Source of the DNA: Bremerella sp. TYQ1 | GTDB taxonomy: Bacteria; Planctomycetota; Planctomycetia; Pirellulales; Pirellulaceae | Direction: 5' to 3' | Length of the DNA: 64,000 nucleotides | Assembly: GCF_020150455.1 (NCBI RefSeq) | Contig: NZ_CP083740.1 | Location: 4,278,001-4,342,000 of the forward strand | Notes under the pieces: model-generated | Database searches by the model: none | The model's input: only the letters and a program-made list of their open reading frames with translations | What the model was told of the DNA's origin: nothing | In this document: in pieces, positions 1-64,000 of the stretch | Position numbering within the stretch: the first letter of the stretch is position 1 | Layout: every line of letters starts with the position of its first letter | Translations under genes and position numbers: made by a program

Positions 1-1534
1 CCGACATCAGCAGTCCGACTTTCCACTCAGGCTTGATCGATTTCATCTTTTCCACGCCGGGACGTTTGAGCGACATGGCCATGACTTGATCGTTCATTCC
101 CGCTTGATCGACGATATCGGCGACGCGTTGTTCCAGCATCTGATCGTGACCGTAGTACTTCAGCTCGATGTTCACGCCCACTTTGTCTTTGCACAACGCA
201 AGCACTTCGGCAAGCGTCGGTACCCGTTGGTCGGCAAAGTCGGGCGAATACCACGTGCCGATGTCGATCTCTTTCAGGTCCTCGACGTTAGCGTCCCAGA
301 TTTTCAGTGGATTCTTCGAGAGCTTCATGAAGTCGCTATCGTGCATCACCACCACTTCGCCATCCACCGTTTCCTGGACGTCCAGTTCGATCCAATCGGC
401 ACCGTCATCGATCGCTTGCTGGAACGAAGCGAGCGTGTTCTCAGGCGCTTTGCTGGAAGCTCCGCGATGGGCCATGATCTGTACGTTGTCTTCCAGTTGA
501 ATCGATTCGACCGCGGCAATACCGATCAACACGGCGATCAGTATGCCAGCCACGGCGACGACCGTCAGCCGCAGCCGGGTGATCTGCGGGATGGCGTATG
601 TCCCTTCCTCGCCGAACTGCACCAGTTCAAATTCCTCAGCTTGGGCCCAGTTTTGATACAGCGTGAACAGCATCGCCGTGAACGTCGTCGTACCGAGCAA
701 GTTGCCGGCCAGGTTCACCACCGTCAGACACAACAGCGCAAAGCCGATCGCCATGACTAACGACTGCAAAGAGGTCGTCGAATCAGGTGCCACTTGTTGC
801 CACAGCCATGTCACCACCGCCGACGCGATGGAAGAAATCACCATGATGGTGACGGCCCAGCCGATAATCCAAAGCACAATCGGCCGCCGCTTGCCGTGCG
901 ATCGCTGTCGACTTTGGCGTAACGCTTCGGTCGGCGAAAGTCGCTCGAACACCAGCAGCGGTAGCGCGAAGAAGTAACTTGCCATCAACCACAACACGAC
1001 ACTGACCAGTCCAATCGCCAGCACAACACCAATCCCCACCGCAACGCGAAAGACCGGTGGATTCTCTTTCAAGTAATAGTTGATGTCATATTCCGTCAGC
1101 AGCGAGAAATAAACGATTGCCGCGATCACCAAAAACGGCGCAATCGCACCGATCAAAATCACAATGATCCGCAACGTCAGCCGCACCACCTGCAAACCAT
1201 GCAGCATGGCGAACCGCACCGCACCGATCGGCGACAACTTCTGCCCTGCCGATCGGGCCATCAACACGCCCAACAGCGACGTCTGTTCCAGAAACACGAT
1301 CCCCAGCCAAAGCGATCCAACGACAATCAAGCAAACCCATCCGGCCGGGCCGAGAAAGAACAGTGCGATATCGACGTCCGACAGAACGTCGTCGCCAAAC
1401 GTTGCTAGAAACGTGCGAAACAAACTACTCAACAGCGGAGTCAGCAGAATGAACGCCAGAATCTTGTAAAGAATGTCGGTAGCGAAAAGCGTTTTCCAGC
1501 ACGCAGAAAAAGATTTCGAGGCCTGGGCAATCAT
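1..1534 (-). CDS. Membrane-anchored glycerophosphodiester phosphodiesterase, C-terminus cut by window edge
   Basis: Reading leftwards from the ATG at 1534, the first ~330 residues hold several hydrophobic segments (the membrane domain found ahead of some bacterial GDPDs). After a final membrane helix comes the GDPD start motif MAHRGASSKAPENT, followed by WIELDVQ and VVMHD, which supply the family's metal ligands and catalytic histidines. Family knowledge: GDPDs hydrolyse glycerophosphodiesters to glycerol-3-phosphate and an alcohol. With this topology I infer the enzyme works at the membrane on lipid headgroups. The frame is open through base 1, so only the end of the catalytic barrel is missing. 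The function is well supported; the exact substrate is not. Confidence 0.87.
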   Translation of the reverse strand, partial: MIAQASKSFSACWKTLFATDILYKILAFILLTPLLSSLFRTFLATFGDDVLSDVDIALFFLGPAGWVCLIVVGSLWLGIVFLEQTSLLGVLMARSAGQKLSPIGAVRFAMLHGLQVVRLTLRIIVILIGAIAPFLVIAAIVYFSLLTEYDINYYLKENPPVFRVAVGIGVVLAIGLVSVVLWLMASYFFALPLLVFERLSPTEALRQSRQRSHGKRRPIVLWIIGWAVTIMVISSIASAVVTWLWQQVAPDSTTSLQSLVMAIGFALLCLTVVNLAGNLLGTTTFTAMLFTLYQNWAQAEEFELVQFGEEGTYAIPQITRLRLTVVAVAGILIAVLIGIAAVESIQLEDNVQIMAHRGASSKAPENTLASFQQAIDDGADWIELDVQETVDGEVVVMHDSDFMKLSKNPLKIWDANVEDLKEIDIGTWYSPDFADQRVPTLAEVLALCKDKVGVNIELKYYGHDQMLEQRVADIVDQAGMNDQVMAMSLKRPGVEKMKSIKPEWKVGLLMS

Positions 1535-1590
1535 AGTCAGCTCGTCTCTCGGAAATTCGTCGCGTGATGCGGAAGCCTCATGCTTTCGCT

Positions 1591-2556
1591 TTAAAACAAG
1601 TGATACGCCTTCGCATAGAGTGTCTCGGCCAGCGTTTCGTCGTTGGCCCGACGGAGCAAATCATAGTATCCGTACGGGTACTTGAACACATGTCCGATGC
1701 CCACCGCTTTGTCCCCTCGCTGCTGCCAATATTTGGCCTGATTTGGCCGCAGCAGACTAGGAGCATGATCTTTAATTTTCCGAGCGTCCCGGCCAGGTCC
1801 TTTTCGTGTGACGGTCACATACTTGCGAAACGCCGTACGACAGCCCTCGGCCAGTTCTTCATCGCCATCGGCAGCCAACTCAACCAATGCCTGGCCAAAC
1901 GTCAGCATGTGACCGGCGAATCCTTGCCCATGGCCAACGAATCGGTCGATTGCGGTGCTGGCCTCTTGCAGGACAAAACGCGATGCCGCAACCGAATCGG
2001 CAAACGGTGGCGGTTGAACCTCTTCGTCCGGCGCTTCGTCGCGCCATGGTTTGAACTTGCGAATCATCTGGCAGATCCCATCCACGCGCTGCGGCGTCGC
2101 TAACTGCGGCATGATCGTGAACGACTTGATCGCCAGACTCGTGAAGATCACGTTGTGTCCTACTTCGCGCAATGCCTCGCGCCCATCGAGCAATGCCAGG
2201 CGAACTTTTTGAATCGCTTGTGGATCGGGGTCTTCCTCGGGAAATGGTTCGCACAGCTTCGTTTTGCCCCAGTTCAAATCGAACAGCTGCGAAATACGCG
2301 CGGTTGCTGCGTCGTCGAAACCATTTTCGACACACATCAAGTGAGCCGAAATCATCGCCGCGCCTCGATGCCCGTCGTTGAAATAGTTCATCTGATGGCA
2401 GCGCGCGAGGGCATTCATTCCTTGGCGAATCAGATGCTGGTCGTCCAGCGGCGATGGATCTTCGGCCCAAAGCTGGACGGGAACAATCCCTGCCGCGCAA
2501 AGACTGCCCGAAAGCGCAAGCTGCGAAAAGCGGCGACGATCGACGTGGCTATCCAT
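1591..2556 (-). CDS. Tat-exported hypothetical protein
   Basis: 321 residues. The N-terminus MDSHVDRRRFSQLALSG has the twin-arginine pattern RRxFxQ followed by a hydrophobic stretch ending near AWAED-like residues (LWAED), so export by Tat is likely. The mature part is mostly helical in appearance, rich in His, Asp and Arg, with no motif I recognise. It lies 56 bp downstream of nothing on the same strand other than the phosphatase at 2633-3199, and could be cotranscribed with it. Function unknown. Confidence 0.72.
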   Translation of the reverse strand: MDSHVDRRRFSQLALSGSLCAAGIVPVQLWAEDPSPLDDQHLIRQGMNALARCHQMNYFNDGHRGAAMISAHLMCVENGFDDAATARISQLFDLNWGKTKLCEPFPEEDPDPQAIQKVRLALLDGREALREVGHNVIFTSLAIKSFTIMPQLATPQRVDGICQMIRKFKPWRDEAPDEEVQPPPFADSVAASRFVLQEASTAIDRFVGHGQGFAGHMLTFGQALVELAADGDEELAEGCRTAFRKYVTVTRKGPGRDARKIKDHAPSLLRPNQAKYWQQRGDKAVGIGHVFKYPYGYYDLLRRANDETLAETLYAKAYHLF

Positions 2557-2632
2557 GGGGCTCTCCGAGAGAAGATCGGGCGTGGAAATCGCTTAGGCCC
2601 ATTCTAACGTCGGACGCACCAATCGCGAAAAG

Positions 2633-3199
2633 TTAACTCGCCGGCTGCCAATCGAGCACAAACTGACGTTGTGTCGGAGTCTGAGGAACGACAACGCTGC
2701 GGCGCTGGATGTCGACGTGTCGCAGCTGAGCAATGATCTCAAGCACGTTCTTCGAGTTGGCCAAACCATGCCGCATCAGCCAGCAGCCGATTACTGTTCC
2801 GGTACGTCCCATTCCACCAAAGCAATGCACGTACGTCACATGCGGCCGAAGCAGAAACTGATCGAGCGTATCGAGGATCGCGGTCATCTGCTGCGTCGTC
2901 GGAATGTTCATATCGACGATCGACATCCGAACCATTTCAATCGGTTCGCCCCACTGCTGGATCATCGGCAGGTAAGGGTTGAATGGGTTCTGGTCTTTGT
3001 CGGTCTCGTCCGCTTCCATCAGATTTAAAAACGTCCGAACGCCAGCCGCGTACATTGCTTCCAGGCGCTGCAACTGCAAAGCCGTATCGGGATGTCCGGG
3101 GTAGGAACCTGCGAGGAGCTTGCCAGGCACCACCCAGTAACAACGTTCGGTCGGCGGTGCCTGGCCATTGGCCAGCGATGTTTCAGCGAAATGCGTCAT
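2633..3199 (-). CDS. Dual-specificity / tyrosine-phosphatase-like protein
   Basis: 188 residues from the ATG at 3199 (a longer TTG start nine bases upstream is possible). The signature VHCFGGMGRTGTV contains the Cys-x5-Arg phosphate-binding loop of the dual-specificity phosphatases (catalytic Cys, following GxGRTG). Upstream residues VPGKLLAGSYPG match the N-terminal strand common in bacterial DSP-like proteins. No signal peptide, so cytoplasmic. Family knowledge gives phosphoprotein or phosphoester hydrolysis; the natural substrate cannot be read from sequence. Confidence 0.82.
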   Translation of the reverse strand: MTHFAETSLANGQAPPTERCYWVVPGKLLAGSYPGHPDTALQLQRLEAMYAAGVRTFLNLMEADETDKDQNPFNPYLPMIQQWGEPIEMVRMSIVDMNIPTTQQMTAILDTLDQFLLRPHVTYVHCFGGMGRTGTVIGCWLMRHGLANSKNVLEIIAQLRHVDIQRRSVVVPQTPTQRQFVLDWQPAS

Positions 3200-3597
3200 G
3201 GGTGCCAATCCGTTTCAGGTTCGATACTTGTTCCCGTCAAACTTCCGGCGTCATTCTAAAAGGAGAGCCATTTGCCACAACATGTTCGCAGGTAACTACC
3301 TCGGAAACCGGGACGATCAGGCCACCGACATCGTTTTACGGGATATCTAATTTTTGTTGAGATTCCACGTGACATCACTTGAGGCATTTCTTATAGTTCG
3401 AATGTACGGAGAAGGCTTAGCCAAAATGGTGGTTCCCTGCGGAACCGTTTTCCTTCGCGACAACTCCCCTCCATCGATCATCCACCACGTCGATCGTCCT
3501 GCCGGTCCTCGTGGTCCCCACGAATATCAATAACGCTTCATCATGCGGCGTGTTATTGACTGCTTCCTTATCTATTCTTCCTTTGGAGATGGTCTCG
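3200..3597. other. Divergent intergenic region (398 bp)
   Basis: Lies between the leftward phosphatase gene and the rightward DUF1559 gene, so it should contain promoters for both. It carries one copy of the shared CGGGATATC element (3338-3346). A long in-frame extension of the DUF1559 frame back to 3511 is not believed, because the Shine-Dalgarno sequence sits just before 3598. Nothing else recognised. Confidence 0.55.
3338..3346 (-). promoter_or_regulatory. GATATCCCG element (copy A)
   Basis: CGGGATATC on the plus strand, i.e. GATATCCCG on the minus strand, 252 bp before the DUF1559 start at 3598. The same 9-mer lies upstream of three other DUF1559 genes (10413, 12303, 14264). Role inferred only from its recurrence. 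Confidence 0.4.
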
Positions 3598-4623
3598 ATG
3601 TTGACGACAAAGCTGCGCGGCGTGCGCCGCGGTTTTACGCTCGTGGAATTGTTGGTAGTGATCGCTATTATCGGCGTGCTGATCGCCCTGCTCCTGCCGG
3701 CCGTGCAACAAGCCCGAGAAGCGGCTCGCCGAATGACCTGCTCGAACAATCTCAAGCAGTTAGGCCTGGCGTTGCACAACTACCACGACACACATCTTTC
3801 ATTTCCGTACGGTGGGCAACATTACATCACCCACGCTGGCACCAGTTGGCGATGGTCGCTCCTTCCGTTCATGGAACAGAAAGCAATCTACGACTTGGAA
3901 CGTGCCTCGGGATACGACTTAGACACGTACGCCGGCGGTCAGTCGAATACCGACATCAATGCTTATAACGCTGAAACGCGGCAGCTGTTTGGCCTGGTCG
4001 TGGAAGGCTACGTCTGCCCTTCGAGTACCGAGCCTACGTTGCACGTGCCGAACAACAGCGCTTCGATGCAATCGATTGGGGCCGTTACCCAGGCGCATCA
4101 TTACGTGGGCATTATGGGTGCCTATCCTGATCCGGCGGCACGATCCGACACATTTTACGCCTTGCAGTATGGAAGCTACGCGACCGATAACGGCATCATG
4201 ACCATTTCGGAAACGAAAGCGATGCGCGACGTGACCGACGGGACGTCCAATACGATTATCGTTTCCGAGCAATCAGGTAATACGAACCCGAACGCGCGTT
4301 ATCGCCGCGTTTCAAACTATCACACCGGCTGGGGCGGTATTTCGCATGTCGGCACCGTCGACCAATGGCGTGCCGGTTCTGCGAGCCAGCACCGTTACGG
4401 CAGTGGATTGACCTCCGTGTTTCATTCGCCGAACCCGAGTTCGACCGGCGCCGAAGCGGACGCGTTGTGGGATTTCAACACGCCTCTTACGTCGTTCCAT
4501 CCTGGCGGCGTGATGGTTGTCTTGGCCGATGGCTCGGTTCGCTTCATCACCGAAACGATCCCGCTGACTACTCTGCAGCGACTTTGCGTGCGAGACGACG
4601 GACAAGTGGTCGAAGACTTCTAA
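3598..4623 (+). CDS. DUF1559 pseudopilin-like protein
   Basis: 341 residues. The start is set at ATG 3598 because GGAG lies ten bases upstream; an in-frame ATG at 3589 directly abuts that GGAG. The N-terminus [17 protein letters not shown] is a type IV prepilin signal (cleavage after Gly, then N-methylation) leading into one membrane helix. It is followed by the family's [12 protein letters not shown] and [16 protein letters not shown] blocks, a DGTSNT block and the C-terminal HPGGVMVVLADGSVRF block. The family is hugely expanded in planctomycetes; its function is not established, but type II-secretion/pseudopilus-like surface structures are the usual suggestion. It is followed at 63 bp by its partner lipoprotein. 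Confidence 0.93.
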   Translation: MLTTKLRGVRRGFTLVELLVVIAIIGVLIALLLPAVQQAREAARRMTCSNNLKQLGLALHNYHDTHLSFPYGGQHYITHAGTSWRWSLLPFMEQKAIYDLERASGYDLDTYAGGQSNTDINAYNAETRQLFGLVVEGYVCPSSTEPTLHVPNNSASMQSIGAVTQAHHYVGIMGAYPDPAARSDTFYALQYGSYATDNGIMTISETKAMRDVTDGTSNTIIVSEQSGNTNPNARYRRVSNYHTGWGGISHVGTVDQWRAGSASQHRYGSGLTSVFHSPNPSSTGAEADALWDFNTPLTSFHPGGVMVVLADGSVRFITETIPLTTLQRLCVRDDGQVVEDF

Positions 4624-4686
4624 GTCGCTCGATCGCATCCTGCGACTTTCTTAGTTTGCTGGTTCTCTTATCCGGGTCTAGAGATC

Positions 4687-5106
4687 ATGGTTCGCATTTC
4701 ATTCGCAGCATTCCTGGTGTTGTCCGCCACACTGACGGTTGGCTGCACCGGGCAAACGTCGCGTCCTTCAGCCACCATCGAAGGAATCGTTCGTTACGAT
4801 GGCAAACCGCTGGAGCAAGCCAGCGTTCATTTCACGTCTCCCTTAACCGGCGAGTCGGCCGTGGCCAACGTAGATTCCAGCGGCAAGTACACGATCGAGT
4901 TCCCCAAAGCGGACGTCGGTCAGCTGTACGAGATCGCCATTCAACGGCCTTACGTCGAAGTGGAAGATGCCCATGCGGTACCGAAGATTATTCCCATGAA
5001 GACAAAGATACCCAGTAAGTATCACCTGCGAACGACCAGCGGGCTGACCTACAAAGTAGAAAAGGGAGGTCAGCAAACGTTCGATATCGAGCTACAAAGC
5101 AAGTAG
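4687..5106 (+). CDS. Carboxypeptidase-regulatory-like lipoprotein (DUF1559 partner)
   Basis: 139 residues. The signal peptide ends in LTVGC, a lipobox, so the mature protein is a lipoprotein. The rest (ATIEGIVRYDGKPLEQASVHF ... SSGKYTIEF) is a single transthyretin/carboxypeptidase-regulatory-like beta-sandwich. It follows the DUF1559 gene with the same orientation, as in four other pairs in this window. I infer that it acts with the pseudopilin-like partner at the cell surface. Confidence 0.85.
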   Translation: MVRISFAAFLVLSATLTVGCTGQTSRPSATIEGIVRYDGKPLEQASVHFTSPLTGESAVANVDSSGKYTIEFPKADVGQLYEIAIQRPYVEVEDAHAVPKIIPMKTKIPSKYHLRTTSGLTYKVEKGGQQTFDIELQSK

Positions 5107-5123
5107 CTTTTCAGAACAACGAA

Positions 5124-5166
5124 AAGACGTGAGGTCACCCTGGAAACCTAGGAGACCCCACGTCTT
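5124..5166. terminator. Bidirectional terminator hairpin
   Basis: AAGACGTGAGGTC (5124-5136) pairs with GACCCCACGTCTT (5154-5166), 13 bp with one mismatch and a 17-base loop. It sits between two convergent genes (ending at 5106 and 5192), the expected place for a shared terminator. Confidence 0.7.
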
Positions 5167-5191
5167 CGGACGCTCGCGCGAGCATTGTTCG

Positions 5192-6577
5192 TTAGTGGTG
5201 GATGGCTTTTCCACCGACGCACAGAACTTTCGTCGGCATGCCGCCTACTTCAAACTCGCCGACGAATTCCAAGTCGTTCAGCGACAGAAGCTGCAGCTTG
5301 CCGCTGCCGGGATTGGTGACGACGCCGTAGCGGCCGTCGGCATCGATGTCGATTTCGTGATGGCCATAGTGCCCTGTCACGGCACTCGCTGCGACCGGCA
5401 ACTGCTTCACCACTTTCGCATCGCTGAAGTCTCGGTCGGCGTTCGGATCGAGATCGACGACGACCAACTGTTCGGCAACGTCCCCTTCTTTGCGATCTTG
5501 AAACAGAAACGCATATCGCTTGCCGGCCGCAGTAACCGCCACGCTCGGCGTCGTCAGCGACAACCCATCCGGCGTATCGATCGGCAGCTTAACGACCGAA
5601 GGCTCTTCCGCCGCGGCGTCGATCAGACAAAGCGCCGACAAATCATGCTTCCCTGTTGTGCACAGCACCCAGTTACGATGCGTTGCGAACGCGCCGGTTC
5701 GATAGGGACGCTGGTTTTCTTCATCGGTACCCAGCGAAAGATGCTTAGGCTGAACGTCGTCGGCCGATTGCTTCAAGTTGACGTCCGCATCGACATAGTA
5801 AACGCCATCCGAAGGTGCAAAGAACACGCGGCCGCTGTTAGCTGTCGCCCCGTGCAGTCCGCCGACAGGAAGCTGAAACGAGTAAGCAATCGCGTCTTCA
5901 CCGCTGCGGGAAAGATCGCTGACGTCGATGCGTCCGCTGTTCTCTTCCTCACGCGAAGCCCACGTCGAATAGCCAACTTTGCCTTCGACTGCCGCCATGG
6001 TGATGTGTCCGCCGCCACCGCGATAGAACGTTCCTTCTTCGTTGCCAGACTGTCGCAGCAAGTCCATCGGGACCAGCTTGGTATAACCATTGAGCTTGTC
6101 GTTGGCCAGATAGAAGTTACCGTCGTACTGATACAAGTGGGCCGGGTTTCCCTGCGACTGGTTCACCACCGAGGCCAGCACTTTCGGTTCTTCGCGGTAG
6201 TGATGATCGTCGTGATCGCCATGCGAATGGCTGCGAACGCCCATATCGATGGCGGCCCAACCACTTTGGTACTTACCTTCGTCGTCGTCACGAATCCCCA
6301 CGACGACCACCCGGCCGATCCGATCCATCTGGACCAGTTCGTTGCGTTCGGCGTCAAGTTCGGGAAAGCCTTCGACGGCGTCATGCTTTTCAAACTTGAT
6401 TGCGGAACCTTCCTGGAAGAATTGCCCCCAGCGTAACGTCTTACCGTCGCGATCTTGCCAGACGATCCGCGTCAGAGGAACGCCATGCGAATGGCCATCA
6501 TGAGCCGCCAGGGGCGCGGCGAGTACGCCGATAAGCAGCAGTACAGCGATGCTACGCAATCGAATACTTCTTTTCAT
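5192..6577 (-). CDS. Exported His-rich propeller-like protein, possible AztD-type zinc chaperone
   Basis: 461 residues. A Sec signal peptide (MKRSIRLRSIAVLLLIGVLAAP) is followed at once by AHDGHSHG, and a second His/Asp cluster (RSHSHGDHDDHH) lies near residue 120. Recurrent blocks such as GGLHGATANSGRVFFAP and HYGHHEIDIDADGRYGVVTN look like beta-propeller blades. AztD, the periplasmic zinc chaperone of AztABC transporters, has this layout (His-rich N-terminus plus propeller), so a metal-binding role is inferred. No transporter gene lies in the window. Alternative: a generic His-rich secreted protein. Confidence 0.7.
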   Translation of the reverse strand: MKRSIRLRSIAVLLLIGVLAAPLAAHDGHSHGVPLTRIVWQDRDGKTLRWGQFFQEGSAIKFEKHDAVEGFPELDAERNELVQMDRIGRVVVVGIRDDDEGKYQSGWAAIDMGVRSHSHGDHDDHHYREEPKVLASVVNQSQGNPAHLYQYDGNFYLANDKLNGYTKLVPMDLLRQSGNEEGTFYRGGGGHITMAAVEGKVGYSTWASREEENSGRIDVSDLSRSGEDAIAYSFQLPVGGLHGATANSGRVFFAPSDGVYYVDADVNLKQSADDVQPKHLSLGTDEENQRPYRTGAFATHRNWVLCTTGKHDLSALCLIDAAAEEPSVVKLPIDTPDGLSLTTPSVAVTAAGKRYAFLFQDRKEGDVAEQLVVVDLDPNADRDFSDAKVVKQLPVAASAVTGHYGHHEIDIDADGRYGVVTNPGSGKLQLLSLNDLEFVGEFEVGGMPTKVLCVGGKAIHH

Positions 6578-6613
6578 AGTTTGATTCTTTCGTCGAAGAT
6601 TATGCGAAATGTT

Positions 6614-7012
6614 TTAAAGCGATAACTTGGGAGTAGGAACTTCGAGATCGATCTTCTCTTGCTCTTCCGTCCACTCGACAACCAGCGGTGTTTTCTCTGG
6701 CGATTGGTACTTCCGCGGCCAGACCATATGAAACTCGCCCGCCGATTCGACGGTGACGCGATAGGTTCCTGGGTCCAAGTGAACCCCTTCCAGCGACGCC
6801 TCCGTGCGAAGCTGGAAGTTCCCCTGCGGATCGCTCACGGCGAACGCCTGGGGTTGGCCGGCGCCGTCGTACAGCGTCAAGCGAACATCACGAAGCGGTT
6901 GTCCATCGGCCTCCAAATGGCCTGGCGTTCCACCTGGAATCGCGGGAGGTTCTCCACAGCCGGGCAGCGTCAGCAAAGCAATGGCTGCGAAGCAAAGTCT
7001 TACGTCGGGCAC
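6614..7012 (-). CDS. Carboxypeptidase-regulatory-like lipoprotein (DUF1559 partner)
   Basis: About 132 residues from a GTG start at 7012, chosen because GGGAGAG lies just upstream; the longer frame reaching 7051 would run back into the neighbouring gene. The signal peptide ends in LLTLPGC, a lipobox. One beta-sandwich domain follows (GHLEADGQPLRDVRLTLYD ... DPQGNFQL). It begins 13 bp after the DUF1559 gene at 7026-7991, so the two are surely one operon. Confidence 0.82.
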   Translation of the reverse strand: MPDVRLCFAAIALLTLPGCGEPPAIPGGTPGHLEADGQPLRDVRLTLYDGAGQPQAFAVSDPQGNFQLRTEASLEGVHLDPGTYRVTVESAGEFHMVWPRKYQSPEKTPLVVEWTEEQEKIDLEVPTPKLSL

Positions 7013-7025
7013 TCGTTTCTCTCCC

Positions 7026-7991
7026 TTAGTAAGGCTGTGGTACTTCGCCACCGCCGCGTGTAAACAACGCCCGCCAGACGGCCAGGTTGATCGTTTCCGG
7101 AACGAAGTTCACCGCACCGTCGGCCAACACAATTTGCGTTCCGCCGGGGTGATTACTGCGGCTGCTGGAAACGATATGGCCATGGTGCGAGACATCCGGA
7201 CTGCGGCTATTAGGCGTATAGAAGCCATTGATCGTGATGTGATATCCAGTGGTACGAATCCACGAACCAGCACGCACGCCGGTGTAACCCGAGGCGGACG
7301 CTGCGTCGAGATCTTCTCCTGTCTTCGATCCAGGAGCACCACCGCTGACTCGCTTAGTCTGTCGCTGAGGATCGGTCAGCACGGTAGTCGAAACGGAATC
7401 GCGTCCACCGAACAACGTTTCCGCCATCAAAATCGTATGGCTCGTTCCGTCCGTAATATCGCGAAATGCCGTATCGCTTCCGCGCCAGAACAGCCCGTTG
7501 GGATCGCATCCTTCGCAAAAATTCAAACCGTCGCCGCTACCAACATTCACCATATAGTTGGTGCCAGCCCAGGTATCGGTTCCGTCGTTGTAAAGCGGAT
7601 CGCCGCTGTCGGAAGGACAAAGCAGCATCGGAAGCAAGCGATCTTGAATGCCGGCATGTACCGGGTTCAACGAAACGCTAGGGCCGCTACCTAACATCAA
7701 CGGTTCGCGGAAGTCGATCAAATCGTGCAAGTTTCCCTGCTCCAGATACGGCAGCATCTGGGCTTGTGCCGAGAAGCCGGTGCTTTCCGAAGAAATCAAA
7801 GGAAACTTGCGATGCGTATCGTGATAGTTGTGCAGCGCCAAACCTAACTGCTTCAAATTGTTCTGGCACTGCATCCGCCGAGCCGCTTCCCGCGCTTGCT
7901 GCACCGCCGGCAACAACAGGGCAATCAAAATTCCGATGATGGCAATCGCCACCAACAACTCGACCAACGTAAATGCGTTTCGACGACGCAT
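7026..7991 (-). CDS. DUF1559 pseudopilin-like protein
   Basis: 321 residues. The short basic leader MRRRNA followed by [20 protein letters not shown] is a prepilin-type N-terminus, although the usual Gly before Phe is Ala here. The family blocks [31 protein letters not shown] and [20 protein letters not shown] are all present. Paired with the lipoprotein downstream at 6614-7012. Its promoter region is the only one of the five canonical pairs in which I did not see the GATATCCCG element. Confidence 0.92.
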
Positions 7992-8182
7992 GAGCTTCTC
8001 CGCAAACCAATCAATAAAATCTCGCGCGATCTTCGCACGACATGACCATATGTGCGACTTTATTGATATTGCAACTTAATTGCAAGTAGCTTCTTGGAGT
8101 ATTTATATTCAGAGGCGATTTAATTGGCGAGAAGTTCTAAGAATCCCCCCTGTCGGGCGAATGGTCTGCTCAAGAAATGCAC

Positions 8183-8243
8183 AAAGCCCCAGCGGAACGA
8201 TGGCAACCCAATTACGATTGCCAGGCGGTTCCGCTGAGGCTTT
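8183..8243 (-). terminator. Terminator hairpin of the alkaline phosphatase gene
   Basis: AAAGCCCCAGCGGAAC (8183-8198) pairs with GTTCCGCTGAGGCTTT (8228-8243) with one mismatch; inside it TGGCAA and TTGCCA form a second stem. It lies 28 bp past the phosphatase stop. The T tract is weak. Confidence 0.6.
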
Positions 8244-8270
8244 GATCAGCTGAAATAGATATGTCGGAAA

Positions 8271-9917
8271 CTAGTTGCCAGTCAAAGCTTCCGGTTTATC
8301 GATCACCAGGTAATGCCCGTGATCGGCCGTCAGGATCAGGCACGTATCGTCCCAACCACCATGGGCTTCAATCCACTTGGTGACTTCGTGGAACGCTTCG
8401 TCGCCGCTAAGGACAGCGCCAATCGAGTTGTCGATGTTGTTCGAGTGATTGGCCCAGTCGACGTCGCCAGATTCAATCATCAACCACCATGGTTCCCCCT
8501 TTGCTTCCAACACCTCAAGGGCGGCAACGCTCATATCGGCAAGCGTTACGTTTTCGGTGATGTCGCTCTCGCTATATTCTTCTGCGTCGACAGGGCCTGA
8601 GCTTTTCGCACTGACGACGGGATCGAACTTGCCGTCGGCCGTTTGGTAAGGCAAGTGACCGCCAGAGACACCGAAGAAACCGAACAGCCGCTTATCCTGC
8701 TTGATGGCCCCATCGACCCCTTCGCTGAGAACATCCTTACCGCCACGGCCAGGCGTTCTCTGGGCGACTATATACTTGCCACCATTTTCAACGTCGATTG
8801 CTTTTAAATCCGCGTCCGGCAAGTAACGATTCCCATCGACGTAATTCTCTCCCTGGTTTCCATCCTTCTTCTTCTGGTCGCCCCAACCGCCACCAATCAA
8901 GACATCCAAGCCAGGCAATCCACCAGGATGAAAGACCGAAGGACGTCCGATCAAGTCGCGTGTGATGTCCTGGTAATCGTACCGATGCACATTGTTGGCG
9001 TACGCCGCCCCTGGCGTGGCATGGCAGATCGGCACGCTTGTCACAACACCGACGGTCCAACCTTTGTCTTGCAGCTGTCGCGAGATCGGCAGCACTTCGC
9101 GGCCCATGAAGTCAACATTGATCGAAGCATTGTACGTCTTGATGCCTGCCGTCATCGAAGTGGCTGACGATGCCGAATCGGTATAGGCATGCTTAATTTT
9201 CTTACCGCCGGCAATCAAGTATTTGTCGTCGGTCGGAACGCTCCAAGGAAACTCGCCGCCTGTCTCGGGGTCGTAACCCCCTTTGGTTTTGCCTCCCGGC
9301 GACGTGACAATCTGACGATCAACATTCACGTTGGTACCGTCGTTATGCGGAGTTGTCACGAAGTAACCGAAGTCGGTCTTCGCGCCGCGATAGTCTTGGA
9401 AGTGCAGGCCTGTTCCGCGACCTTCGTCGTAGCCAACGTTCCCTGTCTTGTTGATCGCAGCGGCCCAAGTGGTTTGCCAATCCATGCCATCGAACACGAA
9501 CAGAATGATCCGCTTCTTCCCGTCAGCTACCGCTTGCTGCTGCAAGCGATAAATGTCGGTTTGATCGAGATATTCTGCTTGCGAATTGACGGTTTGCGCA
9601 GGCAGGTAACCAAACAGTTTTTTCAGTTTCTCTTCGCTGCGATAAATGCTGTTCTCGCCGCGGAACTCGTCCAGGCCGATCCCGAAAGAGTAAACGGGAA
9701 TCAAACGATTCGAGTGAGTCGTCCAGCTTGAGTACTTCTCGGTGTTGGGTCCCCAGCGCAGTGCGTTGGGACGGTTGGTTTCGGCGTTATTCTTCTGAAT
9801 CTCAGATACCGGCGTCTTATCGAGCTTTTCTGCTCGAGCAGGTACCGAAATACAGGCAATCGTCAGCAACAACGACACAAAGGATGAAGACTTCAACACA
9901 GGTAGGTCTCGTTCCAT
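8271..9917 (-). CDS. PhoA-family alkaline phosphatase, short C-terminus
   Basis: 548 residues with an N-terminal export signal ending near VPARAE. Family motifs in order: LFVFDGMDW (metal Asp), YTDSASSATSMTAG (nucleophile Ser next to Asp), ESGDVDWANHSNN (metal Glu/Asp/His) and LTADHGHY (metal Asp-His). Family knowledge: two zinc and one magnesium ion drive hydrolysis of phosphomonoesters in the periplasm. Odd: the chain stops 15 residues after TADHGHY, so the C-terminal region that carries the last zinc His (H412 in E. coli PhoA) is absent. A GTG at 9899 is an alternative start. No clear Pho box was identified upstream. Confidence 0.88.
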   Translation of the reverse strand: MERDLPVLKSSSFVSLLLTIACISVPARAEKLDKTPVSEIQKNNAETNRPNALRWGPNTEKYSSWTTHSNRLIPVYSFGIGLDEFRGENSIYRSEEKLKKLFGYLPAQTVNSQAEYLDQTDIYRLQQQAVADGKKRIILFVFDGMDWQTTWAAAINKTGNVGYDEGRGTGLHFQDYRGAKTDFGYFVTTPHNDGTNVNVDRQIVTSPGGKTKGGYDPETGGEFPWSVPTDDKYLIAGGKKIKHAYTDSASSATSMTAGIKTYNASINVDFMGREVLPISRQLQDKGWTVGVVTSVPICHATPGAAYANNVHRYDYQDITRDLIGRPSVFHPGGLPGLDVLIGGGWGDQKKKDGNQGENYVDGNRYLPDADLKAIDVENGGKYIVAQRTPGRGGKDVLSEGVDGAIKQDKRLFGFFGVSGGHLPYQTADGKFDPVVSAKSSGPVDAEEYSESDITENVTLADMSVAALEVLEAKGEPWWLMIESGDVDWANHSNNIDNSIGAVLSGDEAFHEVTKWIEAHGGWDDTCLILTADHGHYLVIDKPEALTGN

Positions 9918-10509
9918 AGGTAAGGCGGGGGGAAATTCATCCGAAGATAACCCTCTATTGAACCTCTCGGCGGCTGGCTTTCACACCCCCACTTCGCGCA
10001 GTCCGTACGTCTTTTTGCGCAGTCCAATTCATACACCCTTAATCCTCTCGGAAATGGTTCGCTCCTTCCAGGATACCGCACCACAAAACTGCCAATTCGC
10101 TCTCCACTCACTTATTGGGGGCTGACACAGTCAATCGGAAGGATTCTCAAAGTGACGTAGGACACGAAACCGATTTTCAGCGTTGTCAACGATCTGTGCA
10201 GCGGCTGCTTTCGAATTAAGCGAGCCTGTGTGCCGTTGGAAATTTGATGATCACCCTTCCTTTGGAAAGCCGGCGAAATTCGCTTTTGTATGAAAACCCG
10301 CAGAACGCGGTTATTCGCCGGGGATCTGTCAGAGATTCTCCCTCCCTATTTTGGATGATTTCAATTTTTTGCTTTTTGTGTGGCACACTCTTTGCCCTGT
10401 CTAACACCAGACGATATCCCGATATATCTCGGTGATGTCGTGCTCAGGAATCGGAAGAGGCTTTATCGTTCTGTTTTTTTCTTCTAACAACTTCCGGAGA
10501 TAAACTCTC
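9918..10509. other. Divergent intergenic region (592 bp)
   Basis: Lies between the leftward phosphatase and a rightward DUF1559 gene. It holds the GATATCCCG element at 10413-10421. A 72-codon leftward frame at 9893-10111 overlaps the phosphatase start and has no recognisable content, so it is not called. The rest is AT-richer than its surroundings and otherwise featureless to me. Confidence 0.5.
10413..10431 (+). promoter_or_regulatory. GATATCCCG element (copy B)
   Basis: GATATCCCGATATATCTCG, 78 bp before the DUF1559 start at 10510. It matches copy C (12303) at 17 of 19 positions, much more than the shared 9-mer core, and lies at nearly the same distance from the gene. Confidence 0.5.
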
Positions 10510-11463
10510 ATGATGTGCTCGAATCGAACACGTCGCGGCTTCACCCTGGTGGAGCTCTTAGTCGTCATCGCGATCATTGGCGTGCTGATCGCCCTGCTCC
10601 TTCCTGCCGTCCAGCAGGCCCGCGAAGCCGCGCGGCGCATGCAGTGCACAAACAATCTCAAACAGCTTGGGATCGCATTGCACACTTACAACGATACCTA
10701 TCGGACGCTACCGATGGGCGTGCTCGAAAAGCACAACTGGCGCGTGGCCGTACTTCCCTACTTGGAACAAAACAATCTGTACGACCAACTCGATTTCTCG
10801 GAGAACTTCCGCGGCGATCAGACAACCGCCAACACGCCGCTGCTGAGCGAGAACGCGGTGGAGATGTTCGTCTGTCCTTCGAGCCCGCTCGATCCCGTCA
10901 TGAACCCTGGTTGGAACGGTAACAACTATCAGTACCACCATTACATGGGCGTCAGCGGCGCGGTCGGTACGAGCGTCGGAACATGCCAGAAGTTTTATGG
11001 CTGGAACTGCGACAACGGGCCGTTCTCGGTGAACAAGAAAGTCCGCCTCGCCGAGCTGACCGATGGTACTTCCAACACGATGATCGTGGGTGAGCAATCG
11101 GAACGTGTGAAGTACACCGGATCGGGAGTCGGATCGTGGCCATTCGCCGAAGGCAAGACGATGTCGCCAGGCGGATACCATGGTGGCTGGGAAGGCCCCG
11201 GCAACTTGAGCGAAACCGGCTCGCAGTATGGCATCATGTCGGGAATCGTGCCGATTCAATATGGTCCGAACGCCACGTGCCCTGATCCCTGGGACTGCGG
11301 CTATTGCTATATCAACTCGACCATCCTGGCTTCGGCTCATCCTGGCGGGATCAACATCTTGCTGGCCGATGGTTCGGTTCGTTTCATTCCGGAAACGATC
11401 GATCTGAACAACTTCAAGTTGCTGGCCCTCAAGAGCGACGGCGAAGTCGTTCAGTTTGATTAA
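10510..11463 (+). CDS. DUF1559 pseudopilin-like protein
   Basis: 317 residues; CCGGAG about ten bases upstream supports the ATG at 10510. Prepilin N-terminus [18 protein letters not shown], then [33 protein letters not shown] and HPGGINILLADGSVRFIPET. Richer in Cys than its paralogues (WNCDNG, CPDPWDCGYC), which could form disulfides outside the cell. The partner lipoprotein begins 27 bp downstream. Confidence 0.93.
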   Translation: MMCSNRTRRGFTLVELLVVIAIIGVLIALLLPAVQQAREAARRMQCTNNLKQLGIALHTYNDTYRTLPMGVLEKHNWRVAVLPYLEQNNLYDQLDFSENFRGDQTTANTPLLSENAVEMFVCPSSPLDPVMNPGWNGNNYQYHHYMGVSGAVGTSVGTCQKFYGWNCDNGPFSVNKKVRLAELTDGTSNTMIVGEQSERVKYTGSGVGSWPFAEGKTMSPGGYHGGWEGPGNLSETGSQYGIMSGIVPIQYGPNATCPDPWDCGYCYINSTILASAHPGGINILLADGSVRFIPETIDLNNFKLLALKSDGEVVQFD

Positions 11464-11490
11464 GAAGCAGGAGCGAAGAGTTAACGAGCT

Positions 11491-11916
11491 ATGGTTTCAT
11501 CCACAACGATTCTAGCCCGGTTGAAGTTCCCCAGCACGCTGATGGTGCTGGGGTTGTTGGCGACACTGGGATGCAGTTCCTCCGAGCAAGGAGGCATGGT
11601 CTCCGGTCGCGTCACGCTGAACGGCAAACCACTGACCGATGCAAACATCAAGTTTCACAACGCGGACTTAGGCGTCGGCATCACGTGCCCGCTGAGACCT
11701 GATGGTACGTTTGCCAGTGATACGAAGATTCCTGAGGCGACCTACCAAGTTGCCATATCACCTGCCGCTTCGGTCCACGAGCCTGGCGCGAGCGGCATGC
11801 CGACGATTCCCAAGCTGCCCAAAGGGCTGCCCAAGAAGTACAGCGAACCAGAAACGAGTGACCTCTCTGCCGAGGTCCGCTCACAAACGGAGAATGAATT
11901 TACGTTCGAGCTGTAA
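11491..11916 (+). CDS. Carboxypeptidase-regulatory-like lipoprotein (DUF1559 partner)
   Basis: 141 residues. Signal peptide ending LLATLGC (lipobox), then a small beta-sandwich domain starting VSGRVTLNGKPLTDANIKF. A Pro/Gly-rich linker (GMPTIPKLPKGLPKKY) near residues 100-117 may be the exposed segment. Same operon position as the other pairs. Function unknown beyond the likely surface location. Confidence 0.84.
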   Translation: MVSSTTILARLKFPSTLMVLGLLATLGCSSSEQGGMVSGRVTLNGKPLTDANIKFHNADLGVGITCPLRPDGTFASDTKIPEATYQVAISPAASVHEPGASGMPTIPKLPKGLPKKYSEPETSDLSAEVRSQTENEFTFEL

Positions 11917-11958
11917 TTCGGCTCACGCCCCTTTCCCTGGGGGAATGTTGTCTCGTAC

Positions 11959-11986
11959 GTCTCGCAGGCAAGTCGACCTGCGAGAC
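11959..11986 (+). terminator. Stem-loop after DUF1559/lipoprotein pair
   Basis: GTCTCGCAGG (11959-11968) and CCTGCGAGAC (11977-11986) form a perfect 10-bp stem with an 8-base loop, 43 bp past the lipoprotein stop. There is no T tract, so it may be an mRNA 3' stabiliser rather than an intrinsic terminator. Confidence 0.45.
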
Positions 11987-12302
11987 GGTCACCGTGGAAA
12001 TCGCTTCGAGCGCCCAACAGGTGATGTATGAGCCGTGACGACTCAAATAGTCTGCGCGAAGTTTGCGCCTAGTTTCCGCAAGGCTTCGCCTAAACGTTGA
12101 ACAATCTGCGCGTTTCGGTAAGCAGATGTCGATTATTTTGCGCGCTATTTAAATTTGTTTGATCTCGTTTAATCGCCCGTTATCGTCCGTCTCGGTCGAT
12201 TGATGGAACGATGATTACCTCTAGGCGTTTCTATCCGCCCAATTTGCAGCGCATCGACCCGAAACGCTATTCACAGCGTTCGAAATTGGTCTAAGCTTTG
12301 CT

Positions 12303-12321
12303 GATATCCCGGTATAGCTCG
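12303..12321 (+). promoter_or_regulatory. GATATCCCG element (copy C)
   Basis: GATATCCCGGTATAGCTCG, 81 bp before the DUF1559 start at 12403; near-identical to copy B at 10413. Confidence 0.5.
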
Positions 12322-12402
12322 AGATGGACTTCTATCTGGAAGGCTCCATCCACCGCATTGTTTCCATCCTTACTACCTTCCCTACCCAAGAGCATCTGTC
12401 CC

Positions 12403-13464
12403 ATGAAAACCTATCTGTCGAAACGTCGTTTCGCATTTACTTTGGTCGAACTCCTGGTGGTGATTGCCATCATCGGCGTCTTGATCGCCCTGTTACTTCC
12501 AGCCGTGCAACAGGCCCGCGAAGCGGCTCGCCGGATGCAGTGCAGCAATAATTTGAAGCAGCTGGGCTTGGCTCTGCACAACTACCACGACACCAACCGT
12601 GCGTTTCCGATGGTTACTTACATCGATAACACGCATCGTCCGGCAAGCTGGCTCGTGCGACTCTGGCCATTCATCGAACAGTCAGCCGCCTACGACCAAT
12701 GCACGTTCCAAAGCGATTGGACTGGGATCGGCTTCGATAAAAACTGGCGTGTCACCACGACGCTGTACATTGACTCGCTTGTCTGTCCTTCAAACCCAAT
12801 GGAACATTTTCTGGAACAAAGCTCGAGCAGCGCGACCCAAAACGATGGTGCTCCGGCCCAAGTTCGCTATCAGCGTGCCGACTACGTCGGTGTCGGTGGA
12901 CGATTCAAAGGGAACTCTGTTAATCATTCCGATCCAAAGTCGGTGTGGATCGGCTACCACGGGATGAATGACTACAACGGCATCTTCGTGGCACTCGATA
13001 CCAATTACAATCAGATCGTCCGTTTCAAAGACATCACCGACGGTACAAGCAACACGCTCGCCATCGGCGAACAATCCAACTACGTTCGTGCTCTCGATCA
13101 AAACACGGGCGAAATCACGAAGCACGATGCTCGCGAATATGGTCATCGCGGTGGCGCTTGGAGCGGTGGCGGTGGTCACAGCGGCTACAGTTCGTGGTAT
13201 GGCAACTGGGAAGGTCATTCTTCGTTCCGCAAGGGCATCAACTATTTCCATGCCGCTGGTTACAACGCCGATTCCGGCACTGGAAACAACCCAACCTATA
13301 ACGGTCGTTCGGGGCACCACACAACGTTTACTTCGGCTCATCCCGGCGGCGCGATGTTTGTCATGGGCGATGGTTCGACTCGATTTGTCAGCGAGAACAC
13401 ACCGCTGAATGTTCTGCAATTCCTAGCCGATCGAACCGACGGCGAAGTCATTCCAGAGTATTAA
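12403..13464 (+). CDS. DUF1559 pseudopilin-like protein
   Basis: 353 residues. ATG 12403 is preferred: it gives a normal short leader MKTYLSKRR before [16 protein letters not shown]. The longer frame from 12298 would put 35 unrelated residues before a prepilin signal and run through the regulatory element. As in the 7991 gene, Ala stands where Gly usually precedes the Phe. Family blocks [33 protein letters not shown], a long Gly/His/Ser loop (SGGGGHSGYSSWYGNWEGHSS) and HPGGAMFVMGDGSTRF. Closest in the window to the 14329 gene. Confidence 0.93.
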   Translation: MKTYLSKRRFAFTLVELLVVIAIIGVLIALLLPAVQQAREAARRMQCSNNLKQLGLALHNYHDTNRAFPMVTYIDNTHRPASWLVRLWPFIEQSAAYDQCTFQSDWTGIGFDKNWRVTTTLYIDSLVCPSNPMEHFLEQSSSSATQNDGAPAQVRYQRADYVGVGGRFKGNSVNHSDPKSVWIGYHGMNDYNGIFVALDTNYNQIVRFKDITDGTSNTLAIGEQSNYVRALDQNTGEITKHDAREYGHRGGAWSGGGGHSGYSSWYGNWEGHSSFRKGINYFHAAGYNADSGTGNNPTYNGRSGHHTTFTSAHPGGAMFVMGDGSTRFVSENTPLNVLQFLADRTDGEVIPEY

Positions 13465-13491
13465 TCGAAACCCATCCCTAATCCGCTTTCG

Positions 13492-13929
13492 ATGAGAACG
13501 ACAATGTCCTCCTTACAAAGTTTCAGCGCGGCAATGCTGTTGGCATTCGCAGCAACTTCGCTAGGTTGTTTCAGCAGCTCGTCGGTCGATCTGTTGGAAA
13601 CAACAGGAACGGTCACCAAAGATGGCGTTCCGTTGGTCAAAGCTCGCTTGGAATTCCTGCCGGTGAATGGCAACGGCGCCACCAGCCAAGGCATCACCGA
13701 CGAGAACGGCAACTTCAAGTTGTACTACTCGACTGGAAAGCTTGGCGCCGTTCCTGGTCCACATAAAGTGACCGTTCAAGATGGTTTCAAATCGGGAAGC
13801 AAAGATCCTCACGCGGCTTCTCAAAAAGATCCCACCAAAGCGCCTCCAGCTCCGAAGGAGCAATCGGGCCAAGAGATTCTCGTGACCATTGAACCTGGTC
13901 AAGAGAACCACATCGAGATCGAACTTTAA
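13492..13929 (+). CDS. Carboxypeptidase-regulatory-like lipoprotein (DUF1559 partner)
   Basis: 145 residues from ATG 13492; ATG 13504 is an equally good start. Signal peptide ending AATSLGC (lipobox), then GTVTKDGVPLVKARLEFLPV and GNFKLYYSTGKLGAVPGPHK, the beta-sandwich domain, and a Lys/Pro-rich tail before the last strand. Shares the STGxxGAVxGxHxV block with the lipoprotein at 15403, so these two pairs look like a recent duplication. Confidence 0.84.
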   Translation: MRTTMSSLQSFSAAMLLAFAATSLGCFSSSSVDLLETTGTVTKDGVPLVKARLEFLPVNGNGATSQGITDENGNFKLYYSTGKLGAVPGPHKVTVQDGFKSGSKDPHAASQKDPTKAPPAPKEQSGQEILVTIEPGQENHIEIEL

Positions 13930-13966
13930 AACAACGTCCTTCTGTAATCGCATTACAGGTGGACAC

Positions 13967-14005
13967 AAAAGACCCTCGCGATGCCTTTACGTGGGGGTCT
14001 TTTTT
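13967..14005 (+). terminator. Rho-independent terminator
   Basis: AAAGACCCTCGCG is followed by CGTGGGGGTCTTTTTT, a GC-rich stem ending in a T run, 38 bp past the lipoprotein stop. Just before it, CTGTAAT/ATTACAG (13942-13958) forms a second small hairpin. Confidence 0.75.
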
Positions 14006-14263
14006 CGTGGAGTCACGACAACTGCTGGAACGTTGCGCAGCACGCTGCGAAATTCCAGGCACTCTCTACCATCTCGACTGCCCCTGCTGTTTTGCTGAGG
14101 AATCTTACGGAATTCCACATACATCGCTGATGTGGAGCCATCTTCCCTGAAAGAGTGATTAGGTCGCTTCATATTGCCTTAGCCCCTTATCACCATGAGG
14201 TTGCTTTGGATTGGTAACGCGCCGAGGAGAAGGTCAGCAAAAATGGCCCTAATTTTGCTTACT

Positions 14264-14272
14264 CGGGATATC
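14264..14272 (-). promoter_or_regulatory. GATATCCCG element (copy D)
   Basis: CGGGATATC on the plus strand, 56 bp before the DUF1559 start at 14329; same 9-mer as copies A-C, oriented as in copy A. Confidence 0.4.
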
Positions 14273-14328
14273 GAATTCATCTATGTACCGTTAATCGATT
14301 TGTTCCGAACAGAAATTTGGAGGCCACC

Positions 14329-15360
14329 ATGAGCGCGTTTACTCAACAACGAAAAGCGTTCACTCTTGTGGAACTGCTTGTCGTCATCGCAATCATTGGC
14401 GTTTTAATTGCCCTGCTATTGCCAGCCGTTCAACAAGCACGCGAAGCCGCGCGGCGGATGCAGTGCAGTAACAACTTGAAGCAGTTGGGGCTCGCTCTGC
14501 ACAACTATCACGACACGCACCTCTGTTTTCCGATCACCTATCATCTCTCGCCGAGCAACCGAAAACCGGCCAGTTGGATGGTTCGCGTGATGCCGTTTAT
14601 GGATCAAGCAGGCGCCTTCAGCCAACTGACGTTCGACGATACCGACTTCGGGGCTTATAACCTCGATCGAAACTGGCAGATCACGCAAAACTTGTACATG
14701 GAGTCGGTCCGCTGTCCGTCGAATCCGATGCCGGCGAAATGGACCCAAGACGTTCCTCAGGAAACGCAAGATCTGGGTGCCCCTTCCGAGACGGCCGAGT
14801 ACCAGATCGCCGACTATACCGGCGTCGCTGGTGACTACAACGGATCGAATCCGAGTCATTGGAATGGCTACCGCGGTCGCAAGGACTACAGCGGAATTTT
14901 CATCTCGATCGACGACTTCAACAGCAAGACTTGTTCGTTCCGTGACGTGACCGATGGCACGAGTAATACCTTGGCAATTGGCGAACAGTCAGACTACTTC
15001 CGCTATCTCGATAACAACGGCGAAGTCCAAAAGGCGGATCACCGCAGCTGGATCAACGAAGCTGGTCTGTTTTGTGGCGGCGGCGGCGGAACCAAAGGAC
15101 AAGCTCGGGCCTACTGGAAAGGTGTTTCCTCGGTTCGTGCCGGAATCAACGTGCTTGCTCCGGGAGTCAACAATCCGTTTGGCGTGGGCCTGATGTACAC
15201 GCGTCCGCGACATCACACGCCGTTTGTATCCGCTCACCCAGGCGGTGCCATGTTCACGATGGCGGATGGATCCGTTCGATTTGTCAGCGAACATATCGTG
15301 TTCGACACGCTCGAGAATCTGGCCGACCGATCCGATGGCCAAGTGATCGGCGAATTCTAA
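14329..15360 (+). CDS. DUF1559 pseudopilin-like protein
   Basis: 343 residues from ATG 14329, with GGAGG six bases upstream; the in-frame TTG at 14317 overlaps that ribosome-binding site. Prepilin N-terminus ([18 protein letters not shown]), [41 protein letters not shown] loop and HPGGAMFTMADGSVRF. Strongly similar to the 12403 gene along its length. Confidence 0.94.
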   Translation: MSAFTQQRKAFTLVELLVVIAIIGVLIALLLPAVQQAREAARRMQCSNNLKQLGLALHNYHDTHLCFPITYHLSPSNRKPASWMVRVMPFMDQAGAFSQLTFDDTDFGAYNLDRNWQITQNLYMESVRCPSNPMPAKWTQDVPQETQDLGAPSETAEYQIADYTGVAGDYNGSNPSHWNGYRGRKDYSGIFISIDDFNSKTCSFRDVTDGTSNTLAIGEQSDYFRYLDNNGEVQKADHRSWINEAGLFCGGGGGTKGQARAYWKGVSSVRAGINVLAPGVNNPFGVGLMYTRPRHHTPFVSAHPGGAMFTMADGSVRFVSEHIVFDTLENLADRSDGQVIGEF

Positions 15361-15402
15361 ACGTGTTGAGTTTCTCAACCACTTAACCTCAACTCGAGAA
15401 GA

Positions 15403-15834
15403 ATGATGCAACGATTCCTGCTCGCGATTGGCTTGGCTCTCGCATTGGTCGCAATGGGCTGTAGCCATTACGATGGCCCGCCGTTGGACGAAGTGACTGG
15501 TACCGTCACTAAAGATGGAAAGCCGTTGGCCGGGGCAACGCTCGAGTTCTATCCAACCGTGGGTGGAGCTCCTTCCTATGGCAAATCGAATCAAGCTGGA
15601 GAATTCAAACTTCGCTATTCCACCGGCGAATTCGGAGCCGTCGCTGGTACGCACCGTGTCAGCGTCATCGGTGGAAAAACGTCCGGCGAAGCAGCGGTGA
15701 AAAATGTCGACGCCGACGGTAACGAGTTCATGGCCAATCCAGACGCCGCCCCCAAGCGAGGTCAAAAGCCACGCCAGGGGATCGAAGTTGAAGTCAACGC
15801 CGGCGAACCAACCCACTTGGAGATCGCGCTTTAA
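15403..15834 (+). CDS. Carboxypeptidase-regulatory-like lipoprotein (DUF1559 partner)
   Basis: 143 residues (ATG 15403 or the adjacent ATG 15406). Signal peptide ending ALVAMGC (lipobox), then TGTVTKDGKPLAGATLEFYP and FKLRYSTGEFGAVAGTHRV. Same layout as the 13492 protein. It closes the last of the five pairs and is followed by a clear terminator. Confidence 0.84.
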   Translation: MMQRFLLAIGLALALVAMGCSHYDGPPLDEVTGTVTKDGKPLAGATLEFYPTVGGAPSYGKSNQAGEFKLRYSTGEFGAVAGTHRVSVIGGKTSGEAAVKNVDADGNEFMANPDAAPKRGQKPRQGIEVEVNAGEPTHLEIAL

Positions 15835-15890
15835 ACCGATCTCCTACCAAAAGCCACCCGCGGAACCAGAGAAGGTGGCATCCAAGAAGA

Positions 15891-15923
15891 GGCTCTCGCG
15901 ATCAATTCGCGAGGGCCTTTTTG
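15891..15923 (+). terminator. Rho-independent terminator
   Basis: GGCTCTCGCGA, loop TCAAT, TCGCGAGGGCC, then TTTTT. Stem of 11 bp with one mismatch, 57 bp past the lipoprotein stop. Confidence 0.8.
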
Positions 15924-15951
15924 CATTGGTCGTATCAAAACAACGTCGCAA

Positions 15952-17451
15952 CTACTTGGGTCCGCTGGCGTTGATTTTATCGGCGTCTTTCGATTGGCCG
16001 GACCAGTTGCCGTAGGGTCGATCTCCTTTGATTCGCTTGCCGGTTTTGCTGTCGGTATAGCCGGTGACGCGGTCGTAGAAGTCGACGGTGTAATCTTCCG
16101 GAACGCTATCGCCGGTTTCTTTTTGCCACTTGTCCATCAGCTGACGCATGACGACCAACTGCTTGGCATACTGCTGATTGCCGACCAGATTGTTGGTTTG
16201 CAGCGGGTCGTTCTCGGTGTCGTACAACTCTTCAGCCGGACGCGGGGCGAGCAGGACATCGGCTTGGGCAGCGGTCAAATCGTCTTTCGCTTTCACCAGG
16301 TCTTCGTGTGAAGGGGAACTGACCGAATCGGCTGGGCCGAGCCAGGCTTGTTCCGGACGAGCATTGCGAACATACAAAATGCCCTGCTGATTGCGGACGG
16401 CCCGGCCGTGGGCTTCGTAATCGTGCCAGTTATGTTCGCTGAACGCATAGTTTCGCGTCGTCTCGCCGTGCGGGTCCTTCAGTAGCTTCGCGAAGCTTAC
16501 CCCTTGGGCCTGCTGTGGGATGGTAACTCCGGCAAGCGACAAAAACGTTGGGCAAATATCGATGGCGCTGACTAGCTTGTTGCACGTTTGGCCGGCATCG
16601 CTGATTCCCTTTGGCCAACTGACGACAAATGGCGTTTTCATACCGCTGTCGTGCACACGCGTTTTGCCACGTGGGAAAGGCCGGCCATTGTCGGCCATCA
16701 CAATGATCAGCGTGTTGTCGAACGCGTCTTGGGCTTTCAGTTCTTCGCAGACCTGACCGATGTAGTAATCGAATCGCGTGATCTCGTTGTAGTACGAAGC
16801 AAGATCTTTTCGCGTCGCTGGCTCGTTTCGCATGTAGGGCGAAACCTTCACGTCGTCAGGATTATGCTTTGGGCCGTAGTTGTCCTTTTGCCACTGCGTG
16901 TCGGCATCCCATCCGCGGTGGGCGTCGGTCGCGGCGAACCAAAAGAAGAATGGTTTATCCTTGGGACGCTTCTGAACGACATCGACCCAGTGCCCTTCTC
17001 CGCCAGAATTGCCCGGGACCCGAATGCCACGCTTGTCATCCCAGACGGCTGCTTCATCGGCGTTGTCTTGCGGCATGTGATCCTTGCCGGCCAGCGCCGT
17101 GTAATAGCCTGCTTCTTTGAGCAGTTTGGGAAACTTCACCAGGTGTTCTGGAAGCGGTCGATGCAGTTCGCTCGCCGCGCCGTTGTTGTGTGGGTAGCGG
17201 CCGGTGATGATGCTACATCGGCTCGGGCTACAACTGCTCGCCGTTAGATACGCATTGGTGAACTTCAACCCATCGGCAGCCAACACGTCGATGCTGGGCG
17301 TTCGAGCCGTTTCGCTGCCGTAACAACCGAAGTCGTTCCAGCTGACGTCGTCTGCAATGAAGACGATAAAGTTTGGTCGATCGTCCGCCATGACAGGCAT
17401 CGCCAACAGAAACAGCAGCAAGAGTGGTGCAAGGCAGTGAAGTCGTGGCAT
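15952..17451 (-). CDS. Exported sulfatase (Cys-type)
   Basis: 499 residues from ATG 17451; the frame is open further but the signal peptide MPRLHCLAPLLLLFLLAMPVMA begins there. Metal Asp pair in FIVFIADDVSW, and the sulfatase signature SSCSPSRCSIITGRYP whose first Cys (in CxPSR) is converted to formylglycine. Family knowledge: hydrolysis of sulfate esters in the periplasm with calcium. The nearest named groups are heparan N-sulfatase/sulfamidase-like enzymes, but I would not fix a substrate. Opposite strand to the DUF1559 pair before it. Confidence 0.9.
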   Translation of the reverse strand: MPRLHCLAPLLLLFLLAMPVMADDRPNFIVFIADDVSWNDFGCYGSETARTPSIDVLAADGLKFTNAYLTASSCSPSRCSIITGRYPHNNGAASELHRPLPEHLVKFPKLLKEAGYYTALAGKDHMPQDNADEAAVWDDKRGIRVPGNSGGEGHWVDVVQKRPKDKPFFFWFAATDAHRGWDADTQWQKDNYGPKHNPDDVKVSPYMRNEPATRKDLASYYNEITRFDYYIGQVCEELKAQDAFDNTLIIVMADNGRPFPRGKTRVHDSGMKTPFVVSWPKGISDAGQTCNKLVSAIDICPTFLSLAGVTIPQQAQGVSFAKLLKDPHGETTRNYAFSEHNWHDYEAHGRAVRNQQGILYVRNARPEQAWLGPADSVSSPSHEDLVKAKDDLTAAQADVLLAPRPAEELYDTENDPLQTNNLVGNQQYAKQLVVMRQLMDKWQKETGDSVPEDYTVDFYDRVTGYTDSKTGKRIKGDRPYGNWSGQSKDADKINASGPK

Positions 17452-17547
17452 GAGTATTTCCGCGCAGAATCGAGAAATGAGGTGGGTGGTGGGACTCAAG
17501 GACAGTATCCTTGATGACGATTTGCAGGTCAAATAGGGGCTGCCGAC

Positions 17548-17937
17548 ATGAACTTTTTCGACGTCTTCTTCCTCGTCGCATTGCCTGCAAGTCTCTTTGC
17601 CGGACTCGCTGCGATTGGGTATGCCCTGATGAAGTATCTGCCGACGGCACGCAAGCTGGGCTGGTTGTCGGTTGTATTTGATGTTTACGCCCTAGGCTTC
17701 TTCGCGATTCAGATTGCCGACGGAAGCCCGTTTACTTCCGATGCAGAGATCTTTCTGTTTCTTTCCATCCCCGGAGCCTTGGGGATGTTCGCACTGGTTT
17801 TGTGTTGGCTTTACCGAGGGCAAGACCCGCTACCGGATGGGAAGATTCCCCTGACCATGATCTTCTATCTAACGGCTGTGGTGGGACTTATGATGTCGTT
17901 TTGCATGTGTGCCGGGGCCATATCCGATTGGCCGTAA
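17548..17937 (+). CDS. Small integral membrane protein, unknown
   Basis: 129 residues with about four hydrophobic helices (FFLVALPASLFAGLAAIGYAL; VVFDVYALGFFAIQIA; FLFLSIPGALGMFALVLCWL; LTAVVGLMMSFCMCAGA). No family motif recognised. Divergent from the sulfatase at 17451 with 96 bp between the starts. Confidence 0.65.
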   Translation: MNFFDVFFLVALPASLFAGLAAIGYALMKYLPTARKLGWLSVVFDVYALGFFAIQIADGSPFTSDAEIFLFLSIPGALGMFALVLCWLYRGQDPLPDGKIPLTMIFYLTAVVGLMMSFCMCAGAISDWP

Positions 17938-18389
17938 ATTGTTTTGTCAATGAGCTGCGTACTTCTACTTAATTATCGCATAATTCCTGCACAGTCGTCC
18001 AACATTACTCCAGCGTGTGGTCGTTTCTTCGCGAGTGATTTTCTCGATTGGCGCAAAATTGTGTGTGCGTGAATCACTACCACTATTTCTGGCTGATCGT
18101 GTCCCGTTTCACAGGTAGAAACCGGCTATGTGGGGCGCATGTTCGTTGACATTTCGTGAATATTTCTTGCATACTGTGCGCATACTTGATTACAATTGAT
18201 CAAGTCCCCACTCTGACACGCACAGTCAATTCTTAAGGGGACTCCCAGCGGCATTATCTTCTTGAAAATTCGCTTGACGATTGGACATCCGGATTGCTCT
18301 CGTTAAATATGCTCAATCGAATGATTGTGTTAAAAGACTGATGCTCCTTCGGTTTTTGTGTGATCAAGTTAGATGACAGGAACGACCCC
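17938..18389. other. Intergenic region (452 bp)
   Basis: AT-rich. Contains a small inverted repeat CTTGAT...ATCAAG (18185-18204). No coding frame or named element seen; it probably holds the promoter of the 18390 gene. Confidence 0.45.
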
Positions 18390-19124
18390 ATGCGACTTCC
18401 CGTGATTCGTGGAACGATCGATCGCCGCATTCTCGCCAACTATCGAGTTGTGCCTGAAGTGCTTGAGAGCATTTTGCCAAAACCTTTCCGACCGCAGCTT
18501 GTTCATGGCTTCGGAATTGCTGGGATCTGCTTGATTCGACTCAAGCAGATTCGGCCGAGTGTGTTTCCGGCATTCCTTGGAATAGCTTCAGAAAACGCGG
18601 CGCATCGGATTGCGGTGGAATGGGATGATGGTGGTGATATTCGAACCGGCGTTTATATACCTCGCCGCGACACGTCTTCCTCGATCAATGCTATTGCTGG
18701 AGGAAGGATTTTTCCTGGGGTTCATCATCGGGCCAATTTTGATGTCCGTGAGACCGCGAACCATTACCGCGTGAAAGTGACGAGTCGCGATCGGCAAACC
18801 CACTTTTTGGTTCAAGGAGAGTTGTCCGATAAATTCCCAACAGGATCGATCTTTGAGTCACTCGACGATGTTTCGCAATTCTTTGAAGCGGGATCGCTCG
18901 GCTATTCACCGAGTCATCGCTTAAACCATTTTGACGGTCTAGAACTTCGATCGCTCAATTGGCGGACTCTGCCACTGGCGATTGATAAGATCGAGTCGTC
19001 GTTTTTCGATAACGTCGATCTTTTCCCGCCCGGCTCGGCTACGTTCGACAATGCTCTCCTCATGCGCGGGATTGATCACCAGTGGCACGAGCGGGAACCG
19101 ATCTGCTGCTCGTCAACGATTTAG
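18390..19124 (+). CDS. DUF2071-like / acetoacetate-decarboxylase-fold protein
   Basis: 244 residues from ATG 18390, with AGG nine bases upstream (GTG 18360 is the alternative). The N-terminal block NYRVVPEVLESILPKPFRPQ and the following GFGIAGICLIRLKQIRP resemble the start of the DUF2071 (YqjF-like) family, which shares the acetoacetate decarboxylase fold. No catalytic Lys can be assigned with confidence. No signal peptide. Function unknown. Confidence 0.68.
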   Translation: MRLPVIRGTIDRRILANYRVVPEVLESILPKPFRPQLVHGFGIAGICLIRLKQIRPSVFPAFLGIASENAAHRIAVEWDDGGDIRTGVYIPRRDTSSSINAIAGGRIFPGVHHRANFDVRETANHYRVKVTSRDRQTHFLVQGELSDKFPTGSIFESLDDVSQFFEAGSLGYSPSHRLNHFDGLELRSLNWRTLPLAIDKIESSFFDNVDLFPPGSATFDNALLMRGIDHQWHEREPICCSSTI

Positions 19125-19131
19125 CAAGGAA

Positions 19132-19162
19132 GATGGCTAACGCCTCGGACGGCGTAGCCATC
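19132..19162. terminator. Hairpin between convergent genes
   Basis: GATGGCTAACGCC (19132-19144) pairs with GGCGTAGCCATC (19151-19162) with one bulge. It lies 8 bp past the stop of the 18390 gene. It is also the kind of palindromic unit that recurs in this genome. Confidence 0.5.
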
Positions 19163-19212
19163 CTACAACGATTCCGTGAAAATTCGCTCAACCACGGGAC
19201 AATCCAGTTCCC

Positions 19213-19234
19213 GCGTCCGCACAGCGGACCCTAC
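19213..19234. repeat. GTAGGGTCCGC palindromic repeat, single copy
   Basis: CGTCCGCACAGCGGACCCTAC, the reverse complement of the repeat at 49837. On the minus strand its first bases (TAG) are the stop codon of the sulfatase that ends at 19231. Confidence 0.6.
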
Positions 19235-20559
19235 TGCCAAGGCACCGCGCCGGCCGCTTGAATTTGCGTTTGCAGGGCTTGCTGGAGCTCGCGGAACTTT
19301 TGGCGGTTGGTTTTTGCCAGGTCGTTTTGTTCCTGTGGATCTTCTTTTAAGTGGTAAAGTTCCAATGGCGAGTAGGGATCGTTCTGCATCAGTTTCCAGC
19401 CATCGCGAATGATCGCCTGGTAAGCTTTGCCGCCGTAGCGCTGGCCTCCTTCGCGGCGAACGAAGTAGAGATCGCGCTGCTTTTTGGGCATCGGTTTGCC
19501 CTCGAACAGCGGGACCAAACTGACCGCGTTCAAGTCTTCGGCCGGAGTGCCACCGGCGAGTTCGACGAAAGTCGGGAAGACGTCGAAGTTCATTCCTTCG
19601 TAGTTGGTCGTGCTGCCTGGTTGAATGTGCCCTGGCCAGCGGACGAAGAAGGGAACCTTCAGCCCGCCGTCGTAATGGCTTTGCTTGCCGTCGCGCCAAG
19701 GGTCGTTGTTCTGAGCATGTGGCAGGCTGCCGCCGTTGTCGCTGCCGAAGTAAACGACCGTGTTCTCGGCCAGACCAAGCTCTTCGAGCGAAGCCAACAC
19801 TTTGCCGACGGCATCGTCCAAATGCTGTACGAAGGCGACGTTCATGGCTCGCTTTTCGTTTAGTTCCGGCTGCGCTTTCTTCACCGCATCGAGGTACGCT
19901 TGCGGCGGCTCGATTGGAAAGTGGGGCGCGTTGTATGCGAGGTAAAGAAAGAACGGCTCCTCCTTGGTTTGCGAACGCTCGCGAAGGTAGTCGGTCGCGA
20001 ACTGCGTGAACAGATCGGTCGCGTGCCCTTTCGGGTCGATCTCTTTCTGATTCAACCGCATGTAATTGTTGCCTTGGCGGCGATGCGTGATATAGCTGTC
20101 CATCATGTCGCCCAGGAAGCCATGGAAATGGTCGAAGCCGCGTTCGTTAGGTGTGTTGGGCGACTCCAATCCAAGATGCCACTTACCGATGCAAGCTGTG
20201 TGGTAGCCTTGCTTCTTCAGTTGATCGGCCAGCGTCGGGACGCCTGGTTTCAGGAAGCCCCACGAGTTGCCTGGCGTCGTGCGAATCACCCCCGGCACAC
20301 CAACCAGGTCAGGATAACGTCCGGTCAAAAGCGCGGCCCGCGATGGAGAGCAAACAGTGCAGTTGGCCCGCATCTGCGTGAACGTTAACCCTTCGGCGGC
20401 CAATTGATCGATGTGCGGTGTGCTGACGTCCGATTCGTGATAGGTCGAGACGTCGCCGTAGCCGAGATCGTCGGTATAGATGATCAGAAAGTTAGGCTTC
20501 GCCCCGAACGTGGTCGACGCGAACAGCAGAAGAGAAAGCAGCGGCACGATGTTCTTCAT
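19231..20559 (-). CDS. Exported sulfatase (Cys-type)
   Basis: 442 residues from ATG 20559, where the signal peptide MKNIVPLLSLLLFASTTFGA begins; the frame is open to 20727 but that part is repeat-derived. Metal site LIIYTDDLGYGDVS and signature VCSPSRAALLTGRYPD (formylglycine Cys). HIGKWHLG and DNGG blocks are typical of arylsulfatase A-like enzymes. The protein ends directly in the dispersed repeat, which supplies its TAG stop. Next to another sulfatase upstream on the same strand. Confidence 0.92.
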   Translation of the reverse strand: MKNIVPLLSLLLFASTTFGAKPNFLIIYTDDLGYGDVSTYHESDVSTPHIDQLAAEGLTFTQMRANCTVCSPSRAALLTGRYPDLVGVPGVIRTTPGNSWGFLKPGVPTLADQLKKQGYHTACIGKWHLGLESPNTPNERGFDHFHGFLGDMMDSYITHRRQGNNYMRLNQKEIDPKGHATDLFTQFATDYLRERSQTKEEPFFLYLAYNAPHFPIEPPQAYLDAVKKAQPELNEKRAMNVAFVQHLDDAVGKVLASLEELGLAENTVVYFGSDNGGSLPHAQNNDPWRDGKQSHYDGGLKVPFFVRWPGHIQPGSTTNYEGMNFDVFPTFVELAGGTPAEDLNAVSLVPLFEGKPMPKKQRDLYFVRREGGQRYGGKAYQAIIRDGWKLMQNDPYSPLELYHLKEDPQEQNDLAKTNRQKFRELQQALQTQIQAAGAVPWQ

Positions 20560-20604
20560 GGTGGGGCTCGGACGGGAAAAAGGACGAAATGCGGATGTCG
20601 TTTT

Positions 20605-20728
20605 CATGCTCACGTCTGCGTGGGCATGTTTGATTTCAAGGGATGGAAAAGACATGCCGACGAAGACGACGGCATGGCACCCAACGGATCGCATCGAACG
20701 ACAGCATGCCCACGCGGACATGAGCATG
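20605..20728. repeat. Inverted-pair intergenic element (CATGCTCACG type)
   Basis: CATGCTCACGTCTGCGTGGGCATG-type 24-mers occur at 20605-20628 and, inverted, at 20705-20728 with 22 of 24 matches. The whole 124-bp stretch lies between two sulfatase genes. Confidence 0.65.
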
Positions 20729-20766
20729 GCACCCGAAATCGATGGTGCGTTGATCCGGTGGGTCGT

Positions 20767-22110
20767 TTACTCGGCGAATTCTTCTTCGTGAAGTTTGGTC
20801 AGGCGCTGGACGACGTCGGGGTGTTGATCGGCCAGGTTGTTCTTTTCGCCAGGGTCTTCGGTAATGTTGGCAAGGAACAGTTTGAACGACGCGTTCTTGG
20901 CATCTTCGTGGGTGTCGCGGGTATTGGCGATCAGTTTCCAATCGCCGGCGCGGACTGCCCAAGCGGCATTGGGCCCTTTGCCGACTTGCCAATGCAACGG
21001 GTGATTGAAGTGTGCCGTTTTGGCTTGACCATCCTTTAAAACCGGTACCATGCTGCGGCCGTCGAGATGTGTTTCGGGAAGCTTCACCCCGGTCAGTTCG
21101 GCCAGCGTCGGCATCCAGTCGCACGCGTGCGTCATCTGATTGCGGACTTCCCCTTCCGGCAAATGGCCAGGCCAACTGATGATGCCTGGCAGGCGGATGC
21201 CTCCCTCGAACATGCTGAACTTGGCACCGCGATACGGCCCGCTGTTGCCGCCGCCGAAGTGAGCACGTTCTTCGGTCGAATAACCGTTGTCGGACTGATA
21301 GATGATGATTGTCTTCTTGCGGAGGTCGAGCTTATCGAGCTTCGCGAGTACCTGACCGACACGTTCGTCTTGCGAAGCGATGAACGCGGCGTACAAGTTA
21401 CGGGGATACTCGACATCCTGAAACTGCTCTAACCACTTCGCTTCTCCCTGGTAAGGATAGTGCGGCGTGTTCATGGCATAGTAGATGAAGAACGGCTGGT
21501 CCTTGTTGTTCTCGATGAACGTGCAAGCTTCGTCCGCCATCAACTGGGGAAAGTAGGTTCCATCTTCGTACACTTCTTCGCCGTTACGCCATAAGTCGTG
21601 ACGGTTGGGACCATTCCAGTAGAAGAAGTGCGAGTAGTTGTCGATGCAGCCACCCATGTGACCGATCGAGTAATCGAACCCCTGGGCCAGCGGCATCGTC
21701 TCTGGCGTATAACCGATGTGCCATTTGCCGATGTGGGCGGTCGCGTACCCTGCCGACTTGAACATCTCGGCGAGGGTGATCTCTTCGCTAGGCAGCGCAC
21801 CGCCGCCCCCCTTCTTCGACGAGCAGTTACTTGGCACGCCAGCACGGACTGGCCAGCGACCGGTAAGTGCCCCGGCCCGGGATGGCGAACAGACAGGCGC
21901 CGCCGAATAGAACTGCGTCAGCCGGACGCCATGCACGGCCAGCGAGTCCATGTGCGGCGTATGCAAATCCTTCGCCCCATAACACCCCGCATCGACGGAG
22001 CCTTGATCGTCGGCGAGGATAAAGATGACGTTGGGCTTTTCATCCGCGAAGGCAGACGCGAGATTCGCCAACAACAGAAAAGCCGCGGCGATCAGGGAAA
22101 CTCGTTTCAT
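20767..22110 (-). CDS. Exported sulfatase (Cys-type)
   Basis: 447 residues. Signal peptide MKRVSLIAAAFLLLANLASAFA, metal site VIFILADDQGSVDAG, signature VCSPSRAGALTGRWPVR, then HIGKWHIG and QSDNGYST. It looks like an arylsulfatase A/N-acetylgalactosamine-6-sulfatase-like enzyme; the exact substrate cannot be stated. Separated from the sulfatase downstream by the CATGCTCACG element, so cotranscription is uncertain. Confidence 0.91.
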   Translation of the reverse strand: MKRVSLIAAAFLLLANLASAFADEKPNVIFILADDQGSVDAGCYGAKDLHTPHMDSLAVHGVRLTQFYSAAPVCSPSRAGALTGRWPVRAGVPSNCSSKKGGGGALPSEEITLAEMFKSAGYATAHIGKWHIGYTPETMPLAQGFDYSIGHMGGCIDNYSHFFYWNGPNRHDLWRNGEEVYEDGTYFPQLMADEACTFIENNKDQPFFIYYAMNTPHYPYQGEAKWLEQFQDVEYPRNLYAAFIASQDERVGQVLAKLDKLDLRKKTIIIYQSDNGYSTEERAHFGGGNSGPYRGAKFSMFEGGIRLPGIISWPGHLPEGEVRNQMTHACDWMPTLAELTGVKLPETHLDGRSMVPVLKDGQAKTAHFNHPLHWQVGKGPNAAWAVRAGDWKLIANTRDTHEDAKNASFKLFLANITEDPGEKNNLADQHPDVVQRLTKLHEEEFAE

Positions 22111-22206
22111 GGAATGGAGACCTGACGGGGGAACAGGAAGGATATTTGCTGACCGTTTAGTATCCTTGACTGAAAGAGTAGGGTCAAATTTCGGTGACTC
22201 GACTCG

Positions 22207-22701
22207 CTAATCTGGCTCTACGTCGGATGTTTCCGATTTTTGTTCGGCTAGTTTTGTGCTGATTCGTTCGAGATGGTCTTGGATCTCTTCCCTGCTCGAG
22301 CCGGTTTGTGGATCAAAGGACCATTCTTCTTCGAGTTGGCGCATGCTGCCGTCTGGATTTACATACACGACTGCCCCAATCGGAAACTCCGTTTCGTGAC
22401 CATTGACGGAAACCAGGAAGAAATTAGTCGTTGGAGTAATCCTCGGATCCGACCCATGAAATTCTAAACTGGCGTCGTAAATGACAAACGCTTCGGGATG
22501 GATCAACCCTGTTTTACGATCCTCTGACGTGACGTACAAAGCGGTCCATTCGGAGCCTTCATGCTGAACAACTACCGGCTTCCAAAACGACCAAGCACGC
22601 GGCGTACTGGGTTCTGCCGGAGGTGGTTGCCGCTCAATACAGCCACCTATAAGGACGATCGTCACGATGGATGCCAAATTGAATTTGTGATTTGGGATCA
22701 T
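22207..22701 (-). CDS. Hypothetical lipoprotein
   Basis: 164 residues. Signal peptide with lipobox VLIGGC; no family recognised in the mature part, which ends in a Glu/Lys-rich, possibly helical tail. Sits between the sulfatase at 20767-22110 and the RraB-like gene, on the sulfatase strand. Confidence 0.6.
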   Translation of the reverse strand: MIPNHKFNLASIVTIVLIGGCIERQPPPAEPSTPRAWSFWKPVVVQHEGSEWTALYVTSEDRKTGLIHPEAFVIYDASLEFHGSDPRITPTTNFFLVSVNGHETEFPIGAVVYVNPDGSMRQLEEEWSFDPQTGSSREEIQDHLERISTKLAEQKSETSDVEPD

Positions 22702-22874
22702 GAATGGCGCTAGATATAAAGATGGGGCGAGATGTAAATCAACCTAACGCACGCACACCGGACGTGAAACCGTGTTAGCAGGCGAATCCCGACAATAGCG
22801 TGGATAGGTTGCCAGCTTTGGAATGAGTAGAATACAATCTCGAACGCTTCCTTACTCTACAAGGACCTACAGCC

Positions 22875-23213
22875 ATGTTCGACCCCGAAGCAAAAGCAGT
22901 CACCGCCCAGGCTCTCGAGCACATCGAGGCGGAAGGGACCGATCTTTCCAAGCCGATCGAGATGGACTTCTTTCTGGCCGTGCCGAGCCAGGAATCGGGT
23001 GAACAGTGTGCCGCCGAGGCTCGCAAGATCGGCTTCGAGACAAGCGTTGAACAAGACGAAGAGTCTGGCGAATGGACGTGCTATTGCACCAAAACCATTT
23101 TGGCGACGGTCGATACGGTTTTCGAGATTGAAGAGAACCTCGACGATTTGGCCCAACCGTTTGGTGGCTATAGCGATGGGTTCGGCACGTTCGGCAACCA
23201 GGACGACGACTAG
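22875..23213 (+). CDS. RraB-like protein (RNase E inhibitor domain)
   Basis: 112 residues. The layout IEMDFFLAVPSQESGEQCAAEARKIGF, then an acidic EQDEESGEWTCYCTKT and FEIEENLDDLAQPFGGYSDGFGT, matches the small acidic RraB family, which in E. coli binds RNase E and alters its mRNA preferences. No signal peptide. The stop codon abuts that of the convergent gene with no base between. Planctomycete function is untested. Confidence 0.72.
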   Translation: MFDPEAKAVTAQALEHIEAEGTDLSKPIEMDFFLAVPSQESGEQCAAEARKIGFETSVEQDEESGEWTCYCTKTILATVDTVFEIEENLDDLAQPFGGYSDGFGTFGNQDDD

Positions 23214-24215
23214 CTAGTTACCGCCGGGTGCTTGCAGCATCGCATGCACATGTTTGGGATCAAGTCCCAAGATATCGTCGATCGGTTTCGCAACGCGGCG
23301 TTCGAATTCGGTTGGGCTGGTTTTATCGCAATAGACCGCACCGGCATGGATCGGCACGCGTAGCTGTTGCGGCTGTACGGGCGATTGAAAGTCGGCCAAG
23401 TCGATGTGGTACATCGTCACGTGGCAGACCTGACGTGACTGCGGGCGAAAGTCGAGAATCAACTTCGGCAATTGAAACACACATGTCTCGCACGGCGGCT
23501 GCAAATAGAAGTGCAGCGAACAGCTGATGACGCGGCCACTATCTTTCTGCGTGACGATGTTGGCCCAAATGGCGTCGTGATCTTCGTCGGCAAGAACCCA
23601 GTACTGAACCTGGTTGAAGTGAGCGAGCAGGAAGTTGTGACCGGCGTGCGGCTCGGTTTGGTAGTTGCGATCGAGTAACTGTGAAGTGCGACCGAACAAC
23701 TGACTGGGGTGGATGCCGGTGACTTGGTTTGAGTCGATCGAGAAGTGATCGATCGTTTCCAAGTTGCCGCTGCGATAAAGCGATACTTGAGAGACCGGCG
23801 AAAAGGCATTCACGCGATGCGACTTGTCGTACGAAGTTCGATCGACGAACGTATCTTTGGTAAAGTCGAGCTGTGACTTCGTCCATGCCGCCCCCTGGAC
23901 CATTTCGATTTTCACCCCTGGAGGCGATGGGGGGAGCTGATGCTGGGCAGCACTAAGGCCAAGCTTCTCGAGAAACTTCCACTGCAAGATCGACTCGCGA
24001 TCATACGGAATTGCTTCAAGTCGGCTACGAAACTGAATGACGTCGGCGATCGTTTCCAGCTGAACGCCATCCAAGTCGGCGATGATCGCCCGCTGCAGTT
24101 CGATGTGCCCTTGCTCCGGCAGCGCAAACCGATCGCGCAACCGCTTCTCTTCAGCGAAGAGAGGCGACACGCCAACGATCAGCAACAAGCTTAGCGACAA
24201 CAAGCGACCAAACAT
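23214..24215 (-). CDS. Hypothetical exported protein
   Basis: 333 residues from ATG 24215, where the signal peptide MFGRLLSLSLLLIVGVSPLFA begins. A CETC motif lies near residue 250. Other hydrophobic content is low, so it is probably secreted and soluble. No family recognised. It ends tail-to-tail against the RraB-like gene. Confidence 0.65.
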   Translation of the reverse strand: MFGRLLSLSLLLIVGVSPLFAEEKRLRDRFALPEQGHIELQRAIIADLDGVQLETIADVIQFRSRLEAIPYDRESILQWKFLEKLGLSAAQHQLPPSPPGVKIEMVQGAAWTKSQLDFTKDTFVDRTSYDKSHRVNAFSPVSQVSLYRSGNLETIDHFSIDSNQVTGIHPSQLFGRTSQLLDRNYQTEPHAGHNFLLAHFNQVQYWVLADEDHDAIWANIVTQKDSGRVISCSLHFYLQPPCETCVFQLPKLILDFRPQSRQVCHVTMYHIDLADFQSPVQPQQLRVPIHAGAVYCDKTSPTEFERRVAKPIDDILGLDPKHVHAMLQAPGGN

Positions 24216-24305
24216 GGTCGATTCTCCGACAGGTTTTGTGGGGATGCCGATAGCGTAATCCAAAGCGATCCCTGCCGCATGGCCTGCCCCCCGCTGGAAA
24301 TCGGT

Positions 24306-25724
24306 TTACAGCTTGTAGATCGGATGCTGGCCATGTTCCTTCCGCATGATGGCTTTCATCTTTTCGATCAGTTCAGGATGCTCGGCGGCGAGGTTATTCT
24401 GTTCGCCGGGGTCTTTCGCCAGGTCGTACAGCTCCATGTCGGCCTTCCAGCCGCCGTTTCGGTACGCCTTCCAATCTTTCATCCGAACCGACTGCTGCTT
24501 ACCGTTTTGGTAGTACTCGAAGTAAATATATTCCCGGGCCGTTTGGTCTTCTGGCTTGCCGGCCAAAGTGGGCAAGATCGAGATGCCGTCCATTTCCTCG
24601 GTCACCGGCTGACGACCAGCATCGGCAAGCGTCGGCATCAGATCAACTTGCGTGGTGATCAACTCCGACGTGCTTCCCGGTGGAATCGTCCCTGGCCAAA
24701 CAGCGAACATCGGAGCACGAATCCCCCCTTCGTACAAATAACGCTTCATCATCCGGTAAGGGCCATTGCCATCGAATGTCCCAGTCCGCTTGTAATAGCT
24801 ATCTTCGTCGCCGTTGTCAGACGTCCAAATGACGATCGTGTTTTCGGCCAGGCCAAGTTCGTCGAGCGCCTTTCGAATGCGGCCGACGTTGCGATCGTGC
24901 CGAGTCATCAGCGCGCAGTAAACCTGCTCGTATTTTGTGAGTCCTTCCACTTGGTCGTAACCTTCAAGCGAAGGAACCCGCATCCCGCCGGGAGGGCCAC
25001 CATGCGGCACAGTCGAAGCGAGATAAACAAAGAACGGCTTGTCCTTGTTGGTGGTGATGAATTCGATCAGTTTGTCAGTGTAGAGATCTTCAATGAACGT
25101 CCCTTTCCCTTCCCCGACAACACCACTGCCCCCTTCGGCTAAAACGGTTCCTTTCAAAACGTCTGGCGTGTTACGGGGCAGATCGATCTGCTTGCCGTTC
25201 TCCCAGATTTTGCGGGCATAGTAATCGCGGCAATCGATGTGGCCAAGAAAGCCCAGCCAATAGTCCCAGCCGCACTGGGTGATCTCTTCCGGAGTGTTGG
25301 AACCGCCGGTGCTTAGCTTGCCGAAACCAGCCGTCGTGTACCCAGCGTCGCGTGCCACTTGCCCCAACAGCGGATATTGGACTGGCCATACTTCGGCAGG
25401 CATCTTGCCGCGGTTGGATCGCCACGCGGCATGCCCGGGGTGCTTCCCGGTCAGCAGCGTGCAGCGCGATGGCCCACACACGGCATTGCCACAGTAAGCA
25501 TTCACGAACGTCATTCCATCGGCCGCCAACTGATCGAGATTCGGCGTCTTGATGATTCGCTCGCTGGCAGGGTCCATCTTCAACGACGGAACTTTGCCGA
25601 TGCCCCAGTCATCGGTGTTGATATAGATGATATTGGGCTGCTGGGCGGTAGGCTCGGCCGCTGAAAGAACATTTGCTGTCGCAGTTGCCAGCAGCACCGC
25701 AAGGGAAAGTGTCAGACGGATCAT
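24306..25724 (-). CDS. Exported sulfatase (Cys-type)
   Basis: 472 residues from ATG 25724. Signal peptide MIRLTLSLAVLLATATANVLSA, metal site IIYINTDDWGIG, signature AVCGPSRCTLLTGKHPG, then TSDNGDEDSYYK and an acidic C-terminal region. The signature Cys is present, so formylglycine is possible. The arylsulfatase A-like features are good; the substrate is open. Fourth sulfatase in 10 kb, with a different overall sequence from the other three. Confidence 0.91.
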   Translation of the reverse strand: MIRLTLSLAVLLATATANVLSAAEPTAQQPNIIYINTDDWGIGKVPSLKMDPASERIIKTPNLDQLAADGMTFVNAYCGNAVCGPSRCTLLTGKHPGHAAWRSNRGKMPAEVWPVQYPLLGQVARDAGYTTAGFGKLSTGGSNTPEEITQCGWDYWLGFLGHIDCRDYYARKIWENGKQIDLPRNTPDVLKGTVLAEGGSGVVGEGKGTFIEDLYTDKLIEFITTNKDKPFFVYLASTVPHGGPPGGMRVPSLEGYDQVEGLTKYEQVYCALMTRHDRNVGRIRKALDELGLAENTIVIWTSDNGDEDSYYKRTGTFDGNGPYRMMKRYLYEGGIRAPMFAVWPGTIPPGSTSELITTQVDLMPTLADAGRQPVTEEMDGISILPTLAGKPEDQTAREYIYFEYYQNGKQQSVRMKDWKAYRNGGWKADMELYDLAKDPGEQNNLAAEHPELIEKMKAIMRKEHGQHPIYKL

Positions 25725-25871
25725 GGCATCATCGTGGCAGGAGAAGCGATGGTCACTTGCGCCAAAGTACGAATTGGCGCACTGCTCTAGCTTAACCCAA
25801 TCGGTCAACCGATGTGACGACCTTTTCCAGAACTGGTCGCCACAATTTTGAAACGTCCGGCGAAAAGCGGC

Positions 25872-26900
25872 TTACACGCCGTCGTAGCTTTCGACCGCCT
25901 TGGTGATGTCGGCCAGCTCGGCGTCGCTCAGTTGGATACTGCCGGACTTGGCGTTATCGACCGCTTGCTCAGGCGTTCGTGCACCACACAAGACGTGCGA
26001 ACAACCTCGCTGGGCAAGCGTCCAAGCCATCGTCAGCTGGGCGAGCGTCGCGTCGTGCTTTTCGGCGATCGGTCGCATGGGATCGAGCATCGCTTGCACT
26101 TTGCGAACGTTTTCCGCTTCAAAGCGTGGCTTGAAGTTCCGCTGATCTCCTTCGTCGTACTTTCGCTCCGGCGTGATCTTTCCAGTCAGCAGCCCTTGGC
26201 TTAGCGGACTGTAGGCGAGAAACGCGAGATCTTCCTTCGCACAGTAATCGAGATTGGTCTTCTCCATGTCGCGATCGAGCATCGAATACTTTTCCTGATC
26301 GCAGTCCAACTGACCGAACTGGCGATAGGCGTTCATCTCGTCCTGCGAGGCGTTGCAGACACCGATGGCGCGGATCTTGCCTTCTTTTTTCAGCTCCATC
26401 AGCGTTTCCATTCGCTCGGCGATCGGCGTGTCGTCCATTTGCCAGTGCGTTTGGTACAGATCGATGACGTCGGTGTTCATTCGCTTGAGGCTGCGTTCGA
26501 CTTCTTCGCGAATCCCATCTTTGCCGCTGTAGATATAAACGTCGAAGCTTTCCTCTTTCGGCTTCCCGTCCCAGTCGACATTGTGCTTGGTGGTGCTGAA
26601 GCGTTTGGCGGCTCGCTTCTTCTGTTGATCGCTGAGGTCCCATCGCATGCTGCACTTGCTGGCAAGAACCACTTTGTCGCGACGATCGGCAATCGCTTTG
26701 CCAACCACTTCTTCGCTGACGCCGAAGCCATACATGGGGGCCGTATCGATCAAGTTGCCACCGGCATCGAGAAACGCATGAATCGCGGCGATCGATTCTT
26801 TTTCGTCCGCCCCACCCCACGTCCATCCACCAATGGCCCAGGCGCCGAACGCAACCACGGAAGCTTCAATGCCAGATTTGCCCAAGGGTCGATTTTTCAT
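25872..26900 (-). CDS. Aldo/keto reductase
   Basis: 342 residues. NADPH-dependent barrel enzyme: N-terminal SVVAFGAWAIGGWTWGG, catalytic tetrad visible as Asp-Tyr in NLIDTAPMYGFG, Lys in VLASKCSMRW and His in YQTHWQMDD, and the cofactor-binding C-terminal block CGARTPEQAVDNAKSG. No signal peptide. The closest well known members act on sugars or small aldehydes (Gfo/YakC-type); the exact substrate is unknown. Confidence 0.88.
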   Translation of the reverse strand: MKNRPLGKSGIEASVVAFGAWAIGGWTWGGADEKESIAAIHAFLDAGGNLIDTAPMYGFGVSEEVVGKAIADRRDKVVLASKCSMRWDLSDQQKKRAAKRFSTTKHNVDWDGKPKEESFDVYIYSGKDGIREEVERSLKRMNTDVIDLYQTHWQMDDTPIAERMETLMELKKEGKIRAIGVCNASQDEMNAYRQFGQLDCDQEKYSMLDRDMEKTNLDYCAKEDLAFLAYSPLSQGLLTGKITPERKYDEGDQRNFKPRFEAENVRKVQAMLDPMRPIAEKHDATLAQLTMAWTLAQRGCSHVLCGARTPEQAVDNAKSGSIQLSDAELADITKAVESYDGV

Positions 26901-26967
26901 GATGCTCTTTCTGTTCGGAGATTTTTTTGGGGAGTGTATTGAGCGGGACGTGCTAATTACAACGGGG

Positions 26968-26995
26968 TAGCCCAGTTTGCAAGCAACCTGGGCTA
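26968..26995. repeat. Small palindrome (TAGCCCAG...CTGGGCTA)
   Basis: TAGCCCAG (26968-26975) and CTGGGCTA (26988-26995) with a 12-base loop, in the gap between two minus-strand genes. Could be a terminator or another short dispersed palindrome. Confidence 0.45.
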
Positions 26996-27029
26996 ACTGA
27001 AAGGGACATGGCGCAAGCTGATCGCTGGC

Positions 27030-28025
27030 TCACATACGCAGAACGATCTTACCGAATTGCTGGCCTTGTTCCATCCGGGACAACGCTTCGTTCCCTTGGG
27101 TGAGGCTAAAGACTTGATCGATCACCGGGCGAATTTCGTGCTTATCGACCAGTTGGAGCATGCCACGGAAGTCGGCCGGAGAACCCATCGTCGAGCCGAT
27201 CAGCTTCAGTTGGTTCCAGAAGACTTTGAACATATCGATCGACTCAGGTGGTCCGGTCGTCGCACCATAATTGACGATACGTCCCCCAGGGGCCGCCACG
27301 GAAATCAAGTTCGCGTACCCTTTGCCGGCGGCGCTGTCGATGATGACATTGGGTCGACCAAATTCTTCGATGGCTTTTTTGTGCCAGTCTTCTTCGCGGT
27401 AGTTGAAACCAGCAACGGCCCCCAGCTCTTTCGCTTTGGCGATCTTTTCAGGACTGGAAGAAGTAACGGCAACTTCTGCACCTGCCGCAACAGCGAACTG
27501 CAACGCGAACGTGGCCACACCACCACCGATGCCGCTGACAAGAACCTTCTCGCCAGGGCGGAATTGCCCCTGCGACATCAGCGCTCGGAAAGCGGTGACG
27601 CCCGCTAATGGTAACGCGGCCGCTTCTTCACAGCTGAGGTGTTTCGGTTTCGCGCGAAGGGTGTCGACTGGGGCGAGCATATGGCTCGAGAACGTCCCGT
27701 TTTTCGGCATGCCCAAGATGGTGAACTCGGCCGACTGAGCAGCCTCGCACGTTCCCCAATCCCAGCCGGGGTTGATAATCACTTCCTGACCGAGCCAGCT
27801 CTCATCCTTCTTATCCCCCACTTCGACCACGATGCCGGCGCCATCGGAACCAAGCACTTTGGGAAGCTCGATGCCGGGGTACATGCCCTTAGTGATCCAG
27901 ACGTCGCGGTGATTCAGGGCGGCCGCCTTCAGCTCGATTTTGACATGGCCGGGAGTCAGCTCTCCCATGTCGAAGTCCGAGAGAACCAGAGGTGCGTTGA
28001 GCTCTTGAATCAACAATCCAGGCAT
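27030..28025 (-). CDS. Zinc-binding-type alcohol dehydrogenase / quinone oxidoreductase
   Basis: 331 residues from ATG 28025 (AAAGGA about nine bases upstream). MDR superfamily: N-terminal GroES-like region (TPGHVKIELKAAALNHRDVW ... VLGSDGAGIVVEVG) and a Rossmann half with GIGGGVATFALQFAVAAGAE. No structural zinc Cys cluster, so quinone-oxidoreductase-like is better than zinc alcohol dehydrogenase. Soluble, NADPH-dependent by family. Confidence 0.85.
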   Translation of the reverse strand: MPGLLIQELNAPLVLSDFDMGELTPGHVKIELKAAALNHRDVWITKGMYPGIELPKVLGSDGAGIVVEVGDKKDESWLGQEVIINPGWDWGTCEAAQSAEFTILGMPKNGTFSSHMLAPVDTLRAKPKHLSCEEAAALPLAGVTAFRALMSQGQFRPGEKVLVSGIGGGVATFALQFAVAAGAEVAVTSSSPEKIAKAKELGAVAGFNYREEDWHKKAIEEFGRPNVIIDSAAGKGYANLISVAAPGGRIVNYGATTGPPESIDMFKVFWNQLKLIGSTMGSPADFRGMLQLVDKHEIRPVIDQVFSLTQGNEALSRMEQGQQFGKIVLRM

Positions 28026-28124
28026 GGAATGGTCCTTTGCTTGCGCGAGAACAGGAAGGGTGGTTGCCGAGATGAAACCGCCAGGCGGTTGGAAGCATCT
28101 TAAAGATGGGATGCCGGCAAACAA

Positions 28125-28146
28125 CCTGGGGTTACGAGACCCCAGG
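28125..28146. terminator. Small hairpin upstream of oxidoreductase
   Basis: CCTGGGGT (28125-28132) and ACCCCAGG (28139-28146), perfect 8-bp stem, 6-base loop, in the 237-bp gap following the ThDP decarboxylase stop (minus strand). A plausible terminator for that gene. Confidence 0.45.
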
Positions 28147-28262
28147 GTGAAGATTTAGTGTGGGCGAGGCCTCTTCCAGCGGAAAAGGTGATCGGCAAGA
28201 CAAACCGAGCACGTTTTTTATCGCACCGTTATGGTCACTTGGCCTCGCTCGGCCGAGCGGTA

Positions 28263-29948
28263 TTAAACGTTCGCCCCTAATCGCTTGCTCAGCCGATGAA
28301 GTGTCGAGCTAGCGTCGTCTTCCGGTAAGTGAACATGGATAATGCTCATCGCCTGGCGATCATTCCAGGCCGTATGCAGTGCTTCGTGAAACTCTTTTTC
28401 AGAACTGACTTCGTAGCCGGTGCCGCCGCGAAGGACTTCCGGCAGTTTGCTGTAAGCCCACGGATGGATTTCGTTGTAGTGCCAGTTGCCGGGATGTAGC
28501 CAACGTTCGGTCCCATAACCATGGTTGTCGAGAACGATGATCACCGGATCGTAGCCATGCCGAATGATTGTCGACAATTCCATGCCAGTCATCTGGAAAG
28601 CACCGTCGCCAATGATCGCTAGAATTCGAGCATTGCGATGAGCCGTTTGCGCGCCGAGTGTGGCAGGAACTGCGAAGCCCATCGACGTGTAATAGGCCGG
28701 GCTCAAAAATTCGCTTCGTCCCTGGGTAACTAACTCGGTCGCCGCGAACAACGAGTCGCCGATGTCCGCGATCACTAAGGTTTCGTCATCCAACAGCGGA
28801 TTGATCATCTGCATCATGCGCCGCGTGGTGATCGGTTTATCAGTCACGTCACCGACTGGCAGCATCTGCATGCGAATGCCATCTGGTATCGCCCGCTTGG
28901 CACAAGGAATGTTCCGCTGCGAAAGCTCTCGAACAAAGTCCGGCAGCGTGATCCCGTGGTAATGATGATGTCGCAATCGAAGCTGTTCGCTGGTCGCATA
29001 GATACACTTCGCAGGATCCAAGTTGGCCGTGAACACGCCCAGATTGATGTCGGTCATGAACGTGCCCAGCAGCAGCACGAGATCGCTTTCCTCGACATAC
29101 TGCGTCACTTCTTCTCGCCCGATCGCTCCTTCGTACAAGCCGACATAAAGTGGATGCGTTTCGCGAATGACACTTTTGCCTAACACAGTTGCTGCGACCG
29201 GAATCTTGGTGTGCTCGGCGAGGGCAACCAATTCGTCCTGTAGATGAAATCGATGCAGTTCGACGCCGGCAAGAATCATCGGCTTCTCGGCGTTCTCGAT
29301 CAGTTGAGCCGCTTCGCTGACGGCTTCGGTTAAAGCCTGCGGATCGCTGCTGTTCTCTTGCGAAGGAAAGACATGGCTGATGTGCGGAATGACGTTGACC
29401 ATGTCGCGAGGAAGTTCGATATAGCCTGGCCGTTTGAATCGCACGACCGCGTCCAGCACTCGATCGATCTCGCGAAACGCGCTGACGGGATCTGACAGTT
29501 CAGCCCCAGCGATGCAAAGCTTTTCAAACACATCTTTCTGTGTACTGAAGTCGCGCACCATGTGATGCAGCAGCGGATTGTTGGTCCGTTCGCGAAGTCC
29601 AGGCGATCCGGTCAAAATGACGACCGGGGACTTCTCCGCGTAGGCGCCAGCGATACTGTTACAGATGCTTAATCCCCCCACGCAATACGTCACGCAGACG
29701 GCTCCCAGCCCTTTGGCTCGCGCGTACGCGTCAGCTGCGAACCCGGCACAATCTTCCCGGGTACATCCCACCACATTGATGGGACTTTTCTCGAGCATCC
29801 CGTAGAACGAAAGAATGTAGTCTCCAGGGATTCCGAAGATATCTTCGAGCCCATATTCCTGGAGCCTTCGGATCAAATACTGACCGATGGAGATCCCGCT
29901 GACCGTTTGCGAAGCAGGCACACTGGGTGAAGGGGCGGAACGATTCAT
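28263..29948 (-). CDS. ThDP-dependent decarboxylase (pyruvate/indolepyruvate decarboxylase-like)
   Basis: 561 residues. N-terminal PYR domain (YLIRRLQEYGLEDIFGIPGDY ... GCTREDCAGFAADAYARAKG with the cofactor-activating Glu), central domain, and C-terminal PP domain with GDGAFQMTGMELSTI and ending VLDNHGYG, the GDG-x-DN ThDP/magnesium motif. The LHHMVRDFSTQKDVFEK block and length fit the pyruvate/indolepyruvate/phenylpyruvate decarboxylase branch better than acetolactate synthase. Exact 2-oxoacid unknown. Confidence 0.86.
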   Translation of the reverse strand: MNRSAPSPSVPASQTVSGISIGQYLIRRLQEYGLEDIFGIPGDYILSFYGMLEKSPINVVGCTREDCAGFAADAYARAKGLGAVCVTYCVGGLSICNSIAGAYAEKSPVVILTGSPGLRERTNNPLLHHMVRDFSTQKDVFEKLCIAGAELSDPVSAFREIDRVLDAVVRFKRPGYIELPRDMVNVIPHISHVFPSQENSSDPQALTEAVSEAAQLIENAEKPMILAGVELHRFHLQDELVALAEHTKIPVAATVLGKSVIRETHPLYVGLYEGAIGREEVTQYVEESDLVLLLGTFMTDINLGVFTANLDPAKCIYATSEQLRLRHHHYHGITLPDFVRELSQRNIPCAKRAIPDGIRMQMLPVGDVTDKPITTRRMMQMINPLLDDETLVIADIGDSLFAATELVTQGRSEFLSPAYYTSMGFAVPATLGAQTAHRNARILAIIGDGAFQMTGMELSTIIRHGYDPVIIVLDNHGYGTERWLHPGNWHYNEIHPWAYSKLPEVLRGGTGYEVSSEKEFHEALHTAWNDRQAMSIIHVHLPEDDASSTLHRLSKRLGANV

Positions 29949-30449
29949 CCTGGTCGACTCCGAATCATAAGAAGTTTTTTAGCCGTCTATATCCATTCTA
30001 GGAATCGGCGGCTAAAAGAGCACATAAATATTGGGATCGCTAATAGACACCCGCCAGCTAGGCGTTTTGCCGAGCAAGCCAAACCGCAATCTACGAGCGC
30101 CAGTCGTTCACGTAATTGCTGTCTATCAGGGGGTTTGCGAAGATTTGAGACATTTCTAGTCTCAAATGTATTCATTTTCACAGAAAAGACCTTACATGAA
30201 CAAATAAACTACCGCTGTTCAATTTCCCGTGAAATCCGACGGCTGGGCAGCGTCGGTCGGAGCATGGGTTGGGGGGTGAAATGTTCCGGTTGTCTCCCTG
30301 CCCCGAGGCAAAAGGTGTTTCGCCTCCCCCCATCTCCTATTTTTAATCTGGCGCATTGTTTGCGGTTCTATACCACACGGCTGGCAATCTTGGTCTCAAG
30401 ATCCAAGGCTAAGTCGTCTCATTTCCGATGGTATTTAGGAGAACCGAAA
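29949..30449. other. Intergenic region (501 bp)
   Basis: Between divergent genes; expected to hold both promoters. A small GAGGC/GCCTC hairpin lies at 30305-30326. The upstream extension of the 30450 gene (open from 30135) crosses this region without a ribosome-binding site and is rejected. Confidence 0.45.
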
Positions 30450-30614
30450 ATGGATAAGCAACAAGAACTCGATCGTGGGTATCCCCAGTCCGATCCTTAC
30501 TCGAAAGCACCGCCGCAAGGGACTTCGTGGCTTGCGATGGTCTTAGTTAGTTTGGGTCTGATCGCTGGGCTTCTGATTCTTGCACCCACATTGCAATTCA
30601 TTCTGGGTAGCTGA
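30450..30614 (+). CDS. Single-pass membrane mini-protein
   Basis: 54 residues. AGGAGA lies eight bases before ATG 30450, so this start is clear even though the same frame is open 300 bases further upstream. The N-terminal half is polar and Pro-rich (DKQQELDRGYPQSDPYSKAPPQG), the second half one membrane helix (WLAMVLVSLGLIAGLLILA). It precedes the atypical DUF1559 gene by 54 bp on the same strand and is probably cotranscribed. Confidence 0.7.
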   Translation: MDKQQELDRGYPQSDPYSKAPPQGTSWLAMVLVSLGLIAGLLILAPTLQFILGS

Positions 30615-30623
30615 TTTAATGGC

Positions 30624-30638
30624 GGTGCGTGACGCACC
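30624..30638. repeat. GGTGCGTGACGCACC palindrome
   Basis: A perfect 7-bp inverted repeat around one base, between the mini-protein and the DUF1559 variant. Similar in core to the element at 61328-61400. Confidence 0.5.
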
Positions 30639-30668
30639 CCATGAATCTCTTACCCCCAGAATAAACGC

Positions 30669-31658
30669 ATGACCGATTCCGGCCGCGACTCGGCTCCTTC
30701 CCCTTCAGAAGTTGTCGAAGACCACGAACCTAACCGAATTCCGTGGATCGTTGCCGGAATGGTCCTCGTCGGATTATTTGCCGCTTGCGTCGTACTAGGG
30801 CCGCTTAGCTCGCTCATTCTTCAGAAGCGCGAAGCGGCGCGACGAACGGCCTGCATGAATAATCTGCGGGAAATCGGCATGCAGATCGAGGACTACTACG
30901 AGATCCATAACGCGTTCCCACCCGGTTGGGAAATTAATAAGGGGGACGATCCGTCGCTGCCGGCATGGGGCTGGCCGTCTAAGCTGATCAGCCTGACCGA
31001 CGTGACCTACCCAACGCCGGAAGACCTTCAGCAACCGCTGAGCGAAGTGTTGATCGCAGACGACCAGCGGATGGAGTTCCTGCAAGTCTACTTCGAAGGT
31101 TATCTCTGTCCTTCCGACAACGCATTGGCGTTCAATGGCGAAAACCATCCCGACCGTCGATGGATTCATGACGACGTAAAGGTGCCCGTCGGTCTCAGTA
31201 TGTATCTCGGCAATGCTGGGCATCGCCACGATGCAGTCGGTTCGCAGCCGAACACGGGAATCTTCTTCGGAAACTCGGCAGTGACGCTGGGCGACATCAC
31301 CGACGGGATCAGTCACACAATCATGGTCGGCGAGCGCGATCTTACGCAGTGCCGTGCAGGGAGTTGGCCTGGCGTGCCAGATCCGATGACGCACGACGGT
31401 GGGCCTTCCATTTGGAGCGTCGTTGCCGGAGCGAAACCAAAGATCAACGCGACGCCATGGGATGGCGACACGCTTTGTGGTGAAGGCTATTCCAGTCTTC
31501 ATCCGGGCGGGGCGAACGTGCTGTTAGTCGATGGCTCGGTGCAGTTTCTGTCGACCGATACCGATTCGGCCTGGGTCGAGGATCCTACGGCGGGAAGCGT
31601 TGGTGTGCTCCAGCAAATGATGATCCGCAACGAAGGCAATACGACGGCTGCTAACTGA
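30669..31658 (+). CDS. DUF1559-family protein with non-cleavable N-terminal anchor
   Basis: 329 residues. It keeps the DUF1559 body (KREAARRTACMNNLREIGMQI, DGISHTIMVGERD, HPGGANVLLVDGSVQF) but the prepilin sequence is replaced by an acidic leader (ESTSEVVEDHEPNRI type) and an ordinary membrane helix IVAGMVLVGLFAACVVLGPL. No G-FTLVE cleavage site exists, so a prepilin peptidase should not process it. There is no partner lipoprotein after it; instead the mini-protein precedes it. Probably an integral inner-membrane protein. Confidence 0.85.
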   Translation: MTDSGRDSAPSPSEVVEDHEPNRIPWIVAGMVLVGLFAACVVLGPLSSLILQKREAARRTACMNNLREIGMQIEDYYEIHNAFPPGWEINKGDDPSLPAWGWPSKLISLTDVTYPTPEDLQQPLSEVLIADDQRMEFLQVYFEGYLCPSDNALAFNGENHPDRRWIHDDVKVPVGLSMYLGNAGHRHDAVGSQPNTGIFFGNSAVTLGDITDGISHTIMVGERDLTQCRAGSWPGVPDPMTHDGGPSIWSVVAGAKPKINATPWDGDTLCGEGYSSLHPGGANVLLVDGSVQFLSTDTDSAWVEDPTAGSVGVLQQMMIRNEGNTTAAN

Positions 31659-31666
31659 GTTGATGC

Positions 31667-32647
31667 TCAGCGGTTGTCGGTAACCATCTTCAGCCAATCG
31701 ATTGCCATCGGAATGCCGGGGTCGAGCATCGGCTCGTAATGGCCACCGCGGGGGATGCGAACGACGGTGACATCTTTGCCCATCTCGCGAAGCTTCTTCC
31801 CGAACGATTCGGCCGGGTCTCGCAAGTCCTCTCGATCGTCGCCAACGATCAGCAGAAACGTCGGCTGGCTGATCCGATGGATGTGCGTGATCGGTGAAAT
31901 TTCGTTCACATAAACGCCAGCGTCCGAGAGGATGCCATTATTCTGAACGTACGAAATCGCCTCGATCCCGAGCGATTCACGCACGTCGACCGCCGGCATG
32001 AAGGCGATCGTTCCTTTGACTTGCGGTTCCATCTCAGCGACGTACAACGCCATCGTTCCGGCCGAGCTATGGCCGGCCGTATAGAACTGGTCAGGATCGA
32101 CGAACGAGACTTTTTCGCGAGCATAAGCCATCGCCACTTGAGCGTTGAGCAAGCCAGACTTGGCCGCGCGGAATTTCTCGGCCGCTTCTTTGAATTCAGG
32201 ATCGGTCGAACTTTCAGCATCGGCCGGGCCACTCAGTTCGTAAGCGACGACAGCGAATCCGGCGTTCACCCAGGGAATGTGTTCCGGCGAGTCTCCTTCG
32301 GCAAGTCCCAGCCCATGGATCATCATGGTGCCAGCGGGAGCGATAAAGACGCACGGCACTTTCGCTTGCGGTAACGGATCGGGCTGGTAAATCCACAGCG
32401 TCATCGGTTGACCGTCCGGCAGCCGTGTATTGACGATCGCTTTCCGGCCGCCACTTCCCCGCAACTGAAACTGAGGATTCGGCATCGTCTTGGCGAGATC
32501 ACGCCAATAGTTCGGCGGCGCAAGTAGTTGATCGGCGACTTCGGTTTCGATAATCGTTTCGTTGACCGGAGGGTTCTGAGAACAAGCCAAGCCGGCCAAG
32601 CCAAGCAGCGAGATTCCCAGCAGAACATTCAAAAAACGTGGCGACAT
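31667..32647 (-). CDS. Exported alpha/beta hydrolase
   Basis: 326 residues from ATG 32647, where the signal peptide MSPRFLNVLLGISLLGLAGLA begins, ending at a Cys that is not in a canonical lipobox. Nucleophile elbow TAGHSSAGTMALYV, acid in IVGDDREDL and His in RGGHYEPML give a full Ser-Asp-His triad. The PAGTMMIHGLGLAEGDSPEH loop would form the oxyanion side. A lipase/esterase of the dienelactone-hydrolase-like type is likely; the substrate is unknown. It ends 8 bp from the convergent DUF1559 variant. Confidence 0.82.
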   Translation of the reverse strand: MSPRFLNVLLGISLLGLAGLACSQNPPVNETIIETEVADQLLAPPNYWRDLAKTMPNPQFQLRGSGGRKAIVNTRLPDGQPMTLWIYQPDPLPQAKVPCVFIAPAGTMMIHGLGLAEGDSPEHIPWVNAGFAVVAYELSGPADAESSTDPEFKEAAEKFRAAKSGLLNAQVAMAYAREKVSFVDPDQFYTAGHSSAGTMALYVAEMEPQVKGTIAFMPAVDVRESLGIEAISYVQNNGILSDAGVYVNEISPITHIHRISQPTFLLIVGDDREDLRDPAESFGKKLREMGKDVTVVRIPRGGHYEPMLDPGIPMAIDWLKMVTDNR

Positions 32648-32799
32648 GAAACGAATACCTATGGATGCGGACGAACGATCCCCCTTATTGTAACTCGGGG
32701 GCCCGGTCGTTTGAAACGGTCGTCCTGAACCACCTTTGGCGTGGTTGTCAGCCCTCGGGAAACGACTATTGTTGGGGTTTTCCTCGTTTCGACGTTCCC

Positions 32800-33930
32800 A
32801 TGGCACGCACGAAGTCCGCCCAGAAAAAGCCGAAAAAGACCACCTCGCCGGTGTTGGGATCGTTGGCAACTTTTCAAGCCAACGTTCTGGCCTGGTTTGC
32901 GGCGCATCAAAGAGATCTCCCCTGGCGAAAGTCTCGCGACCCTTACCGTGTCTGGATCAGCGAAATCATGCTGCAGCAGACACAAGTCGCGACAGTGAAG
33001 GAGTACTTCCGACGCTTCACCGCTGAACTGCCGACCGTTCAAGACTTAGCCGCGGCGGAAGAACAGCAGGTCTTGCGACTGTGGGAAGGGCTTGGCTATT
33101 ACCGACGAGCCCGCCAGTTGCATGCGGCGGCAAAGGAAGTGGTCGAGCGGTTTGACGGAACGTTTCCCGGCACAGCCGAAGAGATTCAAAGTTTGCCAGG
33201 CATCGGTCGATACACGGCCGGCGCCGTCGCGTCGATCGCTTTCGGAGAACGGGCTCCGATTCTGGAAGCGAACACTCAGCGACTTTTCGCCCGATTGATT
33301 GGTTTGGACGACGTGTTGACGACATCGGCCAGCCAGAAACGGCTTTGGCAATTTGCCGAAGATATCTTGCCGAGTGACGACGTCGGCATTTTCAACCAGG
33401 CACTGATGGAGATCGGCAGTCTCGTCTGTACGCCGAAAAGCCCTGCTTGTTCGCAGTGTCCGCTGTCCGCCCATTGCGAAGCTTATCGACAAGACCGCCA
33501 AGACGAGATCCCGCGACCCAAGAAGAAGATCGAGTTCATCCCTGTTACCGAAATTGCGTTGGTCGTGCGGCGGAAGAAAGAAGTGCTCGTCCGGCAATGT
33601 GGCCAAGACGAACGATGGGCCGGCTTGTGGGACTTTCCACGATTCTCTGTAAAGGAAGGAACCGACCTCAACCAAGTAGAGCAGCAGTTGGCCGAAGCGT
33701 CAGGCGTTCGAGCGACGTTAGGGTCTCACCTGACGACGATCAAGCATGGCGTGACGAAGTACCGCATTACACTGTTGTGTCACGAAATGACGTTCGACAG
33801 TGGCCGACTCCATCCCGAGACCGGCCCTGACGGCCAGCCTCGCGTGTGGCAATGGCGCGATGTCGATCACCTGACCGAGTTGCCCCTTTCGACCACCGGA
33901 CGCAAGCTGGCAAAACTAATTGGCAAATGA
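32800..33930 (+). CDS. mutY: A/G-specific adenine DNA glycosylase
   Basis: 376 residues from ATG 32800. The helix-hairpin-helix block LPGIGRYTAGAVASIAFG, catalytic Glu55 in WISEIMLQQTQV, and the four-Cys iron-sulfur loop CTPKSPACSQCPLSAHC (spacing C-x6-C-x2-C-x5-C) are all as in MutY; the C-terminal third is the NUDIX-like domain that recognises 8-oxoG. Odd: the Asp expected in LDGNVKR of E. coli MutY (D138) is Glu156 in LEANTQR. MutY removes adenine opposite 8-oxoguanine. Confidence 0.93.
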   Translation: MARTKSAQKKPKKTTSPVLGSLATFQANVLAWFAAHQRDLPWRKSRDPYRVWISEIMLQQTQVATVKEYFRRFTAELPTVQDLAAAEEQQVLRLWEGLGYYRRARQLHAAAKEVVERFDGTFPGTAEEIQSLPGIGRYTAGAVASIAFGERAPILEANTQRLFARLIGLDDVLTTSASQKRLWQFAEDILPSDDVGIFNQALMEIGSLVCTPKSPACSQCPLSAHCEAYRQDRQDEIPRPKKKIEFIPVTEIALVVRRKKEVLVRQCGQDERWAGLWDFPRFSVKEGTDLNQVEQQLAEASGVRATLGSHLTTIKHGVTKYRITLLCHEMTFDSGRLHPETGPDGQPRVWQWRDVDHLTELPLSTTGRKLAKLIGK

Positions 33931-34049
33931 TCGAACCGAGATCGACTTGGTAGCTGCCGCTATCTAATTCAGGCTCAAACGATCTGCCTCTTGTCGGCTT
34001 GGCCGATCCGTGTTCAAAACCTGGACCATCCAGCACCACGGATCGTGCG

Positions 34050-34718
34050 TTATCGTCGACCGCGGGCATCTTCCGTTTTCACGAACTCGTCCCACAACTG
34101 TTCGACATGCTTTCCGGTTAGCTCGCGGATCATTGTGTTTTGGAATTCGCGTTTGCGGATTGCTTCGTTCACCTTCTGGACGAAGCCAGGGTTCGTTTTT
34201 TCGAGCCAAGCCACGAACTGGGCGCTGGTACGGTAACCGTCGCGATAGCTTTGACGCTCGGGGTTGATCCCCCGCAGACGCGTGTTGGGTTCGTACTTAT
34301 AGAAACGAATGTAGTCCGCGATTCCTTCAACCAGCCAGAAAGGGCCACCACGTGGATAGGCTTGAACAACGTGGACAAGTTCGTGGACGACCATGCCGTT
34401 GTCTTCCGGATGCTGTTTGACCCAATTGCCTGCGATGACAATCTGGTTGCGAATCGTATGAGCGACGCCATCCATGTCCTTCTTGAAGACCACGCGGACT
34501 TCCTGCGGAGCGGTGAAACCTTCCTGCTTCAACATCTCGGCAATCTTTGGATGCCACTCGCGAATCAACTTCTCGGCGTTCTCGCTCCATGCTTTCAGCT
34601 CGGGTACTTCGCTGACGTCGATCACGACTTTCAGCGGTTGCTTCTCGGCTTGATTTTCGGCGAAGACCGCGCCAGGAAGACTTAGCAGGGCGATCGAAAG
34701 AAGGACAGGAAGTCGCAT
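34050..34718 (-). CDS. Exported basic-secretory-protein-like metallopeptidase
   Basis: 222 residues. Signal peptide MRLPVLLSIALLSLPGAVFA, then a zinc motif VVHELVHVVQ (HExxH) with FWLVEGIADYIRF downstream giving the third ligand area. The layout matches the basic secretory protein (BSP) family, best known from plants and found in several bacteria, which is thought to include proteases. Function in this organism unknown. Confidence 0.75.
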   Translation of the reverse strand: MRLPVLLSIALLSLPGAVFAENQAEKQPLKVVIDVSEVPELKAWSENAEKLIREWHPKIAEMLKQEGFTAPQEVRVVFKKDMDGVAHTIRNQIVIAGNWVKQHPEDNGMVVHELVHVVQAYPRGGPFWLVEGIADYIRFYKYEPNTRLRGINPERQSYRDGYRTSAQFVAWLEKTNPGFVQKVNEAIRKREFQNTMIRELTGKHVEQLWDEFVKTEDARGRR

Positions 34719-34796
34719 CGAATGGCCTCTTCGGTTGCGATAGGTTTGTGAGTTATCAGGGGAGAAACGTGCCCCTATGTTAGCCCACGCAAATCT

Positions 34797-35516
34797 CTAT
34801 CGCATTGAGGTCCATTCCGGATTTGTATATTTTTCCGCAACTAGTTTTGCCGTTGCTTCGGCCGGCCAATCGGTCATTGGCCCGGTCGTGGGAAAGGCTT
34901 CCGTCAGTCGCCGACGAAGTGTTTCTCGTGCGATGGGAACATTGGTTACGAACGTTTCGTGCGAACGTTTCTCGCGATAGTCAGGCATCCTGGGTGGCGT
35001 GCCGAGAAGCTCGTGGATCAGTGCCAGATCGAAGTCGTAGAGGATTGTCCCGTGATAAATCAGGTGCGTTCGTTTGCACCGCAGGCTGTTGCCGGAGAAT
35101 TTTTTTCCTCCTAGTGTCAGATCGCAAGTTCCCTGCAAGCCGATTTCCGGGACTTCGTTGGCGAGCGCCTTCTGGATTCGCCCCATCACATATTGATGGC
35201 AGATATCAAGCGCGGTGAGCTGCGGGTGAATCTCGTAGCTGAGCACGACGGCATACATGAGACAGCCATGCCCAGTGACGACGGCAGCACCGCCACTTGC
35301 TCGGCGGAGATAAGGGACGCCACGTTGTTGGCAGTGGGCGACGTTCACTTCTTCGTGCAAGCGAGACGCGCGACCGATGACAACCAACGGATCGGCTGGT
35401 TCCCAAATGCGGAGGATCTCTTGAGGTGTGTTCCCCTGCTCTGCTTGATCGAGCAGCGCTTCATCCAGCGCGACATTTTCTTCCGGGGTCGGAAGCGTCA
35501 GATCGAGAAGTTGCAT
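34797..35516 (-). CDS. Lipoate-protein ligase A-like protein
   Basis: 239 residues. The LplA/BPL fold blocks are clear: RRASGGAAVVTGHG (lipoyl-AMP pocket) and GTCDLTLGGKKFSGNSLRCKR containing the Lys that holds the lipoyl group. Family knowledge: attaches lipoate to E2 or GcvH subunits using ATP, although short homologues like this can instead be octanoyltransferases. Cytoplasmic. No lipoylated-enzyme gene lies nearby. Confidence 0.82.
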   Translation of the reverse strand: MQLLDLTLPTPEENVALDEALLDQAEQGNTPQEILRIWEPADPLVVIGRASRLHEEVNVAHCQQRGVPYLRRASGGAAVVTGHGCLMYAVVLSYEIHPQLTALDICHQYVMGRIQKALANEVPEIGLQGTCDLTLGGKKFSGNSLRCKRTHLIYHGTILYDFDLALIHELLGTPPRMPDYREKRSHETFVTNVPIARETLRRRLTEAFPTTGPMTDWPAEATAKLVAEKYTNPEWTSMR

Positions 35517-35533
35517 CGGCGGCCGAACTCAGT

Positions 35534-36073
35534 CTAGCTTCTAACGCGTCCGGGGATGACGAAGGCAACGCCCATCAACACCAAGCCAACGACGACACCA
35601 ATGACCGAAAGCAGCAGAAACGTCTGACGTCCTTTGTAGACGTCCAGTGCGTAACGTTCGCCGGTCGCACCGCCGCGCATTTGGCTTAACGCATTATCGC
35701 TTGTGGCGAATGTCCAGAAGCTGAGCGTCTGCTCCATGTTCCACTGGCTGACGTCCCCTTCGATCAATTCAACGGGAACTTCAGTCGCTTTGTCGAGCGA
35801 TTCCAGCGGCGTGATGCGGTACAGATAGACCGAGCTCACAAGACAGCCCAGAAACAAAAGCAGACCGATCACCAGGCAAACCGATTGCCCGTTGGACCAT
35901 TCACGTCCCTGAGGTCCTTCGTTGCCTTGAACGACGGGCAGCTTCTTGAGTTCTCGAAGCGTAGGAACTTCGATCGTCTTGCCGCTAGGAGTTGTAATCG
36001 TTTCGCCGGCCTGAGAGGTCTCGACATGAACCTCTTCACCATCGGAAGTCGTCAGCAGATACGTTTGAGCCAT
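35534..36073 (-). CDS. Hypothetical two-helix membrane protein
   Basis: 179 residues; helices near residues 64-86 (VCLVIGLLLFLGCLVSSVYLY) and 150-172 (FLLLSVIGVVVGLVLMGVAFV), with a polar segment of ~60 residues between them probably outside the cytoplasm. The N-terminus (TYLLTTSDGEEVHVETSQAG) is beta-like. No family recognised. Ends 17 bp before the lipoate ligase-like gene begins, so likely cotranscribed. Confidence 0.65.
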   Translation of the reverse strand: MAQTYLLTTSDGEEVHVETSQAGETITTPSGKTIEVPTLRELKKLPVVQGNEGPQGREWSNGQSVCLVIGLLLFLGCLVSSVYLYRITPLESLDKATEVPVELIEGDVSQWNMEQTLSFWTFATSDNALSQMRGGATGERYALDVYKGRQTFLLLSVIGVVVGLVLMGVAFVIPGRVRS

Positions 36074-36222
36074 GGCGCGTGTGCGATCGCAGGGTTTCTA
36101 TCTAAGCGTGAATCGGGAAAGCCGAAACCGTCCAGTGTACTCCCCCGACCGCCTGTGGGGAAAACGGCTTGTGAGAACAGGGGCGTTTTTTACCAATCTT
36201 TACAGATTGTGCCGATTCTCGC

Positions 36223-37017
36223 CTAGCTTGGTGCCGCGCGACCCGTTTTCCCCCACCATGGAAGCGAAATGCCGCCGTCGACCAACAGCGTTGCCCCCGT
36301 CATGTAGGTATTTTTGGGGCTGCTCATGTAGCAGATCGCGTCGGCCATTTCTTCAGGCGTTCCGAGTCGACCGGCAGGGATTTTAGCGCCTCCTGCTTCC
36401 AAGACATCGTCGGTGGCAAATTTCCGTTCGCCAGGCGTATCGGTCCAGCCAGGCTGGATGATATTCACGCGGATCTTGAAGTCAGAAAGCTCGATGGCGG
36501 CCGTTTTGGCCATGTGCTCGATGGCTGCTTTCGACATGTTGTAGGCCATCGCTTTAGGAGCCGGGATGAACGCATGCGGCGAACTGATGATGCTGACCAC
36601 CCCAGGTGTCTTTTGGGCAATCATCTGCCGCGACGAAGCACGCAGCAAGTGAAACGCACCCCACATGGTGACATCGATCGTACGGCGAAAACCTTCCATA
36701 TCGGCTTCGTAGAAGAACTCGCGGTCGCTATAAACCGCGTTAGAAACGGCAACGTCCAGCTTACCGAATTTTTCGACCCCTTTGGCCACCATCGCTTCGA
36801 CAGCTGCGTAGTCGGAAACGTCGCATTTGACGGCGATGGCTTCCGATCCGGCTTTCTCGATTTCGGCGACCACTTCTTCCCCTTTGGCAGGACTGGAGTG
36901 GTAATTCACGATGACTTTGGCCCCTTGCTGGGCAAAGGCGATCGCGGCCGATTTGCCGATCCCCTGGCTCGAACCTGTTACGAGAACCACTTGTCCTTCG
37001 AAATCTCGTTGCGTCAT
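36223..37017 (-). CDS. Short-chain dehydrogenase/reductase
   Basis: 264 residues. Cofactor motif VTGSSQGIGKSAA, NADP-type sequence NYHSS after strand 2, SNAVYS, and the YNMSK active-site Tyr-x3-Lys with Ser in SIISSPHAF. C-terminal TGATLLVDGG is the common SDR end. Resembles glucose 1-dehydrogenase and 3-oxoacyl-ACP-reductase-like enzymes; the substrate cannot be set. Confidence 0.86.
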   Translation of the reverse strand: MTQRDFEGQVVLVTGSSQGIGKSAAIAFAQQGAKVIVNYHSSPAKGEEVVAEIEKAGSEAIAVKCDVSDYAAVEAMVAKGVEKFGKLDVAVSNAVYSDREFFYEADMEGFRRTIDVTMWGAFHLLRASSRQMIAQKTPGVVSIISSPHAFIPAPKAMAYNMSKAAIEHMAKTAAIELSDFKIRVNIIQPGWTDTPGERKFATDDVLEAGGAKIPAGRLGTPEEMADAICYMSSPKNTYMTGATLLVDGGISLPWWGKTGRAAPS

Positions 37018-38367
37018 GGTTTTGTTTTCCGGGGTGTGATGGGAACTGTCGGCCAGTGCGATGAAGTCATTCTCTGCTGCGTAATGCTAACGACGGTTGC
37101 CATTAGCCGCAATTCGCGGACGACGCCAGCTTCGGGGAAGAAGCTGGAATGCTACCAATTCAATGGAACATTCTCACCCAAGTTGAGATTTTGCTCGAAA
37201 ATGAGGCGTTTTTGCGCCTTTTCCGGAGTGTCCGATGGTGTGTGCGGGAAACATCGCAGCCCAGAAATCGAAACGCTGATGCCCAGATGCCACACACCGG
37301 GGTAATCTTCCCCCAGGAGCGAAGCTAAGGGAAAAGAATTGCCAGCACAGAGGAAAACCTGAGATAGACTGTGGTTGTCCGTAGATCGAAAAGGGACGGA
37401 AAGTCCTATTTTCCCGAATGAAACTCTGGACCCTGATTAGTGTCTAGTTAGAATTGGGTGAATTCGATCGACCAGTAAATGCTCGATGACTAGCCCAAAT
37501 TTCGTATCCTCCAAACCCTCCATCTCTTAAACGAACAGCTTGCCCCCGTGGTCTGATTAAGTCCCACGGCTCCGAAGACGGAATTCTACTTGTCGTGAAA
37601 CGAGTTGAGGTTTGGTTGCCATATGTGAATGCGGAGTGTCGCCCATATCGCAAGATGCAGACACTTCGATGGAAAGGATGCCCGGGACGATATCGTCTTG
37701 CCGGTTTTAATTTGCCTTGGTGGTTCTTTCAGTGAGAACTGTTGAGATTGAGATCAGCAAGACGTTGTTGAGTTTATATAAACTGCGGAATTTAGGTAAT
37801 TGATAGCAAGCTTCCGGAAGGTTTTCCAGGCCATTACAGTCGCATAGAAGCGGTAAACTTCGTGGAAATGCGGCATTCCGGTTGATTACACTAGGGAATG
37901 AGACCGATTTTTAGGGAGTTGAAAGTCTGGTCGTTAACAAGGGTTAGAGTAATTCTTTGGCATAGCAAGATGCTGTGTCGGCCAGTGGCAAGAGAGGACT
38001 TGGTGCTGGTGGAAAGGGGCACGGATTACCACTGACACGTCGCACGTCGCTGCCGGCCATGTCCGTTTGCTGCTTCGATGCCGCGAAAGATCGCAAGATT
38101 GGCGAACTTCCGTCTGGCTCAGCACTGAACTTTCAGGATTGGGCAAGCCACGCAGGCCGCAAGCACGCGTCAGATGTAATCTCTTTCCAAATATCCACGG
38201 AAGGCAGTCGTTCGCGCGTTAGGTGGTAGACTTGCGAAGTTTTTCATCGCAATGAATGCCATCGAAAATAATGTGCGGAATGGGCGGGACGACCGCAAAA
38301 CTTATCCCGTCACCCATGGGTTAAACCAGAAGAACACCGGCCTCACTTTGGCGAGTGAAGGAGTGAT
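37018..38367. other. Gene-poor region (1.35 kb) upstream of the sigma factor
   Basis: The longest stretch without a convincing gene. One plus-strand frame between about 37487 and 37735 is free of stops and reads like protein (ending AGFNLPWWFFQ) but has no clear start; the minus-strand ORF over the same bases looks random. Around 37740-37900 the DNA is AT-rich with a GTTTATATAAAC palindrome (about 37773). A second open plus-strand frame, 37975-38229, has no match I know. A long leader or small RNA for the sigma factor is possible. Confidence 0.4.
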
Positions 38368-39921
38368 ATGTTGTACGATTCGTTGATTGACGATTTCGAA
38401 GATGATGATGCACGTGTACGTCCACGGAGCTTCGACGATGCTGCCGTCGATGTAATAGACGACTCTGATGACGATCGCATGATGTCTACGGACGATATGT
38501 CGAATGATTCGGCAGATGATTCGTCCGAAGAGTTCAGCGAGGATAGCGAAACGTGGTCCGACGACCCCGTTCGTATGTACCTGACGCAGATGGGCGAGAT
38601 TCCCCTGTTGACCCGCCAACAGGAAATCTATCTGGCCCGCAAGATCGAACAGACCCGTGCCAAATTCCGCCGCTTGCTCTTGGAGTGTGACTACGTCGCC
38701 CAAGATTCGTTCAAAGTATTGCAGCGCGTGCAGGATGGCGAACTTCCGTTCGATCGTACCGTTCAAGTTTCGGTGACTGATCGTCTGGAAAAAGAACAGA
38801 TCATGGGTCGCATGCCGATCAACTTGATCACGATCGATCGCCTGCTCAAGCGAAACCGCCGCGATTACATCACCGCGCTGAGCAAGTCTGCTTCGGCCGA
38901 AAAGCGCCATGCTGCTTGGAAGCGTCTGGGGCATCGCCGCCAACGCGTCGTTAAGCTGATCGAAGAGCTCGGTCTGCGTACGCAGCGTATTGAAGCCAAG
39001 ATTGGCGTGTTGGAAGAATTCTGCCGACGCATCAACGAACTGAAGGCTCGCTTGGACGATCACAAAGCGGCGAACACGCCGATGGAAGATCGCGAGCCAC
39101 TGCTGGCTGAATATCGCAACTTGTTGATGGCGACCCAAGAGACTCCCAAGAGCCTCAACCGTCGCTGCCAGGCCGTCAAAGCGATTTACTCGGAATACCA
39201 GCAAGCCAAACGCGAGCTGTCCGAAGGTAACTTGCGTCTGGTCGTTTCGATCGCCAAGAAGTATCGTAACCGTGGCTTGAGCTTCCTGGATCTGATCCAA
39301 GAAGGTAACGCCGGTTTGATGCGTGCGGTCGACAAGTTTGAATACCGTCGTGGTTTCAAGTTCTGTACGTACGCCACCTGGTGGATTCGTCAGGCCATCA
39401 CGCGTGCTGTTGCTGACCAAAGCCGAACCATTCGTATCCCGGTTCACATGGTCGAAACGATGTCCCGCGTCCGCAACGTCGCTCGACAGTTGCTGCAAGA
39501 AAAAGGTCGCGAACCAACCATCGAAGAAACGGCCCGTCGTGCTGGCACCACTGTCGAGGAAGCTCGACGCGTGTTGGCTATGAGCCGCTACCCGATCTCG
39601 CTTGACCGCCCTGTTGGTAACAGCGAAGACAGCCAGTTCGGCGATCTGCTTCCCGATGGCGAAGCCGAAAGCCCAGCCAACGGTGCAGCTCAAGAAATGT
39701 TGCGTGGTCGTATCGGTCGCGTGCTGAAGACTCTCAGCTACCGCGAACGCGAGATCATCAAGCTGCGTTACGGCTTGGGCGATGGCTACAGCTATACCCT
39801 GGAGGAAGTTGGTCACATCTTTAAAGTGACGCGAGAACGTATCCGCCAGATCGAAGCCAAAGCAGTCCGCAAACTGCAGCAGCCAAGCCGCAGCCAAGAC
39901 CTGGTCGGGTTCCTCGACTAA
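38368..39921 (+). CDS. rpoD: Principal RNA polymerase sigma factor (RpoD/SigA)
   Basis: 517 residues with GAAGGAG before the ATG. An acidic N-terminal stretch (residues 1-60, Asp/Ser rich) replaces region 1.1, followed by region 1.2 ([20 protein letters not shown]), region 2 ([54 protein letters not shown]), region 3 ([10 protein letters not shown]) and region 4 ([20 protein letters not shown]). The full set is that of a primary sigma-70 factor. A strong terminator follows, so it is probably monocistronic. Confidence 0.96.
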
Positions 39922-39950
39922 GCCGCTGCCGCGACAACTTTCGAAATTCA

Positions 39951-39982
39951 AAAGCCGGACTCAAATGGGTCCGGCTTTTTTT
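39951..39982 (+). terminator. Rho-independent terminator of rpoD
   Basis: AAAGCCGGACTCAAATGGGTCCGGCTTTTTTT: a GC-rich stem followed by a T run, 30 bp past the stop. Confidence 0.88.
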
Positions 39983-39986
39983 GTTG

Positions 39987-40142
39987 TTAGTTTCCAGTGG
40001 GAAGTGTTCCGCTTTCAGCAGGAAAGAGGTTTCCTCAAACCACATCAGGTATTGGGTGGCCCACGGTTGCTTGCAACCATGGGCCACCCGGCAGATACCT
40101 ACCCTCTTACCGAAAAACAGAACACTTCCCACTGAAAACTAA
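39987..40142. repeat. 156-bp nested palindromic element
   Basis: Outer arms of 23 bp (39987-40009 and 40120-40142) are inverted copies with one mismatch, core CAGTGGGAAGTGTTC. Inside, AGGTAT (40048) pairs with ATACCT (40095). At the centre, GGGTGGCCCACGGTTGC (40054-40070) and GCAACCATGGGCCACCC (40073-40089) pair over 17 bp with one mismatch and only two bases between. As a whole it can fold into one long cruciform, like a MITE or a REP-type element with terminal inverted repeats. Confidence 0.85.
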
Positions 40143-40146
40143 CCCT

Positions 40147-40244
40147 GTGGAAAACCGGTCGATAACCTGTCACTATGCTGTCTATAGCTTGTCGTTAACT
40201 GGTCGATAGCCGTTTGATGAATTGTTGATACTTGTCGATAACTT
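40147..40244. repeat. Nine-unit 11-bp direct repeat array, DnaA-box-like
   Basis: Consecutive units, each 11 bp except one of 10, starting at 40147: GTGGAAAACCG, GTCGATAACCT, GTCACTATGCT, GTCTATAGCTT, GTCGTTAACTG, GTCGATAGCCG, TTTGATGAATT, GTTGATACTT, GTCGATAACTT. Reverse complement of the last unit with its preceding T is TTATCGACA, one base from the E. coli DnaA box TTATCCACA. Spacing of 11 bp puts all sites on one face of the helix. It lies between the palindrome and the start of the NPFxSP operon. Confidence 0.75.
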
Positions 40245-40259
40245 GCGCAAACTCGAGAC

Positions 40260-40778
40260 ATGCCTGAGCAGGAATCCAATCCGTTCACTTCTCCGCACGG
40301 CGACGATGATTCGACGCCGCAAGAGATCTCGTCGTTTCCCGCGGCGTTGGCGATTGCGATCTTGCTTGGCTTGGTACTCACCGCTTGGCAGATTGGCGAG
40401 TTCTTCGTCATCGGCTACACCGATACTTCGCAGCAGTTCAGTTTGTTGATCGGAGCCGGCTTCTCGTTTCTCATCTCGCTAGGGCTGATCGCACCGAGTA
40501 CGCCGACTTGGGCCGTCGCGCGGTTTTACTTTCTGTTTCATGGAGCGATGTCGATTGGCTTTTGTGTGATGGCATTCGTCTTTCTCAAGCCACCGCTGGC
40601 AATCGTCTCGGGGCTGGTCCAAGCTGGATTTTGCCTGGCCATCTTCATGGCGTTGAAGCAACAAGCGGCCCGGCGATTCCATCTTTTGAAATGCCCTCAA
40701 TGCGAGTACGTCAATTCGCGCGGGGATGACTTGTTATGCTTCCAGCGACGATGTACGCGTTGTGACTATCGCTGGTAG
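40260..40778 (+). CDS. NPFxSP membrane protein with C-terminal zinc ribbon (array gene 1)
   Basis: 172 residues. N-terminal motif SNPFTSP at residues 6-12, then four hydrophobic helices (AALAIAILLGLVLTAW; LLIGAGFSFLISLGLIA; FHGAMSIGFCVMAFVFL; IVSGLVQAGFCLAIFMAL), then KCPQCEYVNSRGDD ... RRCTRCDYRW, a two-CxxC zinc ribbon that is absent from the other members. First gene of a run of seven; the 11-bp repeat array ends 15 bp before its start. Function unknown. Confidence 0.7.
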   Translation: MPEQESNPFTSPHGDDDSTPQEISSFPAALAIAILLGLVLTAWQIGEFFVIGYTDTSQQFSLLIGAGFSFLISLGLIAPSTPTWAVARFYFLFHGAMSIGFCVMAFVFLKPPLAIVSGLVQAGFCLAIFMALKQQAARRFHLLKCPQCEYVNSRGDDLLCFQRRCTRCDYRW

Positions 40779-40783
40779 AGAAA

Positions 40784-41203
40784 ATGTCTGATTCCCCTGA
40801 CAACCCGTTTCGCTCGCCGCGCGTCCCCTCGCAAGCCGATGAAGCGGCTCCCATTAAGGGAATGGGTCTCGTCGGGCTCACAGGCCTGCTTTTCCTGATT
40901 GCGGCCCTTATGCATCTGGAGGCAGCCATTCTTATCGGCTATCGACTCCAGACCGTCGTCGGGGTGCTTACGTTAACGATCGGATTCATCATATTGCTGC
41001 CGTCGCATCACACGTGGTTGATCGGTCTCGCATACACCACGCTGATGGCGATACTTTCGGTCTGGCAGATTTCCACCGGAATGTTTGAGGACCACCCACT
41101 GCTGCTGTTTGGCTATGCCCCGCTGATCGTTTACATCGTCATCATGGTACTGCTCATTCAAAACGCGAGCGTCTATTACTGGAAACAGAACAGGAAAGAA
41201 TGA
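40784..41203 (+). CDS. NPFxSP membrane protein (array gene 2)
   Basis: 139 residues. Begins MSDSPDNPFRSPRVP; a polar leader of ~25 residues is followed by about three to four helices (VGLTGLLFLIAALMHLEAAIL; VLTLTIGFIILLP; GLAYTTLMAILSVWQIS; YIVIMVLLIQNASVYYW). The gap to gene 1 is 5 bp and its stop overlaps the start of gene 3, so the run is one operon. Unknown function. Confidence 0.7.
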   Translation: MSDSPDNPFRSPRVPSQADEAAPIKGMGLVGLTGLLFLIAALMHLEAAILIGYRLQTVVGVLTLTIGFIILLPSHHTWLIGLAYTTLMAILSVWQISTGMFEDHPLLLFGYAPLIVYIVIMVLLIQNASVYYWKQNRKE

Positions 41204-41628
41204 ACGCACGCTCTGACAACCCGTTTCAGTCGCCTAAGGGAATCGATCAAGATCCGCCCTCAGAAAGCAGCACCGACGAATCGAATCATCAGATGACCAT
41301 CCTGCTGTTCATCACGTGGTGTTTGTTCATGTTGGTCGCCTCGCTGCACTTTGGGATGAGTTGGGTCGAGCGAGATGTTCTGCATGGCGTGTTGTTTTGC
41401 TTGACGGGAATCGTGGGCATCATTCTGATCATTCCCACGCCTGGTACCCGGCTGATGGCGATACTTTATGCGGCTTCGGTGGTGGCTTACTGCGGAACAT
41501 TCGCCGCAATGCAGGAAAAAGGCTATCAAACGGTCGTCTTGCTCAGCTTCTTGGCCGTCTATGCCATCATGACTGCTCTACTGGTTTATATTGGAAACCA
41601 GGAAAGGAAGCAGATGACACGTGGATAA
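41200..41628 (+). CDS. NPFxSP membrane protein (array gene 3)
   Basis: 142 residues. Begins MNARSDNPFQSPKGI; ATGA overlap with gene 2 shows translational coupling. Four helices (ILLFITWCLFMLVASLHFG; VLFCLTGIVGIILIIPT; LMAILYAASVVAYCGTF; VLLSFLAVYAIMTALLVYI). About the same length as genes 2, 4, 5, 6, 7, with conserved helix positions rather than conserved residues. Unknown function. Confidence 0.72.
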   Translation: MNARSDNPFQSPKGIDQDPPSESSTDESNHQMTILLFITWCLFMLVASLHFGMSWVERDVLHGVLFCLTGIVGIILIIPTPGTRLMAILYAASVVAYCGTFAAMQEKGYQTVVLLSFLAVYAIMTALLVYIGNQERKQMTRG

Positions 41629-42007
41629 CCCGTTCGAGTCCCCCAAAGCGATCCGGCAATCTCCGCAATTCGCCCCACTCTCGGTCCCCTTCGTCGCAGC
41701 GTGGGCGCTACTGATAACGTTGTCTGCGCTTCATCTGGGGTTTTACCTGACCTGGCAAAGCGTTCCTCAAGCCGTTCTTTTTGGATTGTCGCTGCTGGTC
41801 GTTTTGTTGATGGCCATCCCCGGAAACTGCCGGAAAGTTGGAACGATCACGTTGTCTCAGGTGCTGCTGGTCCTCTGCTTCGGCTGGTCGGTCACCGAAG
41901 TTGCCTATCCTGAAAACGTTAGCTTGATCCTGTTTGGAATCGGATATCTTGTCGTGCTTGTCACGCTGATTTATGCCCAACAGCCGAAGGGAGAGACCAA
42001 TGGATGA
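41621..42007 (+). CDS. NPFxSP membrane protein (array gene 4)
   Basis: 128 residues from a GTG start, which overlaps gene 3 by 8 bp and is preceded by GGAAAGGAAG. Begins MDNPFESPKAIRQSP, then VAAWALLITLSALHLGFYL and three further helices. The polar leader is the shortest of the set. Unknown function. Confidence 0.7.
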   Translation: MDNPFESPKAIRQSPQFAPLSVPFVAAWALLITLSALHLGFYLTWQSVPQAVLFGLSLLVVLLMAIPGNCRKVGTITLSQVLLVLCFGWSVTEVAYPENVSLILFGIGYLVVLVTLIYAQQPKGETNG

Positions 42008-42431
42008 CAATCCGTTTGAATCCCCCGAAACAATCGAAGAACCTCCCGTCGAGACCGAAGTAGTCGAAGAGGCTGGCGATCCTCAGGCCATTCGCGTGCC
42101 AGGCCCCGTCGCATTGGCGTGGCTGCTCAGTCTGGGGCTTTCCGTGGCACTTGTCGTCTTAGTCGAATCGCCGATCGGACCGATCACCAGTTTGCTGTCG
42201 ACGGTGGCCGGGTTTCTGCTGTTTTGGAAACACCTTTGGGCGTACCGCGTGTCGGCCAACTACTTCGCGGTGCTCTTTCTGATTATGCTGGCCGGCACCG
42301 CTCTCGCATTGCTGGAACAACAATGGTGGCGTGTCGTTCGAGGCACGTTCATTCTGTTAGTGACAACGCTCATTCTGTTATTGCTGATGCATGTCCAATC
42401 GCGGAGATTCTACTATCACGCCAACGAGTGA
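42000..42431 (+). CDS. NPFxSP membrane protein (array gene 5)
   Basis: 143 residues from ATG 42000; the in-frame ORF starting at 41973 is rejected because GGGAGAG lies directly before 42000. Begins MDDNPFESPETIEEPPVE, acidic leader of ~35 residues, then VALAWLLSLGLSVALVVLV and more helices. Overlaps gene 4 by 8 bp. Unknown function. Confidence 0.7.
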   Translation: MDDNPFESPETIEEPPVETEVVEEAGDPQAIRVPGPVALAWLLSLGLSVALVVLVESPIGPITSLLSTVAGFLLFWKHLWAYRVSANYFAVLFLIMLAGTALALLEQQWWRVVRGTFILLVTTLILLLLMHVQSRRFYYHANE

Positions 42432-42870
42432 GAATCCGTTCGAGTCGCCAAAAGTCGTTGACGAAGATCCGGTCGTCGCGGCGATTGTCGAAACGCCTCG
42501 TCGCAGGAAGAAAGACCTTGCCCCGACTTCTGTCGTGATGTCGATGACGGCCGCCCTGTTTCTCTCTCCCCTGGCACCGCTCGCGCTTTCTCTGCTCGCG
42601 ATACCGTTTTCGTTTGCCGTAGTAGGGACGATCACACTCGGTTTCGTTTTGTTATTCGTCCGCCAACCATTGGTGCGCTGGTTGGGGATGACCTACTTTG
42701 GCTTGCTCATTCCTGGGTTTGTCCTCTCGATGAAACCCGTGCTGAAGTCAATTCCCCCTGGCTATGAGGTCTACGCTCCCCTAGGAATTGTTTTCAGTTT
42801 CGCCATCGTACTGATGCTGATGAATGATAGCGCGAAAACCTATTACCGAAATAATAAGAGGCGATCGTGA
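42391..42870 (+). CDS. NPFxSP membrane protein (array gene 6)
   Basis: 159 residues. The NPFESP motif is internal (residues 15-20, SENPFESPKVV) because the start ATG 42391 lies inside gene 5, giving a 41-bp overlap that is far longer than the 4-8 bp elsewhere in the array. A start closer to the motif would need a rare codon such as ATC, which GGAG at 42402 might serve. Four helices follow. Unknown function. Confidence 0.68.
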   Translation: MSNRGDSTITPTSENPFESPKVVDEDPVVAAIVETPRRRKKDLAPTSVVMSMTAALFLSPLAPLALSLLAIPFSFAVVGTITLGFVLLFVRQPLVRWLGMTYFGLLIPGFVLSMKPVLKSIPPGYEVYAPLGIVFSFAIVLMLMNDSAKTYYRNNKRRS

Positions 42871-43304
42871 TCGATCCCACGAAGGATAATCCGTTCGCAT
42901 CGCCGGTGGAAACTCAAAGTCTCGCGGAACGCCAAGCCGATCAAACCTCGAAGTCGATATTGGTAATCGCTTGTGTATTGACGATCGAGACTCTTTTGAA
43001 TGTGCTTATCCTCGCAGCGATGTTGTTCCTCTTGCTGGGAACTGCAGGACTCGCACTCGGCGTCGTCTCCGCGGTAATCTCCTTTTCGGTGCTGATCCCC
43101 TATGCTAACTTTTGGAGGCTCGGCGTGTTGTTTTACAGTATGCAACTGATCTCGCACATGTTTTGGATCGGCACGGCCGTCGGATTTGGCGAATACGATT
43201 TCCTACCGATTTTGCCGCTTCTTTTCAGTGCGTTGATCCTGGTTTGTCTACTTCATCCGCTTGGTCGAGCTTATTACTTCGGTAGCAATAGTCACCAAGC
43301 CTAG
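42867..43304 (+). CDS. NPFxSP membrane protein (array gene 7)
   Basis: 145 residues from a GTG start that overlaps the TGA of gene 6 (GTGA). Begins MIDPTKDNPFASPVETQS, then ILVIACVLTIETLLNVLIL and three more helices. Last of the run; the methyltransferase follows 14 bp later in the same direction. Unknown function. Confidence 0.7.
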   Translation: MIDPTKDNPFASPVETQSLAERQADQTSKSILVIACVLTIETLLNVLILAAMLFLLLGTAGLALGVVSAVISFSVLIPYANFWRLGVLFYSMQLISHMFWIGTAVGFGEYDFLPILPLLFSALILVCLLHPLGRAYYFGSNSHQA

Positions 43305-43318
43305 CTGGAAATTGAAGA

Positions 43319-44146
43319 TTGAACGCCCCTGCCCCTCAAGAGAACTCGCCTGCCAAAAAGCATAACCAAGGTGCCTGGGACCGGATGGCTCGGGGTGGGC
43401 ATCGATTTGCTCAGCCGGCAAAGGAGGATGACTTCAAAGACCCGCTGAAAACGATCGATCGGTGGGGCTGGCTCGGGGCGAGTATTTATGGGCAGCGCGT
43501 TCTTTGCCTCGGCGCCGGCGGTGGTCGACAAGGCCCCCTCTACGCCGCCGCAGGTGCTACGGTGACAGTCGTCGACATCAGTGGAGCGCAGCTGGAAATC
43601 GACCGAAAAGTGGCGACCGATCGTGGGTTGCAGCTGCGAACCGTGGAAGCCTCGATGGACGATCTGTCGATGTTCGCCCCGGCCGACTTTGACATTGTCA
43701 TTCATCCGGTGAGTACTTGTTACGTGCCGGATGTCGCGCCGGTTTTTCGCGAAGTCGCCAAAGTCTTGTGCGCCGGCGGGCTCTACATCAGTCAGCATAA
43801 AACGCCGACCAGCCTGCAAGCCGACATCAAGCGTAGCGATCGCGGCTATGAAGTAACCGAGCCATATTACCGCGAAGGCCCTTTGCCGGAAGTCCGCGGC
43901 AGCCGCCATCGCGAAGAAGGAACGCTCGAGTATCTGCACCGTTGGGATCAACTGCTCGGCGGCATGTGCCGAGCCGGACTGGTAATTGAAGATCTCGTCG
44001 AACCGCTGCATGCCAAAGAAGACGCCGAACCGAACAGCTTCGAAGACCGCAGCAAATACATCGCCCCCTACGTCCGCATCAAAGCTCGTCGAGTGGGTCA
44101 GGAGCAAACTCGGACCGAAGTGGGTTCGCTGTGGCTTCCTGGTTAA
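43319..44146 (+). CDS. SAM-dependent methyltransferase
   Basis: 275 residues from a TTG start at 43319, which is 14 bp after gene 7; the next Met is residue 23 (43385). SAM motif I VLCLGAGGGRQGPLYAAAGA, then TVVDISGAQL (acidic loop), FDIVIHPVSTCYVPD and REVAKVLCAGGLYI are typical class I methyltransferase blocks. Likely cotranscribed with the array, although its substrate is unknown. Its 3' end overlaps the convergent 44079 gene by 68 bp. Confidence 0.82.
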   Translation: MNAPAPQENSPAKKHNQGAWDRMARGGHRFAQPAKEDDFKDPLKTIDRWGWLGASIYGQRVLCLGAGGGRQGPLYAAAGATVTVVDISGAQLEIDRKVATDRGLQLRTVEASMDDLSMFAPADFDIVIHPVSTCYVPDVAPVFREVAKVLCAGGLYISQHKTPTSLQADIKRSDRGYEVTEPYYREGPLPEVRGSRHREEGTLEYLHRWDQLLGGMCRAGLVIEDLVEPLHAKEDAEPNSFEDRSKYIAPYVRIKARRVGQEQTRTEVGSLWLPG

Positions 44147-44858
44147 AACCAGCCGAGTCCGTTCTTTCTAATTCAATGAATAGCAAGACGTAGGCTCCTA
44201 ACGTAACCATTAACGTTTGAGCTAGAAGGTAAATCGAAAACGCGTAGGTCCAGGGAAAGCTGATCCATACGACGCAAACGATTAGTGCGATCGCTCCCAT
44301 AACTGGGTAAACGATCCTGGCCTTTGAGAAGTTGCCAACCAGAAAACAGCAGATCGCAGACGGAGCTACAAAGAGTACGGCCACAGGAACAGCCACAAGG
44401 ATAAGGACATCGGTAAGGGAAACGATTAGTGCTCCTATGCCCGCCAATGTCATTAGCAACATCATCTGAAAAATTGAAAATTGAAAACCGTCATAGGAAA
44501 CAAACCATCGCATTACCATCGTTGGAATCAAATTTGTCGCCAGACATATCACACTAACGATCACAACAGATACGAGAACGTATCCGAGCGCGTCAAGATA
44601 ATTTAAGACAACTGGCATCGCCCCAGAAAAACTAGCCAATAAGGCCATTCCTCCAATTGCTTCGACACGCAGTGTCGGACTTCGAAGTATCGCCCCGCAG
44701 CAAACTCCAAACTGGGCAATCAGCACGCCCACCAAAAACGAAACGCAATATTCGACGTGAAGACCTGGTTTGGCAATCGTTAACGCCAACAAAAAGTCAA
44801 ACACCAAGACGGAAATGACGATCCGGCTAATCCAACGATTTTTGCGTTCTTCTCTCAT
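44079..44858 (-). CDS. Polytopic membrane protein with QFS motif (array M1)
   Basis: 259 residues with about eight hydrophobic segments. An early GVLIAQFGVCCGA block and the central GFQFSIFQMMLLMTLAGIGAL (around residues 125-145) are shared in pattern with the next paralogues. C-terminal tail short and acidic (PLRSEFAPDPLDEL). Overlaps the methyltransferase antisense at its 3' end. Function unknown. Confidence 0.72.
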   Translation of the reverse strand: MREERKNRWISRIVISVLVFDFLLALTIAKPGLHVEYCVSFLVGVLIAQFGVCCGAILRSPTLRVEAIGGMALLASFSGAMPVVLNYLDALGYVLVSVVIVSVICLATNLIPTMVMRWFVSYDGFQFSIFQMMLLMTLAGIGALIVSLTDVLILVAVPVAVLFVAPSAICCFLVGNFSKARIVYPVMGAIALIVCVVWISFPWTYAFSIYLLAQTLMVTLGAYVLLFIELERTDSAGFNQEATANPLRSEFAPDPLDEL

Positions 44859-44929
44859 GTTGGCATCGAATCTATCGAGAAAGCTTCGTTAGGCGTCTTC
44901 AATAAACGGGAATCAATCTCCGGTCGAAG

Positions 44930-45676
44930 CTAGTTCGCTGCGGCTTCTTGTTTGACGTTGGTAGAGGCTTGTTCGCCTCGAAAGAGGTGTACCAATACGG
45001 CGCCTGCCAGGTTGATGTAAAGAGTCTGAACGAACAATAACTCACTAACTAGTATCGGACCGATGGCGATCAAGGAGACAAACACAAAGAACATCACCGC
45101 AAGGAAGCCCCAGACTCTGCGTGATATGGCCATAAAAAAGCAGCCAATGAGTGCCGGAAAAACGACCAACGTTTCGCTCAATAACCGAAGTACATTGGTG
45201 GGTGCTTGAAAAGTGGCGACACACCCCAGCGCGATGCAGGTCATGAAAATGAAAGCATACTTGAGTGTGAATTGGAACTTCGTTCGCGTCGCTAACCAGC
45301 GTGCCGAATACGCGGTTCCCAGGCAAATTGCACAATAGAAAAGCATCCCTAGGGGTATGAAGACAACGGCGTCCAGTAAATGGTCGAGACTCTCGATAAG
45401 CACAAACGCACTCCAATAAGTCCATACCGCGACCAACGCGAATAGAAATGCGTCTGCAATTTCTCTCCGACGAATGTAAGTAGCGCAAAGAACTGCCAGA
45501 TAACCGGCGGTTAAACCGATTAGCGCGCCGATTCGAAATGGCAAAAACCAGTCGACCAACATCGACGACACTAACAGATGGAGGACGGCCGTAAAAACAA
45601 GCAGTACGCGAAGAAATCCACGAATCTCGCTGGTCGTTGCATGGTGGTCTCGATCGATTGCCGACTTGCTTTCCAT
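44930..45676 (-). CDS. Polytopic membrane protein with QFT motif (array M2)
   Basis: 248 residues, about eight hydrophobic segments. The QFT variant of the motif (KFQFTLKYAFIFMTCIALG) occurs near residue 130, at the same place as in M1. N-terminal segment basic (IDRDHHATTSEIRG). The stop-to-start gap to the M3 gene on its right is 5 bp, so operon. Unknown function. Confidence 0.72.
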   Translation of the reverse strand: MESKSAIDRDHHATTSEIRGFLRVLLVFTAVLHLLVSSMLVDWFLPFRIGALIGLTAGYLAVLCATYIRRREIADAFLFALVAVWTYWSAFVLIESLDHLLDAVVFIPLGMLFYCAICLGTAYSARWLATRTKFQFTLKYAFIFMTCIALGCVATFQAPTNVLRLLSETLVVFPALIGCFFMAISRRVWGFLAVMFFVFVSLIAIGPILVSELLFVQTLYINLAGAVLVHLFRGEQASTNVKQEAAAN

Positions 45677-45681
45677 GGTTG

Positions 45682-46443
45682 TTAAGACTCGTCCAAAGAT
45701 TCTGGGATGAGCTCCGGCCGAAGCTCATTGTCTGCCGCTTCCGTGTTGGCGTCGGTACTAACTTCCAAGTCTCGCGGAACTTGTCGTAATAGCACGCCGC
45801 CGAGCATTATCATCAGCCATTGAGAGAGCGTTCCGATCATCAGTTCGCTGTTTGGGATTGCCAACCCATAGAGGATGATCACCACCGCACCACAGCCGAG
45901 CATGGCGCCGACGAACCGTTTCAGGCGACTTGTCAACGCAAGCGTGACACAGGCCGTCGCCGCGGGAAAGATGCCTGGCAACAGTCGTAAGACTCTTGGC
46001 ACCGCATCGGGAAACGTACTCGACATCACAGAAACCAGCGCGACGATCGCGGTCAAACCAAAGACCTGGCTTAACGGGAATTGGTACTTGTTTCGAGTCA
46101 GCTGCCAGCGTGCGTAAAACGCGATCCCGAGACAAAGCAGACAATAAATCACAATCGTGCCGAACGTGCTGATCAACGCATCCAGGATCGTGAACCGGGA
46201 GTTCTTCCATAAACTCAGCACAAACCAAAACATCCACGTGGCGATAACCGCCGAGTAGATCGACGAACGGGCCTCTTCGTTACGCACCACCGCGACGGAC
46301 ACCAAAGCCAAATACCCACTGGAAATTCCCAGCAGCACACTGAACAAGTAATACCCCGGCGTCAGCGCGGCCGCGACGAAAAGCTGGACGACGATACTCG
46401 CCGCCATCAGAAGAACGAGGTTCCGTTTCAGTGAAAATTCCAA
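45682..46443 (-). CDS. Polytopic membrane protein with QFP motif (array M3)
   Basis: 253 residues from TTG 46443, with AGAGGA 12 bases upstream (an ATT start closer to it is possible). Motif KYQFPLSQVFGLTAIVALV; otherwise about eight hydrophobic segments. Nearest in overall sequence to M2 (shared LCLGIAFYARWQLTRNKYQF / LCLGTAYSARWLATRTKFQF), so M2 and M3 look like the most recent duplication. Unknown function. Confidence 0.7.
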   Translation of the reverse strand: MEFSLKRNLVLLMAASIVVQLFVAAALTPGYYLFSVLLGISSGYLALVSVAVVRNEEARSSIYSAVIATWMFWFVLSLWKNSRFTILDALISTFGTIVIYCLLCLGIAFYARWQLTRNKYQFPLSQVFGLTAIVALVSVMSSTFPDAVPRVLRLLPGIFPAATACVTLALTSRLKRFVGAMLGCGAVVIILYGLAIPNSELMIGTLSQWLMIMLGGVLLRQVPRDLEVSTDANTEAADNELRPELIPESLDES

Positions 46444-46451
46444 AGCGGCAA

Positions 46452-47183
46452 TTATTCCTCTGGTAAACCAATCACCACGTTATGCGACGACAATTTGCGG
46501 AACGATATGAGCTGAATGCCGCCTAGCCACAAGACAAGCAGTTGCGCGGCGAACATGTAAAAAACATCGGGAGGGACAAACGGTATCGTAACAATGCAAA
46601 AGAACAATCCCATAACCATCTGCCCGCTGAAGATCCACAATTGCTGGGCGTTTGCCAGTAAGTTGCATCCGACAATTGTGGGAAGGGCTAAAAAGAAAAC
46701 TCCCAGGGCTACGCCTAAAGCAAGTTGGACATTCATTACCAGGATGCAACCGAAGGACACCAACAGCGTGCCGGCGAAGAGTTCCTTCATGCTGAATTGC
46801 CGTTCGTTTTGATGCGAACTGAGCCAGCGAAACAACGATCGAGGACCAAGACAGTATAGTGCTGTGAACCCGGCCGCCAACATCACCATCACCGACAGGT
46901 TTTGCCTTGCGATTCCTTCGGCGCTCGTCAGCAGGGTGGCAATGGCAATCAACGGACAGATTGCCATGCCGGCATACGCAGCGAGTTTCCACGAATCGAA
47001 ACGAAGCCGCGCGGCACAGCATAAACCAAACTGACCACATATCAGTCCAATGAAAATGCCATGATAAGGCGTTTCTGCCACGTTACTCTCGTGCCATAGG
47101 ACGATCACTGCCATGACCACGTCAAGCAGTACAATGATCGCAACTAGAAAGAGCAATGATGCGAGTTGAGGGGTCCGATTCAT
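46452..47183 (-). CDS. Polytopic membrane protein with QFS motif (array M4)
   Basis: 243 residues. Motif ERQFSMKELFAGTLLVSFG; early block FIGLICGQFGLCCAARLRF. Eight hydrophobic segments or so. 8 bp from M3. Unknown function. Confidence 0.72.
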   Translation of the reverse strand: MNRTPQLASLLFLVAIIVLLDVVMAVIVLWHESNVAETPYHGIFIGLICGQFGLCCAARLRFDSWKLAAYAGMAICPLIAIATLLTSAEGIARQNLSVMVMLAAGFTALYCLGPRSLFRWLSSHQNERQFSMKELFAGTLLVSFGCILVMNVQLALGVALGVFFLALPTIVGCNLLANAQQLWIFSGQMVMGLFFCIVTIPFVPPDVFYMFAAQLLVLWLGGIQLISFRKLSSHNVVIGLPEE

Positions 47184-47208
47184 CCCCCCAGCATAACGAA
47201 TCCCGCCG

Positions 47209-47955
47209 TTAGAGGCGTGAAATTGTTGGCGACTTGATGTCTTGTTCCTGCGTCAGTGCTTCATCGTTGGCAATCGCCTGAAGCGCGACGATACCTGCGA
47301 TCAGCAGGTAAAACGTTTCCCAGGCAATCACCAGCGGAAGTCGATTCCACAGCGAGGGAAGCATCCATGCGGCAGTGAGCGAGAGTGCCAAGATTGCGCC
47401 GAGTCCGATCACCAGTTGCCGTTGGCGATCTTCTTTCGTTTCGGAAAGCGTCAACGCAACGACCATCGCGGGACATGCCCAAACCATCAGCCCAGGCAAC
47501 GCCACCGGCAGTTCCTGCCAGGGAAAGTCGCTTTGCAGCACCAGCATGCAGACCAGCGTCGCTGCGGTTGTCAGTGCGAAGATTGCGGCGAGAGAAAACT
47601 GCGACGTCGCTTCTTTACGGCTAATGCGATAGGCCATCGGCAGCGCCACGCTTAATACGGCGAACACCCCCAGCACCACCGTCCAGTGGAGCAGCGGAAT
47701 CTTATCCATCGTCGCGAGCAGGACACTCCCCAAGCCGAGGCTGCCGAGCATGGCGAGCGACCACCATGGCCAAGCGTCCGGTCGACGAATCCAGCCGGCC
47801 GCGATCAATCCGATCTGCCCTAGCAGCAGTCCGAGCATGCAGCCGAACAGGCCTTCCGACGGCTCGGAACCAGCCAGGTTCGCCGCGAGTGCCACATCGA
47901 CACAAACGCTGGCGGCCGCCAATAACGAGAGCAGAAATTTTCCGGGGGTGATCAT
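47209..47955 (-). CDS. Polytopic membrane protein with QFS motif (array M5)
   Basis: 248 residues from ATG 47955; the frame is open to 48132 but the upstream part is Arg/Ser rich and not membrane-like. Motif TSQFSLAAIFALTTAATLV, early block CMLGLLLGQIGLIAAGWI. C-terminal tail acidic. Slightly different in being richer in Ala. Unknown function. Confidence 0.7.
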   Translation of the reverse strand: MITPGKFLLSLLAAASVCVDVALAANLAGSEPSEGLFGCMLGLLLGQIGLIAAGWIRRPDAWPWWSLAMLGSLGLGSVLLATMDKIPLLHWTVVLGVFAVLSVALPMAYRISRKEATSQFSLAAIFALTTAATLVCMLVLQSDFPWQELPVALPGLMVWACPAMVVALTLSETKEDRQRQLVIGLGAILALSLTAAWMLPSLWNRLPLVIAWETFYLLIAGIVALQAIANDEALTQEQDIKSPTISRL

Positions 47956-48058
47956 CCCTCTATCGTGATTCGAGCGGCCACCGTTTGCACGCCTTGGCAG
48001 GCAAGTTCTTTCCGAAGAAACAAGCAGCGGCGTTCCGGTTATAACGATTAATCGCGAG

Positions 48059-48850
48059 TCAGTTACGTGTCGAACGAATCGTCGATGGTTGATCGTTGAC
48101 CTCCACCGAATCAGTTGCTTGGTCTGATTCATCGAGTCGCTCGGCTTGATTCAGCAGAAAACCGGCGAACCACAGATACAACGTTTGAAACGTGAAGAAG
48201 AGCAAATATTCCGTGTGCGGCTGATACCGGGAAGTGTTAAACATGTAGGCATAACTGAGCATGCATGTCGCTCCGAGAACGATGGGGTAGAGTCCCGATC
48301 GTTGGTATCGCGGTGACATAAGGACCGTTCCCGAAAACAGGCTAATGAACGCACCGAACAAGATGATCTCTGGCTCAATGAGTCCTCTTCCGCTGGGCAT
48401 ATTGCCGTAGATCAGTACCAAAAAAAGAATCGCCGTGAACAGCAACCCACCGAGAACAACGGACAACTTCATTGACGGAGTTGTGATTTTCTCGGCCGCT
48501 TTTTGAAAAAGATTAGGAAGCACCGCCGGCAGACAAGCCGCAATAAAGACGGCCGTTTTCAGATTGGTGCTTAGTTCTCGGATATTCGCGAAGACATACA
48601 TTCCGAAGGCCATCACGACCACAGCCATCGGCAGCCATAGCATCCACGACCGACGGCGAATCGAAAGCACGATCAACCAAAAGCTGCCCTGCCCGACCAC
48701 AAATCCGATCACGCCATATTCAGTTTCGCCACCAAATCGTGCTCCGTCCGTGAGCAGATGGAAAAGGTGACGAAATATCCATACGTCGGCGCAGAGCGTC
48801 GCCGCGGCAAGTATCGCAAGCAACAAGTTTCCTGGCGTCCACCGAATCAT
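48059..48850 (-). CDS. Polytopic membrane protein, divergent member (array M6)
   Basis: 263 residues from ATG 48850. N-terminal helix LLLAILAAATLCADVWIF matches the start of M5 (LLSLLAAASVCVDVAL) and the early block GVIGFVVGQGSFWLIV keeps the GQ, but the QFS motif is lost (PSMKLSVVLGGLLFTAILF at that position). Probably an older duplicate of M5. Divergent from aroE. Unknown function. Confidence 0.7.
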   Translation of the reverse strand: MIRWTPGNLLLAILAAATLCADVWIFRHLFHLLTDGARFGGETEYGVIGFVVGQGSFWLIVLSIRRRSWMLWLPMAVVVMAFGMYVFANIRELSTNLKTAVFIAACLPAVLPNLFQKAAEKITTPSMKLSVVLGGLLFTAILFLVLIYGNMPSGRGLIEPEIILFGAFISLFSGTVLMSPRYQRSGLYPIVLGATCMLSYAYMFNTSRYQPHTEYLLFFTFQTLYLWFAGFLLNQAERLDESDQATDSVEVNDQPSTIRSTRN

Positions 48851-48974
48851 GCTTATGAGGATGCCACAGATGTGCAAAAACTGCACGAACTTGGCAACAT
48901 TGCAAAATGCGGAGACTCGCGGCAAAATTGAGCGTGACAACACCCACCCAATCCATCCCAATCTCGCTCGAATT

Positions 48975-49823
48975 ATGACGCACGAATCACTTCAGGAAAT
49001 TGTTTGTTGCATGGGCCTGCCGGTGGCCGGAAACCCTTCGCAGTTCATGATGGAGCGTGCCTTTGCGGCGGCGGGGCTCGATTGGCGATATTTGACGTTG
49101 GAAGTAACTCCGGAAGATCTTCCCGCGGCGGTGGCCGGAATGAAAGCGATGGGCTTTCGTGGCGGGAACTTTACCATTCCACATAAAGTGGCAGTCATTC
49201 CCCATCTGAAACGACTGACCGAAGCAGCCGAGTTGATGGGTGCCGTCAACTGTATCTTCGCGGAGGAAGATGGATTCGTTGGCGAGAATACCGACGGCAA
49301 AGGGTTTGTCTCGGCACTCAAGGAAGTAATCGAACCGGAAGGGAAAAAGGTCGTCCTGTTTGGAGCCGGCGGCGCGGCCAGAGCAATTGCCGTAGAACTC
49401 GGTTTGAACAAAGTGGCCAGCATCGACATCGTCAACCGCGATGCCGCGCGAGGCCGTGATCTATCGAACCTTCTATCAGAGCGCATCGGGATCGAATCGA
49501 AATGGATTCCTTGGAACGGCACCCACGAGCTTCCGGAAGATGTCGATTTGGTGATCAACGGAACGAGCATCGGGCTAAGCGATGCTACGGCGATGGTACC
49601 TGTCAATCCGGAAACGTTCCGCGACTCGATGATCGTCGCGGACGTCATGTTCAACCCACCGCAGACCGCTTTTCTGCAAGCGGCTCAAGACGCCGGATGT
49701 AAGACAATCGACGGACTTGGCATGCTGGTCAACCAAGGAGTGATCGGTTTCAAGATCTGGACCGGCGTCGACCCCGATCCGACGGTGATGCGAGAAGCGC
49801 TGGAAGAGTATCTGGGGATTTAG
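48975..49823 (+). CDS. aroE: Shikimate dehydrogenase
   Basis: 282 residues from ATG 48975. Catalytic Lys71 in NFTIPHK, Asp107 in ENTDGKGF, and the NADP-binding VLFGAGGAARAIAV are all present, with a C-terminal INGTSIG and LGMLVNQG that are typical of AroE. Odd: the N-terminal substrate loop of AroE (GxPVxHSxSPxMHN) reads GLPVAGNPSQFMME here, so one of the two shikimate-binding Ser residues and the HN pair differ. Shikimate or quinate/other substrate is open, though shikimate is the default. Confidence 0.9.
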   Translation: MTHESLQEIVCCMGLPVAGNPSQFMMERAFAAAGLDWRYLTLEVTPEDLPAAVAGMKAMGFRGGNFTIPHKVAVIPHLKRLTEAAELMGAVNCIFAEEDGFVGENTDGKGFVSALKEVIEPEGKKVVLFGAGGAARAIAVELGLNKVASIDIVNRDAARGRDLSNLLSERIGIESKWIPWNGTHELPEDVDLVINGTSIGLSDATAMVPVNPETFRDSMIVADVMFNPPQTAFLQAAQDAGCKTIDGLGMLVNQGVIGFKIWTGVDPDPTVMREALEEYLGI

Positions 49824-49836
49824 CTCGCTCAGGAAA

Positions 49837-49962
49837 GTAGGGTCCGCTGTGCGGACGCAGCAATACTCTGTCGCAGCTAAGAACGCTTCGTAGTTCAATT
49901 ACTACCCGACGATTCTTTCTATGTCTGAACCGATTTACCGCGTCCGCATAGCGGACCCTACG
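49837..49962. repeat. Inverted-pair GTAGGGTCCGC element, 126 bp
   Basis: GTAGGGTCCGCTGTGCGGAC begins at 49837 and its inverted copy ends at 49962 (CGTCCGCATAGCGGACCCTAC). Each arm is itself a palindrome (GTCCGC...GCGGAC). Further copies lie at 19213, 62849 and, degenerate, 62982, so this is a dispersed family. Confidence 0.75.
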
Positions 49963-49987
49963 TGGTTTCACCCCGCAAGAACGAAAC

Positions 49988-50015
49988 AAGGCCGCTGCTT
50001 TTGGGCAACGGCCTT
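49988..50015 (-). terminator. Terminator of sodC
   Basis: AAGGCCG (49988-49994) and CGGCCTT (50009-50015), with a 14-base loop; on the minus strand the stem is followed by TTTCGTT. It is 49 bp past the SOD stop. Confidence 0.65.
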
Positions 50016-50064
50016 GCTCGAATCATTCCGAACATTCATGAACGTTCGGTTTGCCTGTTAACGA

Positions 50065-50637
50065 TTACTCGCTTGGCTTGGCGATACCGATGACGCCGAC
50101 ACCAACGCGAGGACCTGCGTCGCCGGATGGCTGGCTCTTCAAGTCGTCTGCTTTCGCGTGAACGACGATCGAACGGCCGAGCACGATGTGCAACTTCAGG
50201 CCTTCAGCTTTGACGTCGATCTTCGCGACGCCGCTTTCGTCGGCGGTGATGTTGCCGAGGTCACCCACGTGGCTTTCCTTTCCAGGCGCGCCATGTTCGT
50301 GACCATCAGGATTGAAGTGGCCACCTGCAGCGGTACCGTCCGCTTTGGTCAAGTCACCGAACTCGTGGATGTGGAAACCATGTTCGCCTGGTTCCAAGTT
50401 GATGATCTTGCCGGTCAGCTGAACGTAGCCATCTTCCTGCTTCAGCATGATGACACCCTTCACGTCGCTACCGCTGGTCGAAGCCAATACGGCGACTGCG
50501 TTGGTTGGCATGTCCACCATTTCGGCGTCGTGGCTATGCCCATGTTCTTCTTTTTCCTTGCCGCCTTCTTCCTGAGCCATTACCAATCCGGGGATGGCCA
50601 AAAGCAGAATGCTTAGAGTCAGGATGGTCGATTTCAT
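50065..50637 (-). CDS. sodC: Cu/Zn superoxide dismutase, cysteine-free
   Basis: 190 residues. Signal peptide MKSTILTLSILLLAIPGLVMA, then a His-rich leader (EEHGHSHDAEM), and the full set of Cu/Zn ligands: GFHIHEFGD, GGHFNPDGHEHGAP, HVGDLGN and IVVHAKADD. Family knowledge: dismutates superoxide in the periplasm. The conserved disulfide is missing: there is no Cys anywhere in the protein (RVGVGVIG replaces the usual RxxCGVIG). The His-rich leader may recruit copper. Confidence 0.94.
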   Translation of the reverse strand: MKSTILTLSILLLAIPGLVMAQEEGGKEKEEHGHSHDAEMVDMPTNAVAVLASTSGSDVKGVIMLKQEDGYVQLTGKIINLEPGEHGFHIHEFGDLTKADGTAAGGHFNPDGHEHGAPGKESHVGDLGNITADESGVAKIDVKAEGLKLHIVLGRSIVVHAKADDLKSQPSGDAGPRVGVGVIGIAKPSE

Positions 50638-50835
50638 GTTGCTGTCTACTCCTGCAGGGCGTTGAATTCATTCTTTCGGCCGGTGAGAACCTTTCTACCG
50701 ACCTAGGGACTCGCGCGAGAGTCTGCCCCTATTGTTACGCATCCGCAGACCGCATTCCACCGAGGCAGTAAAGTTTGGCCAACCGGTCCCAGTCGATCGA
50801 GATTCGCTATACGCGACACTTTGCGCCGTGAAACA

Positions 50836-51426
50836 TCATGCAGCTTGCTGCACTTTTTCCTGCACAATTGCCTTCATATGGGCAGCAGAGTCATGGGCAA
50901 ACTGCTTTTGCAGTTTCCTCATGTAGGGATGGACCAAACGAACGATCCATCGTTTCGGCTTCGAGAAAGCCAGAATGTCGTACCACACGTCCCCGTGGTC
51001 ATCCATTTCAATCAGAAAACGCTCTTCGCCTGCTTCCATGTGCCCGGGAAGTGTCCCATAAGCGAAGCCGAACCGGGGCGTATTCATGGGATCGTCAATC
51101 ACGTACACGATCCTCGCGGCATTCAGCCAATACAAGCCTGCCGCTTTACCGATCACGCAAACGACTTCCCCTTCTCGGATGGTCGTATTGCTTGGTCGTG
51201 CCGCAACCCAGCCGAGCTCGAATTGGCGCCAATTCCCCAGCGCCGCTTTGGCGGCCTCGAAGATTTCGATTCCATGCCCCAGCTTTACCCGGGTATGATC
51301 GACCTGAAAACCGTCCGGTGGGGTCGTCGCGGTCTTGCCCTGATGACAATACGAAAACTTAAGTGGCCGCTGGCTACTTAAGAATCGCTCGACACATTCG
51401 GCTTCCGGCAAGTGGAATCGGAACAT
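50836..51426 (-). CDS. DUF1990-type protein
   Basis: 196 residues from ATG 51426 (a GTG at 51453 is possible). The block GWVAARPSNTTIREGEVVCV and GFAYGTLPGHMEAGEERFLIEMD are typical of DUF1990, a small soluble family of unknown function. Divergent from the NAD-binding gene at 51529, so a shared promoter region of about 100 bp. Confidence 0.7.
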   Translation of the reverse strand: MFRFHLPEAECVERFLSSQRPLKFSYCHQGKTATTPPDGFQVDHTRVKLGHGIEIFEAAKAALGNWRQFELGWVAARPSNTTIREGEVVCVIGKAAGLYWLNAARIVYVIDDPMNTPRFGFAYGTLPGHMEAGEERFLIEMDDHGDVWYDILAFSKPKRWIVRLVHPYMRKLQKQFAHDSAAHMKAIVQEKVQQAA

Positions 51427-51528
51427 AGATGTAATGGGAGTCTGGGAAAACACTTCCGATCAAATTGGTCAAACCGTAAAATCTTACGAAGTACAACTTG
51501 GATAAGCTGCCTGATATAACTAGATGAC

Positions 51529-52458
51529 ATGACTTCCGCCGATCATCAACCTACCAACCGACGAAAAAAAGTTCTCGTAACGGGAGCGACCGGATATGTG
51601 GGTAGCCGTCTCATCCCCCGAATTCTACCTCATCACGACGTTCGATGCCTGGTTCGAAATCCGGACAAGCTCGATCCTGCCGTCCGCGATCGAGTCGAGA
51701 TCACTCAGGGGGACGTCCAGCACTCGCACAGCTTGCGGCAATGTCTGGAAGGGGTCGATGTCGCTTATTACCTGATCCACGGGATGGGCTACGGAGACGA
51801 CTTCCAAAAGAAGGACCGACTCGCGGCCGAAGGTTTCGTGCAAGCGGCCAAATCATGCGGCGTTGAGCGGATCATCTATCTGGGAGGGCTCGGCGACGAC
51901 AACGACCCTGGGCTCTCTCCGCATCTGAAAAGTCGGCATGAAGTAGGCGAGATCTTCCGCAACAGTGATGTCCCCGCAATCGAACTGCGTGCGTCGGTTG
52001 TCCTGGGGCCTGGCAGTCTTTCCTACGAGCTAATCCGTTCGCTGACGCAACGACTGCCGATGATGATTTGTCCCCGGTGGCTCGCGACTCCTACACAACC
52101 GATCGCCACAGAAGATGTGTTGGCTTACTTGGAAGAAGCGCTCGACTTGCCCATGGAGAAAAGCGAAGTCTACGAGATCGGTTGCCAGGACGTCGTCACC
52201 TATGGCGACTTGATCAAGATGTACGCAAAGGAGCGGAACCTGACGCGGATCCTGGTAAGCGTTCCCCTGCTTACTCCATACCTGTCCAGCTTGTGGCTCG
52301 GGCTCGTCACGCCGACCAGCGCGGAAGTGGGCCGACACCTGATTGAAGGCCTCCGAAACCCAACTGTCGTGCGCGACGATCAGGCCCGAAAAATCTTTTC
52401 ACACCAGCCAATGACCACAAAAGAAGCCATCCACCAGGCTGTCCAACAAGAAGCATAG
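51529..52458 (+). CDS. NAD(P)-binding epimerase/NmrA-like protein
   Basis: 309 residues. Rossmann motif KVLVTGATGYVGSRL with VRCLVRNPDKLD, GVDVAYYLIHGMG, and RSxxE-type block LKSRHEVGEIFRN; no Tyr-x3-Lys. This is the atypical SDR type often described as NAD-dependent epimerase-like or DUF2867-associated. Function unknown. Divergent from the DUF1990 gene. Confidence 0.78.
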   Translation: MTSADHQPTNRRKKVLVTGATGYVGSRLIPRILPHHDVRCLVRNPDKLDPAVRDRVEITQGDVQHSHSLRQCLEGVDVAYYLIHGMGYGDDFQKKDRLAAEGFVQAAKSCGVERIIYLGGLGDDNDPGLSPHLKSRHEVGEIFRNSDVPAIELRASVVLGPGSLSYELIRSLTQRLPMMICPRWLATPTQPIATEDVLAYLEEALDLPMEKSEVYEIGCQDVVTYGDLIKMYAKERNLTRILVSVPLLTPYLSSLWLGLVTPTSAEVGRHLIEGLRNPTVVRDDQARKIFSHQPMTTKEAIHQAVQQEA

Positions 52459-52939
52459 CTGGCATGGACATTTCAGCTGCGAGTCTCTTTCTGGCTGAAA
52501 AGTGACCTCCGATAACTGAAAACCGATCCTCATGTTGCGTTTTGGCAACGTCCGTTTCGATTGTTCATCAACCAACCAGTTGGGACGTTGGATTTCGTAA
52601 ACTTTTCCTTCTGGTTAAGCTAGCTGGTAGCAACCTTTCCTAATGCATTCAGTTTGCCAGAAAAGCGGATTAGTTCGTCGGCAATTCACCATGAAATCTT
52701 GAAAGAATTTGGTTTGCTGTAAAACTAGACGAGGTATGCTTTTCCAGCGGAAAACGATCATGGTGGTAAACTTTTATGTTTGCCAGGCAGCACGATTTTT
52801 GCGAGTCTGTAAGACTCACCTGCGTGGAAGAGGCGCCCCGTTTAAGGGAGTAGAACCGATCTGGAGCGAGATGGATTTCGTCGGCGGATAGGCCTCGGTG
52901 GTCGTATTCGATAACCAACTTGGTCAGGAAACTTGAACC
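52459..52939. other. Intergenic region (481 bp)
   Basis: No coding frame supported. Contains scattered short inverted repeats such as GAGTC...GACTC (about 52803-52816) and a low-complexity GAAAA/GAAAACG stretch. Likely holds the promoter for the 52940 gene. Confidence 0.4.
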
Positions 52940-54361
52940 ATGAAACTCGCTCATCTTAAGAAGGTGCTCGTTGCGCCGGCGCTGCTTAGCGTCGTCGGTA
53001 TGAGCATCGCCCCGGCTCCCGTACTCGCGCAGAGTTGCGGTGGCTGTGGTCCGTCGTACAAGATCGTCACTCAGACCGTTTACGAAGAACAGCCCGTTAC
53101 CGCGATGCGCACGGAATACGAACGGGTCGAAGTTCCGAAACAGGTCACCACCTATCGCCCCGTCTGGGAAACCCAGCGTCGCGAGCGCACGGTGACTGTC
53201 GCGAAGCCAGTCACTGAAACTTCGGAACGCGAAGAACGCTACACCGTGATGAAACCGGTGTGGAAGGAACGTGTCGAAGATCGCAGCTACAATCAAACGC
53301 GCTACGTCACCGAAACCGAAATGCGTGAGCAACGCAACACGGTTCTTCGTCCCGTGACCGAAACGCAATATCGCGAAGAACAACGCGTTGTGCGTCGCCC
53401 AGTTACGGAAACGGTCATTCAGAATCAGACCGTGACGATGTACCAGCCGCAGACTGTCTGCAAAACGCAGTACGTCGATCAAGGTGGCTATCAAACGACT
53501 CAAGTTTACACGCCTGGCCCAACGCGGAATCGTTTGCGTTGGACGCAAGGCCAGACTTACTTCGACCCTGCTACCGGTCAGTATCAATACGACCGCGGCG
53601 GTCTGCACTGGATTCCGGAACAACGCCCCGGCAACGTGAGCAACGTGACGCAGTACGTTCCGAATGTTGTTGCCCAACAGGTTCCTGTCACCCAATACGT
53701 GCCGACCCAGGTTCAACAGCAAGTTCCTGTTCAGCGGGTTCGTTACGAAGACGAAGTTCAAGTCCGTCAGGTGCCAGTCAATGTGACTCGCTACGAACAA
53801 GTCGAACAGGTTCAGCAGATTCCGGTTTCCGTGCAAAAGCCGGTCACCGAACGTGTCGAGAACATGGTCACCGTGAAGTACTGTGACTGGGTTCAAGAAG
53901 AAGTCGTTCGCAAGGTTCCTATCACGACCACCAAAATGGTCTACGAAGAACGCACCGAACCTTATGAAGTGAAGGTTCAAAAGTGGGTTGCCGAAACCAG
54001 CACAGTGACGGAAACCAAGTTGGTGCCGAAGCAGGTTCAGTACACCTACACGCGTCGCGTTCCTCGTACGGTTACCATGCGAGTTCCTTTGGATGCCTAC
54101 GGCAACCCAATTTACACGGCCCCTGCCCCGGCAACGTCGGCCAGCCGTGTGATTTTGCCTCCGGCGAATCCAACGCCAGCCGTTCGTGAAAGCGTTGTCG
54201 AAAAGCCTTCGACGATCATCGAACGCCGGATCATCACTCCTTCCGAGCCACCACCGGCTCCGTCGCAGGAAGAGGAAGATGCCGCTGGTAACAAAGCGAC
54301 CAAGGAAGACGACACATCTTCCCCCAGCGATGATGATCCTACGGGTCAACCCATGCTGTAA
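52940..54361 (+). CDS. Exported V/T-rich repeat protein
   Basis: 473 residues. Signal peptide MKLAHLKKVLVAPALLSVVG with Ala/Pro end, then CGGCGPSYKIVTQTVYEEQ. The body is made of many degenerate ~12-25 residue repeats of V-x-x-P-V-T/E-x type (VTETEMRE, VTETQYRE, VTETVIQN, VPVTQYVP, VPVQRVRYE). A DUF-like pair of short blocks near residue 200 (WTQGQTYFDPATGQYQYDR) interrupts. The C-terminus is Pro and acidic rich. It resembles planctomycete cell-envelope repeat proteins; the exact family is uncertain. Confidence 0.78.
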   Translation: MKLAHLKKVLVAPALLSVVGMSIAPAPVLAQSCGGCGPSYKIVTQTVYEEQPVTAMRTEYERVEVPKQVTTYRPVWETQRRERTVTVAKPVTETSEREERYTVMKPVWKERVEDRSYNQTRYVTETEMREQRNTVLRPVTETQYREEQRVVRRPVTETVIQNQTVTMYQPQTVCKTQYVDQGGYQTTQVYTPGPTRNRLRWTQGQTYFDPATGQYQYDRGGLHWIPEQRPGNVSNVTQYVPNVVAQQVPVTQYVPTQVQQQVPVQRVRYEDEVQVRQVPVNVTRYEQVEQVQQIPVSVQKPVTERVENMVTVKYCDWVQEEVVRKVPITTTKMVYEERTEPYEVKVQKWVAETSTVTETKLVPKQVQYTYTRRVPRTVTMRVPLDAYGNPIYTAPAPATSASRVILPPANPTPAVRESVVEKPSTIIERRIITPSEPPPAPSQEEEDAAGNKATKEDDTSSPSDDDPTGQPML

Positions 54362-54388
54362 AACCCACGCACAAGTTGGTTTCGAGAA

Positions 54389-54417
54389 AAGGTCCAGCCA
54401 AAAGCTGGGCCTTTTTT
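54389..54417 (+). terminator. Rho-independent terminator
   Basis: AAGGTCCAGC, loop CAAAA, GCTGGGCCTT, then a T run to 54417. 28 bp past the repeat-protein stop. Confidence 0.85.
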
Positions 54418-54601
54418 CATGCGCCGAGGTGGGAATTCCGACTTTGAGGTCCATTTTGCCAGGAAGTGGCTATTTCAACATGCCTAACGTGCGTAGAATG
54501 GGTGCTTCATACCTGCCTCATCAATCTCGGGGAAACATGAGCAGGGGGCAAACGTCTTTCCCGTGGCTGCGCGCTGTAGCTTAGTTCTTTGATGGCCTGG
54601 C

Positions 54602-56995
54602 ATGAACTTTTTCTCGAATCTGTTCGATACGTCTGACTTTCCTCAGCGGTGGTACTGTGGCGAGTGGTCGGCCGGTCATGGCTGGCTGCATATCTGCTCA
54701 GATGTGGGAATCTGGGGAGCCTACTTCGCGATACCAGCTTTGTTGGCTTATTTCCTGTCGCAAAGAAAAGACCTTCCCTTCCGCCGAGTCTTCATCCTGT
54801 TTGTCGCATTCATTCTGTTGTGCGGCATGACTCACCTGATGGATGCGATCATCTTCTGGTGGCCAGCCTATCGATTGGCCGGCTTGTTGAAGTTGACGAC
54901 GGCGATTGTCTCGTGGGCAACGGTAATCGCGTTGGTCTATAACATTCGCGAAGTCCTCAGTCTGCGTAGTCCCCAGGAATTGGAACGAGAAATCGAGGCT
55001 CGCAAATCGGCCGAACATGCCCTGCGAGAAGCAAACGAAGCGCTGGAACTGCGCGTTCAGGAACGTGTCGATCAGCTCAATAAAGCCAACGCAGACTTAA
55101 AGGAACGCGAAGCCCGTTGGCGAAAGTTCGTCAGTTCCAACATTATCGGCGTGGGTGTCGCCGACGCCGATGGAAGTTGGTTGGAAGTCAACGGCGAGCT
55201 CTTACGGATGCTTCACTGCACCGAAGAAGAGTTCAACCGAGACGGACTTCGCTGGTACGACATGACGCCGCCAGAATACCTTCCGCGTGACATCGAAGGC
55301 ATCGAGACGGCCGACAAAGAAGGTGCGTGCGCCGCCTACGAAAAGGAATACATCACCAAAGATGGTGCCCGGGTTCCTATCACGCTTGGCTATACCCCCG
55401 TCGAAGATCGACCTGGCGAGTACATCTGTTTCGTGCTCGACCAGTCGCGACTGAAGGAAACCGAAATGGCTCTGAAGCAGAGTCAGGCCGAATTCTTCCA
55501 ACTGGCCGATGCCATTCCGCAGATGGCGTGGATGACGCGTGCCGATGGTTACGTCGATTGGTTCAATCAACGCTGGTACGAATATACCGGCACCACGCAG
55601 GAAGATTGCCTCGGCTGGTCGTGGACCAAGTGCATCGATCCAAACGAACTTAATCGCGTGAAAGCAGCGTGGGATAAAAGTATCGCCACCGGAGAACGGG
55701 TCGATATCGTCGCTCCGATTCGTGCGGCCGACGGCACTGTCCGCCCATTCCTGACACGTGCTTTGCCGCTGAAGAATGACGAAGGCGAGATCGTCCGTTG
55801 GTTCGGTACCAACACCGACATCAGTGAACAGCAAGAGATTCAGGAAGAACTCCGAACGGTGGCCGCGCAGCTTTCGGATGCCGACCGCAAGAAGGATGAA
55901 TTTCTAGCGACACTCGCCCACGAACTTCGCAATCCACTCGCCCCAATCCGCATGGGTTTGGAATTGATGAAGATGGCCGGAAACGATCCGGAGTTAATCG
56001 ACGAGACGCGGGAAACGATGGAACGTCAAACGCAACAGTTGATCACCTTGGTTGACGACTTGCTGGATGTTTCTCGCGTAACGCGCGGCAAGCTGAACTT
56101 ACGAAAAGCGGACGTCAAGATTTCCGATGTGATCGAAAGTGCTGTCGAGACTTCGACGCCATTGATCGACGACTCGGAACATGCCCTGGATGTCAACATT
56201 AGCGATCCCGACATCACCATTCATGCCGATCCCCATCGTCTCGCTCAGGTCGTCTCCAATCTGCTGAACAACGCCGCCAAGTACACGCCGGACGGAGGCA
56301 AGATTTCGCTGAGTGTCGAGAAGACCGACGCGAACCACGTTGCCATTCAAGTTCAAGATACGGGGATCGGTATTCCTGCCGATATGATCGATAGCATCTT
56401 CGCGATGTTCACGCAGATCGATCGTTCGATGGAACGAAGTTATTCAGGACTGGGCATCGGTTTGACATTGGTGCGTTCGCTCGTCGAAATGCATGGCGGA
56501 ACCGTATCGGTCCGCAGCGAAGGACAAGACAAGGGAAGCACATTCACTGTCATACTTCCGACGAAAGCGGAAGACCAGCCGCAGCCAATCGCGGGACTGC
56601 CCACCGAAGGTCTGGCACTCAAACGAGGCAAGCATCGCGTCCTGGTCGTCGACGACAACAAAGCAGCCGCCGAGATGCTGAGCAAAGTGGTCAAGATGCT
56701 CGGCAACACGGTCGCTACCGCGGAAGATGGCCAACAAGCGATTGAAGTCGCTGAGAAGTTCCAGCCTGAGATCATCCTGATGGATCTCGGCATGCCGAAG
56801 ATGAACGGCTACGAAGCGGCGCGACATATTCGCCAGCAAGATTGGGGCAAAGAGATCCTACTGATCGCGCTTACCGGCTGGGGCCAACAAGAGGATCGTG
56901 ACCGTACCAAAGATGCCGGCTTCGATCACCATCTCGTTAAACCGGCCGAGCCTTCCGAGCTACAGCGGATTATCAGCCAGCACAAGTCGACGTAA
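54602..56995 (+). CDS. Hybrid histidine kinase with ethylene-receptor-like membrane domain
   Basis: 797 residues. Residues 1-110 hold three membrane helices of the ethylene receptor type: Asp34, Ala40, Tyr41, Ile44, Pro45, Ile71, Cys74 and His78 match ETR1 D25, A31, Y32, I35, P36, I62, C65 and H69 with one constant offset of 9. A coiled coil follows (about 120-165), then two PAS-like domains (about 175-285 and 290-415), a HisKA domain with phospho-acceptor His440 in LAHELRNPL, an ATPase domain (NLLNNAAKYTP, DTGIGIPADM, GLGIGLTLVRSLVE) and a receiver domain with Asp728. In plants Cys65 and His69 bind the copper that binds ethylene. Output partner unknown. Confidence 0.93.
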   Translation: MNFFSNLFDTSDFPQRWYCGEWSAGHGWLHICSDVGIWGAYFAIPALLAYFLSQRKDLPFRRVFILFVAFILLCGMTHLMDAIIFWWPAYRLAGLLKLTTAIVSWATVIALVYNIREVLSLRSPQELEREIEARKSAEHALREANEALELRVQERVDQLNKANADLKEREARWRKFVSSNIIGVGVADADGSWLEVNGELLRMLHCTEEEFNRDGLRWYDMTPPEYLPRDIEGIETADKEGACAAYEKEYITKDGARVPITLGYTPVEDRPGEYICFVLDQSRLKETEMALKQSQAEFFQLADAIPQMAWMTRADGYVDWFNQRWYEYTGTTQEDCLGWSWTKCIDPNELNRVKAAWDKSIATGERVDIVAPIRAADGTVRPFLTRALPLKNDEGEIVRWFGTNTDISEQQEIQEELRTVAAQLSDADRKKDEFLATLAHELRNPLAPIRMGLELMKMAGNDPELIDETRETMERQTQQLITLVDDLLDVSRVTRGKLNLRKADVKISDVIESAVETSTPLIDDSEHALDVNISDPDITIHADPHRLAQVVSNLLNNAAKYTPDGGKISLSVEKTDANHVAIQVQDTGIGIPADMIDSIFAMFTQIDRSMERSYSGLGIGLTLVRSLVEMHGGTVSVRSEGQDKGSTFTVILPTKAEDQPQPIAGLPTEGLALKRGKHRVLVVDDNKAAAEMLSKVVKMLGNTVATAEDGQQAIEVAEKFQPEIILMDLGMPKMNGYEAARHIRQQDWGKEILLIALTGWGQQEDRDRTKDAGFDHHLVKPAEPSELQRIISQHKST

Positions 56996-57029
56996 GCCTT
57001 GGTCTGCTGAACGATCAAGCGGAACGTTT

Positions 57030-58025
57030 TTAACGTGATGGTCGATGCAGTATCAACTCGTTGAACGACTCGATCACCTCTTGCGATTCAACGTTTTCCG
57101 CCAATGCGGAAATGTATTGTTGATTCGGGTCGTTCGGTTCTTCGCGCCACTCGTGCGTGCCATTGGGAAAGATATGGTTATGTCCTTGGGTGACCAACTT
57201 CCATGGATTACCGGTTCCACGAGCAGCAACCATCACCGCGATTTGATCGGCGCTGTGGCGGTCTTTTGCCTGACCTCCAAAATAAATCTCGTAGACGCGT
57301 CGAACCGGATTGTCCTCAGGTAGTTCGGTCAGCCGCTTTCCTGTTGAGACAATGCCGGCAAACTTTCCGCCGCCGGTAAACGTGATAGGGGTCGGCCACG
57401 CCGCGATCGCTTTCACCGTCGACTCTGCATCTGGTTTAAAATTCCCGAACTTGCCGGGATCGGTATCCTTCGGGTATCGTCCCCCCATGCAAACCCAATG
57501 AGCGACTTTCTGCCGCACTAAGTCTCGGCCATTCAATGAACTGATCTCGTCCGCATCCGACTCGATCAAGTACCGAAGATTCGTCAGGTCCCCCACCGTC
57601 AAGATCGTAACGCTTTGGTCAGGCTGCTCGGCCAAGATTTCGCGATACAGTTTCGTCGCGTCGGGTGCTTCTTCATAAGGAGGACAGTCATGCGGAAACT
57701 CTTTGGCGATCTGCTCGGCATACTTCGATTTCTGCTGGAAACCTGCTTTCCCCTTCGGCACGCCGATCGGCAAGTCAGGCCGGCCGTAATAGGTGTTGAT
57801 CGCGTCGGTACAAGGACCAGACCAAGGATGCTTCGCCGAGATCATCGTGCCGAGCAATTCAATTTCGCCCCGATCAGCCAGCGCGTGCAGCATCGCCAAA
57901 CAAGCGGCATCGTCGCAGTCACTTTCCATATCGGTATCGAAAAGAATCTTCACGGGCGCATCGGCACGCAAAGGATTCGCGAGGCAGGTGAGCGTCAGAC
58001 ACGACAGCAACAAACAACGCAACAT
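57030..58025 (-). CDS. Exported nucleoside-hydrolase-like protein
   Basis: 331 residues from ATG 58025, where the signal peptide MLRCLLLSCLTLTCLANPLRA begins. The metal motif ILFDTDMESDCDDAACLAMLH is that of nucleoside hydrolases (DxDxxxDDA). Other blocks such as VTILTVGDLTNL fit. Exported nucleoside-hydrolase-like proteins of this kind are common in planctomycetes; the substrate is unclear. Confidence 0.82.
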   Translation of the reverse strand: MLRCLLLSCLTLTCLANPLRADAPVKILFDTDMESDCDDAACLAMLHALADRGEIELLGTMISAKHPWSGPCTDAINTYYGRPDLPIGVPKGKAGFQQKSKYAEQIAKEFPHDCPPYEEAPDATKLYREILAEQPDQSVTILTVGDLTNLRYLIESDADEISSLNGRDLVRQKVAHWVCMGGRYPKDTDPGKFGNFKPDAESTVKAIAAWPTPITFTGGGKFAGIVSTGKRLTELPEDNPVRRVYEIYFGGQAKDRHSADQIAVMVAARGTGNPWKLVTQGHNHIFPNGTHEWREEPNDPNQQYISALAENVESQEVIESFNELILHRPSR

Positions 58026-58114
58026 GACACGATTCACTAAGAAGAAAAAATCGGGAACCTGGCGTTCACTATAATCCAATTTCGCATGAGGGTCATTTTG
58101 ATCATAGCGCAAAA

Positions 58115-58153
58115 AAAGATGGCTATCGACCGTTTCGGTGGATAGCCATCTTT
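58115..58153. terminator. Terminator of gyrB (and convergent side)
   Basis: AAAGATGGCTATC (58115-58127) and GATAGCCATCTTT (58141-58153) pair perfectly over 13 bp; the intervening bases include ACCG/CGGT. It lies 40 bp past the gyrB stop. Confidence 0.8.
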
Positions 58154-58192
58154 CGATACTTTCAAACCTGCTGATGAAGCAAGCTGTCGAAA

Positions 58193-60766
58193 TTAGACGT
58201 CCAAGTTGCGGACTTCCAACGCGTGCTTTTCGATGAACTCGCGGCGAGGTTCGACTTTGTCCCCCATCAAGATGCGGAACATGTCGTCGGCGGCGGAAGC
58301 GTCGCTCATCGTGACTTGCATCAACGTTCGGTTTTGCGGATCGAGCGTCGTTTCGCGAAGCTCTTCCGCGTTCATTTCACCAAGACCTTTAAAGCGAGTC
58401 ACTTGCAGGCCACGTTCCCCAGCCGAACGAACGGCGGTCAGCAGACCACGCAGGTCTTCCAAGCCAGTTTCGTTTTCGCCGCGGCGAAGCTTGTAGCGAG
58501 CCTCGGTGCTGCCGGTTCGCTCTTGCGGAATGAGCGACTGGATATCGAAACCAAGCTCGGCGATTTCGGCCAGCTTGATGTTGATCGTCCGAACTTCATG
58601 TAGTTCGGCGATGTGGGGTGCTTCGATTTCCGGAGTATCTTCTTCTTTCGCTTGCCCGTTTTCGGAAGCGTCCGAATCGATCACGCTGCCATCGACCACT
58701 TCCCCTTCGTCCGGGATCTTGGTGTCTGGCTCGGCGTTCAATCCACGTTCGTTCAGGAACGCGTCGAGTTCCTTCTTCGTGGGGAACCAATGCTCTTCGC
58801 GGCCCATCACCAGGTGGAAGACCGGCAGCTTCTGAGTGACAGGGTCTTGGCGAACGGCATGAATCTTCAAACCGATACCGCGACGTTCGAGTGCGACGAT
58901 TGCTTCTTCCAACGGTGCCAAAGCACGGCACAGCTTTTCCATCTTTTCGCCATCGATCACGTCGCCGTTGTCGTCGACGAACGCACAGTCGGACAAACCG
59001 TTGTCCAACAATTGGTTCTTCATTTCTTCTTCCGACTGGACGTACCAGACGTTCTTCTTCTGCACCACGCGGAACAGCGGCGGCTGAGCGACATAGACAT
59101 GTCCGCCGGCGACAAGTTCGTTCATCTGGCGATAGAAGAACGACAACAACAGCGTTCGAATGTGCGAACCGTCGACGTCGGCATCGGTCATGATCACGAC
59201 TTTGTTGTACCGACGCTTGTTGATGTCCTGGTCTTGCCCGATGCCCACGCCGATGGCCTGGATCATGCTGCGGACTTCTTCGTTGGCCAGCACTTTATCT
59301 TCGCGGGCCTTATAGGTGTTGATGATCTTACCTCGCAGCGGCAAGATGGCCTGGAAATCTCGCAGGCGTCCCCCTTCGGCCGAACCACCGGCCGAATCAC
59401 CTTCGACCAGGTACAGTTCGCAGCGTTCCATCTGTTTGCTGATGCAGTCACGCAGCTTGCCTGGCAAACCACCGCCACTGAGGGCGTCTTTACGATTTCG
59501 CAGCAGGTCACGTGCTTTGCGAGCCGCTTCACGCGCTTGTCCGGCAAGAAGCGCCTTGCGAATGATGACTTTGGCGACCTTTGGATTTTCTTCCAGGTAC
59601 TTCGTCATGAACTCGCCGAAAGCCGAGTTGATATAGCTTTCTACTTCGCTATTACCCAGCTTCGTTTTCGTCTGCCCTTCAAACTGCGGTTCAGGAACAC
59701 GCGTGCTGATAATGGCAGTCAAACCTTCGCGGAAGTCGTCGCCGGAAAGCGCGACATCCTTGATCATGTTTTCCTTCTTGGCGTAGTTGTTCAGCGTACG
59801 CGTCAGTGCGGTCTTGAAACCGGAGACGTGCGTACCCCCTTCGTGCGTGTTGATGTTGTTCACGTACGAATGAAGGTTTTCGGTGTACTCTTCGCTGTAC
59901 TGCAGCGCGATTTCGTAACCGACCCCTTCCGTGACGCCATTCAGGAAGATGACATCGGCATGCAGCGCGTTGGTCGAACGATTGAGATGCTCGACGTATT
60001 CGATGATCCCTTTTTCGTAGACGAACTCGTCTTTTTCGTCGGTTCGTTCGTCGATGAAGATGATCTTCACGCCCTTGTTCAGGAAGGCGAGTTCCTGCAG
60101 ACGTTTGGCCAGCGTGTCGTGATTGAACTTGCTGACGTTAAAGATCTGGCTGTCGGGCTTGAAGGTCGTTTTGGTGCCACGCTTCTTGGTCGGCTGACCC
60201 TTCTGCACAGGCCCTTGCGGCACGCCTCGTTCGTATTCCTGCTGCCAGACGAAGCCTTCGCGATAGACTTCCACTTCGCACCATTCCGACAGGAAGTTCA
60301 CCACCGTCACACCGACGCCGTGCAAACCGCCGGACGTTTGATAGGCACCTTTGGAAAACTTGCCGCCGAACTTCAGCACGGTCATCACCCCTTCCAGGGT
60401 CGAGACTTCGCGGCCGACTTGTTCGGAAAGCTGCGGGTGCTGATCGACAGGAATACCGCGACCGTCATCTTCGACGGTTACTGAGTTGTCGTTATGAACC
60501 GTAACGATGACGCTGCTGGCGAATTCCGCCATTGCTTCGTCGATCGAGTTGTCGACCACTTCATAAACCAGGTGATGGAAACCACGCGTCGAGCGGTCGC
60601 CGATGTACATACTCGGACGTTCGCGGACGTGTTCCAAGTCAGAAAGATGTTCCAAGTCGCTCGCACCATATTCCGACTTGGCTTTCGCCTGTTCGGCCTG
60701 TTGTGCGGCTTCCTTGTTTTCGACATCCCCAGTCGGTTGATCTTGAGGTTCGTTCGGTTCGGTCAT
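58193..60766 (-). CDS. gyrB: DNA gyrase subunit B
   Basis: 857 residues. ATPase region with EHVRERPSMYIGDRSTRGFHH, VVDNSIDEAMA, DDGRGIPVD and GLHGVGVTVVN; transducer QTK (QFEGQTKTKLGN); TOPRIM ELYLVEGDSAGGSA and MTDADVDGSHI; C-terminal RFKGLGEMN. An insertion of ~170 residues, rich in acidic residues, sits in the TOPRIM region between residues ~570 and ~740, comparable to the large E. coli insert. The N-terminal ~40 residues are acidic and linker-like. Confidence 0.97.
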   Translation of the reverse strand: MTEPNEPQDQPTGDVENKEAAQQAEQAKAKSEYGASDLEHLSDLEHVRERPSMYIGDRSTRGFHHLVYEVVDNSIDEAMAEFASSVIVTVHNDNSVTVEDDGRGIPVDQHPQLSEQVGREVSTLEGVMTVLKFGGKFSKGAYQTSGGLHGVGVTVVNFLSEWCEVEVYREGFVWQQEYERGVPQGPVQKGQPTKKRGTKTTFKPDSQIFNVSKFNHDTLAKRLQELAFLNKGVKIIFIDERTDEKDEFVYEKGIIEYVEHLNRSTNALHADVIFLNGVTEGVGYEIALQYSEEYTENLHSYVNNINTHEGGTHVSGFKTALTRTLNNYAKKENMIKDVALSGDDFREGLTAIISTRVPEPQFEGQTKTKLGNSEVESYINSAFGEFMTKYLEENPKVAKVIIRKALLAGQAREAARKARDLLRNRKDALSGGGLPGKLRDCISKQMERCELYLVEGDSAGGSAEGGRLRDFQAILPLRGKIINTYKAREDKVLANEEVRSMIQAIGVGIGQDQDINKRRYNKVVIMTDADVDGSHIRTLLLSFFYRQMNELVAGGHVYVAQPPLFRVVQKKNVWYVQSEEEMKNQLLDNGLSDCAFVDDNGDVIDGEKMEKLCRALAPLEEAIVALERRGIGLKIHAVRQDPVTQKLPVFHLVMGREEHWFPTKKELDAFLNERGLNAEPDTKIPDEGEVVDGSVIDSDASENGQAKEEDTPEIEAPHIAELHEVRTINIKLAEIAELGFDIQSLIPQERTGSTEARYKLRRGENETGLEDLRGLLTAVRSAGERGLQVTRFKGLGEMNAEELRETTLDPQNRTLMQVTMSDASAADDMFRILMGDKVEPRREFIEKHALEVRNLDV

Positions 60767-60800
60767 ATTCGCTTTTCGTTTCGTCGCATCGTTTTCCTCA

Positions 60801-60980
60801 CCTCTCTTGTCCCCTCTCCACCGAGGGGAGAGGGTAAGGGTGAGGGGTTAACGATTTCGGTTAACGTGGTGAATTCGGTTGTTGGTTTTGATTGGTTCGG
60901 CGATCATCGGCGAGGCTGTCTCTTCGTTCGAAGAGCCCCTCACCCTGGCCCTCTCCCCAAAGGGGCGAGGGGACAAGAGG
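60801..60980. repeat. Inverted-pair element (CCCCTCACCCT type)
   Basis: 60801-60847 (CCTCTCTTGTCCCC...GGGTGAGGGG) and 60936-60980 (CCCCTCACCCTGG...GGGACAAGAGG) are inverted, near-matching 45-bp arms, each with an internal CTCCNNCGAGGGGAG-type hairpin, separated by 88 bp. Lies between gyrB and the DUF721 gene. Confidence 0.7.
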
Positions 60981-60984
60981 AAGA

Positions 60985-61299
60985 CTAGTCGATCCGGCCC
61001 ACTTTAATTTTCAAATCGGTAATACCATGATCCGGGAGTTGCTCTTGCAGCGACTTGAGGATCTTCGGTTTCTGAAAACTGATCATTTGGCTGATCGTCG
61101 AGTTGGCGACCAAAACCAGTAGCGTTCCCCGCTGTACGTTGCCGGCAACACTGTGCTGGGCCAGGCGATCTCCGGCGGCCACGTCCCAGGCCTTTTGAGT
61201 TGCGTCGGCCGTTTGAACTTGGGCATAACCCTTTTGGACCATCAACTGGGCCAACGTCCCTTTAATCGACTGCACTTTGCCCGGCTGACGCTGGCTCAT
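60985..61299 (-). CDS. dciA: DUF721/DciA-like protein
   Basis: 104 residues from ATG 61299 (the longer frame to 61389 passes through a repeat and is rejected). DUF721 layout: KVQSIKGTLAQLMVQKGYAQ, then an A-W-D-VAAG motif and LLVLVANSTISQMISFQKPKILKSL. Members of this family (DciA) help load the replicative helicase in bacteria that lack DnaC. Its place between dnaN and gyrB supports a replication role. Short, and named by family and context. Confidence 0.78.
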   Translation of the reverse strand: MSQRQPGKVQSIKGTLAQLMVQKGYAQVQTADATQKAWDVAAGDRLAQHSVAGNVQRGTLLVLVANSTISQMISFQKPKILKSLQEQLPDHGITDLKIKVGRID

Positions 61300-61327
61300 G
61301 TTGTTTCCATTCCGTTTCGTTCTTCTG

Positions 61328-61400
61328 TAGGGTGCATCTCGACGCACCATGTTTTGCCAAAAACCTCTCAGGACTAATTGGTGCGTCAAGACGCACCCTA
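61328..61400. repeat. Inverted-pair element (GGTGCGTC type)
   Basis: TAGGGTGCATCTCGACGCACC (61328-61348) and GGTGCGTCAAGACGCACCCTA (61380-61400) are inverted copies with a few mismatches; each arm is itself palindromic (GGTGCGTC...GACGCACC). Between dciA and dnaN. The core also occurs alone at 30624. Confidence 0.7.
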
Positions 61401-61439
61401 TCTGGCAGCTAATCTCACAGCATGCCTAATCGTTTCTTC

Positions 61440-62555
61440 TTACCGGTCCCGGGCCAGCGGCATGACGACGTAGTCGTAGTTGTCGTCTGTGCTGAACAAA
61501 GCGGCGCTTTCGGCGTTTTGGATGTTGAGCGTGAAGTTGCTTTCGCTGCCCAACACTTTGTAGAAGTCTTGCACGAAGCGGTGGTCCATCGTGATCTCGA
61601 CATTCTCGCCGTCGTAAGGGATCGGAATCTCGACGCGAGAATCGCCCACCTCGGCCGTAGCGCTGGAAAGGACCATCGAGCCGTGACCGAAGGTGAAGTC
61701 GATCCCACGGCTCTCGTCGGACGTCACAATGGCGGCCTGGCGAAGCGCGGCGAATGCAGGACCAACTGACAATTCGATGTGGGCCGCTTCGCGCTTCTCG
61801 GGAAGCACATCACGCCACTTCGGAAATCGCCCTTCGACCAAGCGGGCATAGATCGTAGCTGGGCCAACTTTAACGAGTACGTCATTGGTGCGCGATGCAA
61901 TCTGCACAGTCGCATCCAAGTCGGTCAAGCTGCGTTCGATTAGCTGCATGGCTCGCGATGGAATGATCGTCATCGCGTCGCTGTTGCCGTGCCCTTCGAC
62001 TTGCGTGGCCGGCCCTTCCATCTTGGCCAATCGGCGTCCGTCGGTTGCAACCGCGGTGATGCTGCTTTCGCCCAGTTCCAACAGCACGCCGCCGAGTGCG
62101 TATCGACCACTTTCAGTATCAGTGGCGAAGAGCGTGCGGCGAATCAGTTCTTTGAGAACCCGAGCCGATACTTCATGGTACTTACCCTCGGCGAACGTTT
62201 GCACGGTGGGAAACTCGTCGGGGTCTTCGCTCGACAATGTGAACTTGCTGTGCTGTGCTTGCACGACTGTCCGCGATTCTTCGCGTTGCATGCTGAGTCG
62301 CTCATCGCGAACCTCCTTCAGGATGGAACCAAACCGTGCGACAGGCAACACCATGCTGCCGGCTTGTTCAACTTCAATGCCTTCGACCTCGATGCGAACC
62401 CCGATTTCCATGTCGGTGGCCATCAGGATGGCGGCCTTTTCGGTGGCGTCGAGTTTGACGTTTTGCAGGATCGGCTTGGGACTGCGGCTAGGTGCCACCA
62501 TGGCTGCCGTCTGGAATGCCGTCTGAAACTTCTCGCGATCGAACGTGATTTTCAT
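61440..62555 (-). CDS. dnaN: DNA polymerase III beta subunit (sliding clamp)
   Basis: 371 residues: three clamp domains are visible through FQTAFQTAAMVAPSRSPKPIL, the DGRRLAKME strand, and the C-terminal DHRFVQDFYKVLG. The C-terminus reads YVVMPLARDR, close to the usual VMPMRL end. Leftward like its neighbours dnaA and gyrB. The clamp ties Pol III and other enzymes to DNA. Confidence 0.96.
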   Translation of the reverse strand: MKITFDREKFQTAFQTAAMVAPSRSPKPILQNVKLDATEKAAILMATDMEIGVRIEVEGIEVEQAGSMVLPVARFGSILKEVRDERLSMQREESRTVVQAQHSKFTLSSEDPDEFPTVQTFAEGKYHEVSARVLKELIRRTLFATDTESGRYALGGVLLELGESSITAVATDGRRLAKMEGPATQVEGHGNSDAMTIIPSRAMQLIERSLTDLDATVQIASRTNDVLVKVGPATIYARLVEGRFPKWRDVLPEKREAAHIELSVGPAFAALRQAAIVTSDESRGIDFTFGHGSMVLSSATAEVGDSRVEIPIPYDGENVEITMDHRFVQDFYKVLGSESNFTLNIQNAESAALFSTDDNYDYVVMPLARDR

Positions 62556-63037
62556 GGAGCTCGTGAATCCAACAAATGTCTTCTTAGTAGTTTTTCGAAA
62601 GAGTAGTAGTAGTAAGGCGACGCCTCGAGCTGTCGATAAGTGTCATCTCAGTCATGTTTCGCTCGAAAACGTTCGAATCAAACGATACCTGAGTGGGTGT
62701 GAAAAACCTGGCAATATCCCGTTGGCTTCCTGTCACTTCGGCGTCGACAAGTTCGCTAGCGGTGTCGGTCGTTTCTCGCGGCGTCGATAACCCATTCGCT
62801 GTCGACATCCACGCACACAATACCAACACCTTTTCCACTACTCCGTGTGTAGGGTCCGCTGTGCGGACGTGTTATTACGTTTGATGTAATGCTCTCATCT
62901 TCCGTTTTCCTTCGACTCGAATGCAGCTTATGCAAACGGTTCGAAGGAGGCAGCATGGTGGATCCACCACACTGAATCTCGGTCCGCATAACGGACGGTA
63001 CGGGGCGTTACCCGCTTCGAAATTCATGTCGCCATGT
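62556..63037. other. dnaN-dnaA intergenic region (482 bp), oriC candidate
   Basis: The gap between dnaA and dnaN, a common place for oriC. DnaA-box-like words on the plus strand: TGTCGATAA (62631-62639), TGTGAAAAA (62698-62706), CGTCGATAA (62782-62790) and TTTTCCACT (62831-62839), each one to three bases from TGTGGATAA or its complement. A GTAGGGTCCGC inverted-pair element fills 62849-63003. Direct evidence for origin function is lacking. Confidence 0.4.
62849..63003. repeat. Inverted-pair GTAGGGTCCGC element, 155 bp, right arm degenerate
   Basis: GTAGGGTCCGCTGTGCGGAC starts at 62849; GTCCGCATAACGGACGGTACG at 62982 is the inverted copy with several changes. Same family as 49837-49962. It lies in the dnaN-dnaA gap, ending 35 bp before the dnaA stop. 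Confidence 0.65.
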
Positions 63038-64000
63038 TCACTCGGCGCTACGCTGCAAGATGCTTTCTCGCAGCTCGGCGACCGCTTCTCGCAGGGCGAC
63101 ATCTTTCTTCAGTTTCGCTTCCACACTACTGACCGCATGCATCACGGTGGTGTGGTCGCGTCCGCCGAAATGTTTTCCGACCCCCTTCAGGCTTTCCTCG
63201 GTCAGTTGCCGAGCCAGCAGCATGGCCACGCTGCGTGCCTGAACGATACTTTGCCGCCGCGAACTTCCCTTCATGTCGGCAACCTTCACGCGGAAGTACT
63301 TGGCCGTCATGTTGGCGATGCTGCGAAGGCTGATCTTGGCTGTGTTATGTTCGCTTTGCAAAAGGGAATCAACGACGGCCGTATCGATCACCTGGCCGGC
63401 CGACGTATTCGCGATCAGCCGATTCACAATTCCGCTCAACTGAAGCAGCCCGTGTGGAAACGCGGTGGCCAGCTTCTGGGCGGCCATCTTGGTGATCTGT
63501 CGATTATGTCGCGTCGCGATTCCTTGAATCAGGACTTCCCGCGTTCCCTGCTCTGGCAACACAACAGGAACCAACAGCCCGGAAGATAAACGGCTGCGAA
63601 GTTCGGCCGAAAAGCCTTCCATCGCAATCGGGTTTTCGCGGCACGAAACCAACACCGTGCATCCGCGACGTTCCAGTTCGTCCAGCAAATGCAGCAGCAC
63701 TTGCTGCATCGAGGGGAAGTGCAACAGTTCGTGCAAGTCTTCCAGCACCAACACGTCGGTCCCGAAGAACTCGGTCCGTGTCTCGTTGGCGGTCTCTTGC
63801 CGCAGGGCAGCTCCATATTCTCGGGCAAAGTCGCTTCCGGTGATTGCCAGGATTTTCAGATCGGCGTCTTTTTCGACCAGAACGCCGGTCAATCCTTGCA
63901 ACAAGTGCGATTTGCCACAGCCGCTAGGGCCATACAGAACCAAGGGAGAGAACTGCGAAGCATCCTGCTTCAATGCCTCGACCGCTGATTGAATCATGCG
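63038..64000 (-). CDS. dnaA: Chromosomal replication initiator DnaA, N-terminus cut by window edge
   Basis: The frame is open through the right edge, so domains I-II are missing. Visible are the Walker A VLYGPSGCGKSHL, Walker B VLVLEDLHEL (first Asp of the usual DD pair is Glu), the RSRLSSGLLVPVVLPEQGTR sensor region, and domain IV with KHFGGRDHTTVMHA, the DnaA-box binding helix. Strongly DnaA by the GGRDHTTV motif. Divergence in Walker B and sensor regions is notable. Confidence 0.94.
   Translation of the reverse strand, partial: RMIQSAVEALKQDASQFSPLVLYGPSGCGKSHLLQGLTGVLVEKDADLKILAITGSDFAREYGAALRQETANETRTEFFGTDVLVLEDLHELLHFPSMQQVLLHLLDELERRGCTVLVSCRENPIAMEGFSAELRSRLSSGLLVPVVLPEQGTREVLIQGIATRHNRQITKMAAQKLATAFPHGLLQLSGIVNRLIANTSAGQVIDTAVVDSLLQSEHNTAKISLRSIANMTAKYFRVKVADMKGSSRRQSIVQARSVAMLLARQLTEESLKGVGKHFGGRDHTTVMHAVSSVEAKLKKDVALREAVAELRESILQRSAE

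Follow-up and report, generated by a model that had tools for sequence, protein, structure and literature searches.

Ethylene receptors outside plants have been directly demonstrated in only a handful of organisms (Synechocystis, Rhizophagus irregularis, and Azospirillum; PMC11819568). Besides those of cyanobacteria, putative receptors are noted for proteobacteria and for "other bacterial phyla" (PMC11819568, PMC6682694, PMC6586836, PMC6944256, PMC7700396, PMC10452086, PMC10968091), the one in Azospirillum being functional (PMC11819568, PMC7700396). C65 and H69 hold Cu(I), with one copper per monomer, a role in positioning H69 is predicted for D25, and K91 of helix 3 is involved in output (PMC11819568, PMC6586836). 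AzoEtr1 of A. brasilense strain Sp7 is a 525-aa protein whose residues 1-130 bind 14C-ethylene, and the cyanobacterial SynEtr1 is also light-sensing (PMC11819568).

The gene compared with these systems here lies in a window of 64,000 nucleotides from Bremerella sp. TYQ1 (contig NZ_CP083740.1, positions 4,278,001 to 4,342,000), where an open reading frame on the forward strand (54602-56995, ATG to TAA) is translated into 797 aa. We conclude that the 797-aa protein is an ordinary member of a known receptor family and, judging from its sequence, probably an ETR1_N-family membrane ethylene receptor that would feed Cu(I)-dependent sensing into a hybrid phosphorelay.

Domain layout and binding-site residues

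The features of the gene, in window coordinates, are as follows.

54602..56995 (+): whole gene, ethylene-binding-domain hybrid histidine kinase (ORF and Pfam, 797 aa)
54602..54676 (+): pre-helix-1 segment, residues 1-25, with the class motif R16-W17-x-C19-G20-x-W22 (motif conservation)
54677..54964 (+): ETR1_N three-helix ethylene-binding domain, residues 26-121 (PF25487, seven residues kept)
54965..55096 (+): charged linker, residues 122-165, probably coiled (hydropathy and sequence)
55097..55471 (+): PAS domain 1, approximately residues 166-290 (second PAS_4 stretch; boundaries estimated)
55472..55861 (+): PAS domain 2, approximately residues 291-420 (PF08447, PF08448, and PF13426 at 303-411)
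55892..56086 (+): HisKA, residues 431-495, phospho-acceptor H440 in HELRNP (Pfam and sequence)
56228..56566 (+): HATPase_c with its N and G boxes, residues 543-655 (Pfam and sequence)
56639..56974 (+): receiver, residues 680-791, phospho-acceptor D728 in DLGMP (Pfam and sequence)

The predicted three-helix ETR1-like N-terminal domain was borne out, as PF25487 (ETR1_N) scores 127.6 bits for residues 1-130 alone and 122.7 bits in the whole protein, against a cut-off of 27 bits. This domain holds D34, Y41, I44, P45, I71, C74, H78, and K97, and the preceding residues 1-25 are expected to lie outside the cytoplasm. A histidine kinase transmitter is present, with HisKA and HATPase_c carrying the H, N, and G boxes. 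The two PAS domains, HisKA/ATPase, and receiver that had been proposed are confirmed for HisKA, HATPase, receiver, and PAS 2, with PAS 1 placed by a second PAS_4 stretch of estimated boundaries. AtETR1 has a GAF domain after its membrane domain, at the place where the 797-aa protein has PAS domains instead; Pfam gave no GAF match in the latter at E ≤ 0.001. NCBIfam models returned kinase families for the whole protein, each below its own cut-off (among the 25 listed of 172 matches). By sequence, no PDB chain was found for the membrane domain at E ≤ 1, and a PDB profile search yielded a single synthetic protein at E 0.21, which was discounted. One review calls the ETR1 domain structure "elucidated" (PMC10452086); no PDB chain was found for it.

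The original prediction was built upon eight AtETR1 residues said to be essential for ethylene or copper binding and to recur at a constant offset of 9 with no gap. All eight are present: D25, A31, Y32, I35, P36, I62, C65, and H69 of AtETR1 match D34, A40, Y41, I44, P45, I71, C74, and H78 at offset 9, and 22 of 45 residues across this stretch are identical to AtETR1. The constant offset holds for helices 1 and 2, but an offset of 9 across the whole domain is ruled out, since helix 3 sits at offset 6 (K91 of AtETR1 = K97) because the helix 2-3 loop is 3 residues shorter than in AtETR1; the shorter loop recurs in the bacterial rows listed from the alignments. Seven of the eight (D25, Y32, I35, P36, I62, C65, and H69) are the residues required for ethylene binding, a set to which A31 is not known to belong. 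The corresponding seven positions of the 797-aa protein (D34, Y41, I44, P45, I71, C74, and H78) are all kept. The numbering of D25, I35, P36, I62, C65, H69, and K91 in AtETR1 agrees with the literature (PMC11819568, PMC6586836). The eight-residue match exceeds chance, as the best result among 20,000 shuffles of residues 1-130 was five of eight at any single offset (22 shuffles) versus the eight observed.

The AzoEtr1 sequence was taken from a different A. brasilense strain, one of whose plasmids (L046) has a 525-aa ORF with D35, C75, H79, and K98 exactly at the positions numbered for strain Sp7 (PMC11819568), and this anchor renders the residue match independent of the AtETR1 sequence. AzoEtr1 aligns with the 797-aa protein at offset 1 without a gap; all 12 key positions that were compared, the first being C19 and the last S104, agree (D35/C75/H79/K98 = D34/C74/H78/K97), and 46 of 124 residues are identical. 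The two share the copper and binding residues, the helix-3 lysine, a single N-terminal cysteine, and a PAS-then-histidine-kinase order, but AzoEtr1 has an HGxC motif, one PAS domain, and a separate response regulator, whereas the 797-aa protein has an RWxC motif and a fused receiver. In common with the 797-aa protein, AtETR1 has a kinase and a receiver in addition to the three-helix domain with its seven binding residues; it differs in its longer helix 2-3 loop and its two N-terminal cysteines. In ethylene receptors, N-terminal cysteines provide the disulphide that links the dimer. The only N-terminal cysteine of the 797-aa protein, C19, is kept in 132 of 137 bacterial domains, and a single N-terminal cysteine has been reported for cyanobacteria (PMC6682694). 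The helix-3 lysine (K91 in AtETR1, K98 in AzoEtr1, K97 here) varies among these domains, being K in 95/137 rows, R in 34/137, and T in one orthologue. Cyanobacterial receptors (Pseudanabaena, Acaryochloris, and Kovacikia plasmid copies) have the same domain and residues, but belong to the HGxC class, while the RWxC motif is common to the 797-aa protein and a set of kinases from Planctomycetota and Bacteroidota. The eight scanned proteins, which are orthologues or RWxC-class kinases, differ in PAS number and in the presence of a receiver and Hpt.

Distribution and two domain classes

PF25487 was found above cut-off in 25 of 60 relatives (own genome counted), including all 8 other same-genus genomes; the sample drawn from its phylum gave 36 of 292, again with the own genome counted. 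The corresponding samples gave 16/247 for Bacteroidota, the phylum of a Mucilaginibacter genome, and 12/189 for the phylum of a Myxococcota (Polyangia) bin, or 13 at E ≤ 0.001, with the center genome included in both; none of 14 control genomes had the domain. Scanning named genomes with sequence patterns yielded 207 confirmed relatives; the 80 that were kept are nearly all planctomycetes or Bacteroidota by title, plus one Polyangia and one unclassified bin. Eighteen plasmid records carry the domain (Azospirillum, Acaryochloris, Pseudanabaena, Kovacikia, Rhizobium, Novosphingobium, Blastomonas, Rhodovastum, and Eleftheria). Spread by phages or viruses was rejected, as phages gave no match to the domain and none of 11 pattern stretches in viral contigs was confirmed. 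Overall, domain and residues support the proposed ethylene-receptor-type (copper-site) sensor kinase in a planctomycete. The counts from the three phylum samples do not bear out its description as unusual there, and homologues cannot be called mainly cyanobacterial when the domain is a named Pfam family and the papers place putative receptors in proteobacteria and other phyla (PMC11819568, PMC7700396). No description of a planctomycete ethylene receptor was found in the literature searched, and key papers on microbial receptors might hold an earlier mention.

Removal of contained copies reduced 161 domain hits to 137 distinct bacterial domains, the one from the 797-aa protein included, and 122 of these keep all seven binding residues (123 of 138 with AtETR1 added). 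The trees and the class-position comparison exclude four divergent or truncated domains (L138, L146, L147, and L161), the Myxococcota-bin phylum-sample loci are in no tree, and of the alignments, A1 holds the 797-aa protein with 26 of 37 loci and A3 the same protein with 79 of 80. Less expected than the family membership itself, bacterial ETR1_N domains fall into two supported classes, as judged by unrooted trees of an alignment of only 131 columns, in which either side could be paraphyletic. The split received 99 SH-aLRT in a 134-row domain tree and 98/93 in a careful one of 55 rows, for which 37 were chosen by hand from among the 116 of the RWxC class. One side has 18 rows, namely cyanobacteria, AzoEtr1, other proteobacteria, 4 planctomycete and 5 Bacteroidota-sample rows, and AtETR1, a long branch that adjoins the RWxC class with weak support in the 55-row tree. 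The RWxC side comprises all other planctomycete rows, that of the 797-aa protein among them, as well as the pattern-scan Bacteroidota and three more, and one Myxococcota row. The 797-aa protein thus falls outside the HGxC class of AzoEtr1 and the cyanobacterial rows.

Comparison of 116 RWxC with 17 HGxC rows revealed class-specific residues in or before early helix 1 (P14, R16, W17, G20, G27, and I31) and further along the domain (P59, A82, F85, R91, and V108), with H16 and G17 in 17/17 HGxC rows. Both classes share C19, W22, D34, Y41, I44, P45, F67, F70, I71, C74, G75, H78, and S104. As the pattern scan favors the RWxC class and inflates its sampling, class proportions were taken from profile-search loci, using only the best-scoring ones and calling the class by motif. 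On this basis, the planctomycete loci (L009-L045, of which near relatives contribute 12, counting the own locus, and the phylum sample the rest) are 30 RWxC, 4 HGxC, and 3 other of 37, Bacteroidota loci are 4 RWxC, 5 HGxC, and 1 other of 10, and loci from the phylum of the Myxococcota bin are 4 RWxC, 8 HGxC, and 0 other of 12. No RWxC-class member with an ethylene-binding assay was found in the literature searched, which we count against the receptor reading.

Several atypical members were also observed. Two divergent planctomycete ETR1_N kinases (L146:2327-5926, minus strand, and L147:4752-8201, plus strand) do not have the copper cysteine (C74Y and C74S), and other binding residues are absent as well, above all in L146; these kinases may sense something else or nothing. 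In L161 (G531, Bacteroidota sample), ETR1_N lies deep in a long frame, at residues 501-604 of the available part, and D34 is replaced by N. ETR1_N frames with no kinase match occur at L072:5977-6555, L123:5926-6612, L038:1279-1938, and L040:607-1368. A 960-aa frame overlaps the end of the one in L123, possibly due to an assembly frameshift, and the one in L072 has two frames upstream, one of 991 aa and one resembling a response regulator by eye.

Orthologues, selection, and genome context

Orthologues with the same neighbors are present in five of the eight same-genus genomes (G001, G003, G005, G006, and G007) and are 73.8-85.3% identical over their length. In all five, the same four genes lie upstream, a set that by eye starts with a Cu/Zn superoxide dismutase, and gyrB lies on the other side; among these loci of ≤17 kb, dnaN was seen in 3/5 and the gene after it, nucleoside-hydrolase-like, in 2/5, all of these genes being named by eye. 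Since the same upstream neighbors recur, recent horizontal acquisition is not supported. In G002, G004, and G008, the single PF25487 match falls outside the clade of the 797-aa protein, which indicates that the orthologue is missing from those assemblies. The ethylene-binding domain is under purifying selection among the six orthologues (79.7% identity, dN 0.144, and a dS of ~1.8, near saturation, from the 9 of 15 pairs that allowed its calculation). No other folded domain has quite so high a dN, the kinase parts being similar at 0.102-0.141, and the membrane domain is therefore no better conserved than the rest of the protein, which counts against the receptor reading. So does the G003 orthologue, which keeps the seven binding residues and has neither C19 nor K97.

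Several same-genus genomes also encode a second, shorter receptor, seen in G001 as a 529-aa open frame with PAS and kinase. In G001, G003, G006, and G008, though not in G002, its kinase match is closely followed downstream by a receiver match, an arrangement that recalls the AzoEtr1 gene pair. A 111-aa frame in G007 (L138:4772-5104, minus strand) has only the first part of the ethylene-binding domain (33 bits, profile positions 2-37) and by eye is a probable remnant of the shorter-paralogue type.

At the locus itself, the upstream gene ends at 54361 and the downstream gene is convergent. The former (52940-54361, plus strand) encodes a conserved protein of 473 aa with abundant V, R, E, and Y repeats, which is 74-87% identical in five same-genus genomes. 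No ethylene-related gene was recognized beside the gene for the 797-aa protein, which is a further point against a receptor. An operon with copper or ethylene genes was rejected, as neither kind was recognized there and the downstream neighbor is convergent. Promoter and terminator scans at the locus were at chance level. Elsewhere in the genome, three matches to the copper P-type ATPase model exceed the cut-off, one only with neighbors counted, which indicates that copper handling exists. There is no match to ACC deaminase or to PF03171, the 2OG-oxygenase family that includes the ethylene-forming enzyme; judged by these two families, an external source of ethylene would be the more likely one. 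Within the genome, the nearest relative of the PAS-kinase-receiver part is a region on the minus strand (G000:C1:1004841-1006712, L002), inside a 1796-aa frame.

Proposed mechanism and alternative readings

Cu(I)-dependent ethylene binding is the best-supported reading because the protein has the same residues as the published receptors. In the scheme that we infer, three transmembrane helices would place the N terminus outside and the C terminus inside, with one Cu(I) held between C74 and H78 of helix 2 and D34 of helix 1 positioning H78. Ethylene would bind the copper in a pocket formed with Y41, I44, P45, and I71, and binding would be relayed as a change in helix 3 (K97) and the linker; a second signal, from the cytoplasm, may enter through the PAS domains. 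Autophosphorylation at H440 could then be followed by transfer to D728 and a phosphorelay to a partner.

Three other explanations were weighed. Given its supported separation from AzoEtr1 and the cyanobacteria, the RWxC class could employ the same Cu(I) core for another small ligand (for example, another alkene, acetylene, or CO), with selectivity coming from the pre-helix-1 segment, and the class differences do lie mainly at residues 14-31 and loop edges, outside of the copper/ethylene core. We find this rather unlikely, as the ethylene-binding positions besides the copper ligands are kept too, and according to the literature AtETR1 binds ethylene even though its segment ahead of helix 1 resembles that of neither bacterial class. 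A sensor of copper itself, with Cu(I) loading at C74/H78 switching the kinase, has no obvious need for Y41, I44, P45, and I71. It would agree with the presence of C74 and H78 in 116/116 RWxC rows, the copper ATPases of the genome, and the superoxide dismutase (by eye) within the conserved neighborhood; however, the latter gene is ~4 kb off on the other strand, and copper ATPases are near-universal, being above cut-off in 13 of 14 control genomes, so we regard a copper sensor as improbable.

The three helices might also serve as a mere membrane anchor, with the PAS domains doing the sensing. PAS domains are indeed present, the L002 region is 53% identical to residues 166-792 even though the genome has one PF25487 match only, and dN of the membrane domain is no lower than elsewhere. 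This is nonetheless the explanation to which we give the least credence, given that D34, Y41, I44, P45, I71, C74, and H78 occur at 97-100% of the 116 rows, mostly from Planctomycetota and Bacteroidota. An ethylene receptor remains our preferred reading.

A broader and more doubtful suggestion is that Planctomycetota, Bacteroidota, and some Myxococcota might share a second, old receptor-domain class (RWxCGxW before helix 1), in which the copper/ethylene core is intact but the outer lid differs and the domain is adjusted to a different affinity or to some other small gas. If true, ethylene-type gas sensing would be a common signaling mode in these groups. The 797-aa protein, from a phylum that has been little studied, keeps a full binding site in a domain of the RWxC class, and the position of its gene in the chromosome is conserved.
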